From Fredinandcohnia onubensis (GTDB lineage: Bacteria; Bacillota; Bacilli; Bacillales; Bacillaceae_L), in the NCBI RefSeq assembly GCF_031181385.1, contig NZ_JAPSKV010000007.1:62001-126000 (forward strand): a stretch of 64,000 nucleotides of DNA. Direction: 5' to 3'. The translations under genes and the position numbers were made by a program. Shown here piece by piece: positions 1 through 64,000 of the stretch. How positions within the stretch are numbered: position 1 is the stretch's first letter; every line of letters begins with the position of its first letter. The notes below the pieces were generated by a model. That model ran no database searches, was not told the DNA's origin, and was given only the letters and a program-made list of their open reading frames with translations.

Positions 1-336
1 CATAAAACCTGATGTAGATTTCACATTTGCTTCTTCTTCTCCTTGAACTAATACCTTATAGGCAATGAATAGAAGTAAAACTCCACCGATTAAATTAACA
101 AATGGAATTTTTAATAGGTAAACAATGATGGCTGCAAATAATATACGTAAAATAACAGCCCCTGCAGTTCCCCAAAAGATTGCTTTGTTTTGTTGATCTT
201 TTGGAAGGTTTCTAGTAGCCATTGCAATTACGACTGCATTATCCCCAGATAGAATAATATCAATTGCAATGATTTTTAATAAAGCGAGTGTCGCTCCAGA
301 AGATATTGCTATTCCGAGAATCGTTAGCATATCCAT
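1..336 (-). CDS. TerC family membrane protein (partial, C-terminus outside window)
   Basis: The reverse strand reads an open frame from ATG at 336 to the window edge, giving the first 112 residues; it is missing from the ORF track because it has no stop here. A GGGGG ribosome binding site lies 9 nt before the start. The protein shows the TerC-family pattern: a hydrophobic first helix with the acidic motif ALLKIIAIDIILSGDNAVVI, then NLPKDQQNKAIFWGT and another helix. TerC/YjbE-like proteins are polytopic membrane proteins linked to metal homeostasis and, in several bacteria, manganese export. I see no yybP-ykoY riboswitch upstream. The family is clear; the substrate is not. Confidence 0.85.
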   Translation of the reverse strand, partial: MDMLTILGIAISSGATLALLKIIAIDIILSGDNAVVIAMATRNLPKDQQNKAIFWGTAGAVILRILFAAIIVYLLKIPFVNLIGGVLLLFIAYKVLVQGEEEANVKSTSGFM

Positions 337-503
337 AGGGTAATTCCCCCTTAGTATAAGTATATTAAAATAATAAAAAATTTATCCCATAAACTAGAAT
401 ACTCCTATTTTTTGTCATGTTCAATATATCCACCTAAATTCTTGTATGCAAAACCACCAGAATTATCCATATCATTCATGCTCATACTACATATGAAATA
501 CTA

Positions 504-553
504 TTGACATAACACCTTTTGGTTTCATATAATCAAAACATGAAACCAAATGG
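504..553 (+). promoter_or_regulatory. SigA promoter overlapped by a palindromic operator (ArsR/SRPBCC pair)
   Basis: TTGACA (504-509), an 18-nt spacer and TATAAT (528-533) form a near-consensus promoter. An inverted repeat, CCTTTTGGTTTCAT (515-528) and ATGAAACCAAATGG (540-553), has 13 of 14 matching positions and an 11-nt centre, and it encloses the -10 box. A repressor bound here would block RNA polymerase. The ArsR-type protein encoded two genes later is the obvious candidate (inference). Confidence 0.72.
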
Positions 554-584
554 TTTTATTTCTATTCAAAAGGGAGATTTTATT

Positions 585-1001
585 ATGACAAAAACACCTG
601 ATATAACACAAACTGTTTTAATTGAAGCACCTATTGAAAAAGTATGGGACCTTGTATCAAACGGGGAAGGAATCGGAACTTGGTTCATGCCAAATGATTT
701 AGTAGCGGAGGAAGGCCATGAATTTCATGTCCAATCTCCATTTGGACCCTCTCCATGTAAAGTTTTAAAAGTAGAAGCGCCACATCGTCTTACTTTTGCC
801 TGGGACACGGATGGCTGGGTTGTGGAGTTTCTTTTAAAAGAAATCGATGGAAATACAGAGTTCACCCTCATACATGGTGGTTGGAAAGATTCTGAAGAAA
901 TCATTGGTAAGGCAAATCGCAAAGCTTCTGAGATCCGCGAAACAATGAATAGCGGTTGGGCAGGTATTGTGCAAAAACTTCGTCAGGTGGCGACTAATTA
1001 G
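585..1001 (+). CDS. SRPBCC / AHSA1-domain protein
   Basis: The start was moved from 519 to ATG 585 because AGGGAG lies 8 nt upstream and the family begins at this point; the track start would also fall before the promoter -10. The 138-aa product has the AHSA1/START-like fold signature: an early [14 protein letters not shown] strand-helix, a central sheet and a C-terminal helix ending in [11 protein letters not shown]. These proteins form a hydrophobic cavity, and many remain functionally unassigned. It overlaps the following ArsR-type gene by one nucleotide (TAGTG), so the two are translationally coupled. SRPBCC-ArsR pairs are common in Bacillales; the ligand is unknown. Confidence 0.85.
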
Positions 1002-1372
1002 TGTCAGAGTCTGCCGGGAAATATGATGTATTTCAAGCGATTGCTGATCCAACACGTAGAGAGGTGCTCCGTTTACTTTCAAATAAGGAACTCCCTATTT
1101 CAGAGATCACAAGTCACTTTTCGATGAGTCGGACAGCCGTGGCAAAGCATCTTCACATTCTTACTGAGGCCAATTTAGTGAGCGGCAAAAAGGTTGGTAG
1201 AGAAAAACGCTATCGCCTTCAGCCCGAATCGTTATCAGATCTGCGCGAGTGGCTCTCGTATTTCGATCAGTTTTGGAATAATAAGCTATCGGTGTTAAAA
1301 CATATTGCCGAGAATGGTACAGACGGTGATTGTGGATTAAAAGCTGTGAAGCCACCGGATTCGGATGACTAA
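1001..1372 (+). CDS. ArsR-family winged-helix transcriptional regulator
   Basis: The 123-aa protein starts at GTG 1001 inside the stop of the preceding gene. It has an ArsR-type winged helix: IADPTRREVLRLL, then ISEITSHFSMSRTAVAKHLHIL (recognition helix) and the wing GKKVGREKRYRL. I see no metal-binding ELCVCD motif, so this is the SdpR-like non-metal branch that usually accompanies SRPBCC partners. It probably binds the inverted repeat over the promoter at 515-553 and represses its own operon. A strong terminator follows 20 nt after the stop. Confidence 0.88.
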   Translation: MSESAGKYDVFQAIADPTRREVLRLLSNKELPISEITSHFSMSRTAVAKHLHILTEANLVSGKKVGREKRYRLQPESLSDLREWLSYFDQFWNNKLSVLKHIAENGTDGDCGLKAVKPPDSDD

Positions 1373-1392
1373 GTTCATGATGTGTCTTGTGT

Positions 1393-1430
1393 AAGGTCTT
1401 CATCAGTTGATGAAGACCTTAACTTTTAAT
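1393..1430 (+). terminator. Rho-independent terminator of the ArsR operon
   Basis: AAGGTCTTCATCA (1393-1405) pairs perfectly over 13 bp with TGATGAAGACCTT (1408-1420) and is followed by AACTTTTAAT. It ends the SRPBCC-ArsR transcript. Confidence 0.8.
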
Positions 1431-1462
1431 AAGAGCAAACTTATCGAGCTCATTGATGTTGC

Positions 1463-1672
1463 CATGAAGGACTTTGCGCGCGGGCTCTGCTGGTGTGCGG
1501 GACTTCATCAACCCCATGAAGGACTTTACGCGCGGGCTCAGCCGGTGTGTGGGACTTCATCAACCCCATGAAGGACTTTACGCGCAGGCTCAGCCGGTGT
1601 GTGGGACTTCATCAACCCCATGAAGGACTTTACGCGCAGGCTAGCCTGCGGGTGGGACTTCATCCCCTATAC
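1463..1672. repeat. Tandem hairpin array 1, four units of 52 bp
   Basis: CATGAAGGACTTT recurs at 1463, 1515, 1567 and 1619, exactly 52 bp apart. Each unit carries GGGACTTCATCAACCCCATG, an imperfect hairpin (CTTCAT/ATGAAG stem), and a GC-rich spacer such as CGCGCGGGCTCAGCCGG. The last unit ends in the palindrome GCAGGCTAGCCTGC. The array fills the gap between convergent genes (ArsR and a sensor kinase). No coding potential is convincing; track ORF 1547-2077 is a shadow that runs into the kinase gene. Confidence 0.88.
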
Positions 1673-1719
1673 TCTCTACAATCCCCAAGCAAAAAAGTCT
1701 TCATCCCTGATCATGACCT

Positions 1720-2910
1720 TCAGCTAATTAGCGGTAATGAAATTTCAATGGTTGTGCCTTTGGTTTCCTCGCTATCGATTGTTAGTTGGCCTCCGTGTTC
1801 TTGGATAATCGTTTGGCAGATCATTAAGCCAAGGCCGGTGCCTTTTTCTTTTGTTGTGAAAAACGCCTTGCCGATTTTCTCGAGCTTGTCCTTTGGGATT
1901 CCACGTCCATTGTCAGCAAAGCGAAGTATCGCATTATTCCTTTTCGGATATAACGTAATATCGATAATTCCTCCATCATCGATTGCCTCGATACTATTTT
2001 TCAAAATATTAATAAAGACTTGCTTCAGTTTATTTTCCTCACAATTGATGAACGCATTTTTTATTTCATCCTCATAGGCTGTTTTGATTCGGATATTATG
2101 AAGAATTGCCTGCGTATCTAATAGAAACACCACTTCATTCAAGATTGTTGTGAGCTTTCGTTGCTTAAGCTCAAGTTTTTTTGGCTTTGCGAGTAATAAC
2201 ATTTCATCAACAATGGTGTTAATCCGGTCTATTTCGGATACCATGATATCGGAGTAACCGTTAATCATTTTTGTCGCTTTCTCATCCTGCAAAAGTTGCG
2301 TAAACCCCTTTAAGCTTGTAAGCGGATTTCGAATCTCGTGGGCAATCCCTGCTGCCATTTCACCAATCATCGAAAGTTTATCGGATTGTTGAATAAGCTC
2401 TTGGCTCTTTTTCACTTCCGTTATGTCACGGACGACAACATATTGGCAACTTTCTCCTTGGTAGGTAATCGGCATTACTTTGAGCTCAACAAAGATTTCC
2501 CCTAATGACGGATGGTTAACCGTCCCTTCTGTTATCTTTTTAAACTTATGTCCTTTTTCTATTTTTCTTGTTGTCTTTTTGGAGTCATATTCGATAAAAT
2601 CATACAACGTATGGCCAACGACCGATTTATCATCCGAAGCTCCTATAAGAAATTTACCCGTATCATTTATATAGAAAATTTCCTCTTGGCGCATCAGGAT
2701 AATCGCATATGGAGCATTTTCCACCAAAAAGCGGAACTCTCGATTTTTTCGTGATTCATAAAAGGAAAATAATGATGCTATTATTACGAATAGTAACAGA
2801 TATATTTCTAATCGATTCATGAGTCCTACATAAAAGACTTGGCCCAAAATTAAAATCAAACTACACAGAAATATCGAAAAATTCAACGCCTTCCATCTTC
2901 TCTTTCCCAT
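1720..2910 (-). CDS. PAS-domain sensor histidine kinase (sporulation-kinase-like)
   Basis: This 396-aa kinase has two closely spaced membrane helices (about 10-30 and 34-50), a PAS domain (about 57-165, ending VVVRDITEVKKSQ), a HisKA domain with phospho-acceptor His191 in AHEIRNPLTSLKGF, and a HATPase domain with NGRGIPKDK and GTGLGL. The arrangement and the HEIRNPLTSLKGF box match Bacillus KinA/KinE-type kinases that feed the Spo0 phosphorelay. No response regulator gene is adjacent, which is usual for phosphorelay kinases. It sits downstream of two MpsC-like genes and is separated from them by a terminator hairpin just before its own ribosome binding site. Confidence 0.88.
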   Translation of the reverse strand: MGKRRWKALNFSIFLCSLILILGQVFYVGLMNRLEIYLLLFVIIASLFSFYESRKNREFRFLVENAPYAIILMRQEEIFYINDTGKFLIGASDDKSVVGHTLYDFIEYDSKKTTRKIEKGHKFKKITEGTVNHPSLGEIFVELKVMPITYQGESCQYVVVRDITEVKKSQELIQQSDKLSMIGEMAAGIAHEIRNPLTSLKGFTQLLQDEKATKMINGYSDIMVSEIDRINTIVDEMLLLAKPKKLELKQRKLTTILNEVVFLLDTQAILHNIRIKTAYEDEIKNAFINCEENKLKQVFINILKNSIEAIDDGGIIDITLYPKRNNAILRFADNGRGIPKDKLEKIGKAFFTTKEKGTGLGLMICQTIIQEHGGQLTIDSEETKGTTIEISLPLIS

Positions 2911-2950
2911 TTCTCCCCAACCTTTTCTCTATTTTTTTGTAAAAAAAAGA

Positions 2951-2985
2951 AAAATGGCCTAACCTCATAATAGAAGTTAGGCCAT
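2951..2985 (-). terminator. Terminator hairpin after the MpsC-like gene and before the kinase gene
   Basis: ATGGCCTAAC and GTTAGGCCAT (2954-2963/2976-2985) form a 10-bp perfect stem extended by further pairs. On the minus strand it is followed by TTTTTCTTTTTTTT. It has the same stem sequence as the hairpin at 4575-4611. Confidence 0.78.
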
Positions 2986-3029
2986 GACGTAGGCTTGTCC
3001 AAATAAGACATCCTCGCATTTACCATTTT

Positions 3030-3710
3030 TTATTTCAATATAAAACAGATTAAACTGTTATCTTCTTTAAAATCCCAATCAACAAATATATCAGCGACTG
3101 GCTGCGAAAATATTTGTTCATACTTTCCATATCGATGCAGATAGCTTTTTTCAAGATTGTCCTTTGTAAAAAGAAGTTCCTTCTCAAAGCCTCTTTTTAA
3201 TAACGCCTTTTCAATGGGTACCAAGATTCCATCTCGTTTCACAATAAGAATCCTTGGAGAAATTTGAAAACTGGATGTTTTCTCAGGTATCTTTTGGACT
3301 AGTTTACTAATCCTATCGATTTCGGATTCAAGAAGTGCAAAATCAATTGCTTTATCCTTTTCCATTTTATTTAACGGACTTTCTAATTCTGCGATAATAA
3401 CACCCGTGTTATTTGGAAAGTTCCAATCGTCGTAAAAGTTTTTTACCTCTATCTCAAGCGTGACCTGAAGAGCTCCTTTTAATTCAGCTAATATACTTTG
3501 AATCACAACATTCCTTGCATAATCCACTTCAATATCCTTATTCTCCTGTAAAAGAACCTCTTCCATCGGAGAAATAAAACCACGGATTTGCAAAACTAAA
3601 AATTGATCAGCTGTAACCGCAAAACAAGACTCAGGTCCCCGTCCAAATTTATTTCGGAGTAGTTTGCTTGTATAACTGCTTATGTATTTTAAACTTTCCT
3701 GTAAATCCAT
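3030..3710 (-). CDS. MpsC-like / DUF2294 protein with two tandem domains (copy 1)
   Basis: The 226-aa product contains two copies of the DUF2294 (Pfam MpsC) fold: an N-terminal half with SSYTSKLLRNKFGRGPESC and WNFPNNTGV, and a shorter C-terminal half with ILVPIEKALLKRGFEKELL and VDWDFKEDNS. It has no membrane helix or signal peptide. In staphylococci, MpsC is part of a sodium-translocating, membrane-potential-generating system, but stand-alone Bacillus relatives such as YbcI have no firm function. It starts at ATG 3710 with AAAGGTGGG upstream. It is a paralogue of the next gene, with matching domain order, indicating tandem duplication. Confidence 0.78.
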   Translation of the reverse strand: MDLQESLKYISSYTSKLLRNKFGRGPESCFAVTADQFLVLQIRGFISPMEEVLLQENKDIEVDYARNVVIQSILAELKGALQVTLEIEVKNFYDDWNFPNNTGVIIAELESPLNKMEKDKAIDFALLESEIDRISKLVQKIPEKTSSFQISPRILIVKRDGILVPIEKALLKRGFEKELLFTKDNLEKSYLHRYGKYEQIFSQPVADIFVDWDFKEDNSLICFILK

Positions 3711-3851
3711 GTGATTCCCACCTTTAGGGAATTCACTACAATAACCAATGACCTTCTATTCATCGGTCTTTATTATTGTAGCATTGTTTCCCTTTCATTT
3801 CCATGTACACCATATAGTTTGTCAATTTTGGTAGGAATTATTAGGAAATTA

Positions 3852-4541
3852 TTACTTACAATAAAAAACCTTATAGCTTACATCTTTGTCGTAATGCCAA
3901 ATCATAAAGATATCTTCTATTTCTTTGTTTGTAATTTTGTTGAATCTCTTTATATTCGCATAGTAATTTTTTCGAACTCTGTTTTCTCTTTCTGAGAGAA
4001 TGTGCATACCTTTTTCGATTAGCAGTCTTTCAATTGGCAGTAAATAGCCTGCACATCTAATGATATAAATCGTTGAACCAATTTTCGTCAAATCAAGCTC
4101 TTTTGGCTGATATTGATAGAATTCACTTTGTCTGCTAATCTCGTTTCGTAGCAACATAAATTCAAGCGAATTTTCCGTTAGTGTCCTCTCTTCCTGATCC
4201 ACTTCCGCCAGAAGCACACCCGTGTTTCTTTGGAAGTTCCAGTCTTGATACATTTGGTTGATCTTTATATTCAATAGCCCCTCTAACGTTTCCTGAATAG
4301 GCTCATAAAGATCTACCATTATATTTTTTCGGATCCTCTCTGCGGTTTCAATATCCTCTTTTTCAACGAGCTCATATTCAATTTTTGTCATGAATTTTTT
4401 TATGTGAACCACAATGTATTGTTCCGAAATCGACGTAAAGCAGGTTTCTGGACCTTTTCCAAATTTGGATTTTATTTGTTTGCTCACATAACTGCTGATT
4501 TGTGTTAATTCTTCCTGTTTTGTAATGTAACTCCTCGTCAT
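3852..4541 (-). CDS. MpsC-like / DUF2294 protein with two tandem domains (copy 2)
   Basis: I chose ATG 4541 because the track start (TTG 4568) overlaps the only ribosome binding site, TAGGAGG. The 229-aa product is the paralogue of the preceding entry: SSYVSKQIKSKFGKGPETCF and WNFQRNTGVLLAE in domain 1, YLLPIERLLIEKGMHILSE and WHYDKDVSYKVFY in domain 2. It is soluble. A terminator-like hairpin with six U residues lies directly before its ribosome binding site, so expression could be attenuated. Function is unknown; the family assignment is good. Confidence 0.75.
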   Translation of the reverse strand: MTRSYITKQEELTQISSYVSKQIKSKFGKGPETCFTSISEQYIVVHIKKFMTKIEYELVEKEDIETAERIRKNIMVDLYEPIQETLEGLLNIKINQMYQDWNFQRNTGVLLAEVDQEERTLTENSLEFMLLRNEISRQSEFYQYQPKELDLTKIGSTIYIIRCAGYLLPIERLLIEKGMHILSERENRVRKNYYANIKRFNKITNKEIEDIFMIWHYDKDVSYKVFYCK

Positions 4542-4574
4542 GCGATCTATTATCCTCCTAAAACGCAATAAAAA

Positions 4575-4611
4575 ATGGCCTAACCTCTACACAAAATAGA
4601 AGTTAGGCCAT
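4575..4611 (-). terminator. Terminator-like hairpin immediately upstream of MpsC-like copy 2
   Basis: ATGGCCTAACCTCTA and TAGAAGTTAGGCCAT form a 15-bp stem with one mismatch, and on the minus strand it is followed by TTTTTTATTGCG and then the ribosome binding site. It may end the flippase transcript or act as a leader attenuator. It is nearly identical to the hairpin at 2951-2985. Confidence 0.7.
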
Positions 4612-4776
4612 GGTTAGACTTATTTGTATTCTACCATTTACCAATCTTTTCGAAAAATGAATTTTAATATTTTAAAAGATACTACTTTATTAGTTTCAAA
4701 TATTGAGACTAATGACTGCTAGACATTAATCATGCTCATTGTATCACGAAGTTACTATAAAGACAAATAAAACAAA

Positions 4777-6105
4777 CTATGAAGCCGTGTGTAGAAACTT
4801 GATCGAGAATATGGAGACACCAATTTTCCTACAGATTGTTACGTAATGCAGAAGGGCAAGTAAAACAGCACCCATATTCATGCCTATGATGATCCCTTCC
4901 ATTTGCAGTGTTTGAAGGGACCCTAAGGCGAACATAATCCCAAAAGATACGACAGTTGACCATACATTATGGATAAATGCATCCTTTACCAACCCTAACC
5001 CGATTAAATAGGCTTGCATCGGGATTAAGAAGAAATGGAATAAAAAATATGGCCACAACATTTGCAAATACACGGTGGCTGATGATGATTCAAAGAATAT
5101 ATGTGTAAGTGGTTCTGCAAAATAGTAAAAAATCACACAGGCTGGAACCCCGTATAGGAAGGTCATTCTCATTACCTGTTTGAGTAGGTTTTGCAGCATT
5201 GACATATCTCTCTTCGAATAGGCTTCTGATACGGTTGGAATTAACACGATTAGCAATGAATGGGCAATGAACGCTGGAAAAAAGCCTATTGTTAATGCGA
5301 CCCCTGTCATCAATCCAAAATGCTCCGTTGCGACCGCTGCGGGCATGCCTGCTTTTAGAAGAGCCGCTTTAATTAAAAATGGTTGAACGGCATGTGAAAT
5401 CGCATGAAAAATCCGCATTCCAGTTGTCGGTAAGGAAACAGCCAGTAGGTTTTTGCGTACAGCTTTTCCACTTAATGATGATGTCGGCCGATGGCCTAAT
5501 CTGCGATAGTGAATGAGATATTCATATCCTAAATAACCAAATACGATTAAATCACTTGCAACAAGTGTACATAATGCGATAAGGATTGAAGTATGAATTT
5601 CAAATTCAAGTAATTGATAAATAAACACTAACAAGATTAACTGGACTGCTTTACGAAGGAAATTCGCAAATGCAATTCGCCCCATCGATTGAATGCCCAT
5701 AAAATATCCCCTGGCAATTGATAGAAACGAGACGATGGGAATAAACAAGATGACGAGCCATCTAACAAATGGATGGTAATCATCGAAAACGGGGATAACT
5801 GGCAGAATCACAAATGCAAACGAAATAATAATCGCTGTAAATACAGTTGTTAAAACGGTGGCATGCTTTAGCATACTCTTGTGATACCTGTCCTCTTTTT
5901 CGGCAATAAATTTGGATATGGAAATAGGCAGCTCAAGACTTGCCAATATGACAACTAAAAAGATTGAAGGCAAAATGGTCATATATAATCCCATTCCGTG
6001 CCCACCGAGCTCTTTTGCCAGAACGAGATTGATTAAGAACTCCACACACTCACCAATAAATGCTGCGATAACCAGTAATAATGTTCCTTTAAAGAATGTA
6101 TTCAT
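4777..6105 (-). CDS. SpoVB/YkvU-like lipid-linked oligosaccharide flippase (MOP superfamily)
   Basis: The start was moved to ATG 6105, where AAGGGG sits 7 nt upstream and the first helix begins (MNTFFKGTLLLVIAAFIGE). The 442-aa protein has about 12-14 predicted membrane helices and polysaccharide-biosynthesis/MATE-like motifs, including LELPISISKFIAEK after the second helix and AFIAHSLLIVLIPTVSEAYS in the middle. SpoVB-type proteins move lipid-linked precursors across the membrane for spore cortex or wall synthesis; this one is nearer in length to YkvU (about 445 aa) than to SpoVB (about 518 aa). It is monocistronic. The specific substrate is not visible. Confidence 0.82.
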   Translation of the reverse strand: MNTFFKGTLLLVIAAFIGECVEFLINLVLAKELGGHGMGLYMTILPSIFLVVILASLELPISISKFIAEKEDRYHKSMLKHATVLTTVFTAIIISFAFVILPVIPVFDDYHPFVRWLVILFIPIVSFLSIARGYFMGIQSMGRIAFANFLRKAVQLILLVFIYQLLEFEIHTSILIALCTLVASDLIVFGYLGYEYLIHYRRLGHRPTSSLSGKAVRKNLLAVSLPTTGMRIFHAISHAVQPFLIKAALLKAGMPAAVATEHFGLMTGVALTIGFFPAFIAHSLLIVLIPTVSEAYSKRDMSMLQNLLKQVMRMTFLYGVPACVIFYYFAEPLTHIFFESSSATVYLQMLWPYFLFHFFLIPMQAYLIGLGLVKDAFIHNVWSTVVSFGIMFALGSLQTLQMEGIIIGMNMGAVLLALLHYVTICRKIGVSIFSIKFLHTAS

Positions 6106-6249
6106 CCTGTAACCCCTTATTATTTTTTTCAGTACTAAATAGATATGAGACAAGTCCAAAAATTATTTAACGAAAAGAAAATTTTTACTGTACTACTAAT
6201 AAAGTACCCTTTCCAACCGCTTAATTTCTCGTTTATAATTATAATAATG

Positions 6250-6345
6250 TGTTTGGAAACCATAGGGACGGTTCTACTGGTCCCTATTGATTTTATTTTT
6301 TTGAAAATAAGTAACCAGGTGAACCGTCCCCCTGGTCCTACTAAA
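6250..6345. repeat. Dispersed palindromic repeat, copy A (GGGACGGTTC type)
   Basis: The left end CCATAGGGACGGTTCTACTGG and the right end (reverse complement CCAGGGGGACGGTTCACCTGG) form inverted termini around an AT-rich centre. Copy B at 7975-8085 has the same ends with a different centre, on the other side of yfmM. The structure suggests a small palindromic non-autonomous element. Confidence 0.75.
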
Positions 6346-6367
6346 CTTATGAAAAAGGTGTAAATAG

Positions 6368-7924
6368 ATGAGTATATTAACAGTTTCAAATGTGAGCCAT
6401 GGTTTTGGTGATCGTGCAATCTTTAATGATGTTTCATTTCGTCTTTTAAAAGGTGAACACATAGGGTTGATCGGTGCAAATGGTGAAGGTAAATCAACAT
6501 TTATGAATATCATCACTGGAAAGCTTGAGCCTGATGCAGGGAAAATTGAATGGTCAAAAAATGTTCGTGTTGGATACCTTGACCAGCATACGGTTCTTGA
6601 AAAAGGAATGACCATCCGCGATGTATTAAATAATGCCTTCAAATATCTATTTGATATGGAAGCGGAAATGAATGAAATATACGGAAAAATGGGTGACGCA
6701 ACTCCTGAAGAACTTGAAAAAATGCTTGAGGACGTTGGAACTATTCAGGATACCCTTACAAACAATGACTTCTATGTTATTGATGCGAAGGTAGACGAAA
6801 TTGCCCGAGGGCTGGGTTTAGAGGATATCGGTCTTGAACGTGATGTTCAAGATTTAAGTGGTGGTCAGCGTACAAAGGTATTGCTTGCGAAGCTTTTACT
6901 TGAAAAGCCAGATATTCTATTACTGGATGAGCCTACCAACTATTTGGATGAGCAGCACATTATCTGGCTTAGACGTTATCTTCAAGAATATGAAAATGCG
7001 TTTATCCTGATTTCGCATGATATTCCATTTTTAAATAGTGTAATCAACCTGATTTATCATATGGAAAATCAAGAGCTTAATCGCTATGTTGGGGATTATG
7101 ATAACTTCCAGAAGGTCTATGAAGTGAAAAAACAACAGCTTGAGTCTGCTTATAAAAAGCAGCAGCAAGAGATTTCTGAGCTTAAAGACTTTGTTGCTCG
7201 AAACAAGGCCCGTGTTTCCACACGAAATATGGCAATGTCTCGCCAAAAGAAGCTTGATAAAATGGAAGTAATTGAGCTAGCGAAGGAAAAGCCGAAGCCA
7301 GAATTCAATTTTAGAACAGGTAAAACGTCAAGCAAGCTTATTTTTGAAACGAAGGATCTTGTGATTGGGTATGATGATCCACTTTCAAAACCGCTTAATC
7401 TTCGTATGGAAAGAGGTCAAAAGATTGCGTTGGTTGGAGCGAACGGAATCGGAAAAACAACTCTATTACGAAGTATCCTTGGTATGAACAAGCCACTATC
7501 TGGATCAGTTGAGCTAGGTGAGAACCAAGAAATCGGCTATTTTGAACAAGAAATTAAAGAAGCTAACTATAATACATGTATTGAGGAAATTTGGAGTGAA
7601 TTCCCTTCCTTCAACCAGTATGAAGTTCGTGCAGCACTCGCAAAATGTGGCTTGACAACAAAGCATATCGAAAGCAAGGTTGAAGTATTAAGTGGTGGGG
7701 AAAAAGCAAAAGTACGTCTTTGTAAATTAATTAATCGAGATACAAACATCCTTCTTCTTGACGAGCCAACAAACCATCTTGATGTTGACGCAAAAGACGA
7801 ACTTAAAAGGGCCCTTAAAGAATATAAAGGAAGCATCCTTATTATTTGCCACGAACCTGAATTTTACCACGATGTTGTGACAGATGTATGGAATGTTGAA
7901 TCTTGGACAACAAAAGTATTTTAA
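6368..7924 (+). CDS. yfmM: ABC-F ATPase, YfmM type
   Basis: The 518-aa protein has two ABC cassettes and no membrane segment: Walker A GANGEGKST (about residue 37) with LSGGQ, then Walker A GANGIGKTT (about 357) with LSGGE, separated by a charged linker helix (about 240-300). Length and start (SHGFGDRAIFNDVSFRLLKG) match B. subtilis YfmM. ABC-F proteins act on the ribosome E site, resolving stalled translation or conferring antibiotic protection. AAGGTG lies 8 nt before ATG 6368. The gene is monocistronic, ends in its own terminator, and is bracketed by two copies of a palindromic repeat. Confidence 0.9.
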   Translation: MSILTVSNVSHGFGDRAIFNDVSFRLLKGEHIGLIGANGEGKSTFMNIITGKLEPDAGKIEWSKNVRVGYLDQHTVLEKGMTIRDVLNNAFKYLFDMEAEMNEIYGKMGDATPEELEKMLEDVGTIQDTLTNNDFYVIDAKVDEIARGLGLEDIGLERDVQDLSGGQRTKVLLAKLLLEKPDILLLDEPTNYLDEQHIIWLRRYLQEYENAFILISHDIPFLNSVINLIYHMENQELNRYVGDYDNFQKVYEVKKQQLESAYKKQQQEISELKDFVARNKARVSTRNMAMSRQKKLDKMEVIELAKEKPKPEFNFRTGKTSSKLIFETKDLVIGYDDPLSKPLNLRMERGQKIALVGANGIGKTTLLRSILGMNKPLSGSVELGENQEIGYFEQEIKEANYNTCIEEIWSEFPSFNQYEVRAALAKCGLTTKHIESKVEVLSGGEKAKVRLCKLINRDTNILLLDEPTNHLDVDAKDELKRALKEYKGSILIICHEPEFYHDVVTDVWNVESWTTKVF

Positions 7925-7928
7925 TTTT

Positions 7929-7968
7929 AAAAACGCAAAGCACCCCATTCAGGTGTTTTGCGTTTTTT
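7929..7968 (+). terminator. Rho-independent terminator of yfmM
   Basis: AAAACGCAAAGCACC pairs with GGTGTTTTGCGTTTTTT, leaving a short loop and a U tract directly after the yfmM stop. Confidence 0.85.
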
Positions 7969-7974
7969 CATATG

Positions 7975-8085
7975 AACCATAGGAACCATAGGGACGGTTC
8001 TATTGGTCCTCAATGGACACTATTATTAAATTACATCCACGGGAACCAGGGGAACCGTCCCCCTGGTTCTACCCTGGTTCTAAAA
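7975..8085. repeat. Dispersed palindromic repeat, copy B (GGGACGGTTC type)
   Basis: It shares CCATAGGGACGGTTCTATTGG at the left and GGAACCGTCCCCCTGG at the right with copy A at 6250-6345. The centre is unrelated and a short extra CCCTGGTTCT follows. The two copies flank yfmM. Confidence 0.75.
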
Positions 8086-8143
8086 ATAAAAATAGTTGCA
8101 AATTACAAGTATTTATTGTATAAATAAATCAGAGGTGAAAATA

Positions 8144-8599
8144 ATGGAAAATACGAACTTAAGAAGCTTATTTCAAATGATTGTAAGACGATTTGGTTTC
8201 CTAAATGAACAGTGCTGTGAAAATTGCTGTGGAGAAGAAATTAGCCTTTTACAAAGTCATATTTTATACGAAATAAAAAGACAGAATGATCCTTCCATGC
8301 AAGAAGTTGCTGGAGCTTTAGGTATCGATATAACGACATTTAGCCGTCAAATAAAAACACTCGTAGACAGAGAACTTGTTAAGAAAACGCCTCATCCTAA
8401 TGATAACAGAATCAATATTCTTTCACTTACAGAAAAAGGTGAAACAATGGAGCTTAATATCGATCAAGAAATGAATCATTATCTAAATCAAATCCTATCT
8501 CATCTAAGCGAATATGAGAGAGAATCAGTAATAAGATCTGTAAAATTATTAAACGATGCAATGAAAAAATCAGAAAGCTATTGTTGTCCTCCTAAATAG
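8144..8599 (+). CDS. MarR-family regulator with a CCxxCC cluster
   Basis: I chose ATG 8144 (residue 17 of the track ORF), preceded by AGAGGTG. The 151-aa protein is a winged-helix MarR regulator: helix-turn-helix SMQEVAGALGIDITTFSRQI, wing TPHPNDNRINILSLTEKG. Unusual for MarR, it has NEQCCENCCGEE (Cys 24, 25, 28, 29) near the N-terminus and CC at positions 147-148, fitting a metal, metalloid or thiol-redox sensor. It begins an operon with a permease and a small CC-pair peptide, which it probably controls. Sensor chemistry is inferred from cysteine placement only. Confidence 0.87.
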   Translation: MENTNLRSLFQMIVRRFGFLNEQCCENCCGEEISLLQSHILYEIKRQNDPSMQEVAGALGIDITTFSRQIKTLVDRELVKKTPHPNDNRINILSLTEKGETMELNIDQEMNHYLNQILSHLSEYERESVIRSVKLLNDAMKKSESYCCPPK

Positions 8600-8655
8600 G
8601 AGGACACTATTTGAAACAATACTTGCATTTTGCAAATAACAAAGGAGTGAATACA

Positions 8656-9522
8656 ATGTGGAAAGACGTATTTTTTGACTTTTTATCAATTGCTCTTGAA
8701 TTAACCGTGCTATTTTTTCTTATATCATTTGTCATAAGCATGCTTCAAGGATTAATTCCTTACGAAAAACTTGAGAAGTATTTATTTCATTCTAATAAAG
8801 TGGTAGGAGCAACTGTTGCTATATTATTAGCATTCATAACACCATTTTGTTCATGTTCGACCATCCCTATAGTTGTTGGAATGCTTCAGAAAAAGATGAG
8901 ATTCGGTTTTGTAATGGTGTTCCTGTTCGCATCTCCTGTTCTTGATCCAACCATACTTACTTTAATGGGCGCACTATTAGGTTGGAAAGTGGCTGTTTTA
9001 TACACGGTTCTTACCACTGTTTTTTCGATTATTATCGGATTTACACTTGAAGCACTTGGATTTGAAAGTGCTGTTAAAAATGTTATAGTCAAAGGCTTAA
9101 ACGAAGGAGCCACAAAGTTCAATATGAAAAAGGCTTGGGCAGAGACGTTATCCCTTATGAAAACAGTCTACCCCTATCTCATTATTGGTGCTTTAATTGG
9201 TTCTTTGATTCATGGGGCAGTTCCAACCGGTTTTATATCTACGTATTTTGGTGGAAATGAATGGTGGTTAATACCCTTGGCAGCGATCATTGGGATTCCA
9301 CTCTATATAAGGCTATCAACCATGATTCCAATCGCTCAAATTATGATTGCCAAGGGAATGGCTCTAGGTCCTGTGATGGCAATTATGATTAGTTCAACAG
9401 GTGCAAGTTTACCAGAAGTCGCTTTATTAAATTCCATTTTTCATAAACGATTGGTTGTCGCCTTTTTACTCTCGGTTTTTACAATGTCTACTTTGTCTGG
9501 TACTTTGTTCTACTTCATGTAA
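8656..9522 (+). CDS. ArsP/YraQ-type permease (DUF318 family)
   Basis: The start is ATG 8656, with AAAGGAG 8 nt upstream, giving 288 aa rather than the 303-aa track ORF. It is a polytopic protein (about 8 helices) with the family motif ITPFCSCSTIPIVVGML, whose Cys 65 and 67 lie in a helix, and a second half with PLYIRLSTMIPIAQIM. Relatives include ArsP, which exports trivalent organoarsenicals, and putative metal exporters. The gene lies between a cysteine-rich MarR regulator and a cysteine-pair peptide, supporting a soft-metal or metalloid substrate. The exact substrate is unknown. Confidence 0.85.
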   Translation: MWKDVFFDFLSIALELTVLFFLISFVISMLQGLIPYEKLEKYLFHSNKVVGATVAILLAFITPFCSCSTIPIVVGMLQKKMRFGFVMVFLFASPVLDPTILTLMGALLGWKVAVLYTVLTTVFSIIIGFTLEALGFESAVKNVIVKGLNEGATKFNMKKAWAETLSLMKTVYPYLIIGALIGSLIHGAVPTGFISTYFGGNEWWLIPLAAIIGIPLYIRLSTMIPIAQIMIAKGMALGPVMAIMISSTGASLPEVALLNSIFHKRLVVAFLLSVFTMSTLSGTLFYFM

Positions 9523-9578
9523 GGTATTAATCTTTTAAAAGGTTGATATAAATATTAATCCATTAGGAGGAGATTATT

Positions 9579-9716
9579 ATGTTTAAAGATTTTATGAGCA
9601 AATTTAGAAATTTTTCGAAGGAAGACTGCTGCTCCATTTCCATTGAAGAAGTTAAGGATGAAAAAACACAAGATGCAGCCGAATGCTGTGATAATCAGCA
9701 ATCTTGTTGTAGCTAA
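9579..9716 (+). CDS. Small CC-pair protein, 45 aa, putative metal(loid)-binding
   Basis: The gene is too short for the ORF track. ATG 9579 follows TAGGAGGAG at good spacing, and the frame ends at TAA 9716. The product has an amphipathic N-terminal helix (MFKDFMSKFRNFSK), then three cysteine pairs: EDCCS, ECCDN and SCCS at the C-terminus. Cysteine pairs also mark the regulator and permease of the same operon. It resembles small LDCC-motif putative metal-binding proteins found near permeases, a recalled rather than tested similarity. A role as metal(loid) chaperone or buffer feeding the permease is inference. Confidence 0.8.
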   Translation: MFKDFMSKFRNFSKEDCCSISIEEVKDEKTQDAAECCDNQQSCCS

Positions 9717-9719
9717 ATT

Positions 9720-9749
9720 AATGCCCCTCTTCCAATGAAGGGGGGCATT
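9720..9749 (+). terminator. Probable terminator hairpin after the CC-protein operon
   Basis: AATGCCCCTCTTC and GAAGGGGGGCATT form a 13-bp stem with one mismatch 4 nt after the stop. There is no U tract on the plus strand, so termination may be weak. It lies between convergent genes. Confidence 0.45.
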
Positions 9750-9778
9750 GGCTTGGATCCTAGCTTACTAGGTCCATT

Positions 9779-12067
9779 TTATCCATCTACCTGATATAAC
9801 TCCTCATCCACTTTATCAAGCAAAAAGTTCGTAAGATCCGTTCCAAAAAAGTGAAGCCTGTGTAATGGACGGGTCATGGATACGTAGAGAAGCTTAATGT
9901 CTATTTCATTATTATCGAATACTTCCTCGTTCGAATAAACCAGCACCGCGTCAAATTCCAAGCCTTTTGACAGATTCGAACTGACAATGACGACCTCTTC
10001 CTTATTAATTTCATCATTTTCTTTTAAAAGCTGCACAGGGAGATCACTATATTTATTGAAGGCTTTCGCTAGTTTTTGGCACTCTTTATTGGTCTTGCCG
10101 ACGATCGCGATGGTTTTCATATTTTCATCATAAAGAGTCTTTATTACCTCAGTTATGGTGCGAACTGTTTCTTTCTCAGACATACTAATTTGATGAAAAA
10201 CAGGCTTATCTCCGTGGCGGACAACTGGCTCAACCATTGGTAGATTAAGGTGAAGTAGCTCAAGTAATTGGTTTGCTGCATTCATAATCTCAATGGTGGT
10301 TCGGTAGCTTTTTTGTAGGGTCTTATAGGTTGCCCTTGGAAAGATGTTATCCCTAACTGTTGCCCAGTTGTTAATGCCTCGGTAAGAGTGAATTCCTTGG
10401 GCTAAATCTCCTACAATTGTAAACATGTCGGTTTCAAGTGCTGTTTTTAATGCGGCTAGCTGAAAATAGCTATAATCCTGCGCCTCATCAATAACAACAT
10501 TGCGGGCCATCAGCTCCTTTTTCACCCCATAAAGCTTTGCCTTCAAATATAAAAGTCCAGCTAAATCCTCAAGTTCATATGATTTTTTAAGTTGTTTTTG
10601 ATAGTCCATAAAGAATTGTATTTGCTCATCGGTCAGAATCCCTGACGCGTAGGTTGGAAATAGTTCAGTCACAAACCTTTGAAAATAGTAGAAAACATCG
10701 TGATTTTGAAGCTTCTTAATATAGGTATTAACTGCCGTACGGGATTGCTTCGTGATTTCTTCAATAAGCTCTGCCTTTTTATCCAGCGCTTTTGTCACAT
10801 AACGACGGCGCTTTTCCGGGTCGATTTGCGTTTTGAATAATACGTTATCCAGCTTATCATCATAAAATTTTGTCACTTTATGAAGCATTTTTTTCTTTTC
10901 CAACCTGACTGTGTTTTGAAGCACTTTTTTCACTTTATCAATCCGCTTATAATATGGAAGATAGCGATATTCATAGGTCATTAAATGATGAATATCTCTC
11001 GCCTTATATAGCCGAAACTTTGATACAAAGAAGTCCTCTTTTGGTAGCAAGGAGCTTAAAATATCCTCTACATAATGCTCCAGCATATCCCGGTACTCAA
11101 GAGAACCTTTAAATGCTGATATCCATTTAATCATTTCAGGATTTTTATATTCATCATGGATGAATCCGAGTAGCTTCGCGTCTGCTTTCGCGAGCTTAAT
11201 CGGTTTTCCAAGGCATTTTTTCACAAAGTCAACAAACGTCGTTTGCTGGATGTGATCAACACCCAATTCTGGAAGCACCTCAGAAATATAATCGATAAAA
11301 AGGCGATTCGGTGCCAGAATCATCAGCTGGTCAGGAGAAAAATACTCTGCATAGGTGTAAATAAAATAAGAGATACGGTGTAGGGCAATAGTTGTTTTCC
11401 CACTTCCTGCGGCTCCTTGGACAATGATTGGTTTGTTGAGGTCCGCACGAATGATACTGTTTTGCTCCTCCTGAATTGTTGAGACAATATCAGTTAAGCG
11501 GTTACTTGCACTTTCAGACAACGACTTTTGCAGAAGCTCATCGGTAGTTGTTAAATCAACATCCCGAATTTCCGCGAGCGCCCCATCCTCAATGATGAAC
11601 TGTCGCTTTAAAGCTAAGTACCCTTTAAACTCCTCCCCCTCTGCCTTATATGAGACATACCCTAGGCGACCGTCATAATAGAGGTTAGCTACAGGTGATC
11701 GCCAATCCACAATAATTGGCTGTTGGGTTTCCTTATCAAAGAGAGAGACCTTCCCGAAGTAGAGAACCTCCTCTTTTCCCGTTTCTTCCCGATTAAAATT
11801 AATTCTCGCGAAGTATGGCTTGTTGCGGTTTCTCTTCAGATTTCGCACCTCTTCATGTGTTCTTCTTAGTAAGGTTGAATTCGTTAACATATTAAGGTAA
11901 CTCAAGCTACTGTCTTTGAAATCAACACCATCCAGGGCTCCCTTTAAATTTTCACGAAAGTTCTCCTCAGTTGACTCTGATGCCTGAATGACAATATCCA
12001 TGTACTTTTTCGTAAAATCCAACCGTTCTGTTTCCTCATCGAAGTTAGGATGTTTCTCCTCCATCAT
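9779..12067 (-). CDS. helD: HelD-like UvrD-family helicase associated with RNA polymerase
   Basis: The start was moved to ATG 12067, preceded by TGGAGGTGG; the product is 762 aa. It has a long coiled-coil-like N-terminal arm (1-170), Walker A in VQGAAGSGKTTIALHRI (about 220), a helix-rich insertion, the Walker B/DEAQ motif VIDEAQDYS (about 525), and UvrD motifs GDLAQGIHSYRG and LSKGLEFDAVLVYSNEE near the end. B. subtilis HelD (YvgS) binds RNA polymerase, displaces nucleic acid and recycles the enzyme. The gene is single, with its own promoter at 12181-12209. Confidence 0.9.
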   Translation of the reverse strand: MMEEKHPNFDEETERLDFTKKYMDIVIQASESTEENFRENLKGALDGVDFKDSSLSYLNMLTNSTLLRRTHEEVRNLKRNRNKPYFARINFNREETGKEEVLYFGKVSLFDKETQQPIIVDWRSPVANLYYDGRLGYVSYKAEGEEFKGYLALKRQFIIEDGALAEIRDVDLTTTDELLQKSLSESASNRLTDIVSTIQEEQNSIIRADLNKPIIVQGAAGSGKTTIALHRISYFIYTYAEYFSPDQLMILAPNRLFIDYISEVLPELGVDHIQQTTFVDFVKKCLGKPIKLAKADAKLLGFIHDEYKNPEMIKWISAFKGSLEYRDMLEHYVEDILSSLLPKEDFFVSKFRLYKARDIHHLMTYEYRYLPYYKRIDKVKKVLQNTVRLEKKKMLHKVTKFYDDKLDNVLFKTQIDPEKRRRYVTKALDKKAELIEEITKQSRTAVNTYIKKLQNHDVFYYFQRFVTELFPTYASGILTDEQIQFFMDYQKQLKKSYELEDLAGLLYLKAKLYGVKKELMARNVVIDEAQDYSYFQLAALKTALETDMFTIVGDLAQGIHSYRGINNWATVRDNIFPRATYKTLQKSYRTTIEIMNAANQLLELLHLNLPMVEPVVRHGDKPVFHQISMSEKETVRTITEVIKTLYDENMKTIAIVGKTNKECQKLAKAFNKYSDLPVQLLKENDEINKEEVVIVSSNLSKGLEFDAVLVYSNEEVFDNNEIDIKLLYVSMTRPLHRLHFFGTDLTNFLLDKVDEELYQVDG

Positions 12068-12180
12068 CAAACCACCTCCATTTATCAAGAAGAAAAAACC
12101 ATGAATTAGCTGATAATCCATGGTAAGTAATCTCAAAAGAACAAAGTTTTCCGATACAATATGTAAAAGACGTATTTTTG

Positions 12181-12209
12181 ATTATAGTATACACCATTAA
12201 TGAAGGCAA
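12181..12209 (-). promoter_or_regulatory. SigA-type promoter for helD
   Basis: On the minus strand TTGCCT (12209-12204), a 17-nt spacer and TATAAT (12186-12181) lie about 110 nt before the helD start. The rest of the 344-bp divergent gap (12068-12411) is AT-rich; a TATAAT near 12331-12336 may serve the small plus-strand gene, but no clear -35 accompanies it. Confidence 0.6.
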
Positions 12210-12411
12210 CCTATATTTCCCTTTTATGGAATATTCATTATTAACTTTGCTCGAAACACCTTAACTTAGAAAAATGTTTGCTATATAATTTTTAGCGCTT
12301 TCATCTTACGTATTAGTACAGAGTAGTGTATAATTTTAAGTAAGTTCACAAATTATCCACAATTACTGAAAAATAAAAATAGATTTTAAAATACATAAGG
12401 GGGAGCTAATA

Positions 12412-12636
12412 ATGATTCGGACAGGGATTGCCGCTTTTTTAAGTTTCTTTTTATTACTTTTTGAAGGCTTTATTGTAATTAAATTAAAAGGGTATACTGG
12501 CATTTATTTTGGAGATTTACATCTACTAGTTAGCGTGCTAGCAATGAATTTCTTCTTTGCATTTACTATACTAACTCATATTAAAATGTGGCATCAAAAC
12601 AAAGGCATTAAGGAATCTGAAGCGGAAGTAAAATAA
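12412..12636 (+). CDS. Small two-helix membrane protein, 74 aa, function unknown
   Basis: ATG 12412 follows AAGGGGGAGC. The product has two hydrophobic helices (about 5-24 and 38-58) separated by a short loop (KLKGYTGIYFGDLH) and a charged C-terminal tail. I do not recognise a family. It stands alone, divergent from helD and convergent with the AbgB-like gene, and ends at a strong bidirectional terminator, so it is transcribed independently. The clear ribosome binding site and terminator support a real gene. Confidence 0.72.
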   Translation: MIRTGIAAFLSFFLLLFEGFIVIKLKGYTGIYFGDLHLLVSVLAMNFFFAFTILTHIKMWHQNKGIKESEAEVK

Positions 12637-12650
12637 GCGATCAAAACAGT

Positions 12651-12683
12651 GTAGGCGCATGAATGATTCATGCGCCTACTTTT
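12651..12683. terminator. Bidirectional terminator between convergent genes
   Basis: GTAGGCGCATGAAT and ATTCATGCGCCTAC form a perfect 14-bp stem followed by TTTTGTG on the plus strand. It serves the 74-aa gene and probably the AbgB-like gene on the other strand. Confidence 0.82.
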
Positions 12684-12695
12684 GTGTCTACCTTA

Positions 12696-14138
12696 TTATG
12701 CTAATGGTGATGGCTCTACCCCTTTTGGAATAGGGCATTCATATGGATTTCCATCTAATTTTTCTTCCAATTCAACTTTTGCATCTTCAATTACCTCAGG
12801 ACGAAGGAACAAATCTAATGCTGTATTAGCTAACACCTTACCTGCTTGAAGCATTCCTTTATGAGCAATTGATGTTCTCCCTTGGGAAACTAACTGCCAT
12901 GAATGGAGTGGTGTTCCTAATACAAAGCATTCCCCAAAGAATTGTGCTGTTGGTACAATCCAACTTACATCCCCAACATCTGATGAACCAAACAAAATAC
13001 CATTCGATTCTTCATAAGGGGCAACAAGGTCGTTGAATGTTTTTGTTGCAAAGTCTCTTGTAATTAAATTTGCCTTTGATCCCGCAACTTTTTTCATTTC
13101 ATTAAGAGCATTGCTAACATCATCATCTGAAATTTGCTTTCTGATTTCTTCCGCATAACTCATTTCTTCTTCATTATATTCCGCAAGGCCTACACTCTCC
13201 AAATGATTATGTAACACTTGCCCTAGAGCATTATTTGGAATATAGTTTGAGCATGCTTTATCGAAAGTGACCTCGACTTTTGTTTCCGTCATTAGAGCTG
13301 CACCTTTAGCAATATTCACAACACGTTCATATATACTTCTTACATCCTTCATATGAGGTGCTCGAATTAAATAGAGAACTTGTGCTTCACTTTGGACTAC
13401 ATTCGGAGAAAATCCTCCTGTATTGGTGATGGAATAATGGACCCGTGCCTCAGGAATAATGTGTTCACGTAAATAATTGACACCTACATTCATTAGTTCA
13501 ACCGCATCTAATGCACTTCTACCTAGATGTGGGGAATTTGCAGCATGAGCAGCTACTCCTTTGAATGTAAAATAAACTTGATAGTTCGCTAGAGTTGATA
13601 GCGTAAATATTCCGCTCGTTGAATGTGGGTGCCATGTGAGGGCACAATCAATATCATCGAACGCACCTTCTCTGGCCATGAATGTTTTTCCTGAACCACC
13701 TTCTTCACCAGGGCATCCATAATATTTAATGGTACCAGATATATTGTTTTCCTCCATATATTGCTTAACGGCAATAACCGCTGCTAATGGAGCAGTTCCT
13801 AGCAAATTATGTCCACAACCGTGACCGTTCCCTTTTTCTTTGAGAGGTTCATATATGGTAGACCCTGCTTTTTGACTCATACCTGAAAGTGCATCATATT
13901 CTCCTAAAATCCCAATAACCGGCTTTCCACTTCCAAAGGTACCAGTAAATGCTGTCTTAACTCCACCTACTCCACGTTCAACCTTAAAACCTTCATTTTC
14001 AAGCGCCTGACATAAGACGTCTGCAGACTGATGCTCTTCAAATCTTGTTTCAGCCAAATCCCAAATTTGATCGCTAATTTTGATATATGTGTCTCTTTTT
14101 GCCTCTATATAGTCGTTTATTTTTTCAACAAAGTTCAA
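12696..14138 (-). CDS. abgB: M20-family amidohydrolase, AbgB-like
   Basis: The 480-aa protein is an M20 metallohydrolase resembling subunit B of p-aminobenzoyl-glutamate hydrolase. Metal-site motifs are NGHGCGHNLLG (about 107), GCPGEEGGSGK (about 142) and the C-terminal HSWQLVSQGRTS region; the dimerisation lid is inserted between them. It follows the AbgA-like gene by 7 nt and the AbgT-like transporter, so the three form one operon. AbgAB cleaves aminobenzoyl-glutamate to aminobenzoate and glutamate. Related M20 enzymes cleave other aminoacyl amides, so the substrate is probable, not proven. Confidence 0.85.
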   Translation of the reverse strand: MNFVEKINDYIEAKRDTYIKISDQIWDLAETRFEEHQSADVLCQALENEGFKVERGVGGVKTAFTGTFGSGKPVIGILGEYDALSGMSQKAGSTIYEPLKEKGNGHGCGHNLLGTAPLAAVIAVKQYMEENNISGTIKYYGCPGEEGGSGKTFMAREGAFDDIDCALTWHPHSTSGIFTLSTLANYQVYFTFKGVAAHAANSPHLGRSALDAVELMNVGVNYLREHIIPEARVHYSITNTGGFSPNVVQSEAQVLYLIRAPHMKDVRSIYERVVNIAKGAALMTETKVEVTFDKACSNYIPNNALGQVLHNHLESVGLAEYNEEEMSYAEEIRKQISDDDVSNALNEMKKVAGSKANLITRDFATKTFNDLVAPYEESNGILFGSSDVGDVSWIVPTAQFFGECFVLGTPLHSWQLVSQGRTSIAHKGMLQAGKVLANTALDLFLRPEVIEDAKVELEEKLDGNPYECPIPKGVEPSPLA

Positions 14139-14145
14139 TTTTCTC

Positions 14146-15459
14146 TTACCCCCATTGTCGATTTTTCACTGATGTTAAGATGTGTAGAAATGATTCTACT
14201 CCAATTTTCATGACTGTTTCATCGATATCGAACTTTTCATTATGATGACCAGCTGCTAAAGTAGTTCCTAGAATGCTATAGGTTGCAAGTCCACCGTTTT
14301 CTTTCACTCTAGCCATCATATAGGTAGCATCTTCTGAACCTGCAGCAAAAGAAGACTCCTTTACGATCGAATGTACGCCTGTCACATTCCCGATGCTATC
14401 ATGCATAAATTCGATTAATTCTTCACTTGAATCACTTGTACGGGCTTCCCCAACAATCTCATAATCAACATCCACTCCATACATGGAAGCAGCACCATTC
14501 AATACATTTTTTGCACTTTCTAACATAAATTCATTTACTTCTGTATTGATCCCGCGAGTTTCAACCTTTAAATGGGCATGTTGAGGGATAATATTTCTTC
14601 CACTTCCAGCTTGAAGTACCCCGACATTTACTCTCGATGCCCCACCACTATGACGAGGTATACTTTGTAAGCCAAGAACAGCAGAAGCAGCAGCAAGTAG
14701 AGCATTTTTTCCTTCTTCTGGTTTTGCACCAGCATGTGCAGCTTTTCCAGAAAACTCAACATTTAATTTCGTCGTTGATAAAAATCCATTAGAACCACAA
14801 ATAACCTCACCTAATGGAACTCCTGTACCAACATGTGCTGCAATAAATAGATCAACATCATCGACGACTCCTGCTTCAACCATGGATTTTGCACCACGTA
14901 CGCCTTCTTCAGCCGGTTGAAAAATGAGTTTGATTTTACCTGTTAATTCCTCTTTCATTCCTTTTAAAAGCTTAGCAAGTCCTAGACCGATTGAAGTATG
15001 CGCATCATGTCCACAAGAATGCATCATCCCAGAATTAATAGACTGGAATGCTTGGCTAACAGGGAAATGATCTTCTGCATTAGATTCCTGAATATCTAGT
15101 GCGTCCATATCAAAGCGTAGTCCGACAGTTGGTCCTGGTTTTCCTGTGTCTAATACACCCACTACGCCTGTATATCCGCCTGATAAATATGGGAGCCACT
15201 CTTCTTTTGCTCCTTGCTCTAACGCTCTTTTTTCATGCATTTCAAGTACTGATTGCGGTGGTACACCCATTCGGGAGTTATGGTCGACTACTTCTTTACC
15301 AACCTTAACCTCATAACCCCATTCTGATAGTTTTGAAGCCACAATCGAAGCAGTTCGAAATTCGACCCAGCCAGATTCAGCGTATTTATGAAAATCTCGT
15401 CTCCATTCAACCATTGATGGATAAATCTCTTCTACCATTTGTGAAAAATTTCTTGACAT
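14146..15459 (-). CDS. abgA: M20-family amidohydrolase, AbgA-like
   Basis: I chose ATG 15459 (third codon after the track GTG) because AAGGGG lies 8 nt upstream; the product is 437 aa. M20 motifs are visible: DMDALDIQES, SCGHDAHTSIG (metal-binding His/Asp), and QPAEEGVRGAKSMVEAG with the catalytic Glu pair. It matches subunit A of aminobenzoyl-glutamate hydrolase, which works with AbgB. It lies between the AbgT-like transporter and the AbgB-like gene on the same strand, the order transporter-A-B. The two subunits share only distant similarity, as in the known enzyme. Confidence 0.86.
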   Translation of the reverse strand: MSRNFSQMVEEIYPSMVEWRRDFHKYAESGWVEFRTASIVASKLSEWGYEVKVGKEVVDHNSRMGVPPQSVLEMHEKRALEQGAKEEWLPYLSGGYTGVVGVLDTGKPGPTVGLRFDMDALDIQESNAEDHFPVSQAFQSINSGMMHSCGHDAHTSIGLGLAKLLKGMKEELTGKIKLIFQPAEEGVRGAKSMVEAGVVDDVDLFIAAHVGTGVPLGEVICGSNGFLSTTKLNVEFSGKAAHAGAKPEEGKNALLAAASAVLGLQSIPRHSGGASRVNVGVLQAGSGRNIIPQHAHLKVETRGINTEVNEFMLESAKNVLNGAASMYGVDVDYEIVGEARTSDSSEELIEFMHDSIGNVTGVHSIVKESSFAAGSEDATYMMARVKENGGLATYSILGTTLAAGHHNEKFDIDETVMKIGVESFLHILTSVKNRQWG

Positions 15460-15554
15460 CGCGGTCACCCCTTTTAGACGTTGAAATATTTATAGGAGAA
15501 GGGCTTTAATCCCTCCTCCTAAAACAAGTAATCTACAACTTTTATAAAAACAAA

Positions 15555-17090
15555 TTAATTCATGTACATTTCAATTCCTGGTCCAATTGGAATACCAAAT
15601 AGGCCAAATACGAGTAGCATGACAATCCAGATTGCTAAAAATGCAATTGAGTAAGGAATCATCAGTGCCATTAATGTACCAATTCCAGCTTTTTTATCAT
15701 ATTCATTCATAAAGGCGAGAATAATCGCAATATATGGGTTAAGTGGTGTTAACATATTAGTAGATGATTCACCAATACGATAAGCAACCTGCACAAATGC
15801 TGGATGATAGTTTAATAGCATCATCATTGGAACAAAAATTGGTGCTTCGAGCGCCCATAATGCTGATCCACTCGTTACAAATAGACTGAGTAATGCAGTT
15901 AAAATAACAAAACCAATGATTACAGCTAAGCCAGAAATATTTGCATCACTTAGGATTTCTGCACTATTAACAGCAATCCATGTTGCGAGATTACTCCAGT
16001 TAAAATACGCAATAAACTGTCCAATCGCAAATACGAGTACGATATAAGGAGCCATTTCTGTAATAGCCTCAGTCATATACTTTGGTACATCAGACGTGCT
16101 TTTGATTTTCTTCATTGTCACCCCAAAAGTTATACCGACGACAACAAAGAAAAGGAAAATAATCGGAATGATACCACTTAGGAATGGAGAAGGAATTAAC
16201 CCTCCATCTTCATTTGTTAACGGGGAATTAGGAATATAGATCAAAGTTACAATAGCCCCAATATAAATAAGTGCAGCAATCAATGTATTTCTAAGTGCCT
16301 TCTTTTCTAGCGGATCAATTTCTTTTGATTTCTCGCTAACCGCGCCACCTTCATATTTTCCAAGCCTTGGTTCAACTATTTTATCGTTGACAAATACCCC
16401 AACTACGGTAAGAACAAATACAGAAGCACTCATGAAAAACCAGTTATCGACAGGAGTAACTACTACATTTGGATCTATTGTTTTTGCAACCTCTGTTGAA
16501 ATTCCAGATAGAAGTGCATCTGTACCAGCAATAAGGATGTTTGCCGTAAAACCAATCCCCGCACCCGCAAATCCAGCAGCTAAACCAGCAATCGGGTGTC
16601 TACCCATTGTATGGAAAATTACAGCTGCAAGTGGAGGAATGATAACAAATGCAGCATCAGATGCAATATTACCCATAATCGCTACAAAAAACACAGCATA
16701 GGTAATAATTGACTTATGCGCTTTCATGATTGATTGTTTTATTGCACTTTCAAGCAATCCAACCTTCTGAGCTAGTCCAATCCCTAGCATCATTGTTAAA
16801 ACGAGACCTAACGGCTTAAAGCCTGTAAAGTTATCCAACATTGTGGTTAACATAAACTGTAAACCTTCACCTGATATTAAGCTTTTAATTTCCAGTTCTT
16901 CTCCAGATCCTGGATGGATAACAGTTACATCAAATAGACTAACGACCCAGGAAAACAGAATCATAAATCCTGCTAAATATACGAATAACATAAATGGATG
17001 TGGTAGTTTGTTACCTAACACTTCAATAAAATTTAATATTCGCATATATCCTTTTTGATTGTTCTGAGTTTCAACTGTTGGTTGAGCCAT
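15555..17090 (-). CDS. abgT: AbgT-family transporter
   Basis: The start was moved to ATG 17090, preceded by AAGAGGTGATGT; the product is 511 aa with about 11-13 membrane helices. Family features include GNKLPHPFMLFVYLAGF near the N-terminus, GNIASDAAFVIIPPLAA, AGIGFTANILIAGTDALL, and RIGESSTNMLTPLNPYIAIIL near the C-terminus. AbgT proteins import p-aminobenzoyl-glutamate, and some act as sulfonamide exporters. It heads an operon with two M20 hydrolases, supporting import followed by hydrolysis. It is transcribed divergently from an unassigned regulator. Confidence 0.9.
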   Translation of the reverse strand: MAQPTVETQNNQKGYMRILNFIEVLGNKLPHPFMLFVYLAGFMILFSWVVSLFDVTVIHPGSGEELEIKSLISGEGLQFMLTTMLDNFTGFKPLGLVLTMMLGIGLAQKVGLLESAIKQSIMKAHKSIITYAVFFVAIMGNIASDAAFVIIPPLAAVIFHTMGRHPIAGLAAGFAGAGIGFTANILIAGTDALLSGISTEVAKTIDPNVVVTPVDNWFFMSASVFVLTVVGVFVNDKIVEPRLGKYEGGAVSEKSKEIDPLEKKALRNTLIAALIYIGAIVTLIYIPNSPLTNEDGGLIPSPFLSGIIPIIFLFFVVVGITFGVTMKKIKSTSDVPKYMTEAITEMAPYIVLVFAIGQFIAYFNWSNLATWIAVNSAEILSDANISGLAVIIGFVILTALLSLFVTSGSALWALEAPIFVPMMMLLNYHPAFVQVAYRIGESSTNMLTPLNPYIAIILAFMNEYDKKAGIGTLMALMIPYSIAFLAIWIVMLLVFGLFGIPIGPGIEMYMN

Positions 17091-17155
17091 CACATCACCT
17101 CTTTTATTTTGGTTTATTTTCGGACACCTTATGTCCACTTCCTAATATAGTTTCT

Positions 17156-17184
17156 ATCATAATAGAAAAAATAAATAATTACAA
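17156..17184 (-). promoter_or_regulatory. Probable SigA promoter of the abgT operon
   Basis: On the minus strand TTGTAA (17184-17179), a 17-nt spacer and TATGAT (17161-17156) lie 66 nt before the abgT start. On the plus strand TATAAT at 17229-17234 could be the -10 of the divergent regulator, but its -35 is poor. Confidence 0.55.
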
Positions 17185-17259
17185 TGTAAGATTCTGACTA
17201 TTTTCTATAATGTCTATTTTTGCTATAGTATAATAAAAGAAAAAACAAGGAGTTAATAG

Positions 17260-18588
17260 ATGTTTCAAATAGGCATCATCACTGCAAAAAATTCATTAAC
17301 GTGGATTCGAGAGTTAGAAAACTTTTTTGATAATCAATGTCAATTTACATTTCTTCCATACGAAAACTTTGATGAAATTAAAGAAATGTATGAAAAAAAC
17401 GCTCTATTTATGGACGGCATCATCTTTAGTGGTCAGGTCCCTTATTTTTATATAAAAAAGGAATTAAAGTACTTTGAAAAACCTACCATTTACTTTGATT
17501 TAAATGAAAGTGATTTTTATAAAACATTATGTAAAACGATTTTAAAAGAAAAGAATTTTGATATTTCAAGAACATTGATTGATTTTATTTTTGAGCAAAA
17601 TAATTTTCTAGGATTAAAGGAATGGTTAGAAGAAGAAGAATTTCCCTATTTTCATAACGAGGATATTGAGTCATTTGACACAGAGACAGTATATGATGAC
17701 GTGTTTCAGCAGCATATAAGCTTATTTAAAGCTGGCAAAATTGATCTTTCTTTTACGAGGATTAGTAGTATATCAAAAAAATTAACTGATAATGGCGTCA
17801 AACATGTTATTGTTAACCCTTCCTTAGAATCAATGATAAAAAAAGTGAATGATTTTATTAATCAAATCAAAATGATGCGTTTAACTGAAAATCAAGTAGC
17901 TATCGGGAATATTGCTATTTCACAAATAACAATAAGCCCTGACATGAATCATGACCTGGAACGGAAAATGTTACTGTTGAATCAAGCACTGTTAGATTAC
18001 AATACAAAAAAACAACACGGCTTTATTATCCAGAGGAACTTCTTAAATTTTGAAGTCATTACAAACTATAAGGCATTGAAAGACATTACAAATGAGTTTA
18101 CACAATGTTCGCTATTATCCTATCTTAAGCAAACATTACCTTACGAAATAGATATTGGTTGGGGAATTGGCAATTCGCTGCAAGAGGCTCGTCTCAATGC
18201 TGAACATGCAAACAAAGAAAGAAGAATGGATCGCGGGACATCCTATATTATGACCGAAGATGAACAATTAATAGGACCTCTAGGTGATGAGACATGTTTA
18301 CAGATTCCAAATCAACTGAACACTCAAATTGAGAAATTTAGTAGCCAAATAGGCATGTCAGCATTGCAGATACAAAAAATAATGGCCGTTTTGGAAAAAC
18401 TTCAAACAAATGAAATTGTTTCAGATGATCTTGCCATTCATTTTGGAATATCTCAAAGAGCAGCAAACCGTATCTTGCAAAAGCTTGAGGAAAAGGGAGT
18501 TGCTGAAGTTTCTTATAAAAAGCAAAAAAAATTACGGGGCAGGCCAAAGAAAGTTTATCATATCGATTTCTTAGCTAAATTATCTTAA
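17260..18588 (+). CDS. Transcriptional regulator of unassigned family, divergent from abgTAB
   Basis: The 442-aa protein has no family I can name. An N-terminal region (1-100) resembles a ligand- or phospho-receiver-like alpha/beta fold (GIITAKNSLTWIRELENF). A middle region (about 215-320) carries EIDIGWGIGNSLQEARLNAEHA, reminiscent of GGDEF-like folds without catalytic residues. The C-terminus (about 355-435) is a winged helix: LQTNEIVSDDLAIHFGISQ, ANRILQKLEEKGV and basic wing KKQKKLRGRPKK. The gene is divergent from abgT with a 169-bp shared promoter region, so control of aminobenzoyl-glutamate use is likely. A terminator follows. Confidence 0.7.
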   Translation: MFQIGIITAKNSLTWIRELENFFDNQCQFTFLPYENFDEIKEMYEKNALFMDGIIFSGQVPYFYIKKELKYFEKPTIYFDLNESDFYKTLCKTILKEKNFDISRTLIDFIFEQNNFLGLKEWLEEEEFPYFHNEDIESFDTETVYDDVFQQHISLFKAGKIDLSFTRISSISKKLTDNGVKHVIVNPSLESMIKKVNDFINQIKMMRLTENQVAIGNIAISQITISPDMNHDLERKMLLLNQALLDYNTKKQHGFIIQRNFLNFEVITNYKALKDITNEFTQCSLLSYLKQTLPYEIDIGWGIGNSLQEARLNAEHANKERRMDRGTSYIMTEDEQLIGPLGDETCLQIPNQLNTQIEKFSSQIGMSALQIQKIMAVLEKLQTNEIVSDDLAIHFGISQRAANRILQKLEEKGVAEVSYKKQKKLRGRPKKVYHIDFLAKLS

Positions 18589-18623
18589 TCTTTGAAAAAC
18601 GGATACATTTTTTAATTAAAAAC

Positions 18624-18652
18624 AAAAGCCGACTCCCAGAGTCGACTTTTTT
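18624..18652 (+). terminator. Terminator between convergent regulator and kinase genes
   Basis: AAAAGCCGACTC and GAGTCGACTTTT (one mismatch) enclose a two-base loop and end in TTTTTT. It overlaps the 3' end of the kinase gene on the other strand. Confidence 0.8.
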
Positions 18653-19880
18653 ATTGCGTAATCGGTAATATAATCTCTACCTTTGTTCCTTTTCCTGGTT
18701 TACTATTGATGGTAATTTTCCCATGATGGTCTTCGATGATTTTTTTAGAAACCATTAATCCTAAACCTGTTCCATAATCCTTTGTTGTAAAGAATGGTTC
18801 GAAAAGCTTTTCCTGTACATCCTCAGGAATTCCACAGCCCTCATCACTAATGAGAATTGATACCATGTTATTGGCGGTTTGGCTACCTCTAATCGTTAAC
18901 ATACCACCCTCTGGCATGGATTCAAAGCTATTTTTAATGAGATTTAAGAAAACCTGTTTTATTTGTTTCTCATCACAATCGATATCCAGAACAGCCTCAT
19001 CCATTTTCAGGTCAATTATAACATTCCTCGCGTTCTCAGATTGCTCAAAGATCGAAAGGACATATTCAATAAGTTTCTTTACATTACATTTCGTCACATT
19101 AATTTGCCTTGGTTTGCCGATAACCAGCAAATCATTAAGGATTGAATCAATTCGATCAATTTCTTGCTCCATGATCATATATTGCATTTCATCCTCTTTA
19201 TGTTTTTCCCGCTGAAGCTGGGTAAACCCTTTTAAGGACGCCAACGGATTACGAATTTCATGTCCAACCGTAGTCGCCATCTGCCCGACAAATGCAAGCT
19301 TTTCCTTCTTGCGGAGCTCCTCATGCGTTTCCGAAAGTGCTTCGATATACGAGTAGAAACGGGTTAGGAGGATGTAGGCAATAAGCGCAAACATACCAAT
19401 CAGTAGAATTATTGCCAATACAATACCATTTCCTAATAATAGACCAATCAATCCATATTTCATTACAATTGCAATTGTAACTGTCAAAAAGAATCTCTTA
19501 TTTATAAAGATGGGAGAGAATAGCAAAAAAGCAATTTCAGCTGCATTTCCACTCTTAAAAGGTTCATTACTCCCCCAATAAGTGACTACATCATCAATTC
19601 CAGTGACTAGAAGATAAGACAACACATAAAAATATTTGACTAAATGTAGCTTACCTATTTTCCTTAAATAGAATGAGACTGGAATAAGGACAATTATTAA
19701 GATATAGGCTCCATATGCAAAATCAGTAGGAAGACCAATCTTAGCGTTAATAAATATAGGGTATATAAAATAATAAAAGAAATCATATAACAGGAAAATG
19801 CTATAAAACAATATTAAATATAGACGTAGCGCCTTCTTCTCTTCATGTAAAAGAAGAGAGTTATGTTTTAGATAAGACAT
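18651..19880 (-). CDS. 6-TM sensor histidine kinase of the peptide operon
   Basis: The start was moved to ATG 19880, with GTGAGG 6 nt upstream; the product is 409 aa. About six membrane helices (about 18-178) carry YDFFYYFIYP, DDVVTYWGS and SGNAAEIAFLLFSPIFINKRFF, nearly all also present at the same positions in the HD-GYP protein two genes upstream. HisKA follows with phospho-acceptor His207 (GHEIRNPLASLKGF), then HATPase with DEGCGIPEDV and GTGLGL. No response regulator lies in the operon, so it may feed the Spo0 phosphorelay like other HEIRNPL kinases. It is the last gene of a four-gene operon and starts 38 nt after the protease. Peptide sensing is inference from context. Confidence 0.88.
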   Translation of the reverse strand: MSYLKHNSLLLHEEKKALRLYLILFYSIFLLYDFFYYFIYPIFINAKIGLPTDFAYGAYILIIVLIPVSFYLRKIGKLHLVKYFYVLSYLLVTGIDDVVTYWGSNEPFKSGNAAEIAFLLFSPIFINKRFFLTVTIAIVMKYGLIGLLLGNGIVLAIILLIGMFALIAYILLTRFYSYIEALSETHEELRKKEKLAFVGQMATTVGHEIRNPLASLKGFTQLQREKHKEDEMQYMIMEQEIDRIDSILNDLLVIGKPRQINVTKCNVKKLIEYVLSIFEQSENARNVIIDLKMDEAVLDIDCDEKQIKQVFLNLIKNSFESMPEGGMLTIRGSQTANNMVSILISDEGCGIPEDVQEKLFEPFFTTKDYGTGLGLMVSKKIIEDHHGKITINSKPGKGTKVEIILPITQ

Positions 19881-19918
19881 ATCTATCCTCACTTAGTTAA
19901 ATGATTATGCATTTTTCA

Positions 19919-21121
19919 TTATATATTATTTTCCTCACCTGAGTATATAGTCCTATATTCTCTCTTACTTTCGAATTTTTTAAATAATGAGTAAGTAAGA
20001 AGCGGAAGGAAGATCAATATCTGCGCAGAGAAAACGAAAGCATCCCAGAACTTTAATGATGATAATGACTCAGTAAACCCTGGGAGAACATTTATCATAA
20101 TATATACTAATTGAGGTAAATAGTAAAAGCCAAACATAGAGAAGGTCAACAAAATTCCTATCAAAAAGAAAAAGGAATAGAAAACAATCACTCTGTTATC
20201 TGTTGCGTTTTGTTTTCTGTTAAATAGTCCTCTTATAAATTCAATACCACTTTCCATCAGATTATAATTCCCTGTACTATTTTCAAAAACATAATAAAGA
20301 TCTGTTTTCATATAAATACAGCATTGATAGATGATTCGAATCACAATATCGAAAGTAATCAAACCAATAATTCCATGAATAATCTCATTTGAAAATAGAT
20401 TAGACACTTTTAAGACTAGGGTAACTAAAAGTATGAAACTATCAAAATATATTCCTGCTAAAAATAATAGGTTTCGTTCCTTTGAAGAAAGCTTCCATGC
20501 TTGTGTAAGGTCCGTTTCGAACACGACAAAAAACAGTCGATTACCGATTTGCAATTTTGTTGGAAGATCAAATGAACGGATAGCCAAAATATGTCCACTT
20601 TCATGTAAAAAGATTAAAACAATTGAAATTCCGGCATACAAAAGAATATTAAACATCATTGTATCAAAGACAAATAAATCCTGATAACGAGGAAAAAGAT
20701 TAGGATCTTTCACAAATAGAAAGAGATTCACTAACAAAAATAATGGATAGAAAAAACGAGTAAACCGATTAAAGAAAACCTTCCCTAGTTTCGGTGATAT
20801 CCAATTAAATCCTAAGTCTTCATAATTACGTGTCTTTTCTATTCTTACTTTTGCTCCATCTACCATTTCTACTAAATCTAAATCCAGCAATTGTTGGCCA
20901 AAATCAAGTAGATCAATCTCTTCACCTGCATATTTTTCGATGAGTAGGTGTTCTATTTCACCAAGTGATAAACCTTTGTTAATCAACTCAATTGCATCAA
21001 CACAGACTACTGGCATTTCATAAAATTCATGAGTTACTAAATCTTCGATAATATAATTCTTATTATCTTTACGTATCACTAACTCGTGTAAACATAAAAT
21101 AGAATCAGCAGTTAATTGCAA
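19919..21121 (-). CDS. PqqD-like (RRE) domain fused to M50-type membrane metalloprotease
   Basis: The 400-aa protein starts at TTG 21121 behind AGGTG; no later ATG is plausible. Residues about 20-88 have the PqqD-like pattern (HEFYEMPVVCVDAIELINKG, then LSLGEIEHLLIEKY and LLDFGQQLLDLDLVE), typical of RiPP recognition elements. Residues 120-395 hold about six to seven membrane helices with the zinc motif HESGH at 173-177 and a second conserved AGIYFDS. This is the layout of putative peptide zinc metalloproteases in RiPP loci. The gene follows a 25-aa peptide gene, so the RRE may bind that peptide and the protease cut it. No radical SAM or ABC exporter gene is nearby. Confidence 0.82.
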   Translation of the reverse strand: MQLTADSILCLHELVIRKDNKNYIIEDLVTHEFYEMPVVCVDAIELINKGLSLGEIEHLLIEKYAGEEIDLLDFGQQLLDLDLVEMVDGAKVRIEKTRNYEDLGFNWISPKLGKVFFNRFTRFFYPLFLLVNLFLFVKDPNLFPRYQDLFVFDTMMFNILLYAGISIVLIFLHESGHILAIRSFDLPTKLQIGNRLFFVVFETDLTQAWKLSSKERNLLFLAGIYFDSFILLVTLVLKVSNLFSNEIIHGIIGLITFDIVIRIIYQCCIYMKTDLYYVFENSTGNYNLMESGIEFIRGLFNRKQNATDNRVIVFYSFFFLIGILLTFSMFGFYYLPQLVYIMINVLPGFTESLSSLKFWDAFVFSAQILIFLPLLTYSLFKKFESKREYRTIYSGEENNI

Positions 21122-21145
21122 TCTTCACACCTACTTTTCTTCATA

Positions 21146-21179
21146 ATAAAAGGATGCCCCATTTTTCGTAAGCATCCTT
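21146..21179 (-). terminator. Partial terminator between the peptide gene and the protease gene
   Basis: AAGGATGC and GCATCCTT form an 8-bp stem, followed on the minus strand by TTATTATG. Placed just after the peptide stop, it would give more peptide mRNA than protease mRNA, a common layout in peptide loci (inference). Confidence 0.55.
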
Positions 21180-21189
21180 CTTTCATAAA

Positions 21190-21267
21190 TTATCCTCTTG
21201 GGCCTCCGGGTAAAAAAGCACACCACCAACAAGTAGCTTTGATTTTTTTAAGCTTTTTGATTATCAC
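21190..21267 (-). CDS. 25-aa Cys/Trp/Gly-rich peptide, candidate RiPP or signalling peptide
   Basis: The gene is too short for the ORF track. GTG 21267 has an excellent ribosome binding site (GCAGGAGGTG, spacing 7), and the frame ends at TAA 21190. The product has a basic N-terminus (IIKKLKKIKAT) and a C-terminal core CWWCAFLPGGPRG with two cysteines flanking two tryptophans. It starts 18 nt after the HD-GYP stop and precedes a PqqD-like/M50 protease, so its context is that of a processed peptide. It is not a ComX, Phr, AgrD or YydF sequence that I recognise. Whether it signals, kills or is modified is unknown. Confidence 0.75.
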   Translation of the reverse strand: MIIKKLKKIKATCWWCAFLPGGPRG

Positions 21268-21285
21268 TTTTTTCACCTCCTGCCA

Positions 21286-22434
21286 TCAAACTGGATTTTT
21301 TTGTATATCTATCCATTGCGGGTAAACCTTTTTAAATAATGCAACTAGATTAGGATCAAATTGAGTACCTTCCCCTTGAAGGATTCGATTATAAGCTTCT
21401 TCAACAGGTAGTGCTCCTCGATATGACCGGGATGAAGTCATTGCATCAAAGGCATCTGCTATTGCAGTGATTCGAGCATTTAAAGGAATATCATTTCCTT
21501 TTAGCTGGTCGGGATATCCTTTACCATCCCATCTCTCATGATGCGATCTAATAATACTTATACTCGAGCCAAGACCTTTCACATTTTTTACTGCTTCTTC
21601 TCCAACGACTGGATGTGTTTTTATAATTTCATACTCTTCATTCGTTAATTTTGCTGGTTTCATAAGTATAGAATCGGGAATATTGACCTTACCTATATCA
21701 TGCAGCAAACAAGCATAATTAAAAGATTTTAATTCATCCTGAGAAAAAGCTCCTAACTCTTTCGCTAATACCATTGCATATTTAGCAACTCTCTCACTAT
21801 GACCTCTAGTATAAGGATCTTTTAATTCAAGTGCTGCGATAACACCTTTTACTATCCCTTCCATCTGTTGATCATAAGCTGTGCTTAGTGCATTCACATA
21901 TCCATAAAATCTGTTAAGTAGTATATATGCAACTATAGCCAGTACCGTAGTTAATACAATTGGTAGAGCTACCATTGTAGTCCCAAGTATTGCTCCACTC
22001 AATATATATTTAACTGTTAATCCTATAGAAACTACCCAGAAATATTTTTTATTTACAAAGATTGGAGAAAATAGGACTAGAAAAACCTCAACTGCGTTCC
22101 CACTTGAGAACAATCCAGGTTTGTCCCAGTAAGTGATTAGATCATTAACAAAACTTAAAATAGTATATGCAATGAAAAAATAGTATTTTGTTAAATGCTG
22201 TTTATTCCTATGATTATTATAGAATATTACTGGAATTAGCATTGCCATAACTAGGTAAATAACGTATATAAACTTGTTAGGAAATCCTGTAGCTATAGCA
22301 GTCTCATCACTTGGATAAATAAAATAAAAAAAGATATCATATGCTACCAAGATAATAACAAATAAGATACTATACCATATAGTAGTTCTTTTCTCCTCGT
22401 ATAGTAATACCAATCTTTTATTCATTTTCTGCAT
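21286..22434 (-). CDS. 6-TM HD-GYP domain protein (putative c-di-GMP phosphodiesterase or relative)
   Basis: I chose ATG 22434 (GGAG 8 nt upstream), giving 382 aa. About six membrane helices (about 18-180) share YDIFFYFIYP (32-41), NDLITYWDK and SGNAVEVFLVLFSPIFVNKKYF with the histidine kinase of the same operon. The C-terminal HD-GYP domain (about 190-370) keeps GHSERVAKYA, HDIGK (245-249), HP and HHERWDGKGYP, the usual metal and GYP motifs. HD-GYP proteins hydrolyse cyclic dinucleotides or serve as signalling hydrolases. It is the first gene of the operon HD-GYP, peptide, PqqD/M50, kinase. Confidence 0.87.
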   Translation of the reverse strand: MQKMNKRLVLLYEEKRTTIWYSILFVIILVAYDIFFYFIYPSDETAIATGFPNKFIYVIYLVMAMLIPVIFYNNHRNKQHLTKYYFFIAYTILSFVNDLITYWDKPGLFSSGNAVEVFLVLFSPIFVNKKYFWVVSIGLTVKYILSGAILGTTMVALPIVLTTVLAIVAYILLNRFYGYVNALSTAYDQQMEGIVKGVIAALELKDPYTRGHSERVAKYAMVLAKELGAFSQDELKSFNYACLLHDIGKVNIPDSILMKPAKLTNEEYEIIKTHPVVGEEAVKNVKGLGSSISIIRSHHERWDGKGYPDQLKGNDIPLNARITAIADAFDAMTSSRSYRGALPVEEAYNRILQGEGTQFDPNLVALFKKVYPQWIDIQKNPV

Positions 22435-22681
22435 CTCTTTTTCTCCATTTTCTCCTATATTTCTAGATATATATGCAATAATCCTTTTTTTATTACAAAA
22501 AAGGGTCAAAAGTCACAGACGCAATTCGTCAAATATCGACTTTTCAATTATAAACCATCTGTCCTACAAACTAAATAGTTAAATAGGTATAAAAATCTTC
22601 CTTTATCACATAAGTTATGGTAATTGGCATATAGGTCATTATGCTCACTTGATAAAAAACGTTCTTTTATTTTAATACAAA

Positions 22682-22714
22682 AATAAAAACACAGATAGAA
22701 ATCTGCGTTTTTTG
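22682..22714 (-). terminator. Rho-independent terminator of the lia operon
   Basis: On the minus strand AAAACGCAGAT pairs with ATCTGTGTTTTT (one G-T pair), followed by ATTTTTG, 14 nt after liaR. It separates lia from the HD-GYP/peptide operon. Confidence 0.82.
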
Positions 22715-22727
22715 TCGAAAGAATATT

Positions 22728-23360
22728 TTATTTTACAAGAGAATGTTTAAATGCGTATATGACCGCCTGTGTTCGATCTTGTACCTCTAGCTTACTTAAT
22801 ATGTTACTAACATGCACTTTTACCGTTTTTAGCGCAATAAAAAGTTCGTCAGCGATCTCTTGATTCGTTTTTCCATCCGCGATTAAAAGCAAGATTTCCA
22901 TTTCACGGTTTGTTAATTCTTCATGTGGAAGCTGTTTTTCCTTTTGTCTCATTCGAACCATCATTTTCCCTGTAACTTCTGGCTCTAAAACTGACTGCCC
23001 ATGATAGGTTTTACGGACGGCTTCAGCAATTTCACTCGCCTTCGATGTTTTTAACATGTAGCTCGTTGCACCCGCTTCTAAAGCAGGATATACCTTTTCA
23101 TCATCAATAAAGCTTGTGACGATGATGATTTTTGCTTCAGGCCAGCTCTCAATGATTCTTCTTGTTGCCTCAATACCGTCCATTTCCTTCATTACGAGGT
23201 CCATTAATACAATGTCAGGTCGAAGCTCTAGTGCTAATTCAACCGCTATTTTTCCGTCATCTGCTTCACCTACGACTTCAATATCTGGCTGTGCAGATAA
23301 ATAGGAGGAAACTCCTATTCTTACCATTTCATGATCATCGACAAATAATACTTTAATCAT
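22728..23360 (-). CDS. liaR: Response regulator LiaR (NarL/LuxR family)
   Basis: ATG 23360 is chosen over the track GTG because GGTGGAG precedes it; 210 aa matches B. subtilis LiaR (211 aa). The receiver domain has phospho-acceptor Asp in DIVLMDLVM (about 54), Thr in IIVTSF and Lys in YMLKTS; the C-terminal LuxR helix-turn-helix contains [20 protein letters not shown] and [16 protein letters not shown]. It overlaps liaS by 8 nt. LiaR, phosphorylated by LiaS under cell-wall antibiotic stress, activates liaIH. It is the last gene of the operon. Confidence 0.93.
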
Positions 23361-24393
23361 TTTCTCCACCCTCTAACACTGGTACTTTTACTTCAATCCG
23401 AGTTCCTTTGTCTTTAAGACTAACGGTCCGCATTGTACCGCCTATTTCCACTGCACGTTCATACATATTTTGAAGTCCATAGGAACCAGTCTTCGCTTGT
23501 TCCACATCAAATCCAATCCCATCATCAACGATTCTTAAAATGACAAATTCATCCCTTTTAATAAGCAGGACTTCTAACTGATTTGCTTTTGCGTGGCGGA
23601 GGGTGTTTGAAACTGACTCTTGAAGAATGCGAAATAAGTGGTCCTCGACCCCTTTATCAATTTGAAAGTCCTCAATCTTTGTTTCAATTGTTACGGGTAC
23701 CTTTTGTGATAATTCAACTAATAGCTCCTGAATTCCTTCTTGGAGTGTCTTTCCTTTTAATGCAACTGGACGTAAATGGAGTAAGAGTGCGCGCATTTCT
23801 AGTTGTGATTGATGAATCATTTCCTCAACAAGTTTAAACTGTTTTGCCTCACGTTCATCTTTTCGTGGCTTTGACTCATTAATAGCAGACATCATCATCG
23901 ACGCAGCAAAGAGTTGTTGGCTAACGGAGTCATGGAGTTCCCTCGCTAAACGGTTACGCTCATCGGAAACAATTTGTTGTATTCGTTTTTCCTGATCCTC
24001 AGCCTTTTCATTTGCAAGTTTTTGAGAAAGCTTCGTTTGCTCAGCGATATGAGTTTGTAGCTTTTTAATCCGCTCCCAAATGGTGTTGAATTCAGCTGTT
24101 TGGTTAACTGGGATGTCAGAAATGGACCTCCCTTGTTCAATTTGATAAATCGCGTTAGAGACAGAGAGTAGCTGTTTTCTCCATAAATACCCTGACAATA
24201 TCCCAAAAACAAGCCCAGCAATTAAGCTCAGACTTAAGGTTAAAATAATATAAGGTAAATCCATTAGCTTTGTTTGCCAAAGTGCGGCCCAATTTGCTAA
24301 AGGAAAGGCCATGAATGCAATGACATGAGCCAATACAAATAAAAACACCGAGACACAAATACCGACAATGATTTGTTTTTTTACGGTACTCAT
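23353..24393 (-). CDS. liaS: Sensor kinase LiaS
   Basis: The 346-aa kinase has two membrane helices (about 10-28 and 45-68) with a short extracellular loop, a HAMP-like linker, a HisKA_3 domain with phospho-acceptor His in [17 protein letters not shown], and a HATPase with [10 protein letters not shown]. This intramembrane-sensing layout is that of LiaS/VraS, which respond to lipid II-cycle inhibitors together with the inhibitor LiaF. It overlaps liaF by 4 nt (ATGA) and liaR by 8 nt, giving tight translational coupling. Confidence 0.93.
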
Positions 24394-25124
24394 GCTCGTT
24401 TCACCTCAAGGTCCCCCACTCCAATCGAAGTGACTATCTTAAGCTTGGGTTCGACGTGATCATATTGTTCAGTCTGATAATGAAGTGTTTGGTTCACCGT
24501 TTTAGTGTCCTGATTTTCAAAGATCGTTGTGGCTCCATAAAGGACCGAATGATGTACCTTCACTTCAATTTCGTAAGGAACAAAGATTTGAACATTCCCT
24601 ATTACATTTCGAATAAAAATAACTGATTCACCTTTAGGTAAAACCGTATAGCTTAAATCAATAATCGTATCGCCGATTCCTGACTGAATGTTTACATCGT
24701 TCCATTCATACACATACTCTGGTGTTTTTTGTTGACCCAACACGATGTTTTGAAACAATGGTTGACGTCTAAGAATCGGTTCTTGTTTCGATGTTTTTTC
24801 CGATTCTTTTATTTCAGGTTTTATATAATGTGGTTTTTTCTTAGATTGTAAAAATTGAATAAGTAAATATATAAGAACGGCAAGAATCAAAAACTTTACT
24901 GTCATCATATTTAAAATGGTAAAAGCTAAACTAATCCATCCAAACCAAAACAGGATTTTACCAAATGTTCGCGGCAACTTTTTACGACCAATATAAATAC
25001 ATCCAAACGATATCACAAAAGAGAAAAGGACTCCGCCATTAAAAAACGTAACTTCAATGATTAATAAAATGATTCCAAGAAGAAAAAATGCATTAAGATT
25101 GTCTGATTTGATTTTATTTAACAT
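24390..25124 (-). CDS. liaF: LiaF/VraT-type membrane inhibitor of LiaRS
   Basis: The 244-aa protein has four N-terminal membrane helices (about 10-95) and a soluble C-terminal beta domain with QSGIGDTIIDLSYTVLPKG, IRNVIGNVQIFVPYEIEV and a final GVGDLEVKR. This is the LiaF pattern (cell-wall-active antibiotics response domain). LiaF keeps LiaS in the off state without stress. It begins 108 nt after liaH across a hairpin, so the regulatory genes liaFSR are likely expressed below liaIH. Confidence 0.92.
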   Translation of the reverse strand: MLNKIKSDNLNAFFLLGIILLIIEVTFFNGGVLFSFVISFGCIYIGRKKLPRTFGKILFWFGWISLAFTILNMMTVKFLILAVLIYLLIQFLQSKKKPHYIKPEIKESEKTSKQEPILRRQPLFQNIVLGQQKTPEYVYEWNDVNIQSGIGDTIIDLSYTVLPKGESVIFIRNVIGNVQIFVPYEIEVKVHHSVLYGATTIFENQDTKTVNQTLHYQTEQYDHVEPKLKIVTSIGVGDLEVKRA

Positions 25125-25184
25125 ATCCGGATCCTCCCTTCATTTTCATTGAATGCATTGATTATCGCCCGTAAGGTAGAGGGG

Positions 25185-25217
25185 CTAAGAAGACGTAGAT
25201 TGTCTACGCCTTCTTAG
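25185..25217 (-). promoter_or_regulatory. Intercistronic hairpin between liaH and liaF
   Basis: CTAAGAAGACGTAGA and TCTACGCCTTCTTAG form a 15-bp stem with one mismatch. No U tract follows, so it is more likely an mRNA-stabilising or attenuating element than a full terminator. Its TACGTCTTCTTAGCC strand resembles TACGTCTTCTAAGCC upstream of liaI. Confidence 0.6.
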
Positions 25218-25232
25218 AATACCATGTTTTCA

Positions 25233-25880
25233 CTATGAAATTGAATGTGTTTCTTCATTTTTCACTTCTTTTTCAAGCTGTGCAATTCTTGCATCGATTG
25301 TATTGCGATGATAAGAGGAATTCACTTGATGCTCGAGACGATCAAGATATGATTCCATATCTTCAAAAGTTCTTGAAGCATTATTCGTATATGCATTTGT
25401 GTCTAGCACTTGATTCATGCGATGATTAGCTCGTGCAATATTCTCACGCCCCATTAATTCCATACGCTTAATATGCATATCTTTAAGCTTGTGCTTCATT
25501 TCCTCATACTTTTTCTCAAGTCCGATAAGTTCTGTAGCCGTATTTTTTAATGCTTCCTGTAATTTAGCAGCACGTTCTTCATATGAAACTTGTTCCTGAA
25601 CAGCAAACTCATATAATTCTGTTTCACCAGCTCGCTGTGCTACACCCGCTTGGTATTTACGCTTTTCTGCAAGATCCGCCGCCTCACGGTGTTCTCTTGC
25701 AAATTGATCCTTTAGAGAGTGCTGACGCTCGACAAGCTTGCGAACCTTCTCAACTTCTGCCTCACATTGACGTAGATACTGGTTAAGCAACGCGATTGGG
25801 TTTTTCTTTTCTTTTTCATCTAACACTCCATGAAAATCAGCTAAAATAGTGTCCTTTATACGAGTTAATAGGTTTGCCAT
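25233..25880 (-). CDS. liaH: LiaH, PspA/IM30 family phage-shock protein
   Basis: I chose ATG 25880, since the upstream ATG at 25889 lies too close to AAAGGAG; the product is 215 aa. It is almost wholly helical and coiled-coil, from MANLLTRIKDTILADFHGVL through long charged helices such as KYEEMKHKLKDMHIKRMEL, as expected of PspA-family proteins that form large rings or rods at damaged membranes. LiaH is the main effector of the lia response and is recruited by LiaI. It follows liaI by 43 nt. Confidence 0.92.
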   Translation of the reverse strand: MANLLTRIKDTILADFHGVLDEKEKKNPIALLNQYLRQCEAEVEKVRKLVERQHSLKDQFAREHREAADLAEKRKYQAGVAQRAGETELYEFAVQEQVSYEERAAKLQEALKNTATELIGLEKKYEEMKHKLKDMHIKRMELMGRENIARANHRMNQVLDTNAYTNNASRTFEDMESYLDRLEHQVNSSYHRNTIDARIAQLEKEVKNEETHSIS

Positions 25881-25923
25881 TTGTATCATTCTCCTTTTTA
25901 ATGAGTATTCTTATTTCGAAAAA

Positions 25924-26271
25924 TTAATGTTTGTTCAATTCAGCCCATTGTCTTTCAAAGTTAGTGAATGGGTCAGTTGATTCAGATACGACTTCTTTTT
26001 TTCCTTTTTTCCAGTTTTTAATGACAACATAGAGGATGTATGCTGCAACGACGCCTAGAATTGCAGGTGCATTTGAAGCTGACGCAATAAGAGCGATAAC
26101 CCCGACAATTGCCCACAGTACCTTACCTAGTGTTGAATCAGTCTTCATAAACTGTTTAAATGCAAAATACAGAATGGCTAGGCTAATTGCTAAACCAATC
26201 AGTGGTCCAACCTGCGATAAAAGCACAATTGCTGCAATACCTCCAAGAATAAACAATCCGAATTTTTTCAT
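25924..26271 (-). CDS. liaI: LiaI membrane anchor
   Basis: The 115-aa protein has hydrophobic helices (about 4-40 in two segments and 53-85) and a charged C-terminal tail ending FERQWAELNKH. Position directly before liaH, size (B. subtilis LiaI is about 126 aa) and layout identify it as LiaI, which recruits LiaH to the membrane. AAAGGAGG precedes ATG 26271. The LiaR-controlled promoter should lie between here and the glycosylase terminator. No liaG gene is present in this operon. Confidence 0.88.
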   Translation of the reverse strand: MKKFGLFILGGIAAIVLLSQVGPLIGLAISLAILYFAFKQFMKTDSTLGKVLWAIVGVIALIASASNAPAILGVVAAYILYVVIKNWKKGKKEVVSESTDPFTNFERQWAELNKH

Positions 26272-26349
26272 GTTTACTTCCTCCTTTCATGATTCAATCT
26301 TATCCTGATTTTCGATTTGCTATAATGAGCCCCAGTTATATTTTTCACT

Positions 26350-26373
26350 AGGACCTGAGGCTTAGAAGACGTA
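26350..26373 (-). promoter_or_regulatory. Candidate LiaR-responsive element upstream of liaI
   Basis: TACGTCTTCTAAGCC on the minus strand, followed by TCAGGTCCTAG, lies about 80-100 nt before liaI, a usual position for an activator site. A 14/15 copy of the first motif lies upstream of liaF. The match to an established LiaR box was not tested. Confidence 0.35.
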
Positions 26374-26383
26374 AGTTATTATG

Positions 26384-26417
26384 AAAAAAGGGTCTGCTCA
26401 GGTACGAGCAAACCCTT
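26384..26417 (-). terminator. Rho-independent terminator of the glycosylase gene
   Basis: On the minus strand AAGGGTTTGCTC pairs with GAGCAGACCCTT (one mismatch), followed by TTTTCAT. It overlaps the stop codon and insulates the lia promoter. Confidence 0.82.
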
Positions 26418-27003
26418 ATCTTTTGCGGGAAACAAACGGATTGTCAGTGATCCAATAACGCCACGGATAATCCTTGGCCTCACCTGTATTTTCGATTCCA
26501 ATTCGCGGGCCGATTGAGACATCTTCAGGAATATAGCCTTTCGTGATGTAAATAGGTGGTTCAAAAAATGGGCGTCCATAGTCCTCCATTGTTATCCCTA
26601 ATGCTTTCGTTAGTTTTCCTGGGCCGTTTGTTAGATTTTTGGCGGGCATTTGGCCGCGGCGTTCATACATAAGGCTAATTCCTCGGTCAGGCTCAACCGC
26701 TCGGATTAGAATCGCTTCTGGGATGTCAATTTCGTTACTGACTACATTCACGAGACAATGAGTGTGCATCTGATATGTATAGACATAGCCCGGTTTGCCG
26801 AACATCACCTCTGTTCGCTTCGTCCTTCGATTGTTAAAAGAATGTGCCGCACGATCAAGTGGGCCTTTGTAGGCTTCAGTTTCAACGATGTAACCTGATG
26901 CCACGCCTTGTTCGGTTTCTTTTATAAGCTTACATCCGAGGAGAGCTTTGGCAAGTTCTAATGTAGGTTGATGAAAAAATGATTCAGGCAGGATTTCCGT
27001 CAT
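26416..27003 (-). CDS. DNA-3-methyladenine glycosylase (AAG/MPG family)
   Basis: The 195-aa protein shows AAG-family motifs: ARALLG-like LAKALLGCKLI, IVETEAYKGPLDRAAHSFNN with the catalytic Glu, YVYTYQMHTHCLVNVV, ILIRAVEP and NLTNGPGKLTKALGI. It removes alkylated purines such as 3-methyladenine in base-excision repair. Length matches the family (B. subtilis YxlJ, about 196 aa). It is monocistronic, with a terminator at its stop and repeat array 2 upstream. Confidence 0.92.
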   Translation of the reverse strand: MTEILPESFFHQPTLELAKALLGCKLIKETEQGVASGYIVETEAYKGPLDRAAHSFNNRRTKRTEVMFGKPGYVYTYQMHTHCLVNVVSNEIDIPEAILIRAVEPDRGISLMYERRGQMPAKNLTNGPGKLTKALGITMEDYGRPFFEPPIYITKGYIPEDVSIGPRIGIENTGEAKDYPWRYWITDNPFVSRKR

Positions 27004-27099
27004 GGCAGCTCCTTATTTGTTTCAGTTTTTAGGTTTAGTATGGGATTGGGTTGGTGGATGTATTCTAGAGGGCATTAAGGTGTTTGCATTCGGATGGGT

Positions 27100-27310
27100 T
27101 CGTACCATCACTTGGGTGACTCTGGACTTGTGAGGGTACGATAACTCCTTTTTCGTACCATCACTTGGTGGCTCTTGGCTGGTGAGGGTACGATTACTCC
27201 TTTTTCGTACCCTCACTTGGGTGGCTCTGAGCATGTGAGGATATGATTACCACCTATTCGTATCCTCACTGAACTCATTTTCAACAGTCGAGGGTACGAT
27301 TACATCCTAC
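27100..27310. repeat. Tandem hairpin array 2, about four units of 52-53 bp
   Basis: CGTACC/CGTATC landmarks occur at 27101, 27154, 27206 and 27259 (spacings 53, 52, 53). Each unit has arms TCGTACCCTCAC and GTGAGGGTACGA, a 12-bp inverted repeat, around a variable loop such as TTGGGTGGCTCTGAGCAT. The array occupies the 548-bp divergent gap between the glycosylase and the HTH/F1-beta gene. The remaining 27311-27536 shows no feature I can support. Confidence 0.85.
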
Positions 27311-27551
27311 TTTCATCTTTTTTATGTTTTAGGGTATGATCATGGCCAATCATTGGAAGGACTAGCCCCCAGTCTAACTAGCTTTTTATTGAAATTGGAC
27401 AATCGTTATGTTTTTCCTCATGGCAATTTTATTCTATCGATTTAGCACTTCACCAATCCACAACCGTAAAAAAAATTACGCTACAACGAAAATAATAATT
27501 GCATTCAAACGGAATTTAGATTACTTTAAAAAGTAACAGGAGGTGAAAATT

Positions 27552-28598
27552 TTGGAAGATATTCGACTCAATGTTTCTTTACTTCGTAGAAGAGTACCCA
27601 ATTTAACGACTGCTGCCCGTTCAGTAGGATTACGTCCGGCCACTGTTTCTAATCTGTGTACTGGAAAAATCCCCGTAGGTCGAGCAGAGGTACGCACACT
27701 TGTGGCGCTTGCTGATTTAGCTGAATGTAGTGTGGATGAATTATTAATTCGAGGGGAGAAAATGGAAATGATTGAAACTGGGATTAAAACGCTTGATGTC
27801 TTTGCTCCGTTAGCAAAAGGGGGGACAGTAGGTCTTGTCGCTCGCCCAGGAATGGGGCAGCTTGTAGTTCTTGCAGAATTATTCCATCGCTTGCGTAACA
27901 ATGATTTCACGACGGTATTACTTTTACCGGAAGGAGATCATCTTGGAGTTAATGATGTTTTAGATGAAGTTCAAATCCAAGTAAAAACAATTAAAGAAGC
28001 CTACGATGAAATCGCAAAGCTTGGGATGACGAAGGAAATTGTTTTTGCAGCGGACCGATCACATGTGATTACGGGAGATATCCAAACTCTGCAAGAAAAA
28101 TTTCATTCAATTGGAATTGACTCTGTCACTACGGTTCTTGTGGACTTAAAAGGTGAAGTTGTAGATGAGGATGTTCCATTTGGACCACTTGAAACATTAT
28201 GGCAATTTGACGCTGACCTCACTGCAAGACATCAATATCCTGCCATTAATCCAGTATACTCGACCTCTTCCGTTCTTGAAGGGGTACACCTAGACCAAAC
28301 ACATTTCACAATTCAACAGCGTGCAAAAAAACTATTACGAAGATACCGCGAGCTTCGTTCACTCGTTACGGTGCATGGGCTTGAAAAGCTACCCGAAGTC
28401 GAGGTTCAAACCTACAAACGTGGTGAGCGTCTTGAAGCATATTTAACTCAGCCATTTTATGTAGCCGAAGCCTTTACTGGTAAGAAAGGTGAATCGATTA
28501 GTTTACAGGATACTTTACTCGATATCCGCAAAATTCTTGATGGCTCTACCGACTCAAGCGATGTCTCAGAATTAGCCTACATCGGAAAACTAAATTAA
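27552..28598 (+). CDS. HTH-domain protein fused to a degenerate F1-ATPase beta-like domain
   Basis: The start is TTG 27552, 8 nt after ACAGGAGG; the product is 348 aa. Residues about 1-66 form an XRE/LacI-like helix-turn-helix (LTTAARSVGLRPATVSNLCTG). From about 72 it aligns with the ATP synthase beta subunit: MIETGIKTLDVFAPLAKGG, then the P-loop position reading RPGMGQLVV instead of GAGVGKT, then HQYPAINPVYSTS, LLRRYRELRSLV and VAEAFTGKKGESISLQDT. The N-terminal beta barrel of F1 is absent and Walker A Lys/Thr are lost, so catalysis is unlikely. It may be a nucleotide- or complex-sensing DNA-binding protein (inference). It stands alone. Confidence 0.82.
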   Translation: MEDIRLNVSLLRRRVPNLTTAARSVGLRPATVSNLCTGKIPVGRAEVRTLVALADLAECSVDELLIRGEKMEMIETGIKTLDVFAPLAKGGTVGLVARPGMGQLVVLAELFHRLRNNDFTTVLLLPEGDHLGVNDVLDEVQIQVKTIKEAYDEIAKLGMTKEIVFAADRSHVITGDIQTLQEKFHSIGIDSVTTVLVDLKGEVVDEDVPFGPLETLWQFDADLTARHQYPAINPVYSTSSVLEGVHLDQTHFTIQQRAKKLLRRYRELRSLVTVHGLEKLPEVEVQTYKRGERLEAYLTQPFYVAEAFTGKKGESISLQDTLLDIRKILDGSTDSSDVSELAYIGKLN

Positions 28599-28603
28599 AT
28601 AGC

Positions 28604-28633
28604 AAAGGCAGGAATTCATTTCCTGCCTTTTTT
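28604..28633 (+). terminator. Terminator of the HTH/F1-beta gene
   Basis: AAAGGCAGGAA and TTCCTGCCTTT enclose a four-base loop and end in TTTTTT. It overlaps the stop of the convergent CtaG-like gene and may work both ways. Confidence 0.85.
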
Positions 28634-29443
28634 CATAAACAACCATGTTGCACTCAATCCGAAGATTAGTGCTTGTGTGATAAATAAGATGATGGCTCCG
28701 TTTTTTTGTTCTCCAACTGGTGGATACGGGAGTAGTGTTTCTAATAAATCTGGCGGAATCTCTTCACCGAGAGGCATACATAATGCCAGTGCAGCCAACA
28801 TTTGACTAGTGTCACTATATACTGAATACAATGCATCACCTGCAAGCCATAAAAACAGTGTAACTGGTAAAAACAATACAATGTTAACCACTATATAAAT
28901 ATGCTTTTTCTTAAAAGTCATCTGATCATGCTCTTTGATTGGTCCGATGATTGGCCACCACAGTAAGACTGCCGCTACTATCAAGCCAATTAAAAAGAAA
29001 TAGTTTGTAAAGTATCCTGTTCGAATCCAGTCAAACATAACAGGTACGTGATATCCAATTAACAAACCGTGGAAAAGAAGAATTGTAAACACGGGATGAG
29101 TTAAGACACGATAAACCTTTTTCACACTATTTTTTTGGAGCATTTTTTCAAGCAGATTTGTCTTTAACCCAATTACAATCAACGGTGCTGCAATAAGAAG
29201 TACAACAACAATCTGTATGATGTGAGCACGAAACAGCATCCGTCCTAATAGGTTCAAAGGACTTCCCACAGCCAATAAAATCAGCAGCATACTTCCGGCA
29301 AACGCCATTGATATATACTTCGGATGACCTTTTGGTGTTGGTAAAAGGAACATATATAAGACAATTAAAATCAAGGTAAAAAAGATGATACCCCCATTCC
29401 ATTGGGAGTGAAAACTAAAACCATCTAATATTTGACTAATCAA
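28616..29443 (-). CDS. ctaG: CtaG-type cytochrome c oxidase assembly membrane protein
   Basis: The 275-aa protein has about seven membrane helices and matches the caa3-type CtaG family: a hydrophobic start, LLAVGSPLNLLGRMLFRAHI, HPVFTILLFHGLLIGYHVP, LWWPIIGPIKE and LWLAGDALYSVYSD. CtaG takes part in copper delivery or assembly of caa3 oxidase. It begins at TTG 29443 behind GGTG at modest spacing, so the start is less certain. No oxidase subunit genes are in the window, so it is displaced from the usual cta operon. Confidence 0.86.
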   Translation of the reverse strand: MISQILDGFSFHSQWNGGIIFFTLILIVLYMFLLPTPKGHPKYISMAFAGSMLLILLAVGSPLNLLGRMLFRAHIIQIVVVLLIAAPLIVIGLKTNLLEKMLQKNSVKKVYRVLTHPVFTILLFHGLLIGYHVPVMFDWIRTGYFTNYFFLIGLIVAAVLLWWPIIGPIKEHDQMTFKKKHIYIVVNIVLFLPVTLFLWLAGDALYSVYSDTSQMLAALALCMPLGEEIPPDLLETLLPYPPVGEQKNGAIILFITQALIFGLSATWLFMKKGRK

Positions 29444-29615
29444 AATATCACCAGCTTTACGGATATTGGTTGCTCAGAAGGTCACAATCCTGCGCATTTG
29501 ACTTCTCCAAGCCAAAATACTTCTAAACATACTCTTCTACTTTCATTGTAAATCCTAACGTCCCTGCTGGAATATGATTTATATCACATGTCGTTTTTCA
29601 GACATTTTTCAGACA

Positions 29616-29659
29616 AAAAAAATCCATATTTAAACCAATAAGATTTAAATACGGATTCT
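29616..29659 (-). terminator. Rho-independent terminator of the nitrilase/GNAT operon
   Basis: On the minus strand AATCCGTATTTAAA pairs with TTTAAATATGGATT, followed by TTTTTTGTC, directly after the GNAT stop. Confidence 0.83.
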
Positions 29660-29663
29660 TCTT

Positions 29664-30335
29664 TTATAATGGAAGTAAGTTTACCGTTTCTTTTTCCGTT
29701 AGGCTGTTCACCATTTCCAGCCATTCTGCTGGTTTGTTTGGAAGAACGGTATAATACGTTGTTAAGAAATCAACGACCAATTGGCTTGGTAATTCAGTTA
29801 CTTGGTCATCACTAGGCATGAAGCATAGATCTAATCCCTTCACTGCTTCCCCGTCATTGTTCCAAGATGGATGAACATAGTCGAGCTCTATACGCTTATA
29901 ACCAAGATGAGACAGAACCTCACGGCGTACGAATGGATCCATTGGCTTAACTGTTCCAAATTCATAGTGCGCAACTTGATATGGGTCGTAGATTTCAGCA
30001 AACATTCCGAATAACTCTTTCCCGTTTGCAGCAGCTAACTCCTGTAAATCCTTACTGCGATTTTGTGCTAGAAAGCGACCGATACTCAATCCTGGTTGGC
30101 CGATGATCGTAAAATCAGTCATCGCAATATTCCAGTCTGGATAATAACGATATTCCGTTGTCCCAACGACCTCATCATCATGTACCGCAACGAAAACACG
30201 AATACTTGGGTCCTCAAGGGGCTCCTTCCAAAGTTCAAAATCTAGAACTTCCTCTTTAGGAAACACACTTTTCATTAATTCATGCATTTTAAAAAATAAC
30301 GGGTCATTGATGCTTGTTATTCTTTTATAGTCCAT
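29664..30335 (-). CDS. GNAT-family N-acetyltransferase
   Basis: I chose ATG 30335, where the domain begins and GAGAGTG precedes; the track start lies inside the upstream gene. The 223-aa protein has a GNAT core: VFVAVHDDEVVGTTEYRYYP strand pair, ISIG-like GLSIGRFLAQNRSKDLQ near the acetyl-CoA site, then LGYKRIELDYVHPS. It follows a nitrilase-superfamily gene by 19 nt. In B. subtilis the two activities occur fused in one protein (YhcX), so they probably act together on a shared metabolite; the substrate is unknown. Confidence 0.8.
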   Translation of the reverse strand: MDYKRITSINDPLFFKMHELMKSVFPKEEVLDFELWKEPLEDPSIRVFVAVHDDEVVGTTEYRYYPDWNIAMTDFTIIGQPGLSIGRFLAQNRSKDLQELAAANGKELFGMFAEIYDPYQVAHYEFGTVKPMDPFVRREVLSHLGYKRIELDYVHPSWNNDGEAVKGLDLCFMPSDDQVTELPSQLVVDFLTTYYTVLPNKPAEWLEMVNSLTEKETVNLLPL

Positions 30336-30354
30336 CTCATTCACTCTCTTTCGA

Positions 30355-31212
30355 TTATTTCCAATCAGGATATAGGTCCGTTCTACGGTCACGCCATGTT
30401 GTAACCGAACCGCGTTCACGCACTTCATAGAGAAGATCCAAATCAAGGTCTGCCGTCACAATCATGTCGTTGTTTACTTCGCCTTCCACTAAAATTCCTT
30501 TTGGTGGAAATGGAATATCATTTGGTGTAATAACTGCTGCCTGACCAAAGTTTGCACGCATAAAATCAACCGTTGGCAGAGTACCAACCGTGCCTGTTCC
30601 GACAACATAGACTTGATTTTCCACGGCTCTTGCATGGCTTGTATAACGCACACGATGGAAGCCGTGGCGGTCATCTGTACAAGATGGGCAAAAGATTACA
30701 TCTGCACCCTTTGCCTTTGCCATTCGAACAATTTCAGGGAACTCGATATCATAGCAAGTTAACATCGCAATGCGTCCTTTTTCTGTATCGAACACTCGGA
30801 AATCGTCTCCCGGTGTCATATTCCATTCGTTCACTTCCGTTGGGGTAATATGCAACTTGGCCTGCTCTCCAACTCGACCATCCGGATAGAATAAATGAGC
30901 TACATTGTTGAGATGATCGCCCTTTCGGATGACATGTGTTCCACCAATGATGTGGACATTGTATTGTTTGGCAAGGTTTAAAAAAAGTTCTCGGTAGCTT
31001 TCAGTAAAGCTTGGTAGATCATCAATAGTCAGACTTGAACCGTCCTCCCTGCCGATTGATAAAAGCTGTGTAGTGAAGAATTCTGGAAACAGAATAAACT
31101 CTGCATCAAATTCCATTGCAGTTTTTATATAATGCTCACATTGAGCCGCAAATTCATCAAAGGAACTGATTGTGTGAAGATGATATTGAACGGCTGAAAC
31201 CCTCATTTTCAA
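30355..31212 (-). CDS. Carbon-nitrogen hydrolase (nitrilase superfamily)
   Basis: The 285-aa enzyme has the Glu-Lys-Cys triad motifs: EFILFPEFFTTQ (Glu), GEQAKLHITPTE (Lys) and MLTCYDIEFPEI (Cys). These enzymes hydrolyse amides or nitriles, often in repair or salvage of small metabolites. TTG 31212 has GGGGG 9 nt upstream; ATG 31206 is an alternative. It is co-transcribed with the following GNAT gene. The split gene order (hydrolase then acetyltransferase) differs from the fused YhcX. Confidence 0.88.
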   Translation of the reverse strand: MKMRVSAVQYHLHTISSFDEFAAQCEHYIKTAMEFDAEFILFPEFFTTQLLSIGREDGSSLTIDDLPSFTESYRELFLNLAKQYNVHIIGGTHVIRKGDHLNNVAHLFYPDGRVGEQAKLHITPTEVNEWNMTPGDDFRVFDTEKGRIAMLTCYDIEFPEIVRMAKAKGADVIFCPSCTDDRHGFHRVRYTSHARAVENQVYVVGTGTVGTLPTVDFMRANFGQAAVITPNDIPFPPKGILVEGEVNNDMIVTADLDLDLLYEVRERGSVTTWRDRRTDLYPDWK

Positions 31213-31490
31213 ATCGAGAATCCCCCTTCATTAAAAGTATGTTATAAGTGGATTATTAACTATTTTTATTGTTGAAACAAGTAAATTGTCCTATATTATA
31301 TTAGACTACGAGCATTCGATTCTCAAAAACCTTTTTTTTCCAAAATTTCTTCTTCCCCAAAACCTTTCCTTGTGATAAGATATGGCTTGTCTATACAAAT
31401 CTTGTAAAAATGTCGTAATAAAAGTGAAACATTTCTGCAATATAAGCGTCTTATATATTGAAGAATATCACAGCAAAGAAGGTATGCGTA

Positions 31491-32477
31491 ATGTCGAATG
31501 CGAGAAAAGTGAAAAAGAGCAACATTGTCAAAATTATTGCGTTGTTTGGCTTTATTGTGTTGTTACTCTTGTATTCTTTTTTTCTACTTAAAACTAAATT
31601 TTTTTTAGAAGCAGATGCATCTGAACCGGTAGTTGAGGTTGTTGCACCTGTTGAACCTCCTGAAAAAAATGAACCAATAGATGATGATGATCTTAGAGTT
31701 GATGACCAACCAAAAGGGAATATTGAAGTTGAAAAACCCGCTGAAGAAGAATCCGCACCTACAACTGAACCAACAAAAGAAACAGCTCCAGACCCAGTGC
31801 AACCAACCACTCCCGAAATAGACGAGGAACAGGAAGAAGATCAAGAACAGGAAGCACCAAAGGAAACACCTGCCCCACCTTCAAGGGCGGTTTATCTCAC
31901 TTTTGACGATGGTCCTCATAAGGTTTCAAAGGATATCCTTGCTTTACTCGATCAATATGATGCGAAAGCAACTTTTTTTATGTTAGACAACAATATGAAA
32001 AATTATCCTGATGCAGTCAAGGAAATGGCGAGTAAAGGACACAGTGTCGGTCTTCATGGAGTCACACATGATAAAAATAAATTCTATCAATCTTCGAAAT
32101 CCGTTGTTGGCGAAATGGACCAAACCCAACAGACGCTTTTCGAATTAACAGGAATTGAAACAGACCTCATTCGAACTCCATTTGGCAGTGCTCCACATAT
32201 GACAGATGCCTATAAGGACGCTGTAGAAGCGGCTGGCTACAAGATGTGGGACTGGAATATCGATAGCCGTGATTGGCAATTTCGTGATAGCCGGTATGTG
32301 GATAGTGTAATTGAACAGCTAACTAAATTGAATCGTGTGAATCAGCCAATTGTCATTCTACTGCACGAAAGACCCGAAACACTCGAACATTTACCAAAAC
32401 TACTAGACTATCTAAAGAAACAAGGCTACGAATTCAAAGCTTTAGAATCAACCATGCACCCGATACAGCTATATTAA
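31491..32477 (+). CDS. Membrane-anchored polysaccharide deacetylase (NodB domain)
   Basis: The start is ATG 31491, 11 codons into the track ORF. The 328-aa protein has one N-terminal membrane anchor (about 12-34), a Pro/Glu/Asp-rich linker (about 45-130) that would span the wall, and a NodB domain with YLTFDDGPH (about 135), HGVTH (about 189-193) and RTPFGSAP. These are the catalytic Asp and metal-binding His residues of peptidoglycan or chitooligosaccharide deacetylases. It is monocistronic. Which sugar polymer it acts on is not visible; wall peptidoglycan is most likely. Confidence 0.88.
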   Translation: MSNARKVKKSNIVKIIALFGFIVLLLLYSFFLLKTKFFLEADASEPVVEVVAPVEPPEKNEPIDDDDLRVDDQPKGNIEVEKPAEEESAPTTEPTKETAPDPVQPTTPEIDEEQEEDQEQEAPKETPAPPSRAVYLTFDDGPHKVSKDILALLDQYDAKATFFMLDNNMKNYPDAVKEMASKGHSVGLHGVTHDKNKFYQSSKSVVGEMDQTQQTLFELTGIETDLIRTPFGSAPHMTDAYKDAVEAAGYKMWDWNIDSRDWQFRDSRYVDSVIEQLTKLNRVNQPIVILLHERPETLEHLPKLLDYLKKQGYEFKALESTMHPIQLY

Positions 32478-32506
32478 AAGATGGCCCACCGGCCATCTTT
32501 TATTAC
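32476..32506 (+). terminator. Terminator of the polysaccharide deacetylase gene
   Basis: AAAAGATGGCC and GGCCATCTTTT pair perfectly over 11 bp around CACC, and ATTA follows directly at the stop codon. Confidence 0.82.
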
Positions 32507-32562
32507 TGGTAAAAGGGATCGGCTTCGACATGGGCGGGCTTTGGGCTGGGTGGCCCGCGGGT

Positions 32563-32622
32563 CAGGGGGACAGGTCCCGTGTCCCAGGAAAAGTATGGTG
32601 GGACGCGGGACCTGTCCCTTTG
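32563..32622. repeat. Dispersed palindromic repeat, copy C (GGGACAGGTCC type)
   Basis: GGGACAGGTCCCGTGTCCC (32567-32585) and GGGACGCGGGACCTGTCCC (32600-32618) are inverted with 18 of 19 matches and a 14-nt loop. The preceding 32520-32562 is strikingly GC-rich. Related motifs occur at 40436-40485 and 42581-42663. Confidence 0.8.
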
Positions 32623-32682
32623 TCCTAAACGGGAATGTAGGGTAAACTAGATAGACAAATAATTGATGGAAGGGTTTTTGTG

Positions 32683-32877
32683 ATGAATGGGCAAAATCGT
32701 GCTGATATAGTACCGGGAATTGAGGTTCAAATTGTGTTAAAGAAAGACCAGCGTACTGGTATACTGACAAAAGGAATTGTGAAAGATATTTTAACAAAGT
32801 CTAGTTTTCATCCTCATGGGATTAAGGTTCGATTAGAGGATGGACAAGTTGGGCGAGTGAAGGAAATACTTCAATAA
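32683..32877 (+). CDS. ywbE: YwbE family protein
   Basis: ATG 32683 follows GGAAGGG. The 64-aa protein reads GQNRADIVPGIEVQIVLKKDQ and LTKGIVKDILTKSS, the pattern of the YwbE family (DUF2196), ending in a basic QVGRVKEIL strand. It is likely a small beta-barrel, possibly nucleic-acid-binding, but no function is established to my knowledge. A 158-aa gene follows after 32 nt and may share the transcript. Confidence 0.88.
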   Translation: MNGQNRADIVPGIEVQIVLKKDQRTGILTKGIVKDILTKSSFHPHGIKVRLEDGQVGRVKEILQ

Positions 32878-32909
32878 ATTATTTTAAAATTAGAAATGAG
32901 GACATACAT

Positions 32910-33386
32910 ATGCTATCTTTCGAGGAAAAACTTAAGGTCATCGAATCATTCCCGGAATTGGAACGAAAAAATGTATCTTTAGGAAGAGTAAACTTTCACT
33001 ATAACGACAGCGTCTTTGAAAAGAAGATTGTTGTACAGCACCTACACCCAAATGGTAATGGTTTTGTATATGCCGGTAACCTTCAAAACTACGAAGTCGA
33101 TGCTAAGGGATTTATTAATATACGGGATTTCTCCGAAGCGGATTTACGACGAATCGTGAAGGAATCGATTCAATCCCTCTCTGCGAATTCTCCTTTAGCG
33201 AGGGAAAATGCCATCATTGGTGAAGGACAGGAAGAACGTTGGGTTAATGATGAGGGACATACTTTGCTACTTGTATTCGAAGATGAATGGTGGAATGTAT
33301 ATTCTGGCCTAAACTTAGAAGAAGCCTTTGGCTCCTATGATGAAGCGGAAGACTATTTATATGAAGAGGGCTTTAGACTTCAATAA
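32910..33386 (+). CDS. Conserved-looking hypothetical protein, 158 aa
   Basis: ATG 32910 follows AATGAGGACAT. The acidic, soluble protein starts with a short helix (FEEKLKVIESFPELERK), has strands around VVQHLHPNGNGFVYAG, a helix rich in charged residues (SEADLRRIVKESIQSL) and a C-terminal WWNVYSGLNLEEAFGSYDEA. I do not recognise a family and see no catalytic motif. It probably forms a transcript with ywbE and ends at a bidirectional terminator. Confidence 0.78.
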   Translation: MLSFEEKLKVIESFPELERKNVSLGRVNFHYNDSVFEKKIVVQHLHPNGNGFVYAGNLQNYEVDAKGFINIRDFSEADLRRIVKESIQSLSANSPLARENAIIGEGQEERWVNDEGHTLLLVFEDEWWNVYSGLNLEEAFGSYDEAEDYLYEEGFRLQ

Positions 33387-33390
33387 CCAA

Positions 33391-33428
33391 AATCCAACCT
33401 CCCGATTAAATGAGGTTGGATTCTTTTA
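33391..33428. terminator. Bidirectional terminator between convergent genes
   Basis: AATCCAACCTC and GAGGTTGGATT (11-bp perfect stem) followed by CTTTTATTT on the plus strand, with AA-rich flank giving a short U tract on the minus strand. Confidence 0.8.
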
Positions 33429-33433
33429 TTTCA

Positions 33434-34507
33434 CTATTGAATTGGCATGAAGGCTACTTTCCAAACGCCGTTTTCGTCTTTTACCATTTGGAAGCCCATG
33501 TCTCCATTTTGATTACGAAAGGAAATATATCCTTGATACTCGTTCGTTTGATGAAACGTTCCTGAACCTAAACCATAAAATGGTTTCTTGTAGCTTTCGG
33601 GATCCCTTGTTTCCTCTTCCCAGTACTTCTTATCTTCCTCTTTTGACCACATCACCAACTCTTCTCTTGTTGTGTACAGGGAATATGAAGTTTCCTGATC
33701 ACCATCCGCATTCGCTTGGAGATATAATTTCGCAATACTGATTGGTTCTAGCGTTCTTATTGCCTCAGGGTCATGGTCAAGCTTGAATTCCTCATAAGCC
33801 ACTCTTTCTTCCTCGTTAAGTTCGAGATCATTTTTGACCTCTGGTACATACTCATCAAGAGGAGCATAAATTTCCACTGTTGCTTCGTCCCAGTAATTTA
33901 TATGAATATGATGGAGTTTTTCTACATTATTTTGTTTGTATGAAAAGACAATTTCTATACTAGGTTCTGCCTGACTTTCGTTAATCGAGCTAACAGCTAT
34001 GGAATTCACATCAATCCCCTTGTAAAAATCAAGTAAGACATCAACTTCCTTTTCCGAATTCGCCACAAAGAATACATTTTTCTTAAGGAATTCCTTATCT
34101 TCAACATGAAGTGCCTCAAAAAATTGGACAACGAGCTTACTAGCTTTATCTATTGTGGTTACCTTTAAGACTGATTCATACATTTGTTGATATGCAGGAT
34201 TCCCAGTTAACAATGCATCAAAATCCGGATTCACTACATTGGTAGTTTCCTTGGTTTCGGTTTCGGTTTCGACTGGCTGCTGCCCTTGTTCTTGATTACT
34301 TGTCACATAGGACATAGATATGATAGAGAACAGCATAACTGCCGCTGTTAGAGGGATCCACATTTTTAGCCCTGAAAAATTTCTTCTTTTTATTATCTGT
34401 TTTTCCTTTAGTGATTCTTTAAGCTCTTTTGCAAAAATGGGATTGGGTTCAAGGTCAGGACGTTTTTTTAAAGGCTGTAACCATTTCTCATCATTTCGAT
34501 TGTTCAT
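33434..34507 (-). CDS. Probable anti-sigma factor / membrane-anchored partner of the ECF sigma factor
   Basis: I chose ATG 34507 behind GAAGGGTGGGG; the product is 357 aa. A cytoplasmic N-terminus (1-48, RPDLEPNPIFAKELKESL) precedes one membrane helix (about 49-67) and a large extracytoplasmic part of about 290 aa rich in acidic residues. It overlaps the sigma factor gene by 17 nt, the usual arrangement for a sigma factor and its regulator. I see no ZAS metal motif (HxxxCxxC), so it belongs to another class of anti-sigma protein, if it is one. Confidence 0.72.
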   Translation of the reverse strand: MNNRNDEKWLQPLKKRPDLEPNPIFAKELKESLKEKQIIKRRNFSGLKMWIPLTAAVMLFSIISMSYVTSNQEQGQQPVETETETKETTNVVNPDFDALLTGNPAYQQMYESVLKVTTIDKASKLVVQFFEALHVEDKEFLKKNVFFVANSEKEVDVLLDFYKGIDVNSIAVSSINESQAEPSIEIVFSYKQNNVEKLHHIHINYWDEATVEIYAPLDEYVPEVKNDLELNEEERVAYEEFKLDHDPEAIRTLEPISIAKLYLQANADGDQETSYSLYTTREELVMWSKEEDKKYWEEETRDPESYKKPFYGLGSGTFHQTNEYQGYISFRNQNGDMGFQMVKDENGVWKVAFMPIQ

Positions 34508-35015
34508 TGAGTCCCCACCCTTCCTCATCTACTCGAATATGCTTTTTCATTTGTTGAATACCTCTGTGGTAATCGACGCGCACTTTCCTTTCACTGCATC
34601 CCATGATTTCAGCGGTTTCTTTAACAGACATCTCTTTTAGTCCTCGTAAAATAATGATGGACCGATAGGTAGGCTTTAATTTTATGAGAGCTTCTTGTAG
34701 TTCTTCCCATTCCTTCTTTTGAATGGCCTTCTTTTCAGGTGTAGCTTCTTCCGATTCTTTTTCATAAATCCAGTCTGGTAAGAATTGAATAAACTTTTGT
34801 TTTCGTTTCAAGTCAATTGCGGTATGCTTTGTGATCGAGAAAATCCATGTTTTCAATCTTTCTGTTTTTTGTAGACTCCCTATGTTTTTCATAATTTTAA
34901 TAAAAGTTTCTTGTGTGATATCTTCTGCTTCTTGACGGTTATTCGTATAAAAGAGTGCAAAATGATAAACATCCCGGTAATACGTATCATAAATAGTTTC
35001 TATATCGAATGACAT
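34491..35015 (-). CDS. ECF-family RNA polymerase sigma factor
   Basis: The track start TTG 35024 and ATG 35015 are both possible; I list ATG. The 174-aa protein has sigma region 2 (YYRDVYHFALFYTNNRQEAEDITQETFIKI, with the -10 binding helix TERLKTWIFSITKH) and region 4 (LKPTYRSIIILRGLKEMS, then CSERKVRVDYHRGIQQMKKH). ECF factors direct responses to envelope or other stress. Its upstream TGAAAC-N16-CGAC suggests autoregulation. The overlapping downstream gene encodes the probable anti-sigma protein. Confidence 0.9.
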   Translation of the reverse strand: MSFDIETIYDTYYRDVYHFALFYTNNRQEAEDITQETFIKIMKNIGSLQKTERLKTWIFSITKHTAIDLKRKQKFIQFLPDWIYEKESEEATPEKKAIQKKEWEELQEALIKLKPTYRSIIILRGLKEMSVKETAEIMGCSERKVRVDYHRGIQQMKKHIRVDEEGWGLNEQSK

Positions 35016-35048
35016 ATTCTCCAATGCCTCGCCCCCAATCAGTAATAA

Positions 35049-35074
35049 GTCGTTTCAACTCCGAATTTGTTTCA
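35049..35074 (-). promoter_or_regulatory. ECF-type autoregulatory promoter
   Basis: On the minus strand TGAAAC (35074-35069), a 16-nt spacer and CGAC (35052-35049) match the ECF -35 AAC / -10 CGTC pattern with one change. It lies just before the sigma factor gene. A second TGAAAC (35057-35052) overlaps the -10. Confidence 0.6.
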
Positions 35075-35158
35075 ACTTTATTAAAAAAATTTATCCTCAA
35101 CTACAATTCGTTATTAGTATCACATCTCCTGCTTTTTGGAAACGATTCACTATCCCAA

Positions 35159-35204
35159 CAAAAAAAGCAGCAAAAGGAGGACATTATGTCTTCGTTTTGC
35201 TGCT
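35159..35204 (-). terminator. Rho-independent terminator of pflBA
   Basis: On the minus strand AGCAGCAAAA and TTTTGCTGCT pair over 10 bp, with further inner pairs, then TTTTTTTGTTGGG. It lies about 80 nt beyond pflA across a GC-rich remnant (35238-35280, CCTGTCCCCGTGACCCC) of the dispersed palindrome family. Confidence 0.78.
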
Positions 35205-35281
35205 TCTATGATAAGATGACTGTAAAAACATGGTAGGAAGCAGAGCCTGTCCCCGTGACCCCGGTCGGGCGACGGAACGAT

Positions 35282-36007
35282 TTATGCCCCTAGGATTCTT
35301 TCTGCGTTTTTGACGCGTTGTTCGGTTGGGGGTTCGACTCCTTTGAGTTTGTATTCCAGACCTAGGCTTTCCCATTTGTAGATACCAAGCTTGTGGTATG
35401 GGAGGACTTCAATTTTTTTCACATTTGTTAGGGTTTTTATAAACTCTGATAGCTTCGTAAGATCCTCATCATTGTCGCTAATTGTTGGAACAAGCACATG
35501 TCGAACCCAGACTGGCACATTTTTATCTGATAGATACTGAGTAAAGTCTAGTATATGTTCATTGCTTAAGCCTGTTAATTCCTTATGCTTCGTTGAGTCG
35601 ATTTCCTTAATGTCTAGTAAAATTAAGTCAGTTAGTGGCAGTAATTCCTCTAATTTTTCCATAAAATAAGGAGCACGTGTAAAGCATCCACCAGAACTAT
35701 CAATCGTGGTGTGAATCCCAAGCTTCTTGCATTCTGTAAACAACTCGATTAGAAAATCAAGTTGTAGCAAAGGCTCACCGCCACTTACAGTAACACCACC
35801 GCCCGACGCTTGAAAAAAGGGAAGATAGGTTTTGATATCATTGATGATCTCTGCAACACTCATTTCCTTCCCCATATTTAATTTCCAAGTATCTGGGTTA
35901 TGACAGAACTGGCAACGGAGCAAACACCCCTGAGTGAAAATAACATAACGTAGTCCTGGTCCGTCTACCGTCCCACAGGTTTCAATGGAATGAATGCGTC
36001 CGTTCAT
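35282..36007 (-). CDS. pflA: Pyruvate formate-lyase activating enzyme
   Basis: The 241-aa radical SAM enzyme has the CxxxCxxC cluster in CLLRCQFCHNPDTW (about 29-36), SGGEPLLQ (SAM binding) and the family length. It uses SAM and a 4Fe-4S cluster to install the glycyl radical on PflB. It follows pflB by 29 nt on the same strand and ends about 80 nt before a strong terminator. The start, ATG 36007, follows AGGAGG. Confidence 0.95.
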   Translation of the reverse strand: MNGRIHSIETCGTVDGPGLRYVIFTQGCLLRCQFCHNPDTWKLNMGKEMSVAEIINDIKTYLPFFQASGGGVTVSGGEPLLQLDFLIELFTECKKLGIHTTIDSSGGCFTRAPYFMEKLEELLPLTDLILLDIKEIDSTKHKELTGLSNEHILDFTQYLSDKNVPVWVRHVLVPTISDNDEDLTKLSEFIKTLTNVKKIEVLPYHKLGIYKWESLGLEYKLKGVEPPTEQRVKNAERILGA

Positions 36008-36036
36008 GCTTAACGTCCTCCTCTTTTCTTACATCC

Positions 36037-38268
36037 TTACATGGTTTCGTGGAATGTTCGGTTTATAACATCAATTTGTTGTTCTCTTGTTAATTTGATA
36101 AAGTTCACGGCATATCCTGATACACGTATGGTTAATTGTGGATATAACTCAGGATGTTCCATTGCATCCATTAATGTTTCTCTGTCAAAGACGTTCACAT
36201 TTAAATGGTGACCTTTTTTCATCACGTATCCATCAAGCAAACCTGCTAGGTTACTAATTCTCGCTTCTTCCTCTCTTCCTAAAGCCTTCGGTACGATTGA
36301 GAACGTATTTGAGATCCCATCTAAAGCATATTCATATGGAAGCTTCGCAACAGAGCTCAATGAAGCAAGTGTACCCTTTGTGTCACGGCCATGGAGTGGG
36401 TTTGCACCTGGTGCAAATGGTTCCCCAGCTTTACGGCCATCAGGGGTGTTGCCTGTCTTTTTCCCATACACGACATTAGATGTGATCGTTAAAATAGATT
36501 GCGTGTGAACAGAGTCGCGGTAAGATTTATGCTTTTTAATCTTATTCATAAAACGCTTCACAAGCTCAACTGCGATGTCATCGACACGATCATCATTGTT
36601 CCCGTATTTCGGAAAGTCTCCTTCAATCTCGTAATCTACAACAATTCCATTTTCATCACGAATCGTTTTCACCTTTGCATGTTTGATTGCACTTAGTGAA
36701 TCGGCGACAACAGATAACCCCGCGATTCCACAAGCCATTGTTCGTAAACTCTCACGGTCATGCAGTGCCATTTCTAATCGCTCATAGCTGTATTTATCAT
36801 GCATGTAGTGAATGATATTTAATGTGTTCACATAAAGTCCTGCAAGCCATTCGAGCATTAAATCATATTTTTCAAGAACTTCCTCATAATCCAGATACTC
36901 TGAAGTAATCGGTGAGTATGTCGGACCAACTTGGATCTTCAGCTTTTCATCAATACCACCATTGATTGCATAGATTAAAGCTTTCGCTAGGTTCGCTCTT
37001 GCTCCGAAGAATTGCATTTGCTTTCCAATTGTCATCGCCGATACACAGCACGCGATGCCATAGTCGTCCCCATACGTTTGACGCATAATGTCGTCATTTT
37101 CATATTGAATAGAGCTTGTTTTGATAGACATTTTTGCACAATATTTCTTATAGTTTTCAGGTAACTTCACTGACCAAAGTACAGTTAGGTTTGGTTCAGG
37201 TGCTGGTCCAAGATTATCTAGAGTATGCAAGAAACGGTATGAATTTTTTGTAACCAATGGACGTCCATCAAGCGCAACACCTGCAAGAGATTCGGTTACC
37301 CAAGTAGGATCACCACTGAATAACTCATTGTAATCCGGTGTTCTTGAAAACTTAACAAGTCGTAGTTTCATAACAAAATGGTCAACAATTTCCTGTGCTT
37401 CTTGCTCAGTTAAAAGGCCGTTTTCTAAATCCCTTTCAATATAGATATCTAGAAATGTGGACACACGTCCTAAACTCATCGCAGCCCCATTTTGTTCTTT
37501 TATCGCTGCTAAATATGCGAAATATAGCCATTGAAATGCTTCTCTCGCATTTGTAGCTGGTTCTGAAATATAATAGCCATAAGAGACGGCTAGCTCCTTT
37601 AATTCCTGTAATGCACGAATTTGTTCAGAAAGCTCTTCTCTGTCACGAATGATGTCATCAGTCATGGTTCCATTTCCGGTTTCAAGAAGGTCTTTCTTCT
37701 TGTCTTCGATGAGTCGGTCGACACCATAAAGGGCCACTCTGCGGTAATCTCCAATAATTCTTCCACGACCATATGCATCAGGTAGTCCTGTAATGATACC
37801 CGCTTTTCTCGCAAGTTTCATTTCTGGTGTATAAACATCGAATACACCTTGGTTATGTGTTTTACGATACTCAGTAAAAATCTTTACAATCTCTTGGTCG
37901 ATTTCAAACCCATAGGATTTTGCAGAATCAACCGCCATTCTAATTCCACCATATGGTTGTAGTGAACGCTTAAACGGTTTATCCGTTTGGAAACCAACCA
38001 CTTTCTCCTTTTCCTGATCTAAGTAACCGGGACCATGTGAAGTAATCGTAGATACAATTTTCGTATCCATATCAAGCACTCCACCATTTTCTCGCTCCTG
38101 CTTCGTTAACTCCATTACCTGCTTCCAAAGCGTATTTGTTGCTTCCGTCGGTCCCACTAAAAATTCATCGTCACCGCTATATGGTGTAAAGTTCTCTATT
38201 ATGAAGTCACGTACATCAATGTCCTTTTGCCATTTTCCTTCTTTAAAACCAGCCCATGCTTTCATCAT
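36037..38268 (-). CDS. pflB: Formate C-acetyltransferase (pyruvate formate-lyase)
   Basis: The start is ATG 38268 (GGAGG 6 nt upstream); 743 aa fits the family. The active-site Cys pair appears in [20 protein letters not shown], and the glycyl radical site in [18 protein letters not shown] near the C-terminus. PflB splits pyruvate with CoA into acetyl-CoA and formate under anaerobiosis. An Fnr-type palindrome sits in the class II activator position upstream, consistent with anaerobic induction. It heads the pflBA operon. Confidence 0.96.
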
Positions 38269-38355
38269 CAATGACCTCCATTAAAAGGTTGTTAAATATA
38301 TATTTGTGATTAAGACTTAGTTTGCTCAGCACTGAACAAACTTTCTTACAAGTCA

Positions 38356-38399
38356 ATCATACAACGGGATTCGTTTTGTGTCATGTGAAATATTTCACA
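38356..38399 (-). promoter_or_regulatory. Fnr-type site in class II position with pflB -10 box
   Basis: TGTGAAATATTTCACA (38384-38399) is a perfect Fnr-type TGTGA-N6-TCACA palindrome. On the minus strand TATGAT (38361-38356) begins 31 nt from its centre, placing the site at about -42, where Fnr activates. The same palindrome also fits Rex sites, so dual anaerobic control is possible. Confidence 0.78.
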
Positions 38400-38520
38400 A
38401 ATTAGTAGAGTTACCATTTTAGCCATATTTTCATCAAAATTTGGTCAAAATTATTTGGACGGAGCAAAACTAACCAGCTTAAACTCCTGAGATTGGGTGA
38501 CACTACTTTGCTGCTGGAAT

Positions 38521-39363
38521 ACCACCATCCTCCTAATATCTGGTTAGTGATGACACTCCAATCCTCCTGGAATACCACCATCCTCCTAATACCTGGATTG
38601 TAATGACACTCAAATGCCGCTGGAATACCACCATCCTCCTAATACCTGGATTGTGATGGTACTCCAATCCTGCTGGAGTACCACCATCCTCCTAATACCT
38701 GGATTGTAATGACACTCAAATGCCGCTGGAATACCACCATCCTCCTAATACCTGGATTGTGATGCTACTCCAATCCTGCTGGGGCACCACCATCCTCCTA
38801 ATATCTGGATTGTGATGGTACTCCAATCCTGCTGGAATACCACCATCCTCCTAATATCTGGTTAGTGATGGTACTCCAATTCGGCTGGAATACCACCATC
38901 CTCCTAATATCTGGTTAGTGATGGTACTCCAATTCGGCTGGAGTACCACCATCCTCCTAATATCTGGATTGTAATGACACTCAAATGCTGCTGGAATATC
39001 ACCATCCTCCTAATATCTGGATTGTAATGACACTCAAATGCCGCTGGAATACCACCATCCTCCTAATATCTGGTTAGTGATGACACTCCAATCCTCCTGG
39101 AATACCACCATCCTCCTAATATCTAGATTGTGATGCTACTCCAATTCGGCTGGAGTATCACCATCCTCCTAATATCTGGTTAGTAATGGTACTCCAATTC
39201 GGCTGGAATACCACCATCCTCCTAATATCTGGTTAGTGATGGTACTCCAATTCGGCTGGAGTATCACCATCCTCCTAATATCTGGATTGTGATGCTACTC
39301 CAATTCGGCTGGAGTACCACCATCCTCCTAATACCTGGATTGTAATGACACTCAAATGCCGCT
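38521..39363. repeat. Tandem hairpin array 3, sixteen units of exactly 53 bp
   Basis: ACCACCATCCTCCTAATA (or ATCACC at the start) recurs sixteen times with no insertion or deletion from 38521; the last unit is cut at 39363, and a degenerate half-unit precedes. Across each junction TGGTACTCCA and TGGAGTACCA form a 10-bp hairpin with a 7-nt loop (ATTCGGC, ATCCTGC or ATCCTCC). Some units carry ACACTCAAATGCCGC instead and lose pairing. The array fills most of the 1.2-kb gap between divergent pflB and a dehydrogenase gene. I see no ORF, no CRISPR-like unique spacers and no promoter inside. Confidence 0.95.
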
Positions 39364-39479
39364 CCCTAAGCTAAAAAGCTCATTGTTAGATTCCCTCACT
39401 GTCCCCATGTCTAGGCTGGTAATACTAGCTTGTCTGTATTATTATAAAATTAGTTAAATTCTGGTACTGGAGGTTCACC

Positions 39480-40436
39480 ATGGCAAAACTAGTAATTACG
39501 CAAAACATTGAAGAATTTCATTTAGATCAGATTAAAGAAATTGTTCCAGACTGGGAGATTGTTGCTGGGCGAGATTCGTCTGTTTGGATAGATCATTTAC
39601 AAGATGCCGAGGTTATTGTTGGCTGGAAAAAGGAAATTGCGGAGCATTCTATTTATGCCGACTCAAACCTTCGTTGGTTACAAAGCTGGAGCGCTGGAGT
39701 CAATAGTATGCCACTTGAGGAAATGGAGAAGAAAAATATTGTTCTGACAAGCGCAAATGGAGTTCACGCCTATCCGATTTCAGAAACTATTTTTGCCTTA
39801 ATGCTCGGGTTAACGAGAAAAATACATACATATGTCCGTAATCAACAGGTGAAAAAATGGCATCATGCTGATATGAATCTTGAAATTCATGAAAAGACGA
39901 TTGGGATTATTGGTGTCGGTCATATTGGGAAGGAAACGGCCAAAATTGCTAAGGCCTTTGGTATGAAGGTACTTGGAGTTCGCCACTCTGACCGAGATGA
40001 GGAATTTGTGGATGAGATGTATACAACGGCCCAGTTATCTGATGTTTTGCCTCGATGTGACTACGTCGTTATAACCTTGCCATTGACGGATGAAACGCAT
40101 CATTTATTTGGGGCTGACGAGTTTAAAAAGATGAAGTCATCTGCATTTTTCATTAATATCGGGCGCGGCGAGATTGTCGTTGAAGATGATATGATTGAAG
40201 CACTGCGTTCAGGTGAAATCGCTGGAGCTGGTTTGGATGTTTTTACGAAAGAACCACTTGAAGAAAATAGCCCGCTCTGGGAATTTGAAAATGTGATTGT
40301 GACACCGCATACATCTGGGTCAACAGAGCATTACACCAAGCGTGTCATAGAGGATATCTTTATCCCGAATCTAAAAAGCTACGCTCAAGGCGGAGTTCTA
40401 CCGAAGAATGTCGTGGACTATAAGAAGGGGTATTAG
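39480..40436 (+). CDS. D-2-hydroxyacid dehydrogenase (NAD-dependent)
   Basis: The 318-aa enzyme has the D-isomer-specific fold: substrate domain with LRWLQSWSAGVNSM, Rossmann motif IGIIGVGHIGKETAKIAKAFGMKVLGV, catalytic Arg in NIGRGEIV, Glu in LDVFTKEPLEE and His in VTPHTSGST. Such enzymes reduce 2-keto acids or oxidise D-2-hydroxyacids; the specific substrate cannot be read. GGAGG precedes ATG 39480. It is monocistronic, with a palindromic repeat right after the stop. Confidence 0.9.
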   Translation: MAKLVITQNIEEFHLDQIKEIVPDWEIVAGRDSSVWIDHLQDAEVIVGWKKEIAEHSIYADSNLRWLQSWSAGVNSMPLEEMEKKNIVLTSANGVHAYPISETIFALMLGLTRKIHTYVRNQQVKKWHHADMNLEIHEKTIGIIGVGHIGKETAKIAKAFGMKVLGVRHSDRDEEFVDEMYTTAQLSDVLPRCDYVVITLPLTDETHHLFGADEFKKMKSSAFFINIGRGEIVVEDDMIEALRSGEIAGAGLDVFTKEPLEENSPLWEFENVIVTPHTSGSTEHYTKRVIEDIFIPNLKSYAQGGVLPKNVVDYKKGY

Positions 40437-40485
40437 GGACAGGCACACTTCCCGGTAAAAAAAATGGTGGGACCTCTGTCCCACC
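40436..40485 (-). terminator. Terminator formed within a dispersed palindrome (copy E)
   Basis: GGTGGGAC (40466-40473) and GTCCCACC (40478-40485) form a perfect 8-bp stem; on the minus strand ATTTTTTTTACC follows, ending the three-gene peptidase operon. The plus strand begins GGGACAGGCACACTTCCC, showing kinship with the GGGACAGGTCC family. Confidence 0.75.
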
Positions 40486-40716
40486 TTAATCTTCATCTTT
40501 CACATCAATATCTTCTGGGATGGGTTCATTTAGCCATTCTACGTAGAGCTTTTTGTATTTTTCAAGCTGTTCGAGGGTAGCGTTGAATTGTTCTTTATTT
40601 AATAAGTATTGCTCCCCATCGAAAAGTGCACGTACCTTTTTTTCTTGGATTAGTTTTTTCACAAGCTCTTCTGGTATTGATAAATATTCTGCTGTTTCTT
40701 TAACTGTTAAATACAA
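40486..40716 (-). CDS. Excisionase-like helix-turn-helix protein, 76 aa
   Basis: The product begins YLTVKETAEYLSIPEELVKKLIQEKKV, the winged-helix pattern of excisionase/MerR-like DNA-binding domains, followed by an acidic helix-rich tail. TTG 40716 follows AGAAGGATG. It is the last of three genes (peptidase, 49-aa zinc ribbon, this gene) with 16 nt to its neighbour. No integrase or phage gene is near, so it is not an obvious excision factor. Confidence 0.75.
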   Translation of the reverse strand: MYLTVKETAEYLSIPEELVKKLIQEKKVRALFDGEQYLLNKEQFNATLEQLEKYKKLYVEWLNEPIPEDIDVKDED

Positions 40717-40732
40717 CGTACTTCATCCTTCT

Positions 40733-40882
40733 TTATCTTCGAATTTTATAAGCCCGACGTTCGGCGTATTCCGAGCATGGAATGCACACCTTTATTGTAT
40801 TCCCTTTATCATCGACATACTTTCGTAAAGGCTTAATTTTTCTTTTACAAATCGCACATTTCGCACTCAAAAAAGAGAACAT
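40733..40882 (-). CDS. Small zinc-ribbon protein, 49 aa
   Basis: The gene is too short for the ORF track. ATG 40882 follows AAAAGGAGGG, and TAA ends at 40733. Two CxxC knuckles, AKCAICKRKI and KVCIPCSEYA, separated by about 20 residues define a zinc ribbon; the C-terminus is basic (ERRAYKIRR), suggesting nucleic-acid binding. It lies between the M3-type peptidase and the excisionase-like gene on the same strand. Function unknown. Confidence 0.8.
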   Translation of the reverse strand: MFSFLSAKCAICKRKIKPLRKYVDDKGNTIKVCIPCSEYAERRAYKIRR

Positions 40883-40929
40883 TTTTACCCTCCTTTTGAA
40901 GAAAAAAATGAGAGATATGCTCTCTCATT

Positions 40930-42507
40930 TTATTTTACCGCGACAAACTGATCAACAAAATGCTGTGGATTTAGTCTTTCACCAGTGGCTCTTTCAATTT
41001 TTTCATTCCAATTATATAACGCACCTGGCTTAAAGAAATCATTCAACAAAAATTCGCCCACTTTTTCCGAGAAAAGATCCGTTGATATATTCGTCTCAAT
41101 ATGGCGCTGCAGCTGGGAAGTTGTTAACTCACCCAGTAAATAGTTTTGATAATACACCGGCACCAACGTAAAATGAATTTTCGCAGCCCAATGTGGATAA
41201 TCCTGATTTTCTGGCGGCGTTAACAATTGAACCTCACTGACAATCTTCCACCATAAACGATTCAAATCCTGATCCGGATTTTCATAAAGCTCACGTTCAA
41301 AAAACACAAATGTTATAATCCAACGGCCAGCAATCAGCATTTGGCGACGCAATGATTTTTCAATGAGTGGCTTCAACTCTTCAACTTGCGCTTGGTCTAA
41401 TCCTAAAAACTGCTGAAGCCATTCCGGATTTTTTCCGAAGCGACCATATAGCATCGCAATTGCTTCAGTTGTTAGCGTATGTGCTGGAGTGCGCAATAGG
41501 AACGGTAGATCACGGGGAATATATTTAAAATAAACCGCATGCCCGTATTCATGTAGCATCGTGTTTGACCAGTAATCAGAAGGCACATTGTTACTTAAGA
41601 CACGAACATCGCCATCACGATCAATATCGGTACAGAATGCATGCTGATTTTTCTTCTCTCTTGGATACAGATCACTTTTTTGCAGCATATCCTTAATATC
41701 CATACCCATTTTTGCAAAAGTCTGTGTTGATAATTCTTCAAGATTCTTCCCATCATAAAATGGATCCAAGTCTAATTCCTTTGATGGTGGCGCCTCTTGG
41801 AAAAAGGGATCTGCATAATGCCATGGACGCAGGTCCTCTACTTTGATACCAAACCGTTCAGCAAGCTCCTCATCCATTTCCTGCTTTAGTTCGCGGAATG
41901 GTTCATCCGAAAGCCGCTTAAGCTCTGTAAAAATAGAAAAAATCTCTTCACGGTCAAGTTCCTGTGATTCAAAACTCATTTGATGGAAATTTTCGAAACC
42001 TAGTGAACGGGCCGCTTCATTACGCTTTTTCACAAGTACCAGTAATTTTTCTTCTACTTCTTTTGCAATTTGCTTACTTGCATGCCATGCTTCTTCTCTT
42101 AGTTTAAGATCATTGCTTTTTATTAAAATTTGGCGCACATCATTTTCCGATACTTGCTTTCCGTTTAAAGTCGCGCGAAATGTATTAAATACACCTACTA
42201 ACTCTGTTGATAATTGAACCATTTCCTTTAGTTTATCTTCCTGGAGTTGGTTTTCAAGCATTTGTGAATAAAGTAGTTCTAGCTGGCGTTTTTGAACAGG
42301 GTCCTCTGTTTGTTCGAGGTATTTTTTCACCTGTTCAAAGCGCTCTTTATCTGAAAAATAAACACTGTATGCAGTATCCGCTTCTGCTGATTTTGCCTTC
42401 CACTCCTCGTCCCCAGTAGTAGCTGCCATCCATGAAGCTTCTGCACTAGTAATATGTAATTCGCGAATTGCTTTATTTTGTTCTTCTAAAAATTGCTCAA
42501 TTGACAT
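40930..42507 (-). CDS. M3/M2-like zinc metallopeptidase, 525 aa
   Basis: The protein is mostly helical, as in the M2/M3 peptidase clan. The zinc motif HEYGH is in NTMLHEYGHAVYFKYIP (about residue 325), with a downstream Glu in TTEAIAMLYGRFG as third ligand. No signal peptide is present, so it acts in the cytoplasm on peptides. GAGGAGGGG precedes ATG 42507. It heads a small operon with two tiny genes. Choice between M2- and M3-type naming is uncertain. Confidence 0.85.
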   Translation of the reverse strand: MSIEQFLEEQNKAIRELHITSAEASWMAATTGDEEWKAKSAEADTAYSVYFSDKERFEQVKKYLEQTEDPVQKRQLELLYSQMLENQLQEDKLKEMVQLSTELVGVFNTFRATLNGKQVSENDVRQILIKSNDLKLREEAWHASKQIAKEVEEKLLVLVKKRNEAARSLGFENFHQMSFESQELDREEIFSIFTELKRLSDEPFRELKQEMDEELAERFGIKVEDLRPWHYADPFFQEAPPSKELDLDPFYDGKNLEELSTQTFAKMGMDIKDMLQKSDLYPREKKNQHAFCTDIDRDGDVRVLSNNVPSDYWSNTMLHEYGHAVYFKYIPRDLPFLLRTPAHTLTTEAIAMLYGRFGKNPEWLQQFLGLDQAQVEELKPLIEKSLRRQMLIAGRWIITFVFFERELYENPDQDLNRLWWKIVSEVQLLTPPENQDYPHWAAKIHFTLVPVYYQNYLLGELTTSQLQRHIETNISTDLFSEKVGEFLLNDFFKPGALYNWNEKIERATGERLNPQHFVDQFVAVK

Positions 42508-42580
42508 TTATAAAACCCCTCCTCATGTCTATAATTCTAGAAAAATCGACAAAATCCTTTAAGCTCTCAATCCTTCAAAC

Positions 42581-42663
42581 CCGACCTGTCCCCTCGACCC
42601 CAAAATTTTCCGCATAAAAAAAAGACCCTTAGTTTGGGACAGTTGACCTGTCCCAAAAGGTCT
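42581..42663 (-). terminator. Terminator of yeeI built from a dispersed palindrome (copy F)
   Basis: TTTGGGACAG and CTGTCCCAAA pair perfectly over 10 bp around TTGAC, flanked by outer pairs AGACC/GGTCT. On the minus strand TTTTTTTTATGCGG follows. The neighbouring GACCTGTCCCCTCGACCCC is a further fragment of the GGGACAGGTCC family. Confidence 0.78.
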
Positions 42664-42673
42664 GGTTTGTTGG

Positions 42674-43393
42674 TTATTCGCCTAGGTCGACGTTGTGGTA
42701 GACTTGGCGTACGTCTTCGAGGTCTTCTAGTGCATCGATCATTTTTTCGAATTTTGCTTGTGCATCTTCTGGAAGGGTTACATCGTTTTGAGCAAGCATG
42801 GTTAGCTCTGCTACTGTAAACTCTGTAATACCAGCATTTTTAAATGCTTCTTGGACAGCATGGAATTGTTCTGGCTCAGCGTAGACGATTACAGATTCTT
42901 CTTCTTCTAAGATATCACGTACATCTAGATCTGCTTCCATTAACAATTCTAGTACTTCATCGGCTGTTTTTCCTTCGATACCAAATACAGCTGTTGCATC
43001 AAACATATAGGCTACTGAACCGCTGACACCCATGTTTCCACCGTTTTTACCAAATGCTGCACGCACTTCAGATGCAGTACGGTTCACGTTATTCGTTAAT
43101 GCATCAACAATAACCATTGATCCGTTTGGTCCAAAGCCCTCATAGCGAAGCTCATCGTAATTTTCTTCTGCGCCGCCTTTCGCTTTTTCAATCGCACGGT
43201 CAATGATTGCTCTTGGTACATTATATGTTTTTGCACGTTCAAGAACGACCTTTAAGTTTTGGTTTAACTCAGGATCAGGCTCGCCCTGTCTTGCTGCTAC
43301 ATAAATTTCACGTCCGAATTTTGCATAGATTCTACTTGTGTTTGCATCCTTAGACGCTTTCTTTTCCTTAATATTGTTCCATTTACGTCCCAT
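42674..43393 (-). CDS. yeeI: YebC/PmpR family protein, YeeI type
   Basis: The 239-aa protein begins [20 protein letters not shown] and contains [20 protein letters not shown] and [18 protein letters not shown], diagnostic of the YebC family; length and start fit the YeeI/YeeN branch rather than YrbC. YebC proteins have been linked to translation of proline-rich stretches and to transcriptional control. It is monocistronic and ends in a terminator assembled from a dispersed palindrome. Confidence 0.93.
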
Positions 43394-43508
43394 CTAGAAC
43401 ACTCGCTTTCAACTTTTGAATCATTTACATTATACATCAAACTTCTTATTAACAAAATATGTGATTGACAGGCTATATTGGGATTTTTTTCTTCATTCTA
43501 AAATATGT

Positions 43509-43543
43509 AAAAGCCCCGTCACTTTTTTGTGTACGGGGCTACT
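43509..43543 (-). terminator. Terminator of the glnA-ending gene block
   Basis: On the minus strand AGCCCCGT pairs with ACGGGGCT and TTTTAC follows, about 45 nt after the glnA stop. Confidence 0.82.
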
Positions 43544-43585
43544 ATCATCGTTTTAGACAAATTTAGATTCAAAAAGTCTAAAAGA

Positions 43586-44923
43586 TTAATAAAGAGTCAT
43601 ATATTGGTCTCTTTCCCATGTGTCAACTTGAGTACGGAATTGATCCCATTCAATTCGTTTAGCTTCAATAAAATGGGTGCTAATATGTTCTCCTAATGCA
43701 CTTATGAGTAGCTCATTCTTTGAAAATGCTGTAATAGCTTCCTTAAGGTTTTCTGGAAGACTTTGAATTCCTAACGCCGCCATTTCGTCATCTGACATAT
43801 GGTAGATGTTTAGATTTACAGGATCCGCTAATTGCAGATTATTTTTAATCCCATCCAACCCTGCAGCAAGCATAGCAGCTAAGGCAAGGTATGGGTTAGC
43901 AGATGGGTCTGGATTTCTCAACTCAATACGTGTGCTTAAGCCTCGACTTGCAGGAACACGTACGAGAGGACTACGGTTTTTCGCTGACCATGCAATATAG
44001 CTTGGTGCTTCATATCCAGGTACTAGACGCTTGTAAGAGTTAACCGTTGGATTTGTGATTGCAGCAAAACTATGAGCATGCTTTAGAATTCCAGCTAAAT
44101 ACTGTTTCGCCGTTTCACTTAGACCTAATTCATCACTTTCGTCGTAGAAAGCATTCTCGTTCCCTCGGAAAAGGGATTGGTGACAGTGCATCCCTGAACC
44201 ATTTACACCAAATAGCGGCTTAGGCATAAAGGTTGCATGTAGACCATGTTTTCTCGCAATATTTTTTACAACAAGTTTGAATGTTTGGATTTGGTCAGCG
44301 GCATCAACCGCATCAGAATATTTGAAATCAATTTCATGCTGTCCAGGAGCCACCTCGTGATGGGATGCTTCTATTTCAAATCCCATATCTTCTAATGTGA
44401 GAACAATATCACGTCGGCAGTTTTCGCCAAGGTCAATCGGAGCTAAATCGAAATAGCCTCCATTATCATTTAATTCCATAGTTGGGTTGCCTTTTTCATC
44501 GGTTTTAAATAGGAAGAATTCTGGTTCTGGACCAACATTCATCGCTGTAAACCCTAAGGAGTTTGCTTCACTCAATACTCTTTTCAACACTCCACGAGGA
44601 TCGCCAGGGAATGGGTTCCCATCAGGTAGATATACATCACAGATTAGACGGGCAATTTTGCTTTCTTCTGCACTCCAAGGAAAGATAAGCCATGTATTTA
44701 AATCTGGGTATAAATACATATCAGACTCTTCTATTCTCACAAAACCTTCGATTGAAGATCCATCAAACATCATTTGATTATCCAGTGCCTTTTTCAATTG
44801 GCTAACCGGAATTTCTACATTTTTGATAATGCCGAATAAGTCTGTGAACTGTAAGCGAATATAGCGTACATTCTCTTCTTTTGCATTTTGTAAAATCTCT
44901 TCCTTCGTATAAGTTCTTCCCAT
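43586..44923 (-). CDS. glnA: Glutamine synthetase type I
   Basis: The 445-aa enzyme has the beta-grasp domain ([14 protein letters not shown]), [10 protein letters not shown], the metal/glutamate site in [12 protein letters not shown], and the ATP-site Arg region [24 protein letters not shown]. It condenses glutamate and ammonia into glutamine. AAAGGAGG precedes ATG 44923. It is the last gene after dapL and dapF, separated by 112 nt. No glnR lies beside it, unlike the usual glnRA operon, so it may be a second copy. No TnrA/GlnR box is evident upstream. Confidence 0.94.
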
Positions 44924-45035
44924 AAAATTTTCCTCCTTTTATTTGTAATTAGTATCGCTACCGTTCACATAGTTGCTATTAACTCATCAAGGCATCAGAA
45001 TCTTTTGTCTAGATACGGGCGACAACTAATTAATC

Positions 45036-45920
45036 CTAGTTAATTTTTGTAATGTGCCTTGCTAAGGATGCCTGTACATCGATCTCACCATGACAAATGT
45101 ACTCAGCCGCCCCTTTTTTCCAAATATGGTTGTTCTCATCCCACCTGATTTCTAAATCACCTCCGGGAAGGTGAACTGTTACAGGTGTGTGTTTTGCTAT
45201 TTTCCCAGTTAACGTGGCTGCAACTACAGCTGCACATGCCCCTGTTCCGCAAGCCATTGTAATCCCGGAACCTCTCTCCCACACTCTATAGTCAATTTCA
45301 TTACTATTTCTAATCTGGACGATTCCCACATTTACTCTTTCCGGAAAGTGAGTTGAGTGCTCTATGGAAGGACCTAATTTCTCTAGCGGTACTTCATGAA
45401 CATCATCAACAAAAAGGATTGCATGTGGGTTTCCCATTGAAAGACAAGTCAGTTGATATTGATTATCACCAATACTCACAGTTTCATTGATTGTGGTTGA
45501 ATAAGGGTCACCCGCCATAGGAACCATTCCTTTTAGTAATTTAGGCTCTCCCATATCAACTGTGATTGACTCGACTACATTTTTGTGTCCAGTTGTAACC
45601 GTCACATACACAATTCCACCAAGGGTTTCGATCGAAAATGTGTTAGATTCAGCATACAAGTGATCGACCAGATATTTTGCAACACAGCGGAGTCCATTAC
45701 CACAGTTTTTTCCTTCTGATCCATCCTCATTAAAAATTCTCATTCTAAAATCCGCTACACTTGATGGACAAATGAGAATCATCCCATCAGAACCAATTCC
45801 AAAATTCACATCCGATACCGATTTGGCAAGACTAGTAAGGTCCTGTTCCCTCAAGGAGGATTCTAAGAGATTGAAAATGATATAATTGTTACCCAAACCA
45901 TGCATTTTTGTAAAAAGCAC
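45036..45920 (-). CDS. dapF: Diaminopimelate epimerase
   Basis: The 294-aa enzyme has the paired catalytic cysteines: GKNCGNGLRCVAKYL and ITMACGTGACAAVVAA, plus the start motif FTKMHGLGNNYI. It converts LL- to meso-diaminopimelate for lysine and peptidoglycan synthesis. GTG 45920 lies 9 nt after GAAGG. It follows dapL by 19 nt on the same strand, so the two enzymes form a consecutive pathway pair. Confidence 0.93.
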   Translation of the reverse strand: MLFTKMHGLGNNYIIFNLLESSLREQDLTSLAKSVSDVNFGIGSDGMILICPSSVADFRMRIFNEDGSEGKNCGNGLRCVAKYLVDHLYAESNTFSIETLGGIVYVTVTTGHKNVVESITVDMGEPKLLKGMVPMAGDPYSTTINETVSIGDNQYQLTCLSMGNPHAILFVDDVHEVPLEKLGPSIEHSTHFPERVNVGIVQIRNSNEIDYRVWERGSGITMACGTGACAAVVAATLTGKIAKHTPVTVHLPGGDLEIRWDENNHIWKKGAAEYICHGEIDVQASLARHITKIN

Positions 45921-45939
45921 TTACACTCACCTTCCTTCT

Positions 45940-47178
45940 CTAAAATATAAATTGAACTCTACTTAACCGTGATTTGATCTCATCGATGACTTGTGTTTCT
46001 TCTTCTCTATCCGCTTGGAAAGTCACTGAGAATCGAATATAGTTACCAACATCGTCCCATGGCACACTTGAAATAAGGTGCTCACGAATCAGGTACTGTC
46101 CAAACTCTTCTGCATTCGTAAAAGTCGGACCTCCGATAACTCCAGCAGGTATTTCCACGTAAAGGAAGAAGGAGCCCTTCGGTTTTTCCGCCTTAAATCC
46201 GCAATTACGAAGCGCGTTAACAAGTAATTCATGGCGGCGTGAATATTTTTCAGCTGTTTTTACTGTAATTTCTGGATGTGCTAGGGCATATGCTGCCGCT
46301 TTTTGGATAGGTATAAATTGACCTGAGTCACTATTGTCCTTAATCGTTGCAAATGCTTTAACTAAATTCGGATGTCCTGCGATAAAACCAATTCTCCATC
46401 CGGTCATATTGAAGGATTTTGATAAAGAATGAAGCTCTACACCCACTTCTTTTGCTCCAGGGATTGATAGAAAACTTAGTGGTTTCTCACCGTCAAATAC
46501 CAGCGCGGCATAGGCTGCGTCATGAACAACGATTAAGTTATTCTGATTTGCAAATGCAACTACTTCCTCAAAAAATTCTCTAGTTGCCGCAGCACCAGTT
46601 GGGTTATTCGGGTAATTTAAATAAAGCAATTTAGCCTTTTTCAATGTATCGCGATCAATTTGACTAAGATCCGGTAAGAATCCATTCTTTTCTAATAGGG
46701 GCAACTGTACGATTTCTCCCCCATAATATTTCGTATAAGTAGCTAGTACAGGGTAGCTTGGTGTTGGCATTAGTGTGATGTCACCTGGGTTGATAAAAGC
46801 TGCTGGCAACATCGCAAGTGCTGATTTGGAACCAATTACGTGATTGATTTCCGTTTCTGGGTCAAGGCCGCTTACACCAAATACCTCTTCCATGTAGCGA
46901 GCAGCCGCTTCCTTAAATTCAGAAATTCCATTGTCAGAGTAGAATCGATTTTCTGGTTTTGCAGCCTCCAGTGAAAGCTTTTCTACAACAGCTTCATCAG
47001 CCATAGCATCTGGTTCACCTACTCCTAAATCAATTAATTCAATATGAGGATTCTCTTTTAAGGCAGCTTTTTTAGCCCTTTTTATTTTTTCAAATTTAAA
47101 AATCTCATCTTTGAGTCCGAACGACGATCCACCGATTCGATCAGCAAAAAGTTGTTGGGTATAGTCTGTCAAAGTCAT
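45940..47178 (-). CDS. dapL: LL-diaminopimelate aminotransferase (DapL)
   Basis: The 412-aa PLP enzyme is fold-type I: IDLGVGEPDAMADEAVVEKL near the start, LYLNYPNNPTGAAATREFF, VVHDAAYAALVFDG, and the PLP lysine in ELHSLSKSFNMTGWRIGF. The N-terminus (ADRIGGSSFGLKDEIFKFE) fits DapL rather than PatA. It forms LL-diaminopimelate directly from tetrahydrodipicolinate with glutamate as amino donor. Classical Bacillus use the acetylated route. It precedes dapF and follows gltD by 18 nt. Confidence 0.85.
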   Translation of the reverse strand: MTLTDYTQQLFADRIGGSSFGLKDEIFKFEKIKRAKKAALKENPHIELIDLGVGEPDAMADEAVVEKLSLEAAKPENRFYSDNGISEFKEAAARYMEEVFGVSGLDPETEINHVIGSKSALAMLPAAFINPGDITLMPTPSYPVLATYTKYYGGEIVQLPLLEKNGFLPDLSQIDRDTLKKAKLLYLNYPNNPTGAAATREFFEEVVAFANQNNLIVVHDAAYAALVFDGEKPLSFLSIPGAKEVGVELHSLSKSFNMTGWRIGFIAGHPNLVKAFATIKDNSDSGQFIPIQKAAAYALAHPEITVKTAEKYSRRHELLVNALRNCGFKAEKPKGSFFLYVEIPAGVIGGPTFTNAEEFGQYLIREHLISSVPWDDVGNYIRFSVTFQADREEETQVIDEIKSRLSRVQFIF

Positions 47179-47196
47179 TGGTACTCCTCCATATCT

Positions 47197-48666
47197 TTAG
47201 GTACTCATCAGGTAGTTGTGACAAGCTTCCGCAGCTTCTTTTCCTTCTTGAATAGCCCATACTATTAAACTCGAACCGCGGCGGGCATCACCTGCTATGA
47301 AGGTTCCTTTCTTGTTTGTCTGGTAAGGATCTTCTGATTTGTCGGCTCTCGTTGTGGTTTCTTCTTGGTTGAAATTCTCTAAGAGATCTTGATCCATCCC
47401 TTCAAATCCAACCGCTAATAAAATAAGCTGTGCTGGCCATTCTCTTTCTGATCCAGGGATTCTCTCTCTGATTTTCTCCCCGTTTTCATTCACTATTGTC
47501 CTAACTTCGATACTCTTAACACCCATTAAGTGCCCATTCTCATCTCCTATAAATTCAATAGCTGATGTCGCATATGCGCGGGGGTCACTTCCGAACCTTG
47601 CTAATGCCTCCTCATGCCCATGATCAAGCTTGTGAATGATTGGATATTGCGGCCAAGGATTCTCCTCAGTACGACTGGTTGACCGCTCCGGATAAATATC
47701 AAACTGGACTAGACTTTTACAATTATGTCGGAGAGCGGTTGATACACAGTCTGTTGCTGTGTCTCCCCCACCAATCACAATGACGTCTTTCCCTTCTGCA
47801 GAGATAAAATTCCCATCCGCGAAATTGGAATCCAACATGCTTTTCGTATTGCTATGCAAGTAATCCATTGCAAAATGGATACCTTTTAGATTTCTTCCTT
47901 CCGCCACCACATTCCGTGGTTTTGTTGCCCCAGTACAGATAATCACACTATCAAACTCTGAATCTAGTTTTTCCAATGGATAATCTTTACCAATCTCTGT
48001 ATTTGTCACAAACGTGATTCCTGATTCACTTAGAAGATTAATCCGACGATCCACGACATGTTGTTCAATTTTCATTTTGGGAATTCCATACGTTAGCAAT
48101 CCTCCAACTCGGTCGGACCTTTCAAACACTGTTACGGAATGTCCTTGTTGATTCAGTTCCGATGCACTTGCTAATCCTGCAGGTCCTGAACCGATAACCG
48201 CAACTTTCTTTCCTGTTCTATTCTTAGGAATCTGTGGAGTTACCCAACCTTCCTCAAAGGCTTTATCGATAATAGCCCATTCGATATTTTTTATCGTGAC
48301 AGAACTTTCATATAGTGACGCTACACACCCCGCCTCACAAGGGGCCGGGCAAGCCCTTCCAGTAAACTCCGGAAACGGATTTGTCTTACTTAATCTCTCA
48401 TAAGCCTCTTTCCAATTTCCCCGATAAACCAGTTCATTCCATTCTGGAATTAGATTATATAAAGGGCATCCGGTAGTCATCCCTCCAAGAACACTTCCGT
48501 TCTGACAGAAGGGGACTCCACAATCCATACATCGTGCCGCTTGGTTAACTAAATCTCTTGAAGGAGGCAGAACGGAGATTTCCTTCCAATCCTTCAATCG
48601 TTGCAGTGGTTCACGATAATTTGCGGGCTGCCGCTTATATTCTAAAAATCCTGTATGTTTTCCCAA
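47197..48666 (-). CDS. gltD: Glutamate synthase small subunit
   Basis: The 489-aa protein has the N-terminal 4Fe-4S cysteines (AARCMDCGVPFCQ and GRACPAPCEAGCVASL), the FAD motif IGSGPAGLASASEL, and the NADPH motif IGGGDTATDCVSTAL. It passes electrons from NADPH to GltB for glutamate formation from glutamine and 2-oxoglutarate. TTG 48666 follows AGAGGTG. It lies 41 nt after gltB and 18 nt before dapL. Confidence 0.94.
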   Translation of the reverse strand: MGKHTGFLEYKRQPANYREPLQRLKDWKEISVLPPSRDLVNQAARCMDCGVPFCQNGSVLGGMTTGCPLYNLIPEWNELVYRGNWKEAYERLSKTNPFPEFTGRACPAPCEAGCVASLYESSVTIKNIEWAIIDKAFEEGWVTPQIPKNRTGKKVAVIGSGPAGLASASELNQQGHSVTVFERSDRVGGLLTYGIPKMKIEQHVVDRRINLLSESGITFVTNTEIGKDYPLEKLDSEFDSVIICTGATKPRNVVAEGRNLKGIHFAMDYLHSNTKSMLDSNFADGNFISAEGKDVIVIGGGDTATDCVSTALRHNCKSLVQFDIYPERSTSRTEENPWPQYPIIHKLDHGHEEALARFGSDPRAYATSAIEFIGDENGHLMGVKSIEVRTIVNENGEKIRERIPGSEREWPAQLILLAVGFEGMDQDLLENFNQEETTTRADKSEDPYQTNKKGTFIAGDARRGSSLIVWAIQEGKEAAEACHNYLMST

Positions 48667-48707
48667 ATCGACACCTCTTTTCTTAGGAAATTAGTGTTAA
48701 GTAGTAG

Positions 48708-51700
48708 TTAAACCACTAGATTTTGCGTTTCAAGAATTAATTTATAATTCCGAGGGATTACTTTAATAAACTGTGCCGCTTCTTTTTTCCAATGTTGAAT
48801 TAAGCGATAAGCCAAAGGACTATTTGTGTATTCATAATATTCTTTCAAGAGACTGTAAACCATGTTCTTTTCATCAAGATCTTCTATGGATTCTAGTAGA
48901 ACTAGTTCTGGATTATATTCATGTTGGAAATGTTGATTAGCCGGTTCATATATATAAGCAATGCCTCCGGACATACCTGCAGCGAAATTTTTTCCAACTT
49001 CTCCTAGGATTAACGCCCTGCCTCCTGTCATGTATTCACAGCCATGTTCACCGACTCCTTCTACAACAACAGTTGCACCACTATTACGAACACAGAATCT
49101 TTCCCCTGCTTTTCCACGAATAAATGCCTTCCCGCTTGTTGCTCCATAAAAAGCCGCATTCCCTATAATCACATTCTCTTCTGCAACGAGTGAAGATAAA
49201 CTAGATGGGCGGACAATAATCTTACCCCCAGATAGACCTTTTCCAACATAGTCATTACTATCTCCTTCTACTTCTAGGGTGAGTCCACTCGGTATGAATG
49301 CCCCGAAACTTTGACCTGCTGATCCTTTGAATAGATAGTGAAGCGTATCCTCAGGTAAGCCAACTGCTCCAAATTGCTTTGATATCTCACTTCCGGTCAA
49401 TGTTCCCACAGATCGATCTGTGTTTGAAATTTGGAAAACATCCCTTGCAGTCTGGTGGTTTACCCACGCTTGGCTGCTGATTGGAAGTAGTTCTCGATAA
49501 TCGAGTGTTTGTTCCAGTTGATGGTCTTGCTTTTTAGATGAAACTCTCTCACCTTCATTTCTGACTAAAAGTGGAGACAAATCAAGATTTTGCAGTTTCC
49601 ACGCTTTAGGATTATCTATCTGGATGACGTCTGTGCATCCAATCATCTCATCCATCGTTCTGAAACCAAATTGAGCCATATATTCTCGAACTTCTTGCGC
49701 AATAAAGGTCATTAGATGAACAATATGTTCCGCTGTTCCCATCATTTTCTTTCGAAGTTCTGGGTTTTGAGTCGCAATTCCAACTGGACAAGTGTCCATG
49801 TGGCAAACTCTCATCATGATACAACCGAGTGAAACAAGTGGAAGAGTTGCAAAACCATATTCTTCTGCACCCAACAATGCTGCAATGACAACATCTCGGC
49901 CATTCATCAACTTTCCATCAGCTTCAAGCCTTACACTATTTCTAAGGCCGTTTAGCATGAGGGTTTGATGAGCTTCTGCTAATCCTAGTTCCCAGGGCAG
50001 ACCAGCATGTTTAATACTCGTCTTTGCTGCCGCACCTGTTCCACCATCATAGCCACTCACCAAAATAACATCGGCCTTTGCTTTGGCAACGCCCGCTGCA
50101 ATTGTTCCTACACCTGTACCAGAAACAAGCTTTACATTAATATCTGCACTTGGATTTGCATTTTTCAGATCATATATAAGCTGTTCTAAGTCCTCAATCG
50201 AATAGATATCATGGTGTGGAGGAGGTGAGATTAACTCGATACCAGGTGTCGATCCCCTTGTTTTTGCTACTGATATGGTGACCTTATGACCAGCAAGTTG
50301 ACCTCCTTCACCCGGCTTTGCTCCTTGTGCCATTTTTATTTGGATTTCATCACTATTCACAAGATAATGACTTGTCACCCCAAATCGTCCGGATGCCACT
50401 TGCTTCATCCTGCTTAATTTTGAATCCCCATTAACGAGCGGAATAAAACGTTGTGGATCCTCTCCACCTTCACCGGAATTGCTTTTTCCTCCAATTCGAT
50501 TCATGGCTATAGCAATCGCTTCATGAGCCTCTTTACTAATGGAGCCGTATGACATTGCTCCTGTTTTAAAGCGTTTAAAAATAGACTCAATTGGTTCAAC
50601 TTCCTCAATTGAAATAGGCTTCCTGTTACTCTTTAACTGGAACATGCCTCTGAGCGTAATACTCTTTTCGGTATCTTCCCCCATCATGTGACTGTATTTT
50701 TTATAAACCTCATAGTTACCGGTACGACAGGCATGTTGTAAGGTGTGGATGGTCTCTGGTCGGTACAAATGTGACTCTCCGTTTACACGCCATTGTAGGT
50801 CATCACCTTCATCTAAAGTTGGATCTTCATTTAGCCAAGCCTGGTTGTGACGACTAATAGTTTCTTTTGCAATATCTTCAAGTTGAAGCCCGCCTATTCG
50901 AGACGATGTGCGCGGAAAATACGTGTCGATTACCTCTTCACTAATCCCAACAGCCTCAAATATTTGAGCACCAATATAACTCTGAACTGTCGAAATCCCC
51001 ATTTTTGACATGATCTTCAGGATTCCTTTTGTAACTGCCTTTTTATAATTAGCGAATAACTTTTCACCTGTTAGTTGCGAAAGCGATTTGTATACTAGAT
51101 ATGGAAAGATGGCATTTGCGCCATATCCGAGTAGCACTGCAAAATGGTGAACTTCCCTAGGCTCTCCCGATGCTATTATGATGCTGACCTTGCTTCTAAG
51201 TCCTTGTCGTATCAAATGGTGGTGGAGAGCAGATACAGCTAGTAGGGAAGGAACTGCACCTTGATTTTGATTGATTCCTTGGTCGCTTAACACGACTAGA
51301 TTGCTTCCATCCCTTACTGCTTTTTCAGCAGCTGAGAGTATTTCGTGAAGACGGTCCTGAATCGCCATTCCTTTTACAGGTAAGAGAATCGAAATAGTCG
51401 ATACTTTCCAATCTTCGCTTTCCAAACTTTGTATTGTTCTCATTTCTTCTTCAGACAGGATTGGGGAGCTCAACCTTATTTTTTTGTAATCTTCAGTCTT
51501 CGGTTGCAATAAATTCCCCTCTGCTCCTAGTAAAACTTCCATTGATGTGACATATGCTTCGCGGATCGCATCAATTGGGGGATTGGTTACTTGGGCAAAA
51601 CGCTGTTTGAAATAATTAAATAGTAATTGAGGTTTTGATGATAGAATGGCTAGCGGAGCATCGTATCCCATAGAACCAATCGGTTCATTTCCTTCTTGCG

Positions 51701-53159
51701 CCATCGGCTTAATGATTTTATCCCACTCTTCATAGGTGTAGCCGAACGCTTTTTGAATACGTAATAGTTCCTCTTTGCTTTCTGTTGCCTCTTTCTTCTT
51801 TGTTGTAGGTAGATTTTCAATTGGGGTAATTGTCTCAGCTACCCAATCTTCATATGGATTTTCGTTTATAAATTGTTGTTTTACCTCTTCATCCAGTAGA
51901 AGCTTCTTCTTCTCAAAATCTACTAAAAGCATTTGTCCTGGTTTTAGGCGATCCTTTAGAATAATTTTTTCTTCTGGAATGTCTACTACTCCCACTTCCG
52001 AAGATAAACATAGGAAATCATCATCTGTAAGTATAATACGTGCTGGCCTTAACCCATTTCTATCTAGGCAAGCTCCAATCTGTTTTCCATTTGTAAAACC
52101 CATTGCTGCTGGACCGTCCCAGGCCTCCATGAGGCAACTATGAAACTGATAGAATGCCCTTTTCTTGTCAGATAGAAGTTTGTTATTCTGCCAAGGTTCT
52201 GGGATCATCAACATCATCGCTTTCGCGAGTGGCCATCCGGACATCACTAGATATTCTAGCGCGTTATCAAACATTGCAGTGTCACTACCATCAAGGTCAA
52301 TCACTGGGTGGAGAGCTTCATTATCTTCCAGAAGGTCGGAACGAAGAACTGGTTCCCGTGCAAGCATCCAGTTTACATTGCCTGTTATCGTATTAATCTC
52401 CCCATTATGCATTAATGTTCGGTTTGGCTGTGCTCTTCTCCAGCTAGGAAAGGTGTTGGTACTAAATCGGTTATGCACCATGGCCATCGCGGATTGGTAA
52501 TCATCTCTACTTAAATCTTCATAATAGCTTCTTAACTGGCTCGGTAAGAGAAGACCTTTATATACGATGGTTCTTGATGAAAAACTAACAATATAGCAAT
52601 CTTCCTGATTTACTTCTGCATCATTGAATTCTTTCTCTACTTTTCGACGTGCCATATATAACAATCGCTCAAATTGATCACTGTCTAGTTCCTTATTGGC
52701 GGAAGTAACGAATAATTGATGGACAGATGGTTGTGACTGTTTAGCCGTGCTTCCCAACTCTTCATCATTTGTTGGTACATTTCTCCATCCAAAAATCTCT
52801 AGACCCTCATTCTGCACGATTTCTTCTATTCTCAATTTATAATCTGTCACTTTGTCTAACTCTTGAGGTAAAAATAGCATCCCAACTCCGTAAGCACCCA
52901 TGAATGGAAGTTGTTTCCCTTTTAACTTCCATTCATTCACAAATAAATCGTGTGGGAGCTCAGTTAGGATTCCAGAGCCATCTCCTAATTTTTCACTACC
53001 AGTCTGACCCCCACGATGATTTAATCGTTCGAGAGCTGTTAGAGCCTGACTTACTAAGGAGTATGTTTTACCACCTCTAATATTTGCAAGCAAGGCGATA
53101 CCACAAGCGTCATGTTCAAACTGAGGATCATATAAACCATGTCTTTTTAATCGATGCAT
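48708..53159 (-). CDS. gltB: Glutamate synthase large subunit
   Basis: I chose ATG 53159 over the track GTG, with AGGGGTG upstream; 1483 aa. A short propeptide precedes the glutaminase nucleophile in [11 protein letters not shown] (Cys19 of this start). Later come the FMN-binding synthase domain ([29 protein letters not shown]), the 3Fe-4S cysteines in [15 protein letters not shown], and the C-terminal GXGXG beta-helix ([16 protein letters not shown]). It starts the gltB-gltD-dapL-dapF run. Its promoter matches that of asnO. Confidence 0.95.
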
Positions 53160-53225
53160 TTGTATCACCCCTGTTCCTTATCTGTTTCGTTGTTAAGTTA
53201 ATAGTAGCACCGTTATTTTGAAAGA

Positions 53226-53254
53226 TATTTAAACTATTCGCTATAAAATTTACA
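53226..53254 (-). promoter_or_regulatory. gltB promoter element, shared with asnO
   Basis: On the minus strand TGTAAA (53254-53249), 17 nt, TAAATA (53231-53226), within GAATAGTTTAAATAT. About 36 positions around it match the asnO promoter at 55281-55309 with few differences, so the two genes probably share a regulator or sigma factor. Confidence 0.65.
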
Positions 53255-53324
53255 CTGAATGACACAACTTGTTTTACATTCACGCTAGGATTTTCTCTAC
53301 CAAAACGCCTTTCGGAGCTCAAGT

Positions 53325-55175
53325 TTAATCAACAATATTCACATTATAAGAATCAAGCCACACATTGATTTGCACTAAATGTGCGATGAGCTGAGGTCCT
53401 GTCATTAGTTGCCCAAACCAAGGAACTTTGAATGATGCCCCGTCTGAATCAATGATATCTCTTACCTTTTGTTTCGAAACTAATTCTAGAATGGGAGAGT
53501 TCTTCTTCTCGATTACGCTAGTAAGCATATTTTTTACGAGATTCAAATAATCTGGATTATGAGTTTTCGGATAAGGATTTTTCTTTCTATACAGAATGGA
53601 ATTAGGTAATGTTCCCTCTAATGCTTTCCTTAAGATTCCTTTTTCCCTTCCTTCTAACATCTTCATCTCCCATGGGATATTCCACACATATTCAATGAGT
53701 CGGTGGTCCGCAAATGGAACCCGTACTTCTAGACTAGCCGCCATACTCATGCGATCCTTTCGTTCTAGCAGAGTAGACATGAACCAAATCATATTCAAAT
53801 AAAATATTTCCCTTCGTCTTGACTCTTCTGGACTTTCTCCATCTAATCGTGGAACCTCCCGTAATGTTTCATGGTATCGTTCTTGTACATAGTCTTTTAG
53901 ATTAAGTTTGTTTTGCCAATCAGGTAATAGAAGCTTATGTCTTTCTTCTTCAGACTTCATCCAAGGAAAATGGTTATCTTGCAGTAACTCTTTCTTATAA
54001 AACCAAGGGTAACCTCCGAAAATTTCATCCGCACATTCTCCAGATAAGGCAACCGTAAAGTCTTGTTTGATCTCCTCCGAAAACCAAAGGAGAGAAGAGT
54101 CAATATCCGCCATTCCCGGCAAATCTCTTCCTTTTACCGCGTCTTCTAATCGGCCAGCAAGTTGTTCCTGAGTAATAATTTTCGAATGATGATCGACACC
54201 TAAATATTGCGTCATCTTATCAATCCATGGTTTGTCTTCATCCACTTGAAATAAGCTTGATTTGAAAAACTCGCTATTCCGCTCATAGTCAATCGAATAC
54301 GTGTGGAGCTTTCCTCTTCCTTGTTGGTTAAAGTAGTTCGAGGCAATCGCACTTATTGCACTAGAATCTAATCCACCTGACAAAAATGTACAGACCGGAA
54401 CATCTGCAACTAGTTGTCTTTCAACGGCATCTTTCACTAGAAATCGTACTTCTTCCACCGTATCGTCTAATGAATCAGAATGTTTGCGGCTTTCGACATT
54501 CCAATAACGTTTCATTTTTAGTCCATTCCGATCAAACATTAGAAGATGTGCCGGCCTTAATTCTTGTATACCTCGATAAATACCATGCCCTGGTGTACGG
54601 GATGGTCCTAACCCAAAAACCTCTTGAAGACCTTCGCGATCTACTTCCGCCTTCACATTTGGATGTGCCAAAATGGCTTTAAGCTCTGACCCAAACAAAA
54701 GGGTGCTATCTGTATGTTTGAAAAATAACGGTTTGACCCCAAGTCGATCCCTTGCAATAAAAAGTTTTTCTTGCCGATGGTCCCAAATTGCAAAAGCAAA
54801 AATACCATTTAACCGCTCAACACATTCTTCTCGCCACTCAATATAAGAAGTAAGAAGTACTTCCGTATCGGAGTGGGATTGAAATGTATACCCACGGCTT
54901 AGCAATTCCTTACGTAAATCCTCTGTATTATAAAGTTCTCCATTATAAACCATTGAAAAAGCATGCCCGCTTTTTGATCTCCTTGTCATCGGCTGTGTTC
55001 CTCCGGAAGGATCCACAACAATTAATCTTGTATGACCCAGTGCAGCATGATGATCACTTAAAACATTAGAAGCATCTGGACCACGCTTTACTAATGCCTG
55101 CGCCATCTTACCGACGATTTGTTCTTGGTGTTTCAAATCCTGTTGCCAATCAATCCATCCTGTAATTCCACACAT
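53325..55175 (-). CDS. asnO: Glutamine-hydrolysing asparagine synthetase, AsnO type
   Basis: The start was moved to ATG 55175 so that Cys2 (MCGITGWIDW) is the N-terminal glutaminase nucleophile; 616 aa, against about 614 in B. subtilis AsnO. The synthetase domain has the PP-loop SGGLDSSAISAIAS and GECADEIFGGYPW. It makes asparagine from aspartate, glutamine and ATP. In B. subtilis asnO is sporulation-linked. It lies upstream of gltB on the same strand, with a nearly identical promoter. Confidence 0.91.
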   Translation of the reverse strand: MCGITGWIDWQQDLKHQEQIVGKMAQALVKRGPDASNVLSDHHAALGHTRLIVVDPSGGTQPMTRRSKSGHAFSMVYNGELYNTEDLRKELLSRGYTFQSHSDTEVLLTSYIEWREECVERLNGIFAFAIWDHRQEKLFIARDRLGVKPLFFKHTDSTLLFGSELKAILAHPNVKAEVDREGLQEVFGLGPSRTPGHGIYRGIQELRPAHLLMFDRNGLKMKRYWNVESRKHSDSLDDTVEEVRFLVKDAVERQLVADVPVCTFLSGGLDSSAISAIASNYFNQQGRGKLHTYSIDYERNSEFFKSSLFQVDEDKPWIDKMTQYLGVDHHSKIITQEQLAGRLEDAVKGRDLPGMADIDSSLLWFSEEIKQDFTVALSGECADEIFGGYPWFYKKELLQDNHFPWMKSEEERHKLLLPDWQNKLNLKDYVQERYHETLREVPRLDGESPEESRRREIFYLNMIWFMSTLLERKDRMSMAASLEVRVPFADHRLIEYVWNIPWEMKMLEGREKGILRKALEGTLPNSILYRKKNPYPKTHNPDYLNLVKNMLTSVIEKKNSPILELVSKQKVRDIIDSDGASFKVPWFGQLMTGPQLIAHLVQINVWLDSYNVNIVD

Positions 55176-55280
55176 TGAGATCACTCTTTCTTAAGAAATT
55201 TTCTGGCTTCCTTCTATACGTAAAAGCCAAACATGTATATTGATCTGTCATTTTAATCGTATCATCCTCTTTTCGAAAAA

Positions 55281-55309
55281 TATTTAGACTATTCTGTGTA
55301 AAGTTTGCA
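55281..55309 (-). promoter_or_regulatory. asnO promoter element, shared with gltB
   Basis: On the minus strand TGCAAA (55309-55304), 17 nt, TAAATA (55286-55281), with GAATAGTCTAAATATTTTTC across the spacer and -10. It aligns without gaps to the gltB element at 53226-53254. Confidence 0.65.
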
Positions 55310-55382
55310 CTTTTTTACATAATTTTTCCTTTTTGAATAATTAATCTGTTAAAAGGACAAATAGCACGATTAAATGGTGCTC

Positions 55383-55870
55383 GCAGTCAGAATAGGTTCG
55401 GGATTCTGACTGTAAGCATGAAAACATGGGTCTCTGAGTCAGAATAAGGCTGGGATTGCGACTAGCTTTATGATCAAACGGTGCTTGCAGTCAGTATAGG
55501 TTCGGGATTCTGACTGCAAGCTTGAAAACATGGGCCTCTGAGTCAGGATAAGGCTGGGATTGCGACTAGCTTTATGATCAAACGGTGCCCGCAGTCAGAA
55601 TAAGTGGGGGATTCTGACTGCAAGCTTGATAACATGGGTCTCTGAGTCAGAATAAGGCTGGGATTGCGACTAGCTTTATGGACCAAACGGTGCTTGCCAG
55701 TCAGAATAGGTGGGGGATTCTGACTGCAAGCTTGATAACATGGGTCTCTGAGTCAGAATAAGGCTGGGATTGCGACTAGCATTATGGTCAAACTGTGCCC
55801 GCAGTCAGAATAGATTCGGGATTCTGACTGCAAGCTTGAAAACATAGATCTCTGAGTCAGTTCAGTGCAG
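55383..55870. repeat. Tandem hairpin array 4, alternating A/B units (104 bp = 2 x 52)
   Basis: Type A units GCAGTCAGAAT-loop-ATTCTGACTGC (11-bp hairpin) start at 55383, 55487, 55591, about 55697 and 55801. Type B units GAGTCAGAATAAGGCTGGGATTGCGACTAG lie 52 bp after each. The spacing is 104 bp with a two-base expansion near 55690. The array fills the gap between asnO and the AraC gene, and ends in a truncated B unit at about 55866. No ORF is supported. Confidence 0.93.
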
Positions 55871-55902
55871 AATTCGAACAGATTGTTTAACACAGCTCAA
55901 TA

Positions 55903-55938
55903 AAAAAAGCACCTAAACCACAATGGTTAGGTGCTTGT
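55903..55938 (-). terminator. Terminator of the AraC-family gene
   Basis: On the minus strand AAGCACCTAACC pairs with GGTTTAGGTGCTT (one bulge) and TTTTTATTGAGC follows, 12 nt after the stop. Confidence 0.82.
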
Positions 55939-55949
55939 TATTGCTGTAT

Positions 55950-56735
55950 TTAACGAACTTCAGAAGGGCTTTTCCCTGTGTATTTTTTAAACTGTCGACT
56001 AAAAAAGTGCAGATTATCATAGCCTAACGCTTGAGCCACTTCAGTTACTGTCATTCCTGTATAATGAAGGAGATGCTCCGCCCTCTTAATACGAGATTCT
56101 ACTATATAGGTTCGCACTGACTTACCAATAATCTCCTTAAACTTCAGTGAAAAATACCTTGGAGAAAAGTTCGCACGAGAGGCTAAGCTCTCTAACGTAT
56201 GGCCTTCGCCGGGATGTTGCTGCACATAATTTGCCACTTCCCTAATGGCTGACAAGAGAGAAGTTTGAGCTTGCTCGTTTTGTTCTTCAACCTGTTGCTC
56301 CTCTCGTAAAAGCTGAATCATCAATTGTTTAAGGATTAGCTTGGCCTCCGTTTCTGCCCCAAATGTTTTGATTAAAAATAACCGAACATATTGTGTTAAG
56401 AGAGACTCAAAAGGAATTGAGTCTTGAACAATGCGATAAGAAGATGGTAGTAAAGTAGGCTCATTGTCTAAGTCGAAATGAATGTAGGTAATTGTAAGTG
56501 GATTCTGAGGATTCTGGGTGGCAGTCGTCCAATCGCCCGGAAGGAATAAAAAGCAACTTCCCCGTTTTATCGAATAATCTTGACCGTTTAAGTTTAAATT
56601 TCCTTCACCGCTCCAAACATAAAACAAATCATAGTTCGGAATAGGCTCTTTTCGCTTCCATTGCCAGTTTGGTTCACAGCTTATTGTTGCAAGAGATGGT
56701 TTCAAAATAAATTCCTCAGGATTAATATTCAGCAC
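55950..56735 (-). CDS. AraC-family regulator with cupin sensor domain
   Basis: The 261-267 aa protein has an N-terminal cupin (about 35-130; FYVWSGEGNLNLNGQ, FLFLPGDW) and two C-terminal helix-turn-helix motifs, HTLESLASRANFSPRYFSLKFKEI and MTVTEVAQALGYDNLHFFSRQF. Starts are GTG-only; I favour GTG 56735 with AAGG 8-10 nt upstream, but GTG 56753 is possible. AraC regulators of this type usually control sugar uptake. The Ugp-like importer lies 2.6 kb away beyond two other genes, so a link is only suggestive. Confidence 0.85.
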   Translation of the reverse strand: MLNINPEEFILKPSLATISCEPNWQWKRKEPIPNYDLFYVWSGEGNLNLNGQDYSIKRGSCFLFLPGDWTTATQNPQNPLTITYIHFDLDNEPTLLPSSYRIVQDSIPFESLLTQYVRLFLIKTFGAETEAKLILKQLMIQLLREEQQVEEQNEQAQTSLLSAIREVANYVQQHPGEGHTLESLASRANFSPRYFSLKFKEIIGKSVRTYIVESRIKRAEHLLHYTGMTVTEVAQALGYDNLHFFSRQFKKYTGKSPSEVR

Positions 56736-56753
56736 ACCGCTCACCTTCCTCAC

Positions 56754-57035
56754 AAGTAAGGTATATTATAACTATTTATAGGGGCAGATCCATTCATTAA
56801 TAAAATCTAGACCTATAAATGAATCATATCCCCTAGAAAATATTGTATAACTTCTTAATCAATCTAACAAATATTATTTTTGAATAAAATTAATCTCATT
56901 TTTAGATTAATAAGAAATAAATTCGTCTAAGATTTTCCCTATTGGTAACTGAAACGTAATTGTTACCACCCCTTATTCTTTATACCCTTTTATATATTCG
57001 TAATGCTACATTGCATTCCCTTTTTAGGTAAAAGA
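56754..57035. other. AT-rich intergenic stretch without recognised features
   Basis: This gap upstream of the AraC gene holds no supported ORF. TATAAT occurs close to the AraC start (about 56765-56770 on the minus strand), without a convincing -35. AATCTCATTTTTAGATT is a weak inverted repeat. Confidence 0.5.
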
Positions 57036-57069
57036 AAATGTGCAAAACCATGAAGGCTTTGCACATTTA
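57036..57069 (-). terminator. Terminator of the FrnE/DsbA-like gene
   Basis: On the minus strand AAATGTGCAAAGCC pairs with GGTTTTGCACATTTT (one mismatch or wobble) and CTTTTACC follows. Confidence 0.8.
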
Positions 57070-57071
57070 TA

Positions 57072-57794
57072 TTATTTATCTGTAGGAATTTCACAGCCTT
57101 CATCTGTGCAAACTGCACCTTGGTCACCAGAGAGGTCTTGGAGTTTTGGTGCTGGATGTTCTTCTTCCCAAACCTGTTGGAGTGCACCAAGGAATGTAGA
57201 AGTTGGCTGTGCACCAGAAATGGAGTATTTTTGATTGATTACGAAAAATGGAACGCCGGTAACACCGATTTGTTGTGCAATCGCCTCATCAATTCGTACA
57301 TCATTCGCATATTTCTTTTCGTCTTTTAACACATCTAACGCTTCCTGGTGCTCAACTCCCACAGAATCCGCAAGACCCGCTAGTACATCATGGTCACTGA
57401 TGAGTTTTCCTTCCACGAAATACGATTGAAGAAGAATCTCAGTGAGTTCTTTTTCTTTGCCTACGGTCGCTGCATACTTTGTAAGACGGTGGGCGTCGAA
57501 GGTATTTGTGTTTTTCATTTCATCAAAATTATAGTTTAGACCAAGTTCCGCGGCTTGCTGACCAAGATTTTCGTTCATTTCCTTAGCTTGCGCCACTGGC
57601 ATACCATATTTTGAAGCAAGTAATTCATGGATACTTTGACCTGAATATGGCTTTGCATTCGGATCTAGCTCGAAGCTTTTGAATTCCACTTCGACTTGAT
57701 CACGATGTGGAAATTGCTCAAGTGCTTGTTCCAAGCGTCGCTTTCCTATATAACAGAATGGACATACATAATCTGACCAAACCTCAATTTTCAT
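57072..57794 (-). CDS. FrnE-like DsbA-family oxidoreductase
   Basis: The 240-aa protein has a thioredoxin fold with an all-alpha insertion: active site CPFC in VWSDYVCPFCYIGKRRLE (about 11-14), and the cis-Pro loop GVTGVPFFVIN (about 180). A C-terminal tail carries two more cysteines (AVCTDEGCEIP). FrnE-type proteins are cytoplasmic thiol oxidoreductases or isomerases, linked to oxidative-stress tolerance. No signal peptide is present. It is monocistronic. Confidence 0.9.
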   Translation of the reverse strand: MKIEVWSDYVCPFCYIGKRRLEQALEQFPHRDQVEVEFKSFELDPNAKPYSGQSIHELLASKYGMPVAQAKEMNENLGQQAAELGLNYNFDEMKNTNTFDAHRLTKYAATVGKEKELTEILLQSYFVEGKLISDHDVLAGLADSVGVEHQEALDVLKDEKKYANDVRIDEAIAQQIGVTGVPFFVINQKYSISGAQPTSTFLGALQQVWEEEHPAPKLQDLSGDQGAVCTDEGCEIPTDK

Positions 57795-57918
57795 TTATTT
57801 ACACCTCATTTAGATTATTTTTCACCATGGTAACATAATTGGTTAGTAAATGCTCATGGTTTAGTAACGTTTCTCTCCGTAAATATTCTAAAAAAGACCG
57901 CACAATGGCGGCCACATT

Positions 57919-59307
57919 TTACTTTTCTGTTATTTTTCCTTCTTTTAAAAAATAGGTTTTTCCACATTGTGGTAATAATTGTATCCCATTTTTCGGTTTT
58001 AATCTTTCTGGATAAAAGCTGTGAAGTGGGATAAGTGTAGCTGGATCCAATTCATCCACTATATATTTTAAATGCTGGGGAATCGCATGTCCTCCAGTTC
58101 CAATTAGTACTCGTTCAAGTCCAATAATCTGCAATACCTTCTCTAGGTTTTGAAATGCTGGATCAAATGAACCTAACGGAACTCCATTTGAGTGAAGATA
58201 TACTCCATTCTCTACATTCAAATCAAAAAGCTCCAAAGAACGGTCATAGGAATTTTGGACAAAATATTGATCTGGATGTTGGTTGATTTGTTTATATGAA
58301 ATCGTAGAAATCATATTAAATAATTGAGTTTGCCATTTCGGAATAGAAGTTTGTCTCATTTCTTCGGATTCATACACTAGGAAATTTTTTGCGCCTAAAT
58401 GGTTTAAGGCGATTTGAGCGGTTCCAGCTTCTAACACAACTTTACGACCTGATTCAATTCCCGCCTGTAAGATTCCGTGTATTCGGTCAATATTTCGGTG
58501 GTAGATATTAAAAATACCTATACCTTTTGTTTCTTTTAATACCTCTGCTAATTTGACAGGAATCATTGTTTCTGTGATTAAATCTTCGGGAAGTTCCTTG
58601 TTAGCGAAAAGCGATTCTTCAGATAATTCTTCTTCGCTAGATAAAGTGGTTCCTTCCATAATGACAGCATCAAATCCAATTTCTCTTGCTTTCTGAATAA
58701 ACGATTGAATTCGTTCTGGATGTGCACCGTGCATTCTCAAATCTCCGGTATAAATGATAGCTCCATCAGGTGTTTGAATATGAAAGGCACAAGCCCCTAA
58801 AACATCATGGTCAACTTGAATCGGTGTAATTGTAATTTTACCTACTGAAAAAGGCTGATTGTACTTACATGAACGATAATCTCGATTTTCTTGTACTCCC
58901 TCACCAATTACGTCCAATGTTTGATACAAATTCAAAGAATCCTCGGTCATATATACAGGTATCGAGGGGTCAATCAATCCCATTGCTCCCATATGGTCTA
59001 AATGTAAATGAGAAATAAGAATAGCGGTATTACCAGGATAGTTATCAGCTGAAATGATAGATGAATGTTCTGGAAGAGCTTCCTTGCTGTACACTCCATC
59101 AATACCTGGAATTAGTTCAAGCTTTAAATAATCTCTCAAAACGGCACTTTTCCTCAGTTTGATTTGTCCATCAAATATATGATTTTGAGGATTATATACG
59201 AGCCCGAAATCGAAGATGATTCGAGAATCACCATAATGTAAAGAGATGATGGTTCCACCAATTGTCTTTAGGCCACCATAAAAAGTAAGAGATGTTTTAT
59301 GATTCAT
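57919..59307 (-). CDS. MBL-fold metallohydrolase downstream of a Ugp-like importer
   Basis: The 462-aa enzyme has the metallo-beta-lactamase motifs SHLHLDHMG (about 97-105), a following His in IQVDHDVLGACAF, GDLRMHG (Asp) and a distal His; the length and two-part layout recall RNase J/beta-CASP enzymes, although RNase J motifs are not complete. AAGGTGG precedes ATG 59307. It lies 80 nt after the solute-binding protein gene across a terminator, so readthrough would tie it to the importer. Hydrolysis of an imported phosphodiester is a guess. Confidence 0.8.
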   Translation of the reverse strand: MNHKTSLTFYGGLKTIGGTIISLHYGDSRIIFDFGLVYNPQNHIFDGQIKLRKSAVLRDYLKLELIPGIDGVYSKEALPEHSSIISADNYPGNTAILISHLHLDHMGAMGLIDPSIPVYMTEDSLNLYQTLDVIGEGVQENRDYRSCKYNQPFSVGKITITPIQVDHDVLGACAFHIQTPDGAIIYTGDLRMHGAHPERIQSFIQKAREIGFDAVIMEGTTLSSEEELSEESLFANKELPEDLITETMIPVKLAEVLKETKGIGIFNIYHRNIDRIHGILQAGIESGRKVVLEAGTAQIALNHLGAKNFLVYESEEMRQTSIPKWQTQLFNMISTISYKQINQHPDQYFVQNSYDRSLELFDLNVENGVYLHSNGVPLGSFDPAFQNLEKVLQIIGLERVLIGTGGHAIPQHLKYIVDELDPATLIPLHSFYPERLKPKNGIQLLPQCGKTYFLKEGKITEK

Positions 59308-59336
59308 GCTATTGCCACCTTCTGTAAAATAAAATT

Positions 59337-59366
59337 GAAGGAACCTGTACGTCCAGGCTCCTTCAT
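59337..59366 (-). terminator. Terminator between the solute-binding protein gene and the MBL gene
   Basis: On the minus strand GAAGGAGCCTG pairs with CAGGTTCCTTC (one wobble), followed by AATTTTATTTT. It may reduce but not abolish MBL gene expression. Confidence 0.75.
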
Positions 59367-59387
59367 GTTTAACTACGAAACTATCTA

Positions 59388-60722
59388 TTACTGACCAAGC
59401 TCTCTTTTGGCAGCATTTTCTGCATTTTTTAAGCCTTCTTCAACAGAAATCTCACCAAGCAATACTCGGTCAAGCTCTTTTGCAACTGCATTTTTTAATG
59501 CATAAGCTCCTTTAATACGAGGATCATAGAAACCAGCATCAAATTGTTGTTCACCTACGCCATATTCCGGTTTTTCTGCAGTGTATGCTTTCCATTCTTC
59601 GCTTTCTAAAGCAGAATAACGAATAGGCAGGTAACCAGATTGCATTGCCCAGTAAGTTGTATTCTCAGTGTTAATTAAGAATTTAATATATTCCCAAGCA
59701 GCAAATTTTTCTTCATCTGTAGCAGATGCGAAGACAGATACGTTTGTTCCTGCAAATGGAGTTGCTGCTTTTTCACCTTTGGGTAATACTGTTGCCGCCC
59801 AATTTATTCCGTTTTCTTCAGCAGGTGCAGCGACATAAGGGATTCCAGCAGAAGACCCAATATAAAGTCCTACATCCCCACGTGCAAATGGTTCAGACAT
59901 ATATCCATCTTCACCAGCTGTACGTGCAATACCATCTTCAATCATTCCGTAAACAAATTCCAATGCTTTTTTTCCTTCAGGGGAATTCATCATAAATTTC
60001 TCTGATTCTTCATCAAAATAGACACCACCAGCTTGATGAACCCACTGGTTAAACTCTAGTGTTACAGAGTTTTCTAAGCCGAGCCCGATCACATTCTTTC
60101 CATCTTTTTCGCCTGTTAATTTTTCAGCTACTGTATAAAGCTCGTCCCAAGTAGTTGGAGGTTCAACACCAGCTTCCTCTAAATAATCCACATTGTAGAA
60201 CAAGATACGAGTACTTTTGTTAAAAGGCATTCCATAATATTTACCATCCCAAACATTCATTTCACGGAAAACCTCGACGATATCATTCAATTCATCATCA
60301 CTGAAACCAACTTCAGGATGAGTTACATAAGGAGTTAAGTCTGCTACTAGATCATTTTCTAAATACTCAGTAATCCAGTCTTCATAAGCTTGAGTTAAAA
60401 CAGGAAGATTCTTCGCTTTCGCTGCAGCCATATTTTTAGTAGACAAGTCACCATAGCTACCCTGATTTACTAATTTAACAGTAATCATTTCTTGAGATTC
60501 GTTAAAATCATTGGTGATTTTTTCTAATGCTTTCTCGTGTCCACCACTCATAGCATGCCAGAATTCAATTTCAACTGCTTTATCTAATGAAGTTACAAGA
60601 CCATCTGTGGTATTTTTATTTTCGGCTTCTTTGCTATCTGTGTTTGTTTTTTCTCCACTGCTACATGCCACTAATGTCACCACTAATATTGTAAAAAGCA
60701 TTGTTAGTAAGAATTTTTTCAA
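59388..60722 (-). CDS. Ugp-like extracellular solute-binding lipoprotein
   Basis: The 444-aa protein has a lipoprotein signal with Cys20 in TLVACSSGE. The mature part resembles UgpB of glycerol-3-phosphate importers: VEIEFWHAMSGGHEKALEKI at the start, NQGSYGDLSTKNMAAAKAK and LVADLTPYV in the first lobe, then GMPFNKSTRILFYNVDYLEEAG. It delivers substrate to the two permeases encoded just upstream. Sugar, glycerol phosphate or a glycerophosphodiester are all possible. No signs of truncation. Confidence 0.88.
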   Translation of the reverse strand: MKKFLLTMLFTILVVTLVACSSGEKTNTDSKEAENKNTTDGLVTSLDKAVEIEFWHAMSGGHEKALEKITNDFNESQEMITVKLVNQGSYGDLSTKNMAAAKAKNLPVLTQAYEDWITEYLENDLVADLTPYVTHPEVGFSDDELNDIVEVFREMNVWDGKYYGMPFNKSTRILFYNVDYLEEAGVEPPTTWDELYTVAEKLTGEKDGKNVIGLGLENSVTLEFNQWVHQAGGVYFDEESEKFMMNSPEGKKALEFVYGMIEDGIARTAGEDGYMSEPFARGDVGLYIGSSAGIPYVAAPAEENGINWAATVLPKGEKAATPFAGTNVSVFASATDEEKFAAWEYIKFLINTENTTYWAMQSGYLPIRYSALESEEWKAYTAEKPEYGVGEQQFDAGFYDPRIKGAYALKNAVAKELDRVLLGEISVEEGLKNAENAAKRELGQ

Positions 60723-60836
60723 AGTAGTTTCCTCCTATAAATCAACATAATATTTTTTATTGAGATGAATTTTTGTGGAGCCAATGTTAGATGACTAGAT
60801 TTTGTGAGTATCACCTCCTTAAAGAATGAGACCTGG

Positions 60837-61664
60837 TTAACCTTTGATACCAGCTTTCGCAACACCTTCAATAATGTACTTCTGTAGGATGATATAAAGG
60901 ATAATCATAGGTAGAATAATCATGGTCGATGCAGCCATTAATAATTCATAAATCGTACCTGCTTCTGTACTAAAGGAGGTAAGTCCAACAGGAAGAGTTC
61001 TCATTTCTTTTGATTGAGTCACAATTAAAGGCCATAGAAATGCATTCCAGCTACCGATTGCTTTTAATAATATAATGGTAATGAGTGCGGGTTTCGCTAA
61101 TGGCACCATAATCGTCCACAGAAATCGAAAATCACGGCAGCCATCAATTTTTGCAGCATAAGACAATTCTTTTGGTATTCCCAAAAAGAATTGTCGCAAT
61201 AAAAAGATCGAGAAGATACTAGCAAGCCATGGAACAATTAATGCTTCATATTGGTCAATCCAACCGAGATTCGATAGGGTTACATAGTTTGGAATTAACA
61301 AAACTTCCCCTGGAACCATCATGGTCCCTAGTAATATGGCAAATATAAAATCACGTCCATAAAAACTCACCCGTGAAAATGCATAGGCTGCAAGGATCGT
61401 CGTTAGTAACTCCCCAATTGTTGATAGTATTGTTACTATGACACTATTGATGAAATATTTAACAAAAGGTGCCATCTTAAAGGCTTCTGCATAGTTCTCC
61501 CACTTGAAGTTCTCTGGAATCCAAATAGGAGGCATTGATGTTACTTCACCGGAAGACTTTAAGGATGTACTAAGCATCCAAATAAAAGGCAATAGCATTA
61601 ATAAGCTTCCAAGAATCAATATGAGATAGATAAAACCTTTAGAAAATGCTGCTTTTTCCTGCAT
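60837..61664 (-). CDS. ABC importer permease, UgpE-like
   Basis: I chose ATG 61664, since the track TTG overlaps GGAGGGGG. The 275-aa protein has six membrane helices and the EAA loop AAKIDGCRDFRFLWTIMVPLAKPAL that docks the ATPase. It is the CUT1-type second permease (UgpE/MalG group). It follows the UgpA-like gene by 18 nt and precedes the binding protein gene. Confidence 0.9.
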   Translation of the reverse strand: MQEKAAFSKGFIYLILILGSLLMLLPFIWMLSTSLKSSGEVTSMPPIWIPENFKWENYAEAFKMAPFVKYFINSVIVTILSTIGELLTTILAAYAFSRVSFYGRDFIFAILLGTMMVPGEVLLIPNYVTLSNLGWIDQYEALIVPWLASIFSIFLLRQFFLGIPKELSYAAKIDGCRDFRFLWTIMVPLAKPALITIILLKAIGSWNAFLWPLIVTQSKEMRTLPVGLTSFSTEAGTIYELLMAASTMIILPMIILYIILQKYIIEGVAKAGIKG

Positions 61665-61682
61665 CTTTCTTTCCCCCTCCAA

Positions 61683-62573
61683 TCAGTAAGTCACCCTGCG
61701 TTTTCCAATGTATAATTGGATAAGGGTAAAGATGAATATGATGATAAATAAAACATAGGCAGCTGCAGAGGCAATACCAAATTCCCACTCGTTATAAAAC
61801 TTTTCATAAATATAATAAACGAGCGTTTGAGCGCTATAAGCTGGACCGGGTTTACCATCAAACAAAGCAAAGATTTCATCGAATACTTTAAAGTTATTAA
61901 TAATAGCCACAATCGAAACAAAGAATGTTGTGGGTGATAAGAGTGGCACAGTAATATGTAAAAATCGTTTAAAAGGTTTGGCACCATCAATCTGTGCTGC
62001 TAAATAATATTGCTTGTCTATATTCTGTAAGCCTGCTAAGAATATAATGATGTTATAACCTAATCCTTTCCAAATACTCATGATGATCAGAGCTGGCATT
62101 GCCCACTGCGGATCCGTTAACCATTTAATCGGTTCGATGCCGAAGAAACTAAGAAAATAGTTCATTAACCCATATTCTGTATGGTAGATCCAGCGCCAAA
62201 CGATAGAGACGGCTACTACTGAGGTAACAAATGGAATAAAGTATATAGATCGAAATAAACCCTTTAATTTAATATTTGAGTTTAATAGAATAGCAATTCC
62301 AAGTGAAATTAATATAGATAGAGGAACTACACCAAGAACGAAAATAAAGGTGTTTTTGATAGCTACCCAAAATTCCTCATCCTGAAAAATATAGGTGAAA
62401 TTAGCAAACCCATATTCTTTTACAACGTCATTAAAGTAGTCATAGTCTGTATAAAAGCTCATTAAAAAGGATTTAATGATCGGATAAAAGTTGAATACAG
62501 CTAATATGATAAGTGCGGGTGCTAAGTATAAGAGAGCTTTTAATGTACTAGATAATGTTGGTTTTTGATTCAA
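61683..62573 (-). CDS. ABC importer permease, UgpA-like
   Basis: The 296-aa permease has six membrane helices and the EAA loop AAQIDGAKPFKRFLHITVPLLSP. It belongs to the CUT1 group (UgpA/MalF type). TTG 62573 lies 8 nt after GGAGG and inside the end of the ATPase gene, giving a 26-nt overlap and tight coupling. It forms the membrane channel with the UgpE-like protein. Confidence 0.9.
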   Translation of the reverse strand: MNQKPTLSSTLKALLYLAPALIILAVFNFYPIIKSFLMSFYTDYDYFNDVVKEYGFANFTYIFQDEEFWVAIKNTFIFVLGVVPLSILISLGIAILLNSNIKLKGLFRSIYFIPFVTSVVAVSIVWRWIYHTEYGLMNYFLSFFGIEPIKWLTDPQWAMPALIIMSIWKGLGYNIIIFLAGLQNIDKQYYLAAQIDGAKPFKRFLHITVPLLSPTTFFVSIVAIINNFKVFDEIFALFDGKPGPAYSAQTLVYYIYEKFYNEWEFGIASAAAYVLFIIIFIFTLIQLYIGKRRVTY

Positions 62574-63678
62574 CCAAAAGCCCTCCTTGTAACTTATTTA
62601 CGTTCAGATTCACTTCAGATTGAGCATCAAATAAATGAAATCTGTTGTTTCGAACGGATAACTCCACATGGTCACCAGGCTGAACCTCAACCTCCGGGCT
62701 AACTAATGCTCGGATGGTGTGTTCACCTATAGTTGCACTTAATAATGTATCTCGTCCAATCCGCTCAACCATTTCTACTTTTGCTTTCAGAGAAAAAGTC
62801 GCGTTATGATCCGTGATTGTCCAATCTTCGGCACGTACACCTAGAATCATTTTGCTTGATGTAGAAAATTCTGTATTAAAAGGCAGGTCAATTGTAAAAG
62901 ACTCGTCCGATTTATCAACCGTAAAAACGGATTGTTCCTGATTATATGAAACTTGAATAATATTAATAGGTGGGCTTCCCATAAACTTTCCAACAAAGGC
63001 ATTGACCGGATGATCATACATTTCTTGTGGTGGACTATACTGCTGATATTTTCCGTCCTTCATTAATAAAATTCTGTCGGAGATGCTCATGGCTTCTTCC
63101 TGGTCATGAGTAACGAAAATCGTTGTTATACCGACTTCCTGCTGTATCCGACGAATTTCTTCACGCATTTCTAAACGTAAGCGTGCGTCTAGATTTGAAA
63201 GAGGCTCATCCAAAAGTAATAATGATGGCTTTTTAACAAGAGCACGTGCTATCGCAACACGTTGTTGCTGTCCACCAGAAAGTTGTTTTGGTTTACGGTC
63301 AAGTAGATGATCAATTTGAACAAGCTTTGCCATTTCAATGGCTCTTTCTTCAGCTTCTTTTTTTGGTATTTTAGTCATTTTTAAAGGAAACATGATATTT
63401 TTAAGCACCGTCATATGTGGATAAAGTGCATAGTTTTGGAAAACCATGCCAATTCCTCGGTTTTCTGGTTCAATGTTATTTACTAATTTATCACCGAAAT
63501 ATAACTCACCCGAAGTTGGCTTATATAAACCTGCTAACATGAATAATGTTGTACTTTTACCGCATCCACTAGGTCCAAGAAGACAAACGAGTTCACCTTC
63601 ATTAATTGTGACATTTAAATTATCAACCGCGGTCACATCATCAAATTTCATGGATATATCTTTTAACTTTAGTTTCAA
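62548..63678 (-). CDS. ABC importer ATPase, UgpC/MsmX-like
   Basis: The 376-aa protein has Walker A GPSGCGKST (about 35-43), Q-loop VFQNYALYPHMTV, signature LSGGQQQRVAIARAL, Walker B LLLLDEPLSNLDA, and a C-terminal TOBE-like regulatory domain (about 290-360) with RAEDWTITDHNATF. It energises the importer encoded downstream. Having its own ATPase in the operon differs from Bacillus carbohydrate importers that share MsmX. TTG 63678 follows GGGGAGG. Confidence 0.91.
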   Translation of the reverse strand: MKLKLKDISMKFDDVTAVDNLNVTINEGELVCLLGPSGCGKSTTLFMLAGLYKPTSGELYFGDKLVNNIEPENRGIGMVFQNYALYPHMTVLKNIMFPLKMTKIPKKEAEERAIEMAKLVQIDHLLDRKPKQLSGGQQQRVAIARALVKKPSLLLLDEPLSNLDARLRLEMREEIRRIQQEVGITTIFVTHDQEEAMSISDRILLMKDGKYQQYSPPQEMYDHPVNAFVGKFMGSPPINIIQVSYNQEQSVFTVDKSDESFTIDLPFNTEFSTSSKMILGVRAEDWTITDHNATFSLKAKVEMVERIGRDTLLSATIGEHTIRALVSPEVEVQPGDHVELSVRNNRFHLFDAQSEVNLNVNKLQGGLLVESKTNII

Positions 63679-63828
63679 GGTGAAACCTCCCCAATAAAAT
63701 GTAATACCAAAGTCAACATTTCCATTTTATAGGTATTTTTTTAATCCCTTGTAAATAATTTGTAAAATAATAGTATGTAATCTTAATATTGCAGCTATTC
63801 AAGATGAGCTAAGTGAACAATAGAATTT

Positions 63829-63932
63829 GTAAAATACGTGAAAATGCGTGATTTTGTCTGAAGTCGAGCTAACTTCAGACAAGCAAGAGGAGAAACCGCG
63901 AGACTGTGTCTAAAGCCGAGCTAACTTCGTTC
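63829..63932. repeat. Tandem hairpin array 5, two degenerate units of 52 bp
   Basis: CGAGCTAACTTC recurs at 63865 and 63917, exactly 52 bp apart. The first unit holds GTCTGAAGT and ACTTCAGAC, a perfect 9-bp hairpin around CGAGCTA; the second is GTCTAAAGC-CGAGCTA-ACTTCG. It lies upstream of the importer operon, in the 322-bp region reaching the window end, where nothing else is seen. Confidence 0.75.
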
Positions 63933-64000
63933 GTTGTTTTCCAGTATCCCCTTCGCCCAAAATACAACTTTTGAACATTTAGTGAAATATATTTGACAAT

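Follow-up and report, generated by a model that had tools for sequence, protein, structure and literature searches.

Between the genes of a membrane sensor protein and a membrane protease of Fredinandcohnia onubensis lies an open reading frame of only 25 codons, which raises two questions: is it a gene and, if so, what is its product for? The stretch of DNA analysed here (64,000 nucleotides, hereafter the window) carries the following features around it:

18651..19892, minus strand: MASE12 histidine kinase, orphan (Pfam MASE12 2.1e-33, HisKA, HATPase)
19919..21121, minus strand: RRE-M50 protein, 400 aa (AlphaFold2, Foldseek, weak HMMs, invariant residues)
20605..20591, minus strand: HExxH of RRE-M50, residues 173-177, of a site-2-protease-like membrane metalloprotease
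21121..20858, minus strand: PqqD-like RiPP recognition element (RRE), about residues 1-88, N-terminal domain of RRE-M50
21147..21178, minus strand: terminator-like hairpin AGGATGC...GCATCCTTTT between peptide and protease genes, a partial attenuator
21190..21267, minus strand: CWWC peptide precursor gene, 25 codons and TAA, GTG start (translation, homologues, codon statistics)
21267..21232, minus strand: leader VIIKKLKKIKAT of the CWWC peptide
21231..21220, minus strand: CWWC of the peptide
21219..21193, minus strand: variable tail AFLPGGPRG, then stop
21276..21281, minus strand: Shine-Dalgarno AGGAGG of the peptide gene, 8 nt before GTG
21286..22434, minus strand: MASE12 membrane sensor fused to an HD-GYP c-di-GMP phosphodiesterase domain (Pfam, motifs, fold)

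The minus-strand ORF running from 21267 to 21190 translates as VIIKKLKKIKATCWWCAFLPGGPRG. The stop codon of the HD-GYP gene lies 18 nt ahead of it and the next gene 68 nt behind it, and AGGAGGTG stands 8 nt 5' of its GTG start in the window sequence. The initial annotation had proposed a real and unusual peptide gene with a strong ribosome binding site and a basic, leader-like N-terminus, to be given up if homologous loci showed stop codons or lacked a Shine-Dalgarno sequence. Our homologue search began with the downstream RRE-M50 protein, and a peptide profile built from 33 homologues was searched against 398 genomes of the order, with an E-value of 1.8e-11 in the window's own genome and E < 1e-7 in 42 of the 398. 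The peptide is present in eight genomes of the genus (Fredinandcohnia and relatives), at 32 loci of named genomes (Fredinandcohnia, Neobacillus, Gracilibacillus, Ornithinibacillus and others) and in one additional genome from outside the order; once duplicates were removed, the total was 67 distinct loci. In the homologous loci the gene is open and again preceded by a strong Shine-Dalgarno sequence, and the basic leader and CxxC are kept in 67 of 67, with mostly synonymous changes. The gene is thus confirmed as real, far beyond chance. It is unusual as well: none of 32 members matches any NCBIfam model at E <= 10, which agrees with the earlier remark that the peptide resembles neither ComX, AgrD, Phr nor YydF, and no PHROGs family matches it.

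Conservation is unevenly distributed along the precursor, which is 18-26 aa long across the family and has a leader charge of +4 to +6. According to codon statistics on the 63 loci with standard spacing, pN/pS is 0.11 for the conserved core (MKIRKLKKxKxTCWWC) and 0.17 for leader codons 2-12, but 0.75 for the first three tail codons. CWWC is invariant in these 63 members, with zero nonsynonymous changes, yet its Cys codons vary, and entropy goes from 0 at C13-C16 to about 3.3 bits at tail position 17. The conserved feature is thus CWWC and not PGG. The tail is hypervariable (2-10 residues), from YF at the short end to PYIPGWKPFG, with IYVGK, WFM and PFYNNWPR as further examples, so that the PGG-rich, Gly-Pro tail first taken as defining is limited to the Fredinandcohnia genus; of the Cys, Trp and Gly positions singled out for a conservation check, those of CWWC hold while the tail Gly varies. 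Some variants have shifted cysteines (TGLCWVCWFM, TSLCWICWYGG and ATTCWWCWPFGL). No hydrophobic signal segment was found in the precursor, and we dropped the idea of a type I toxin because the peptide has no hydrophobic membrane segment.

The initial annotation missed that the peptide gene is the middle member of a fixed cassette: the order MASE12-HD-GYP, peptide, RRE-M50 is found in 67 of 67 loci. The gap between the HD-GYP stop and the peptide start is typically -4 to +37 nt (median 1), with many ATGA overlaps of -4. Among the 398 genomes of the order, the peptide and the close RRE-M50 subfamily coincide completely (42/42 genomes versus 0/356), and MASE12 is present in 41 of the 42 peptide genomes versus 10 of the 356 others (Fisher p about 4e-45). 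As a contig start truncates the locus of the one exception (G079), and MASE12 in the 10 other genomes belongs to kinases only, without HD-GYP, every MASE12-HD-GYP protein seen adjoins a CWWC peptide. In a search beyond the order, 1 of 300 genomes of the phylum had MASE12, namely the window's own. When all neighbours were clustered, any further gene was shared by 17 of the 67 loci at most. Thus, no modification enzyme is conserved, which speaks against the enzymatic thioether, lactone or prenyl modification suggested at first; no dedicated exporter is conserved among the 67 loci either.

A few loci depart from the standard layout. The MASE12-HD-GYP gene is doubled in tandem 5' of the peptide in one of them (L176). 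In a Neobacillus mesonae strain (L034, about 6064..7985), an insertion of roughly 1.9 kb parts the peptide gene from the RRE-M50 gene, both of which are open; from the end of a reverse-transcriptase-like ORF, it is apparently a group II intron. A candidate loss of the cassette in a member of the genus (G012) was rejected, as the assembly ends there instead, the contig stopping inside the MASE12 kinase gene. Within that gene, the end of the contig (C40; L169, 5300..5318) reads CTGTCTCTTATACACATCT, the sequence of a transposase adapter, and is by this sequence assembly contamination mimicking cassette loss.

The frame of the MASE12-HD-GYP gene is open from 22509, and its likely start is the ATG at 22434, where orthologues begin. 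Both halves of the protein are recognized by Pfam (MASE12 1.7e-37, HD_5 1.4e-37). The HD, HH and GYP motifs are intact (H270, D271, K274, H323, H324 and 331-GYP-333 are invariant) and the fold matches 4r8z, 4mcw and 9rbz, including PA4781 and c-di-GMP-bound DvhD domains, so that catalytic residues and fold are both those of an HD-GYP phosphodiesterase. The sensor is modelled as about six long helices with pLDDT mostly >90, for which structure comparison returned no solved fold relative. The window's genome uses c-di-GMP, since it encodes 19 GGDEF domains. A second MASE12 protein of the window is a histidine kinase with no response regulator beside its gene. Models of the sporulation kinase KinD and of AtoS-type kinases come nearest to its catalytic part (the NCBIfam KinD score of 212.8 bits is below the cut-off), and the motif HEIRNPLASLKGFTQL occurs in the kinase branch. 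Such kinases lie in the flanks of 41 of the 67 loci (32 upstream, 8 downstream and 1 on the other strand).

On the other side of the peptide gene, the HExxH and K272-T273-D274 of the RRE-M50 protein are invariant. PqqD and M50 HMM matches are weak, and its profile has no match by sequence in the PDB. The AlphaFold2 model (mean pLDDT 80.6) is more informative. Foldseek matches the N-terminal domain to the TbiB1-leader complexes 5v1u and 5v1v (probability 0.99-1.0, TM(target) 0.6-0.68, E-values 0.1-0.4) and to the RREs of McbB and CteB, which places an RRE fold next to a precursor, as in RRE-dependent RiPP systems; the membrane part matches SpoIVFB (8vjl) weakly. No M50 relative was detected in viral contigs.

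The peptide and protease genes are separated by a hairpin, GGATGC...GCATCC followed by TTTT at 21178..21148 in the window. A hairpin with a T-run is found 3' of the peptide in 55 of the 67 loci, whereas only 1 of 67 shuffled controls has one (a strict filter misses the window's own hairpin owing to its stem-extension rule). Of the 67 loci, 54 retain the stem GGRTGY...RCATCY, a conservation beyond the needs of a plain terminator. The partial terminator noticed earlier is thus borne out as a structure. It would end most transcripts after the peptide, in which case receptor and peptide would be made in excess of the protease.

If the peptide were a signal, its variable part should be tied to its receptor. 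Within one polypeptide, MASE12 diverges faster than HD-GYP (mean identity 41% versus 71.5%). In a partial Mantel test given HD-GYP and M50, tail distance is correlated with MASE12 distance (r 0.15, p 0.0005), and the correlation is weaker without close pairs (still p 0.013); it is small, and shared ancestry is only partly removed by the Mantel test, being controlled indirectly. The similarly divergent M50 core, used as a control, is not correlated with the tail (r -0.04, p 0.85), and the RRE domain is weakly so (r 0.11). The Fredinandcohnia genus offers close comparisons, with HD-GYP identities of 96-98% and MASE12 identities of 70-73% where tails differ but 93% where they are the same. For example, L009 and L011 differ in their tails and share 98% identity in HD-GYP and 73% in MASE12, while L010 and L011 have identical tails and share 93% in MASE12. 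Within a locus, the two MASE12 sensors were not found to evolve in concert (similarity within and between loci is 0.346 each), and there is thus no sign that both sensors read the same ligand.

A conserved leader and CWWC joined to a hypervariable tail, the faster divergence of MASE12 and the tail-MASE12 correlation together suggest a signal and its receptor. From these sequence comparisons and the models, we consider the gene product a likely pheromone precursor, from which RRE-M50 would release a small secreted peptide that MASE12 would sense. The basic leader MKIRKLKKxK would dock on the RRE of the neighbouring protein, in favour of which we count the conserved acidic E26 and E35 of the RRE and the positive charge of the leader. 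Cutting close to the TC of TCWWC, the M50 part would then remove the leader and free at the membrane a short peptide, made of CWWC and a strain-specific tail; the proteolytic release by the adjoining PqqD-like protein that had been envisaged is accordingly likely in that RRE-M50 accompanies the peptide everywhere, with cleavage itself predicted. M50 would serve as protease and exit route together, and the two cysteines may pair as a disulfide outside the cell. The mature peptide would be sensed by the six-helix membrane domain of MASE12 and would shift c-di-GMP breakdown up or down; as MASE12 is fused directly to HD-GYP in every locus, no response regulator would be needed. Where a second MASE12 protein is present, in about 60% of loci, it may relay the signal to a KinD-like orphan kinase, which would probably feed the Spo0 phosphorelay. 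Further points count against a pheromone: M50 proteases normally cut inside membrane segments, of which the precursor has none; no exporter is dedicated to the peptide; and about 40% of loci have no adjacent MASE12 kinase.

Other functions were weighed against the same evidence. A short ORF with adjacent Trp codons and a terminator-like hairpin directly 3' recalls an attenuation leader peptide, in which ribosome stalling at the Trp-Trp/Cys codons would set hairpin read-through into the protease and kinase genes. We regard this as highly improbable: conservation at the amino-acid level spans the whole basic leader beyond WW, the distance from WW to the hairpin varies from 22 to 51 nt, no Trp or Cys biosynthetic genes lie downstream, the peptide and protease genes parted by 1.9 kb in N. 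mesonae are both still open, and an RRE fused to the neighbouring protein predicts a peptide substrate. A non-secreted microprotein or small CxxC redox or metal sensor, with the HD-GYP protein or the protease as its intracellular target, would account for the invariant CxxC, for the overlap with the HD-GYP gene (translation is likely coupled) and for the missing exporter. It leaves unexplained the hypervariable tail, the link of this tail to the membrane sensor but not to the catalytic domain, and the RRE-protease, and we hold it to be quite unlikely.

An antimicrobial or membrane-active RiPP of the epipeptide kind, for which the sensors would provide self-detection or immunity and no quorum sensing, is unlikely too, although the peptide is cationic and Trp-rich, M50 processing is also that of epipeptides, and liaFSR/pspA-like envelope-stress genes lie beside the cassette in the Fredinandcohnia genus. 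The lia neighbourhood is limited to this genus (8-9 of the 67 loci), the 67 loci have no ABC exporter, immunity or modification gene in common, the exclusive partner is a c-di-GMP enzyme, and tail hypervariability coupled to a sensor better suits pherotypes.

Gram-positive peptide pheromones are known to act via histidine kinases or cytoplasmic regulators. On balance, we lean towards a new class in Bacilli, in which an RRE-guided intramembrane protease alone would mature a minimal CWWC pheromone and the receptor would be a one-protein MASE12-HD-GYP phosphodiesterase, a switch that would lead directly from peptide to second messenger, with pherotypes specific to the strain and MASE12 as the peptide-sensing domain. 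If so, with c-di-GMP phosphodiesterase activity built into a dedicated peptide receptor, cell density would be linked to the motile-sessile switch through a single step, MASE12 would gain a testable ligand, and an RRE could serve solely to feed a protease. The predicted ligand can be read from each genome as CWWC with its tail. In open-access papers we found no description of a CWWC peptide/MASE12/RRE-M50 system and no ligand for MASE12.

Among known systems, DSF/RpfC-RpfG is a cell-cell signal ending in an HD-GYP phosphodiesterase, but its signal is a fatty acid perceived by a sensor kinase with a receiver-HD-GYP protein, whereas sensor and HD-GYP form one membrane protein here and the would-be signal is a peptide. 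With agr (AgrBDCA), the cassette shares a basic or amphipathic leader, a hypervariable signal part, a membrane peptidase and a multi-helix receptor with a fast-evolving sensor; it lacks AgrB (C75), an AgrD homologue, a thiolactone-forming cysteine protease and AgrA, and its receptor would be MASE12-HD-GYP. ComQXPA and agr thus share its logic but no homologous precursor or peptidase. Neither a ComQ prenyltransferase nor an RRNPP regulator (as for Phr, SHP or PapR) is among the shared neighbours of the 67 loci. Closest in processing are the epipeptides of Bacillus subtilis (yydFGHIJ/epeXEPAB), in which a short soluble precursor, likewise adjoined by a membrane M50 protease, is matured and probably exported by it, EpeP/YydH being the presumed cleavage and export protein of the epipeptide (PMC10885120, PMC7026026). 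Unlike them, CWWC loci have neither a radical-SAM epimerase nor an ABC immunity transporter, the 67 loci sharing only MASE12 proteins and RRE-M50, and the precursor is shorter, unrelated in sequence and accompanied by dedicated MASE12 receptors. The pearlin proteases TglG and TmoG, too, are M50 enzymes of the membrane with a small RiPP carrier peptide as substrate (PMC10885120), but what they free are single modified C-terminal residues, and signalling receptors are absent.

A second, distant RRE-M50 subfamily occurs with an RRE-ThiF enzyme in 18 loci (L141-L158, e.g. L141 1..5398, L145, L147), many of which carry 1-5 tandem genes for peptides of 20-27 aa, each with a strong Shine-Dalgarno sequence. 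These peptides (MKIxVKKxEKLxPT-tail, often with PYGG at the end, MKIEVKKTEKLKPTFIPYGG among them) resemble the CWWC precursors in size, in their basic MKI..KK leader and in their short variable tail, and several loci have RRNPP-type HTH-TPR regulators nearby. Unlike the CWWC cassette, they have the ThiF adenylyltransferase and cytoplasmic RRNPP regulators, and neither CWWC nor MASE12. From its sequences, this looks like another peptide-signal family, the C-terminal GG being a possible ThiF substrate, and its tandem peptides and RRNPP-type regulators support RRE-M50 proteins as peptide-signal maturases. In streptococci, ThiF RiPP loci are reported near Rgg regulators (PMC12445099). Distant RRE-M50 relatives, annotated as hypothetical proteins, were also found on plasmids of Streptomyces, with 24% identity across 97% of the query length.

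Finally, MASE12 kinases also occur without a CWWC peptide or RRE-M50 (L160-L168, in genomes G078, G111, G140, G260, G340, G378, G273, G313 and G332). They are possibly orphan or eavesdropping receptors, and six of them belong to a genus whose sister species hold the whole cassette.
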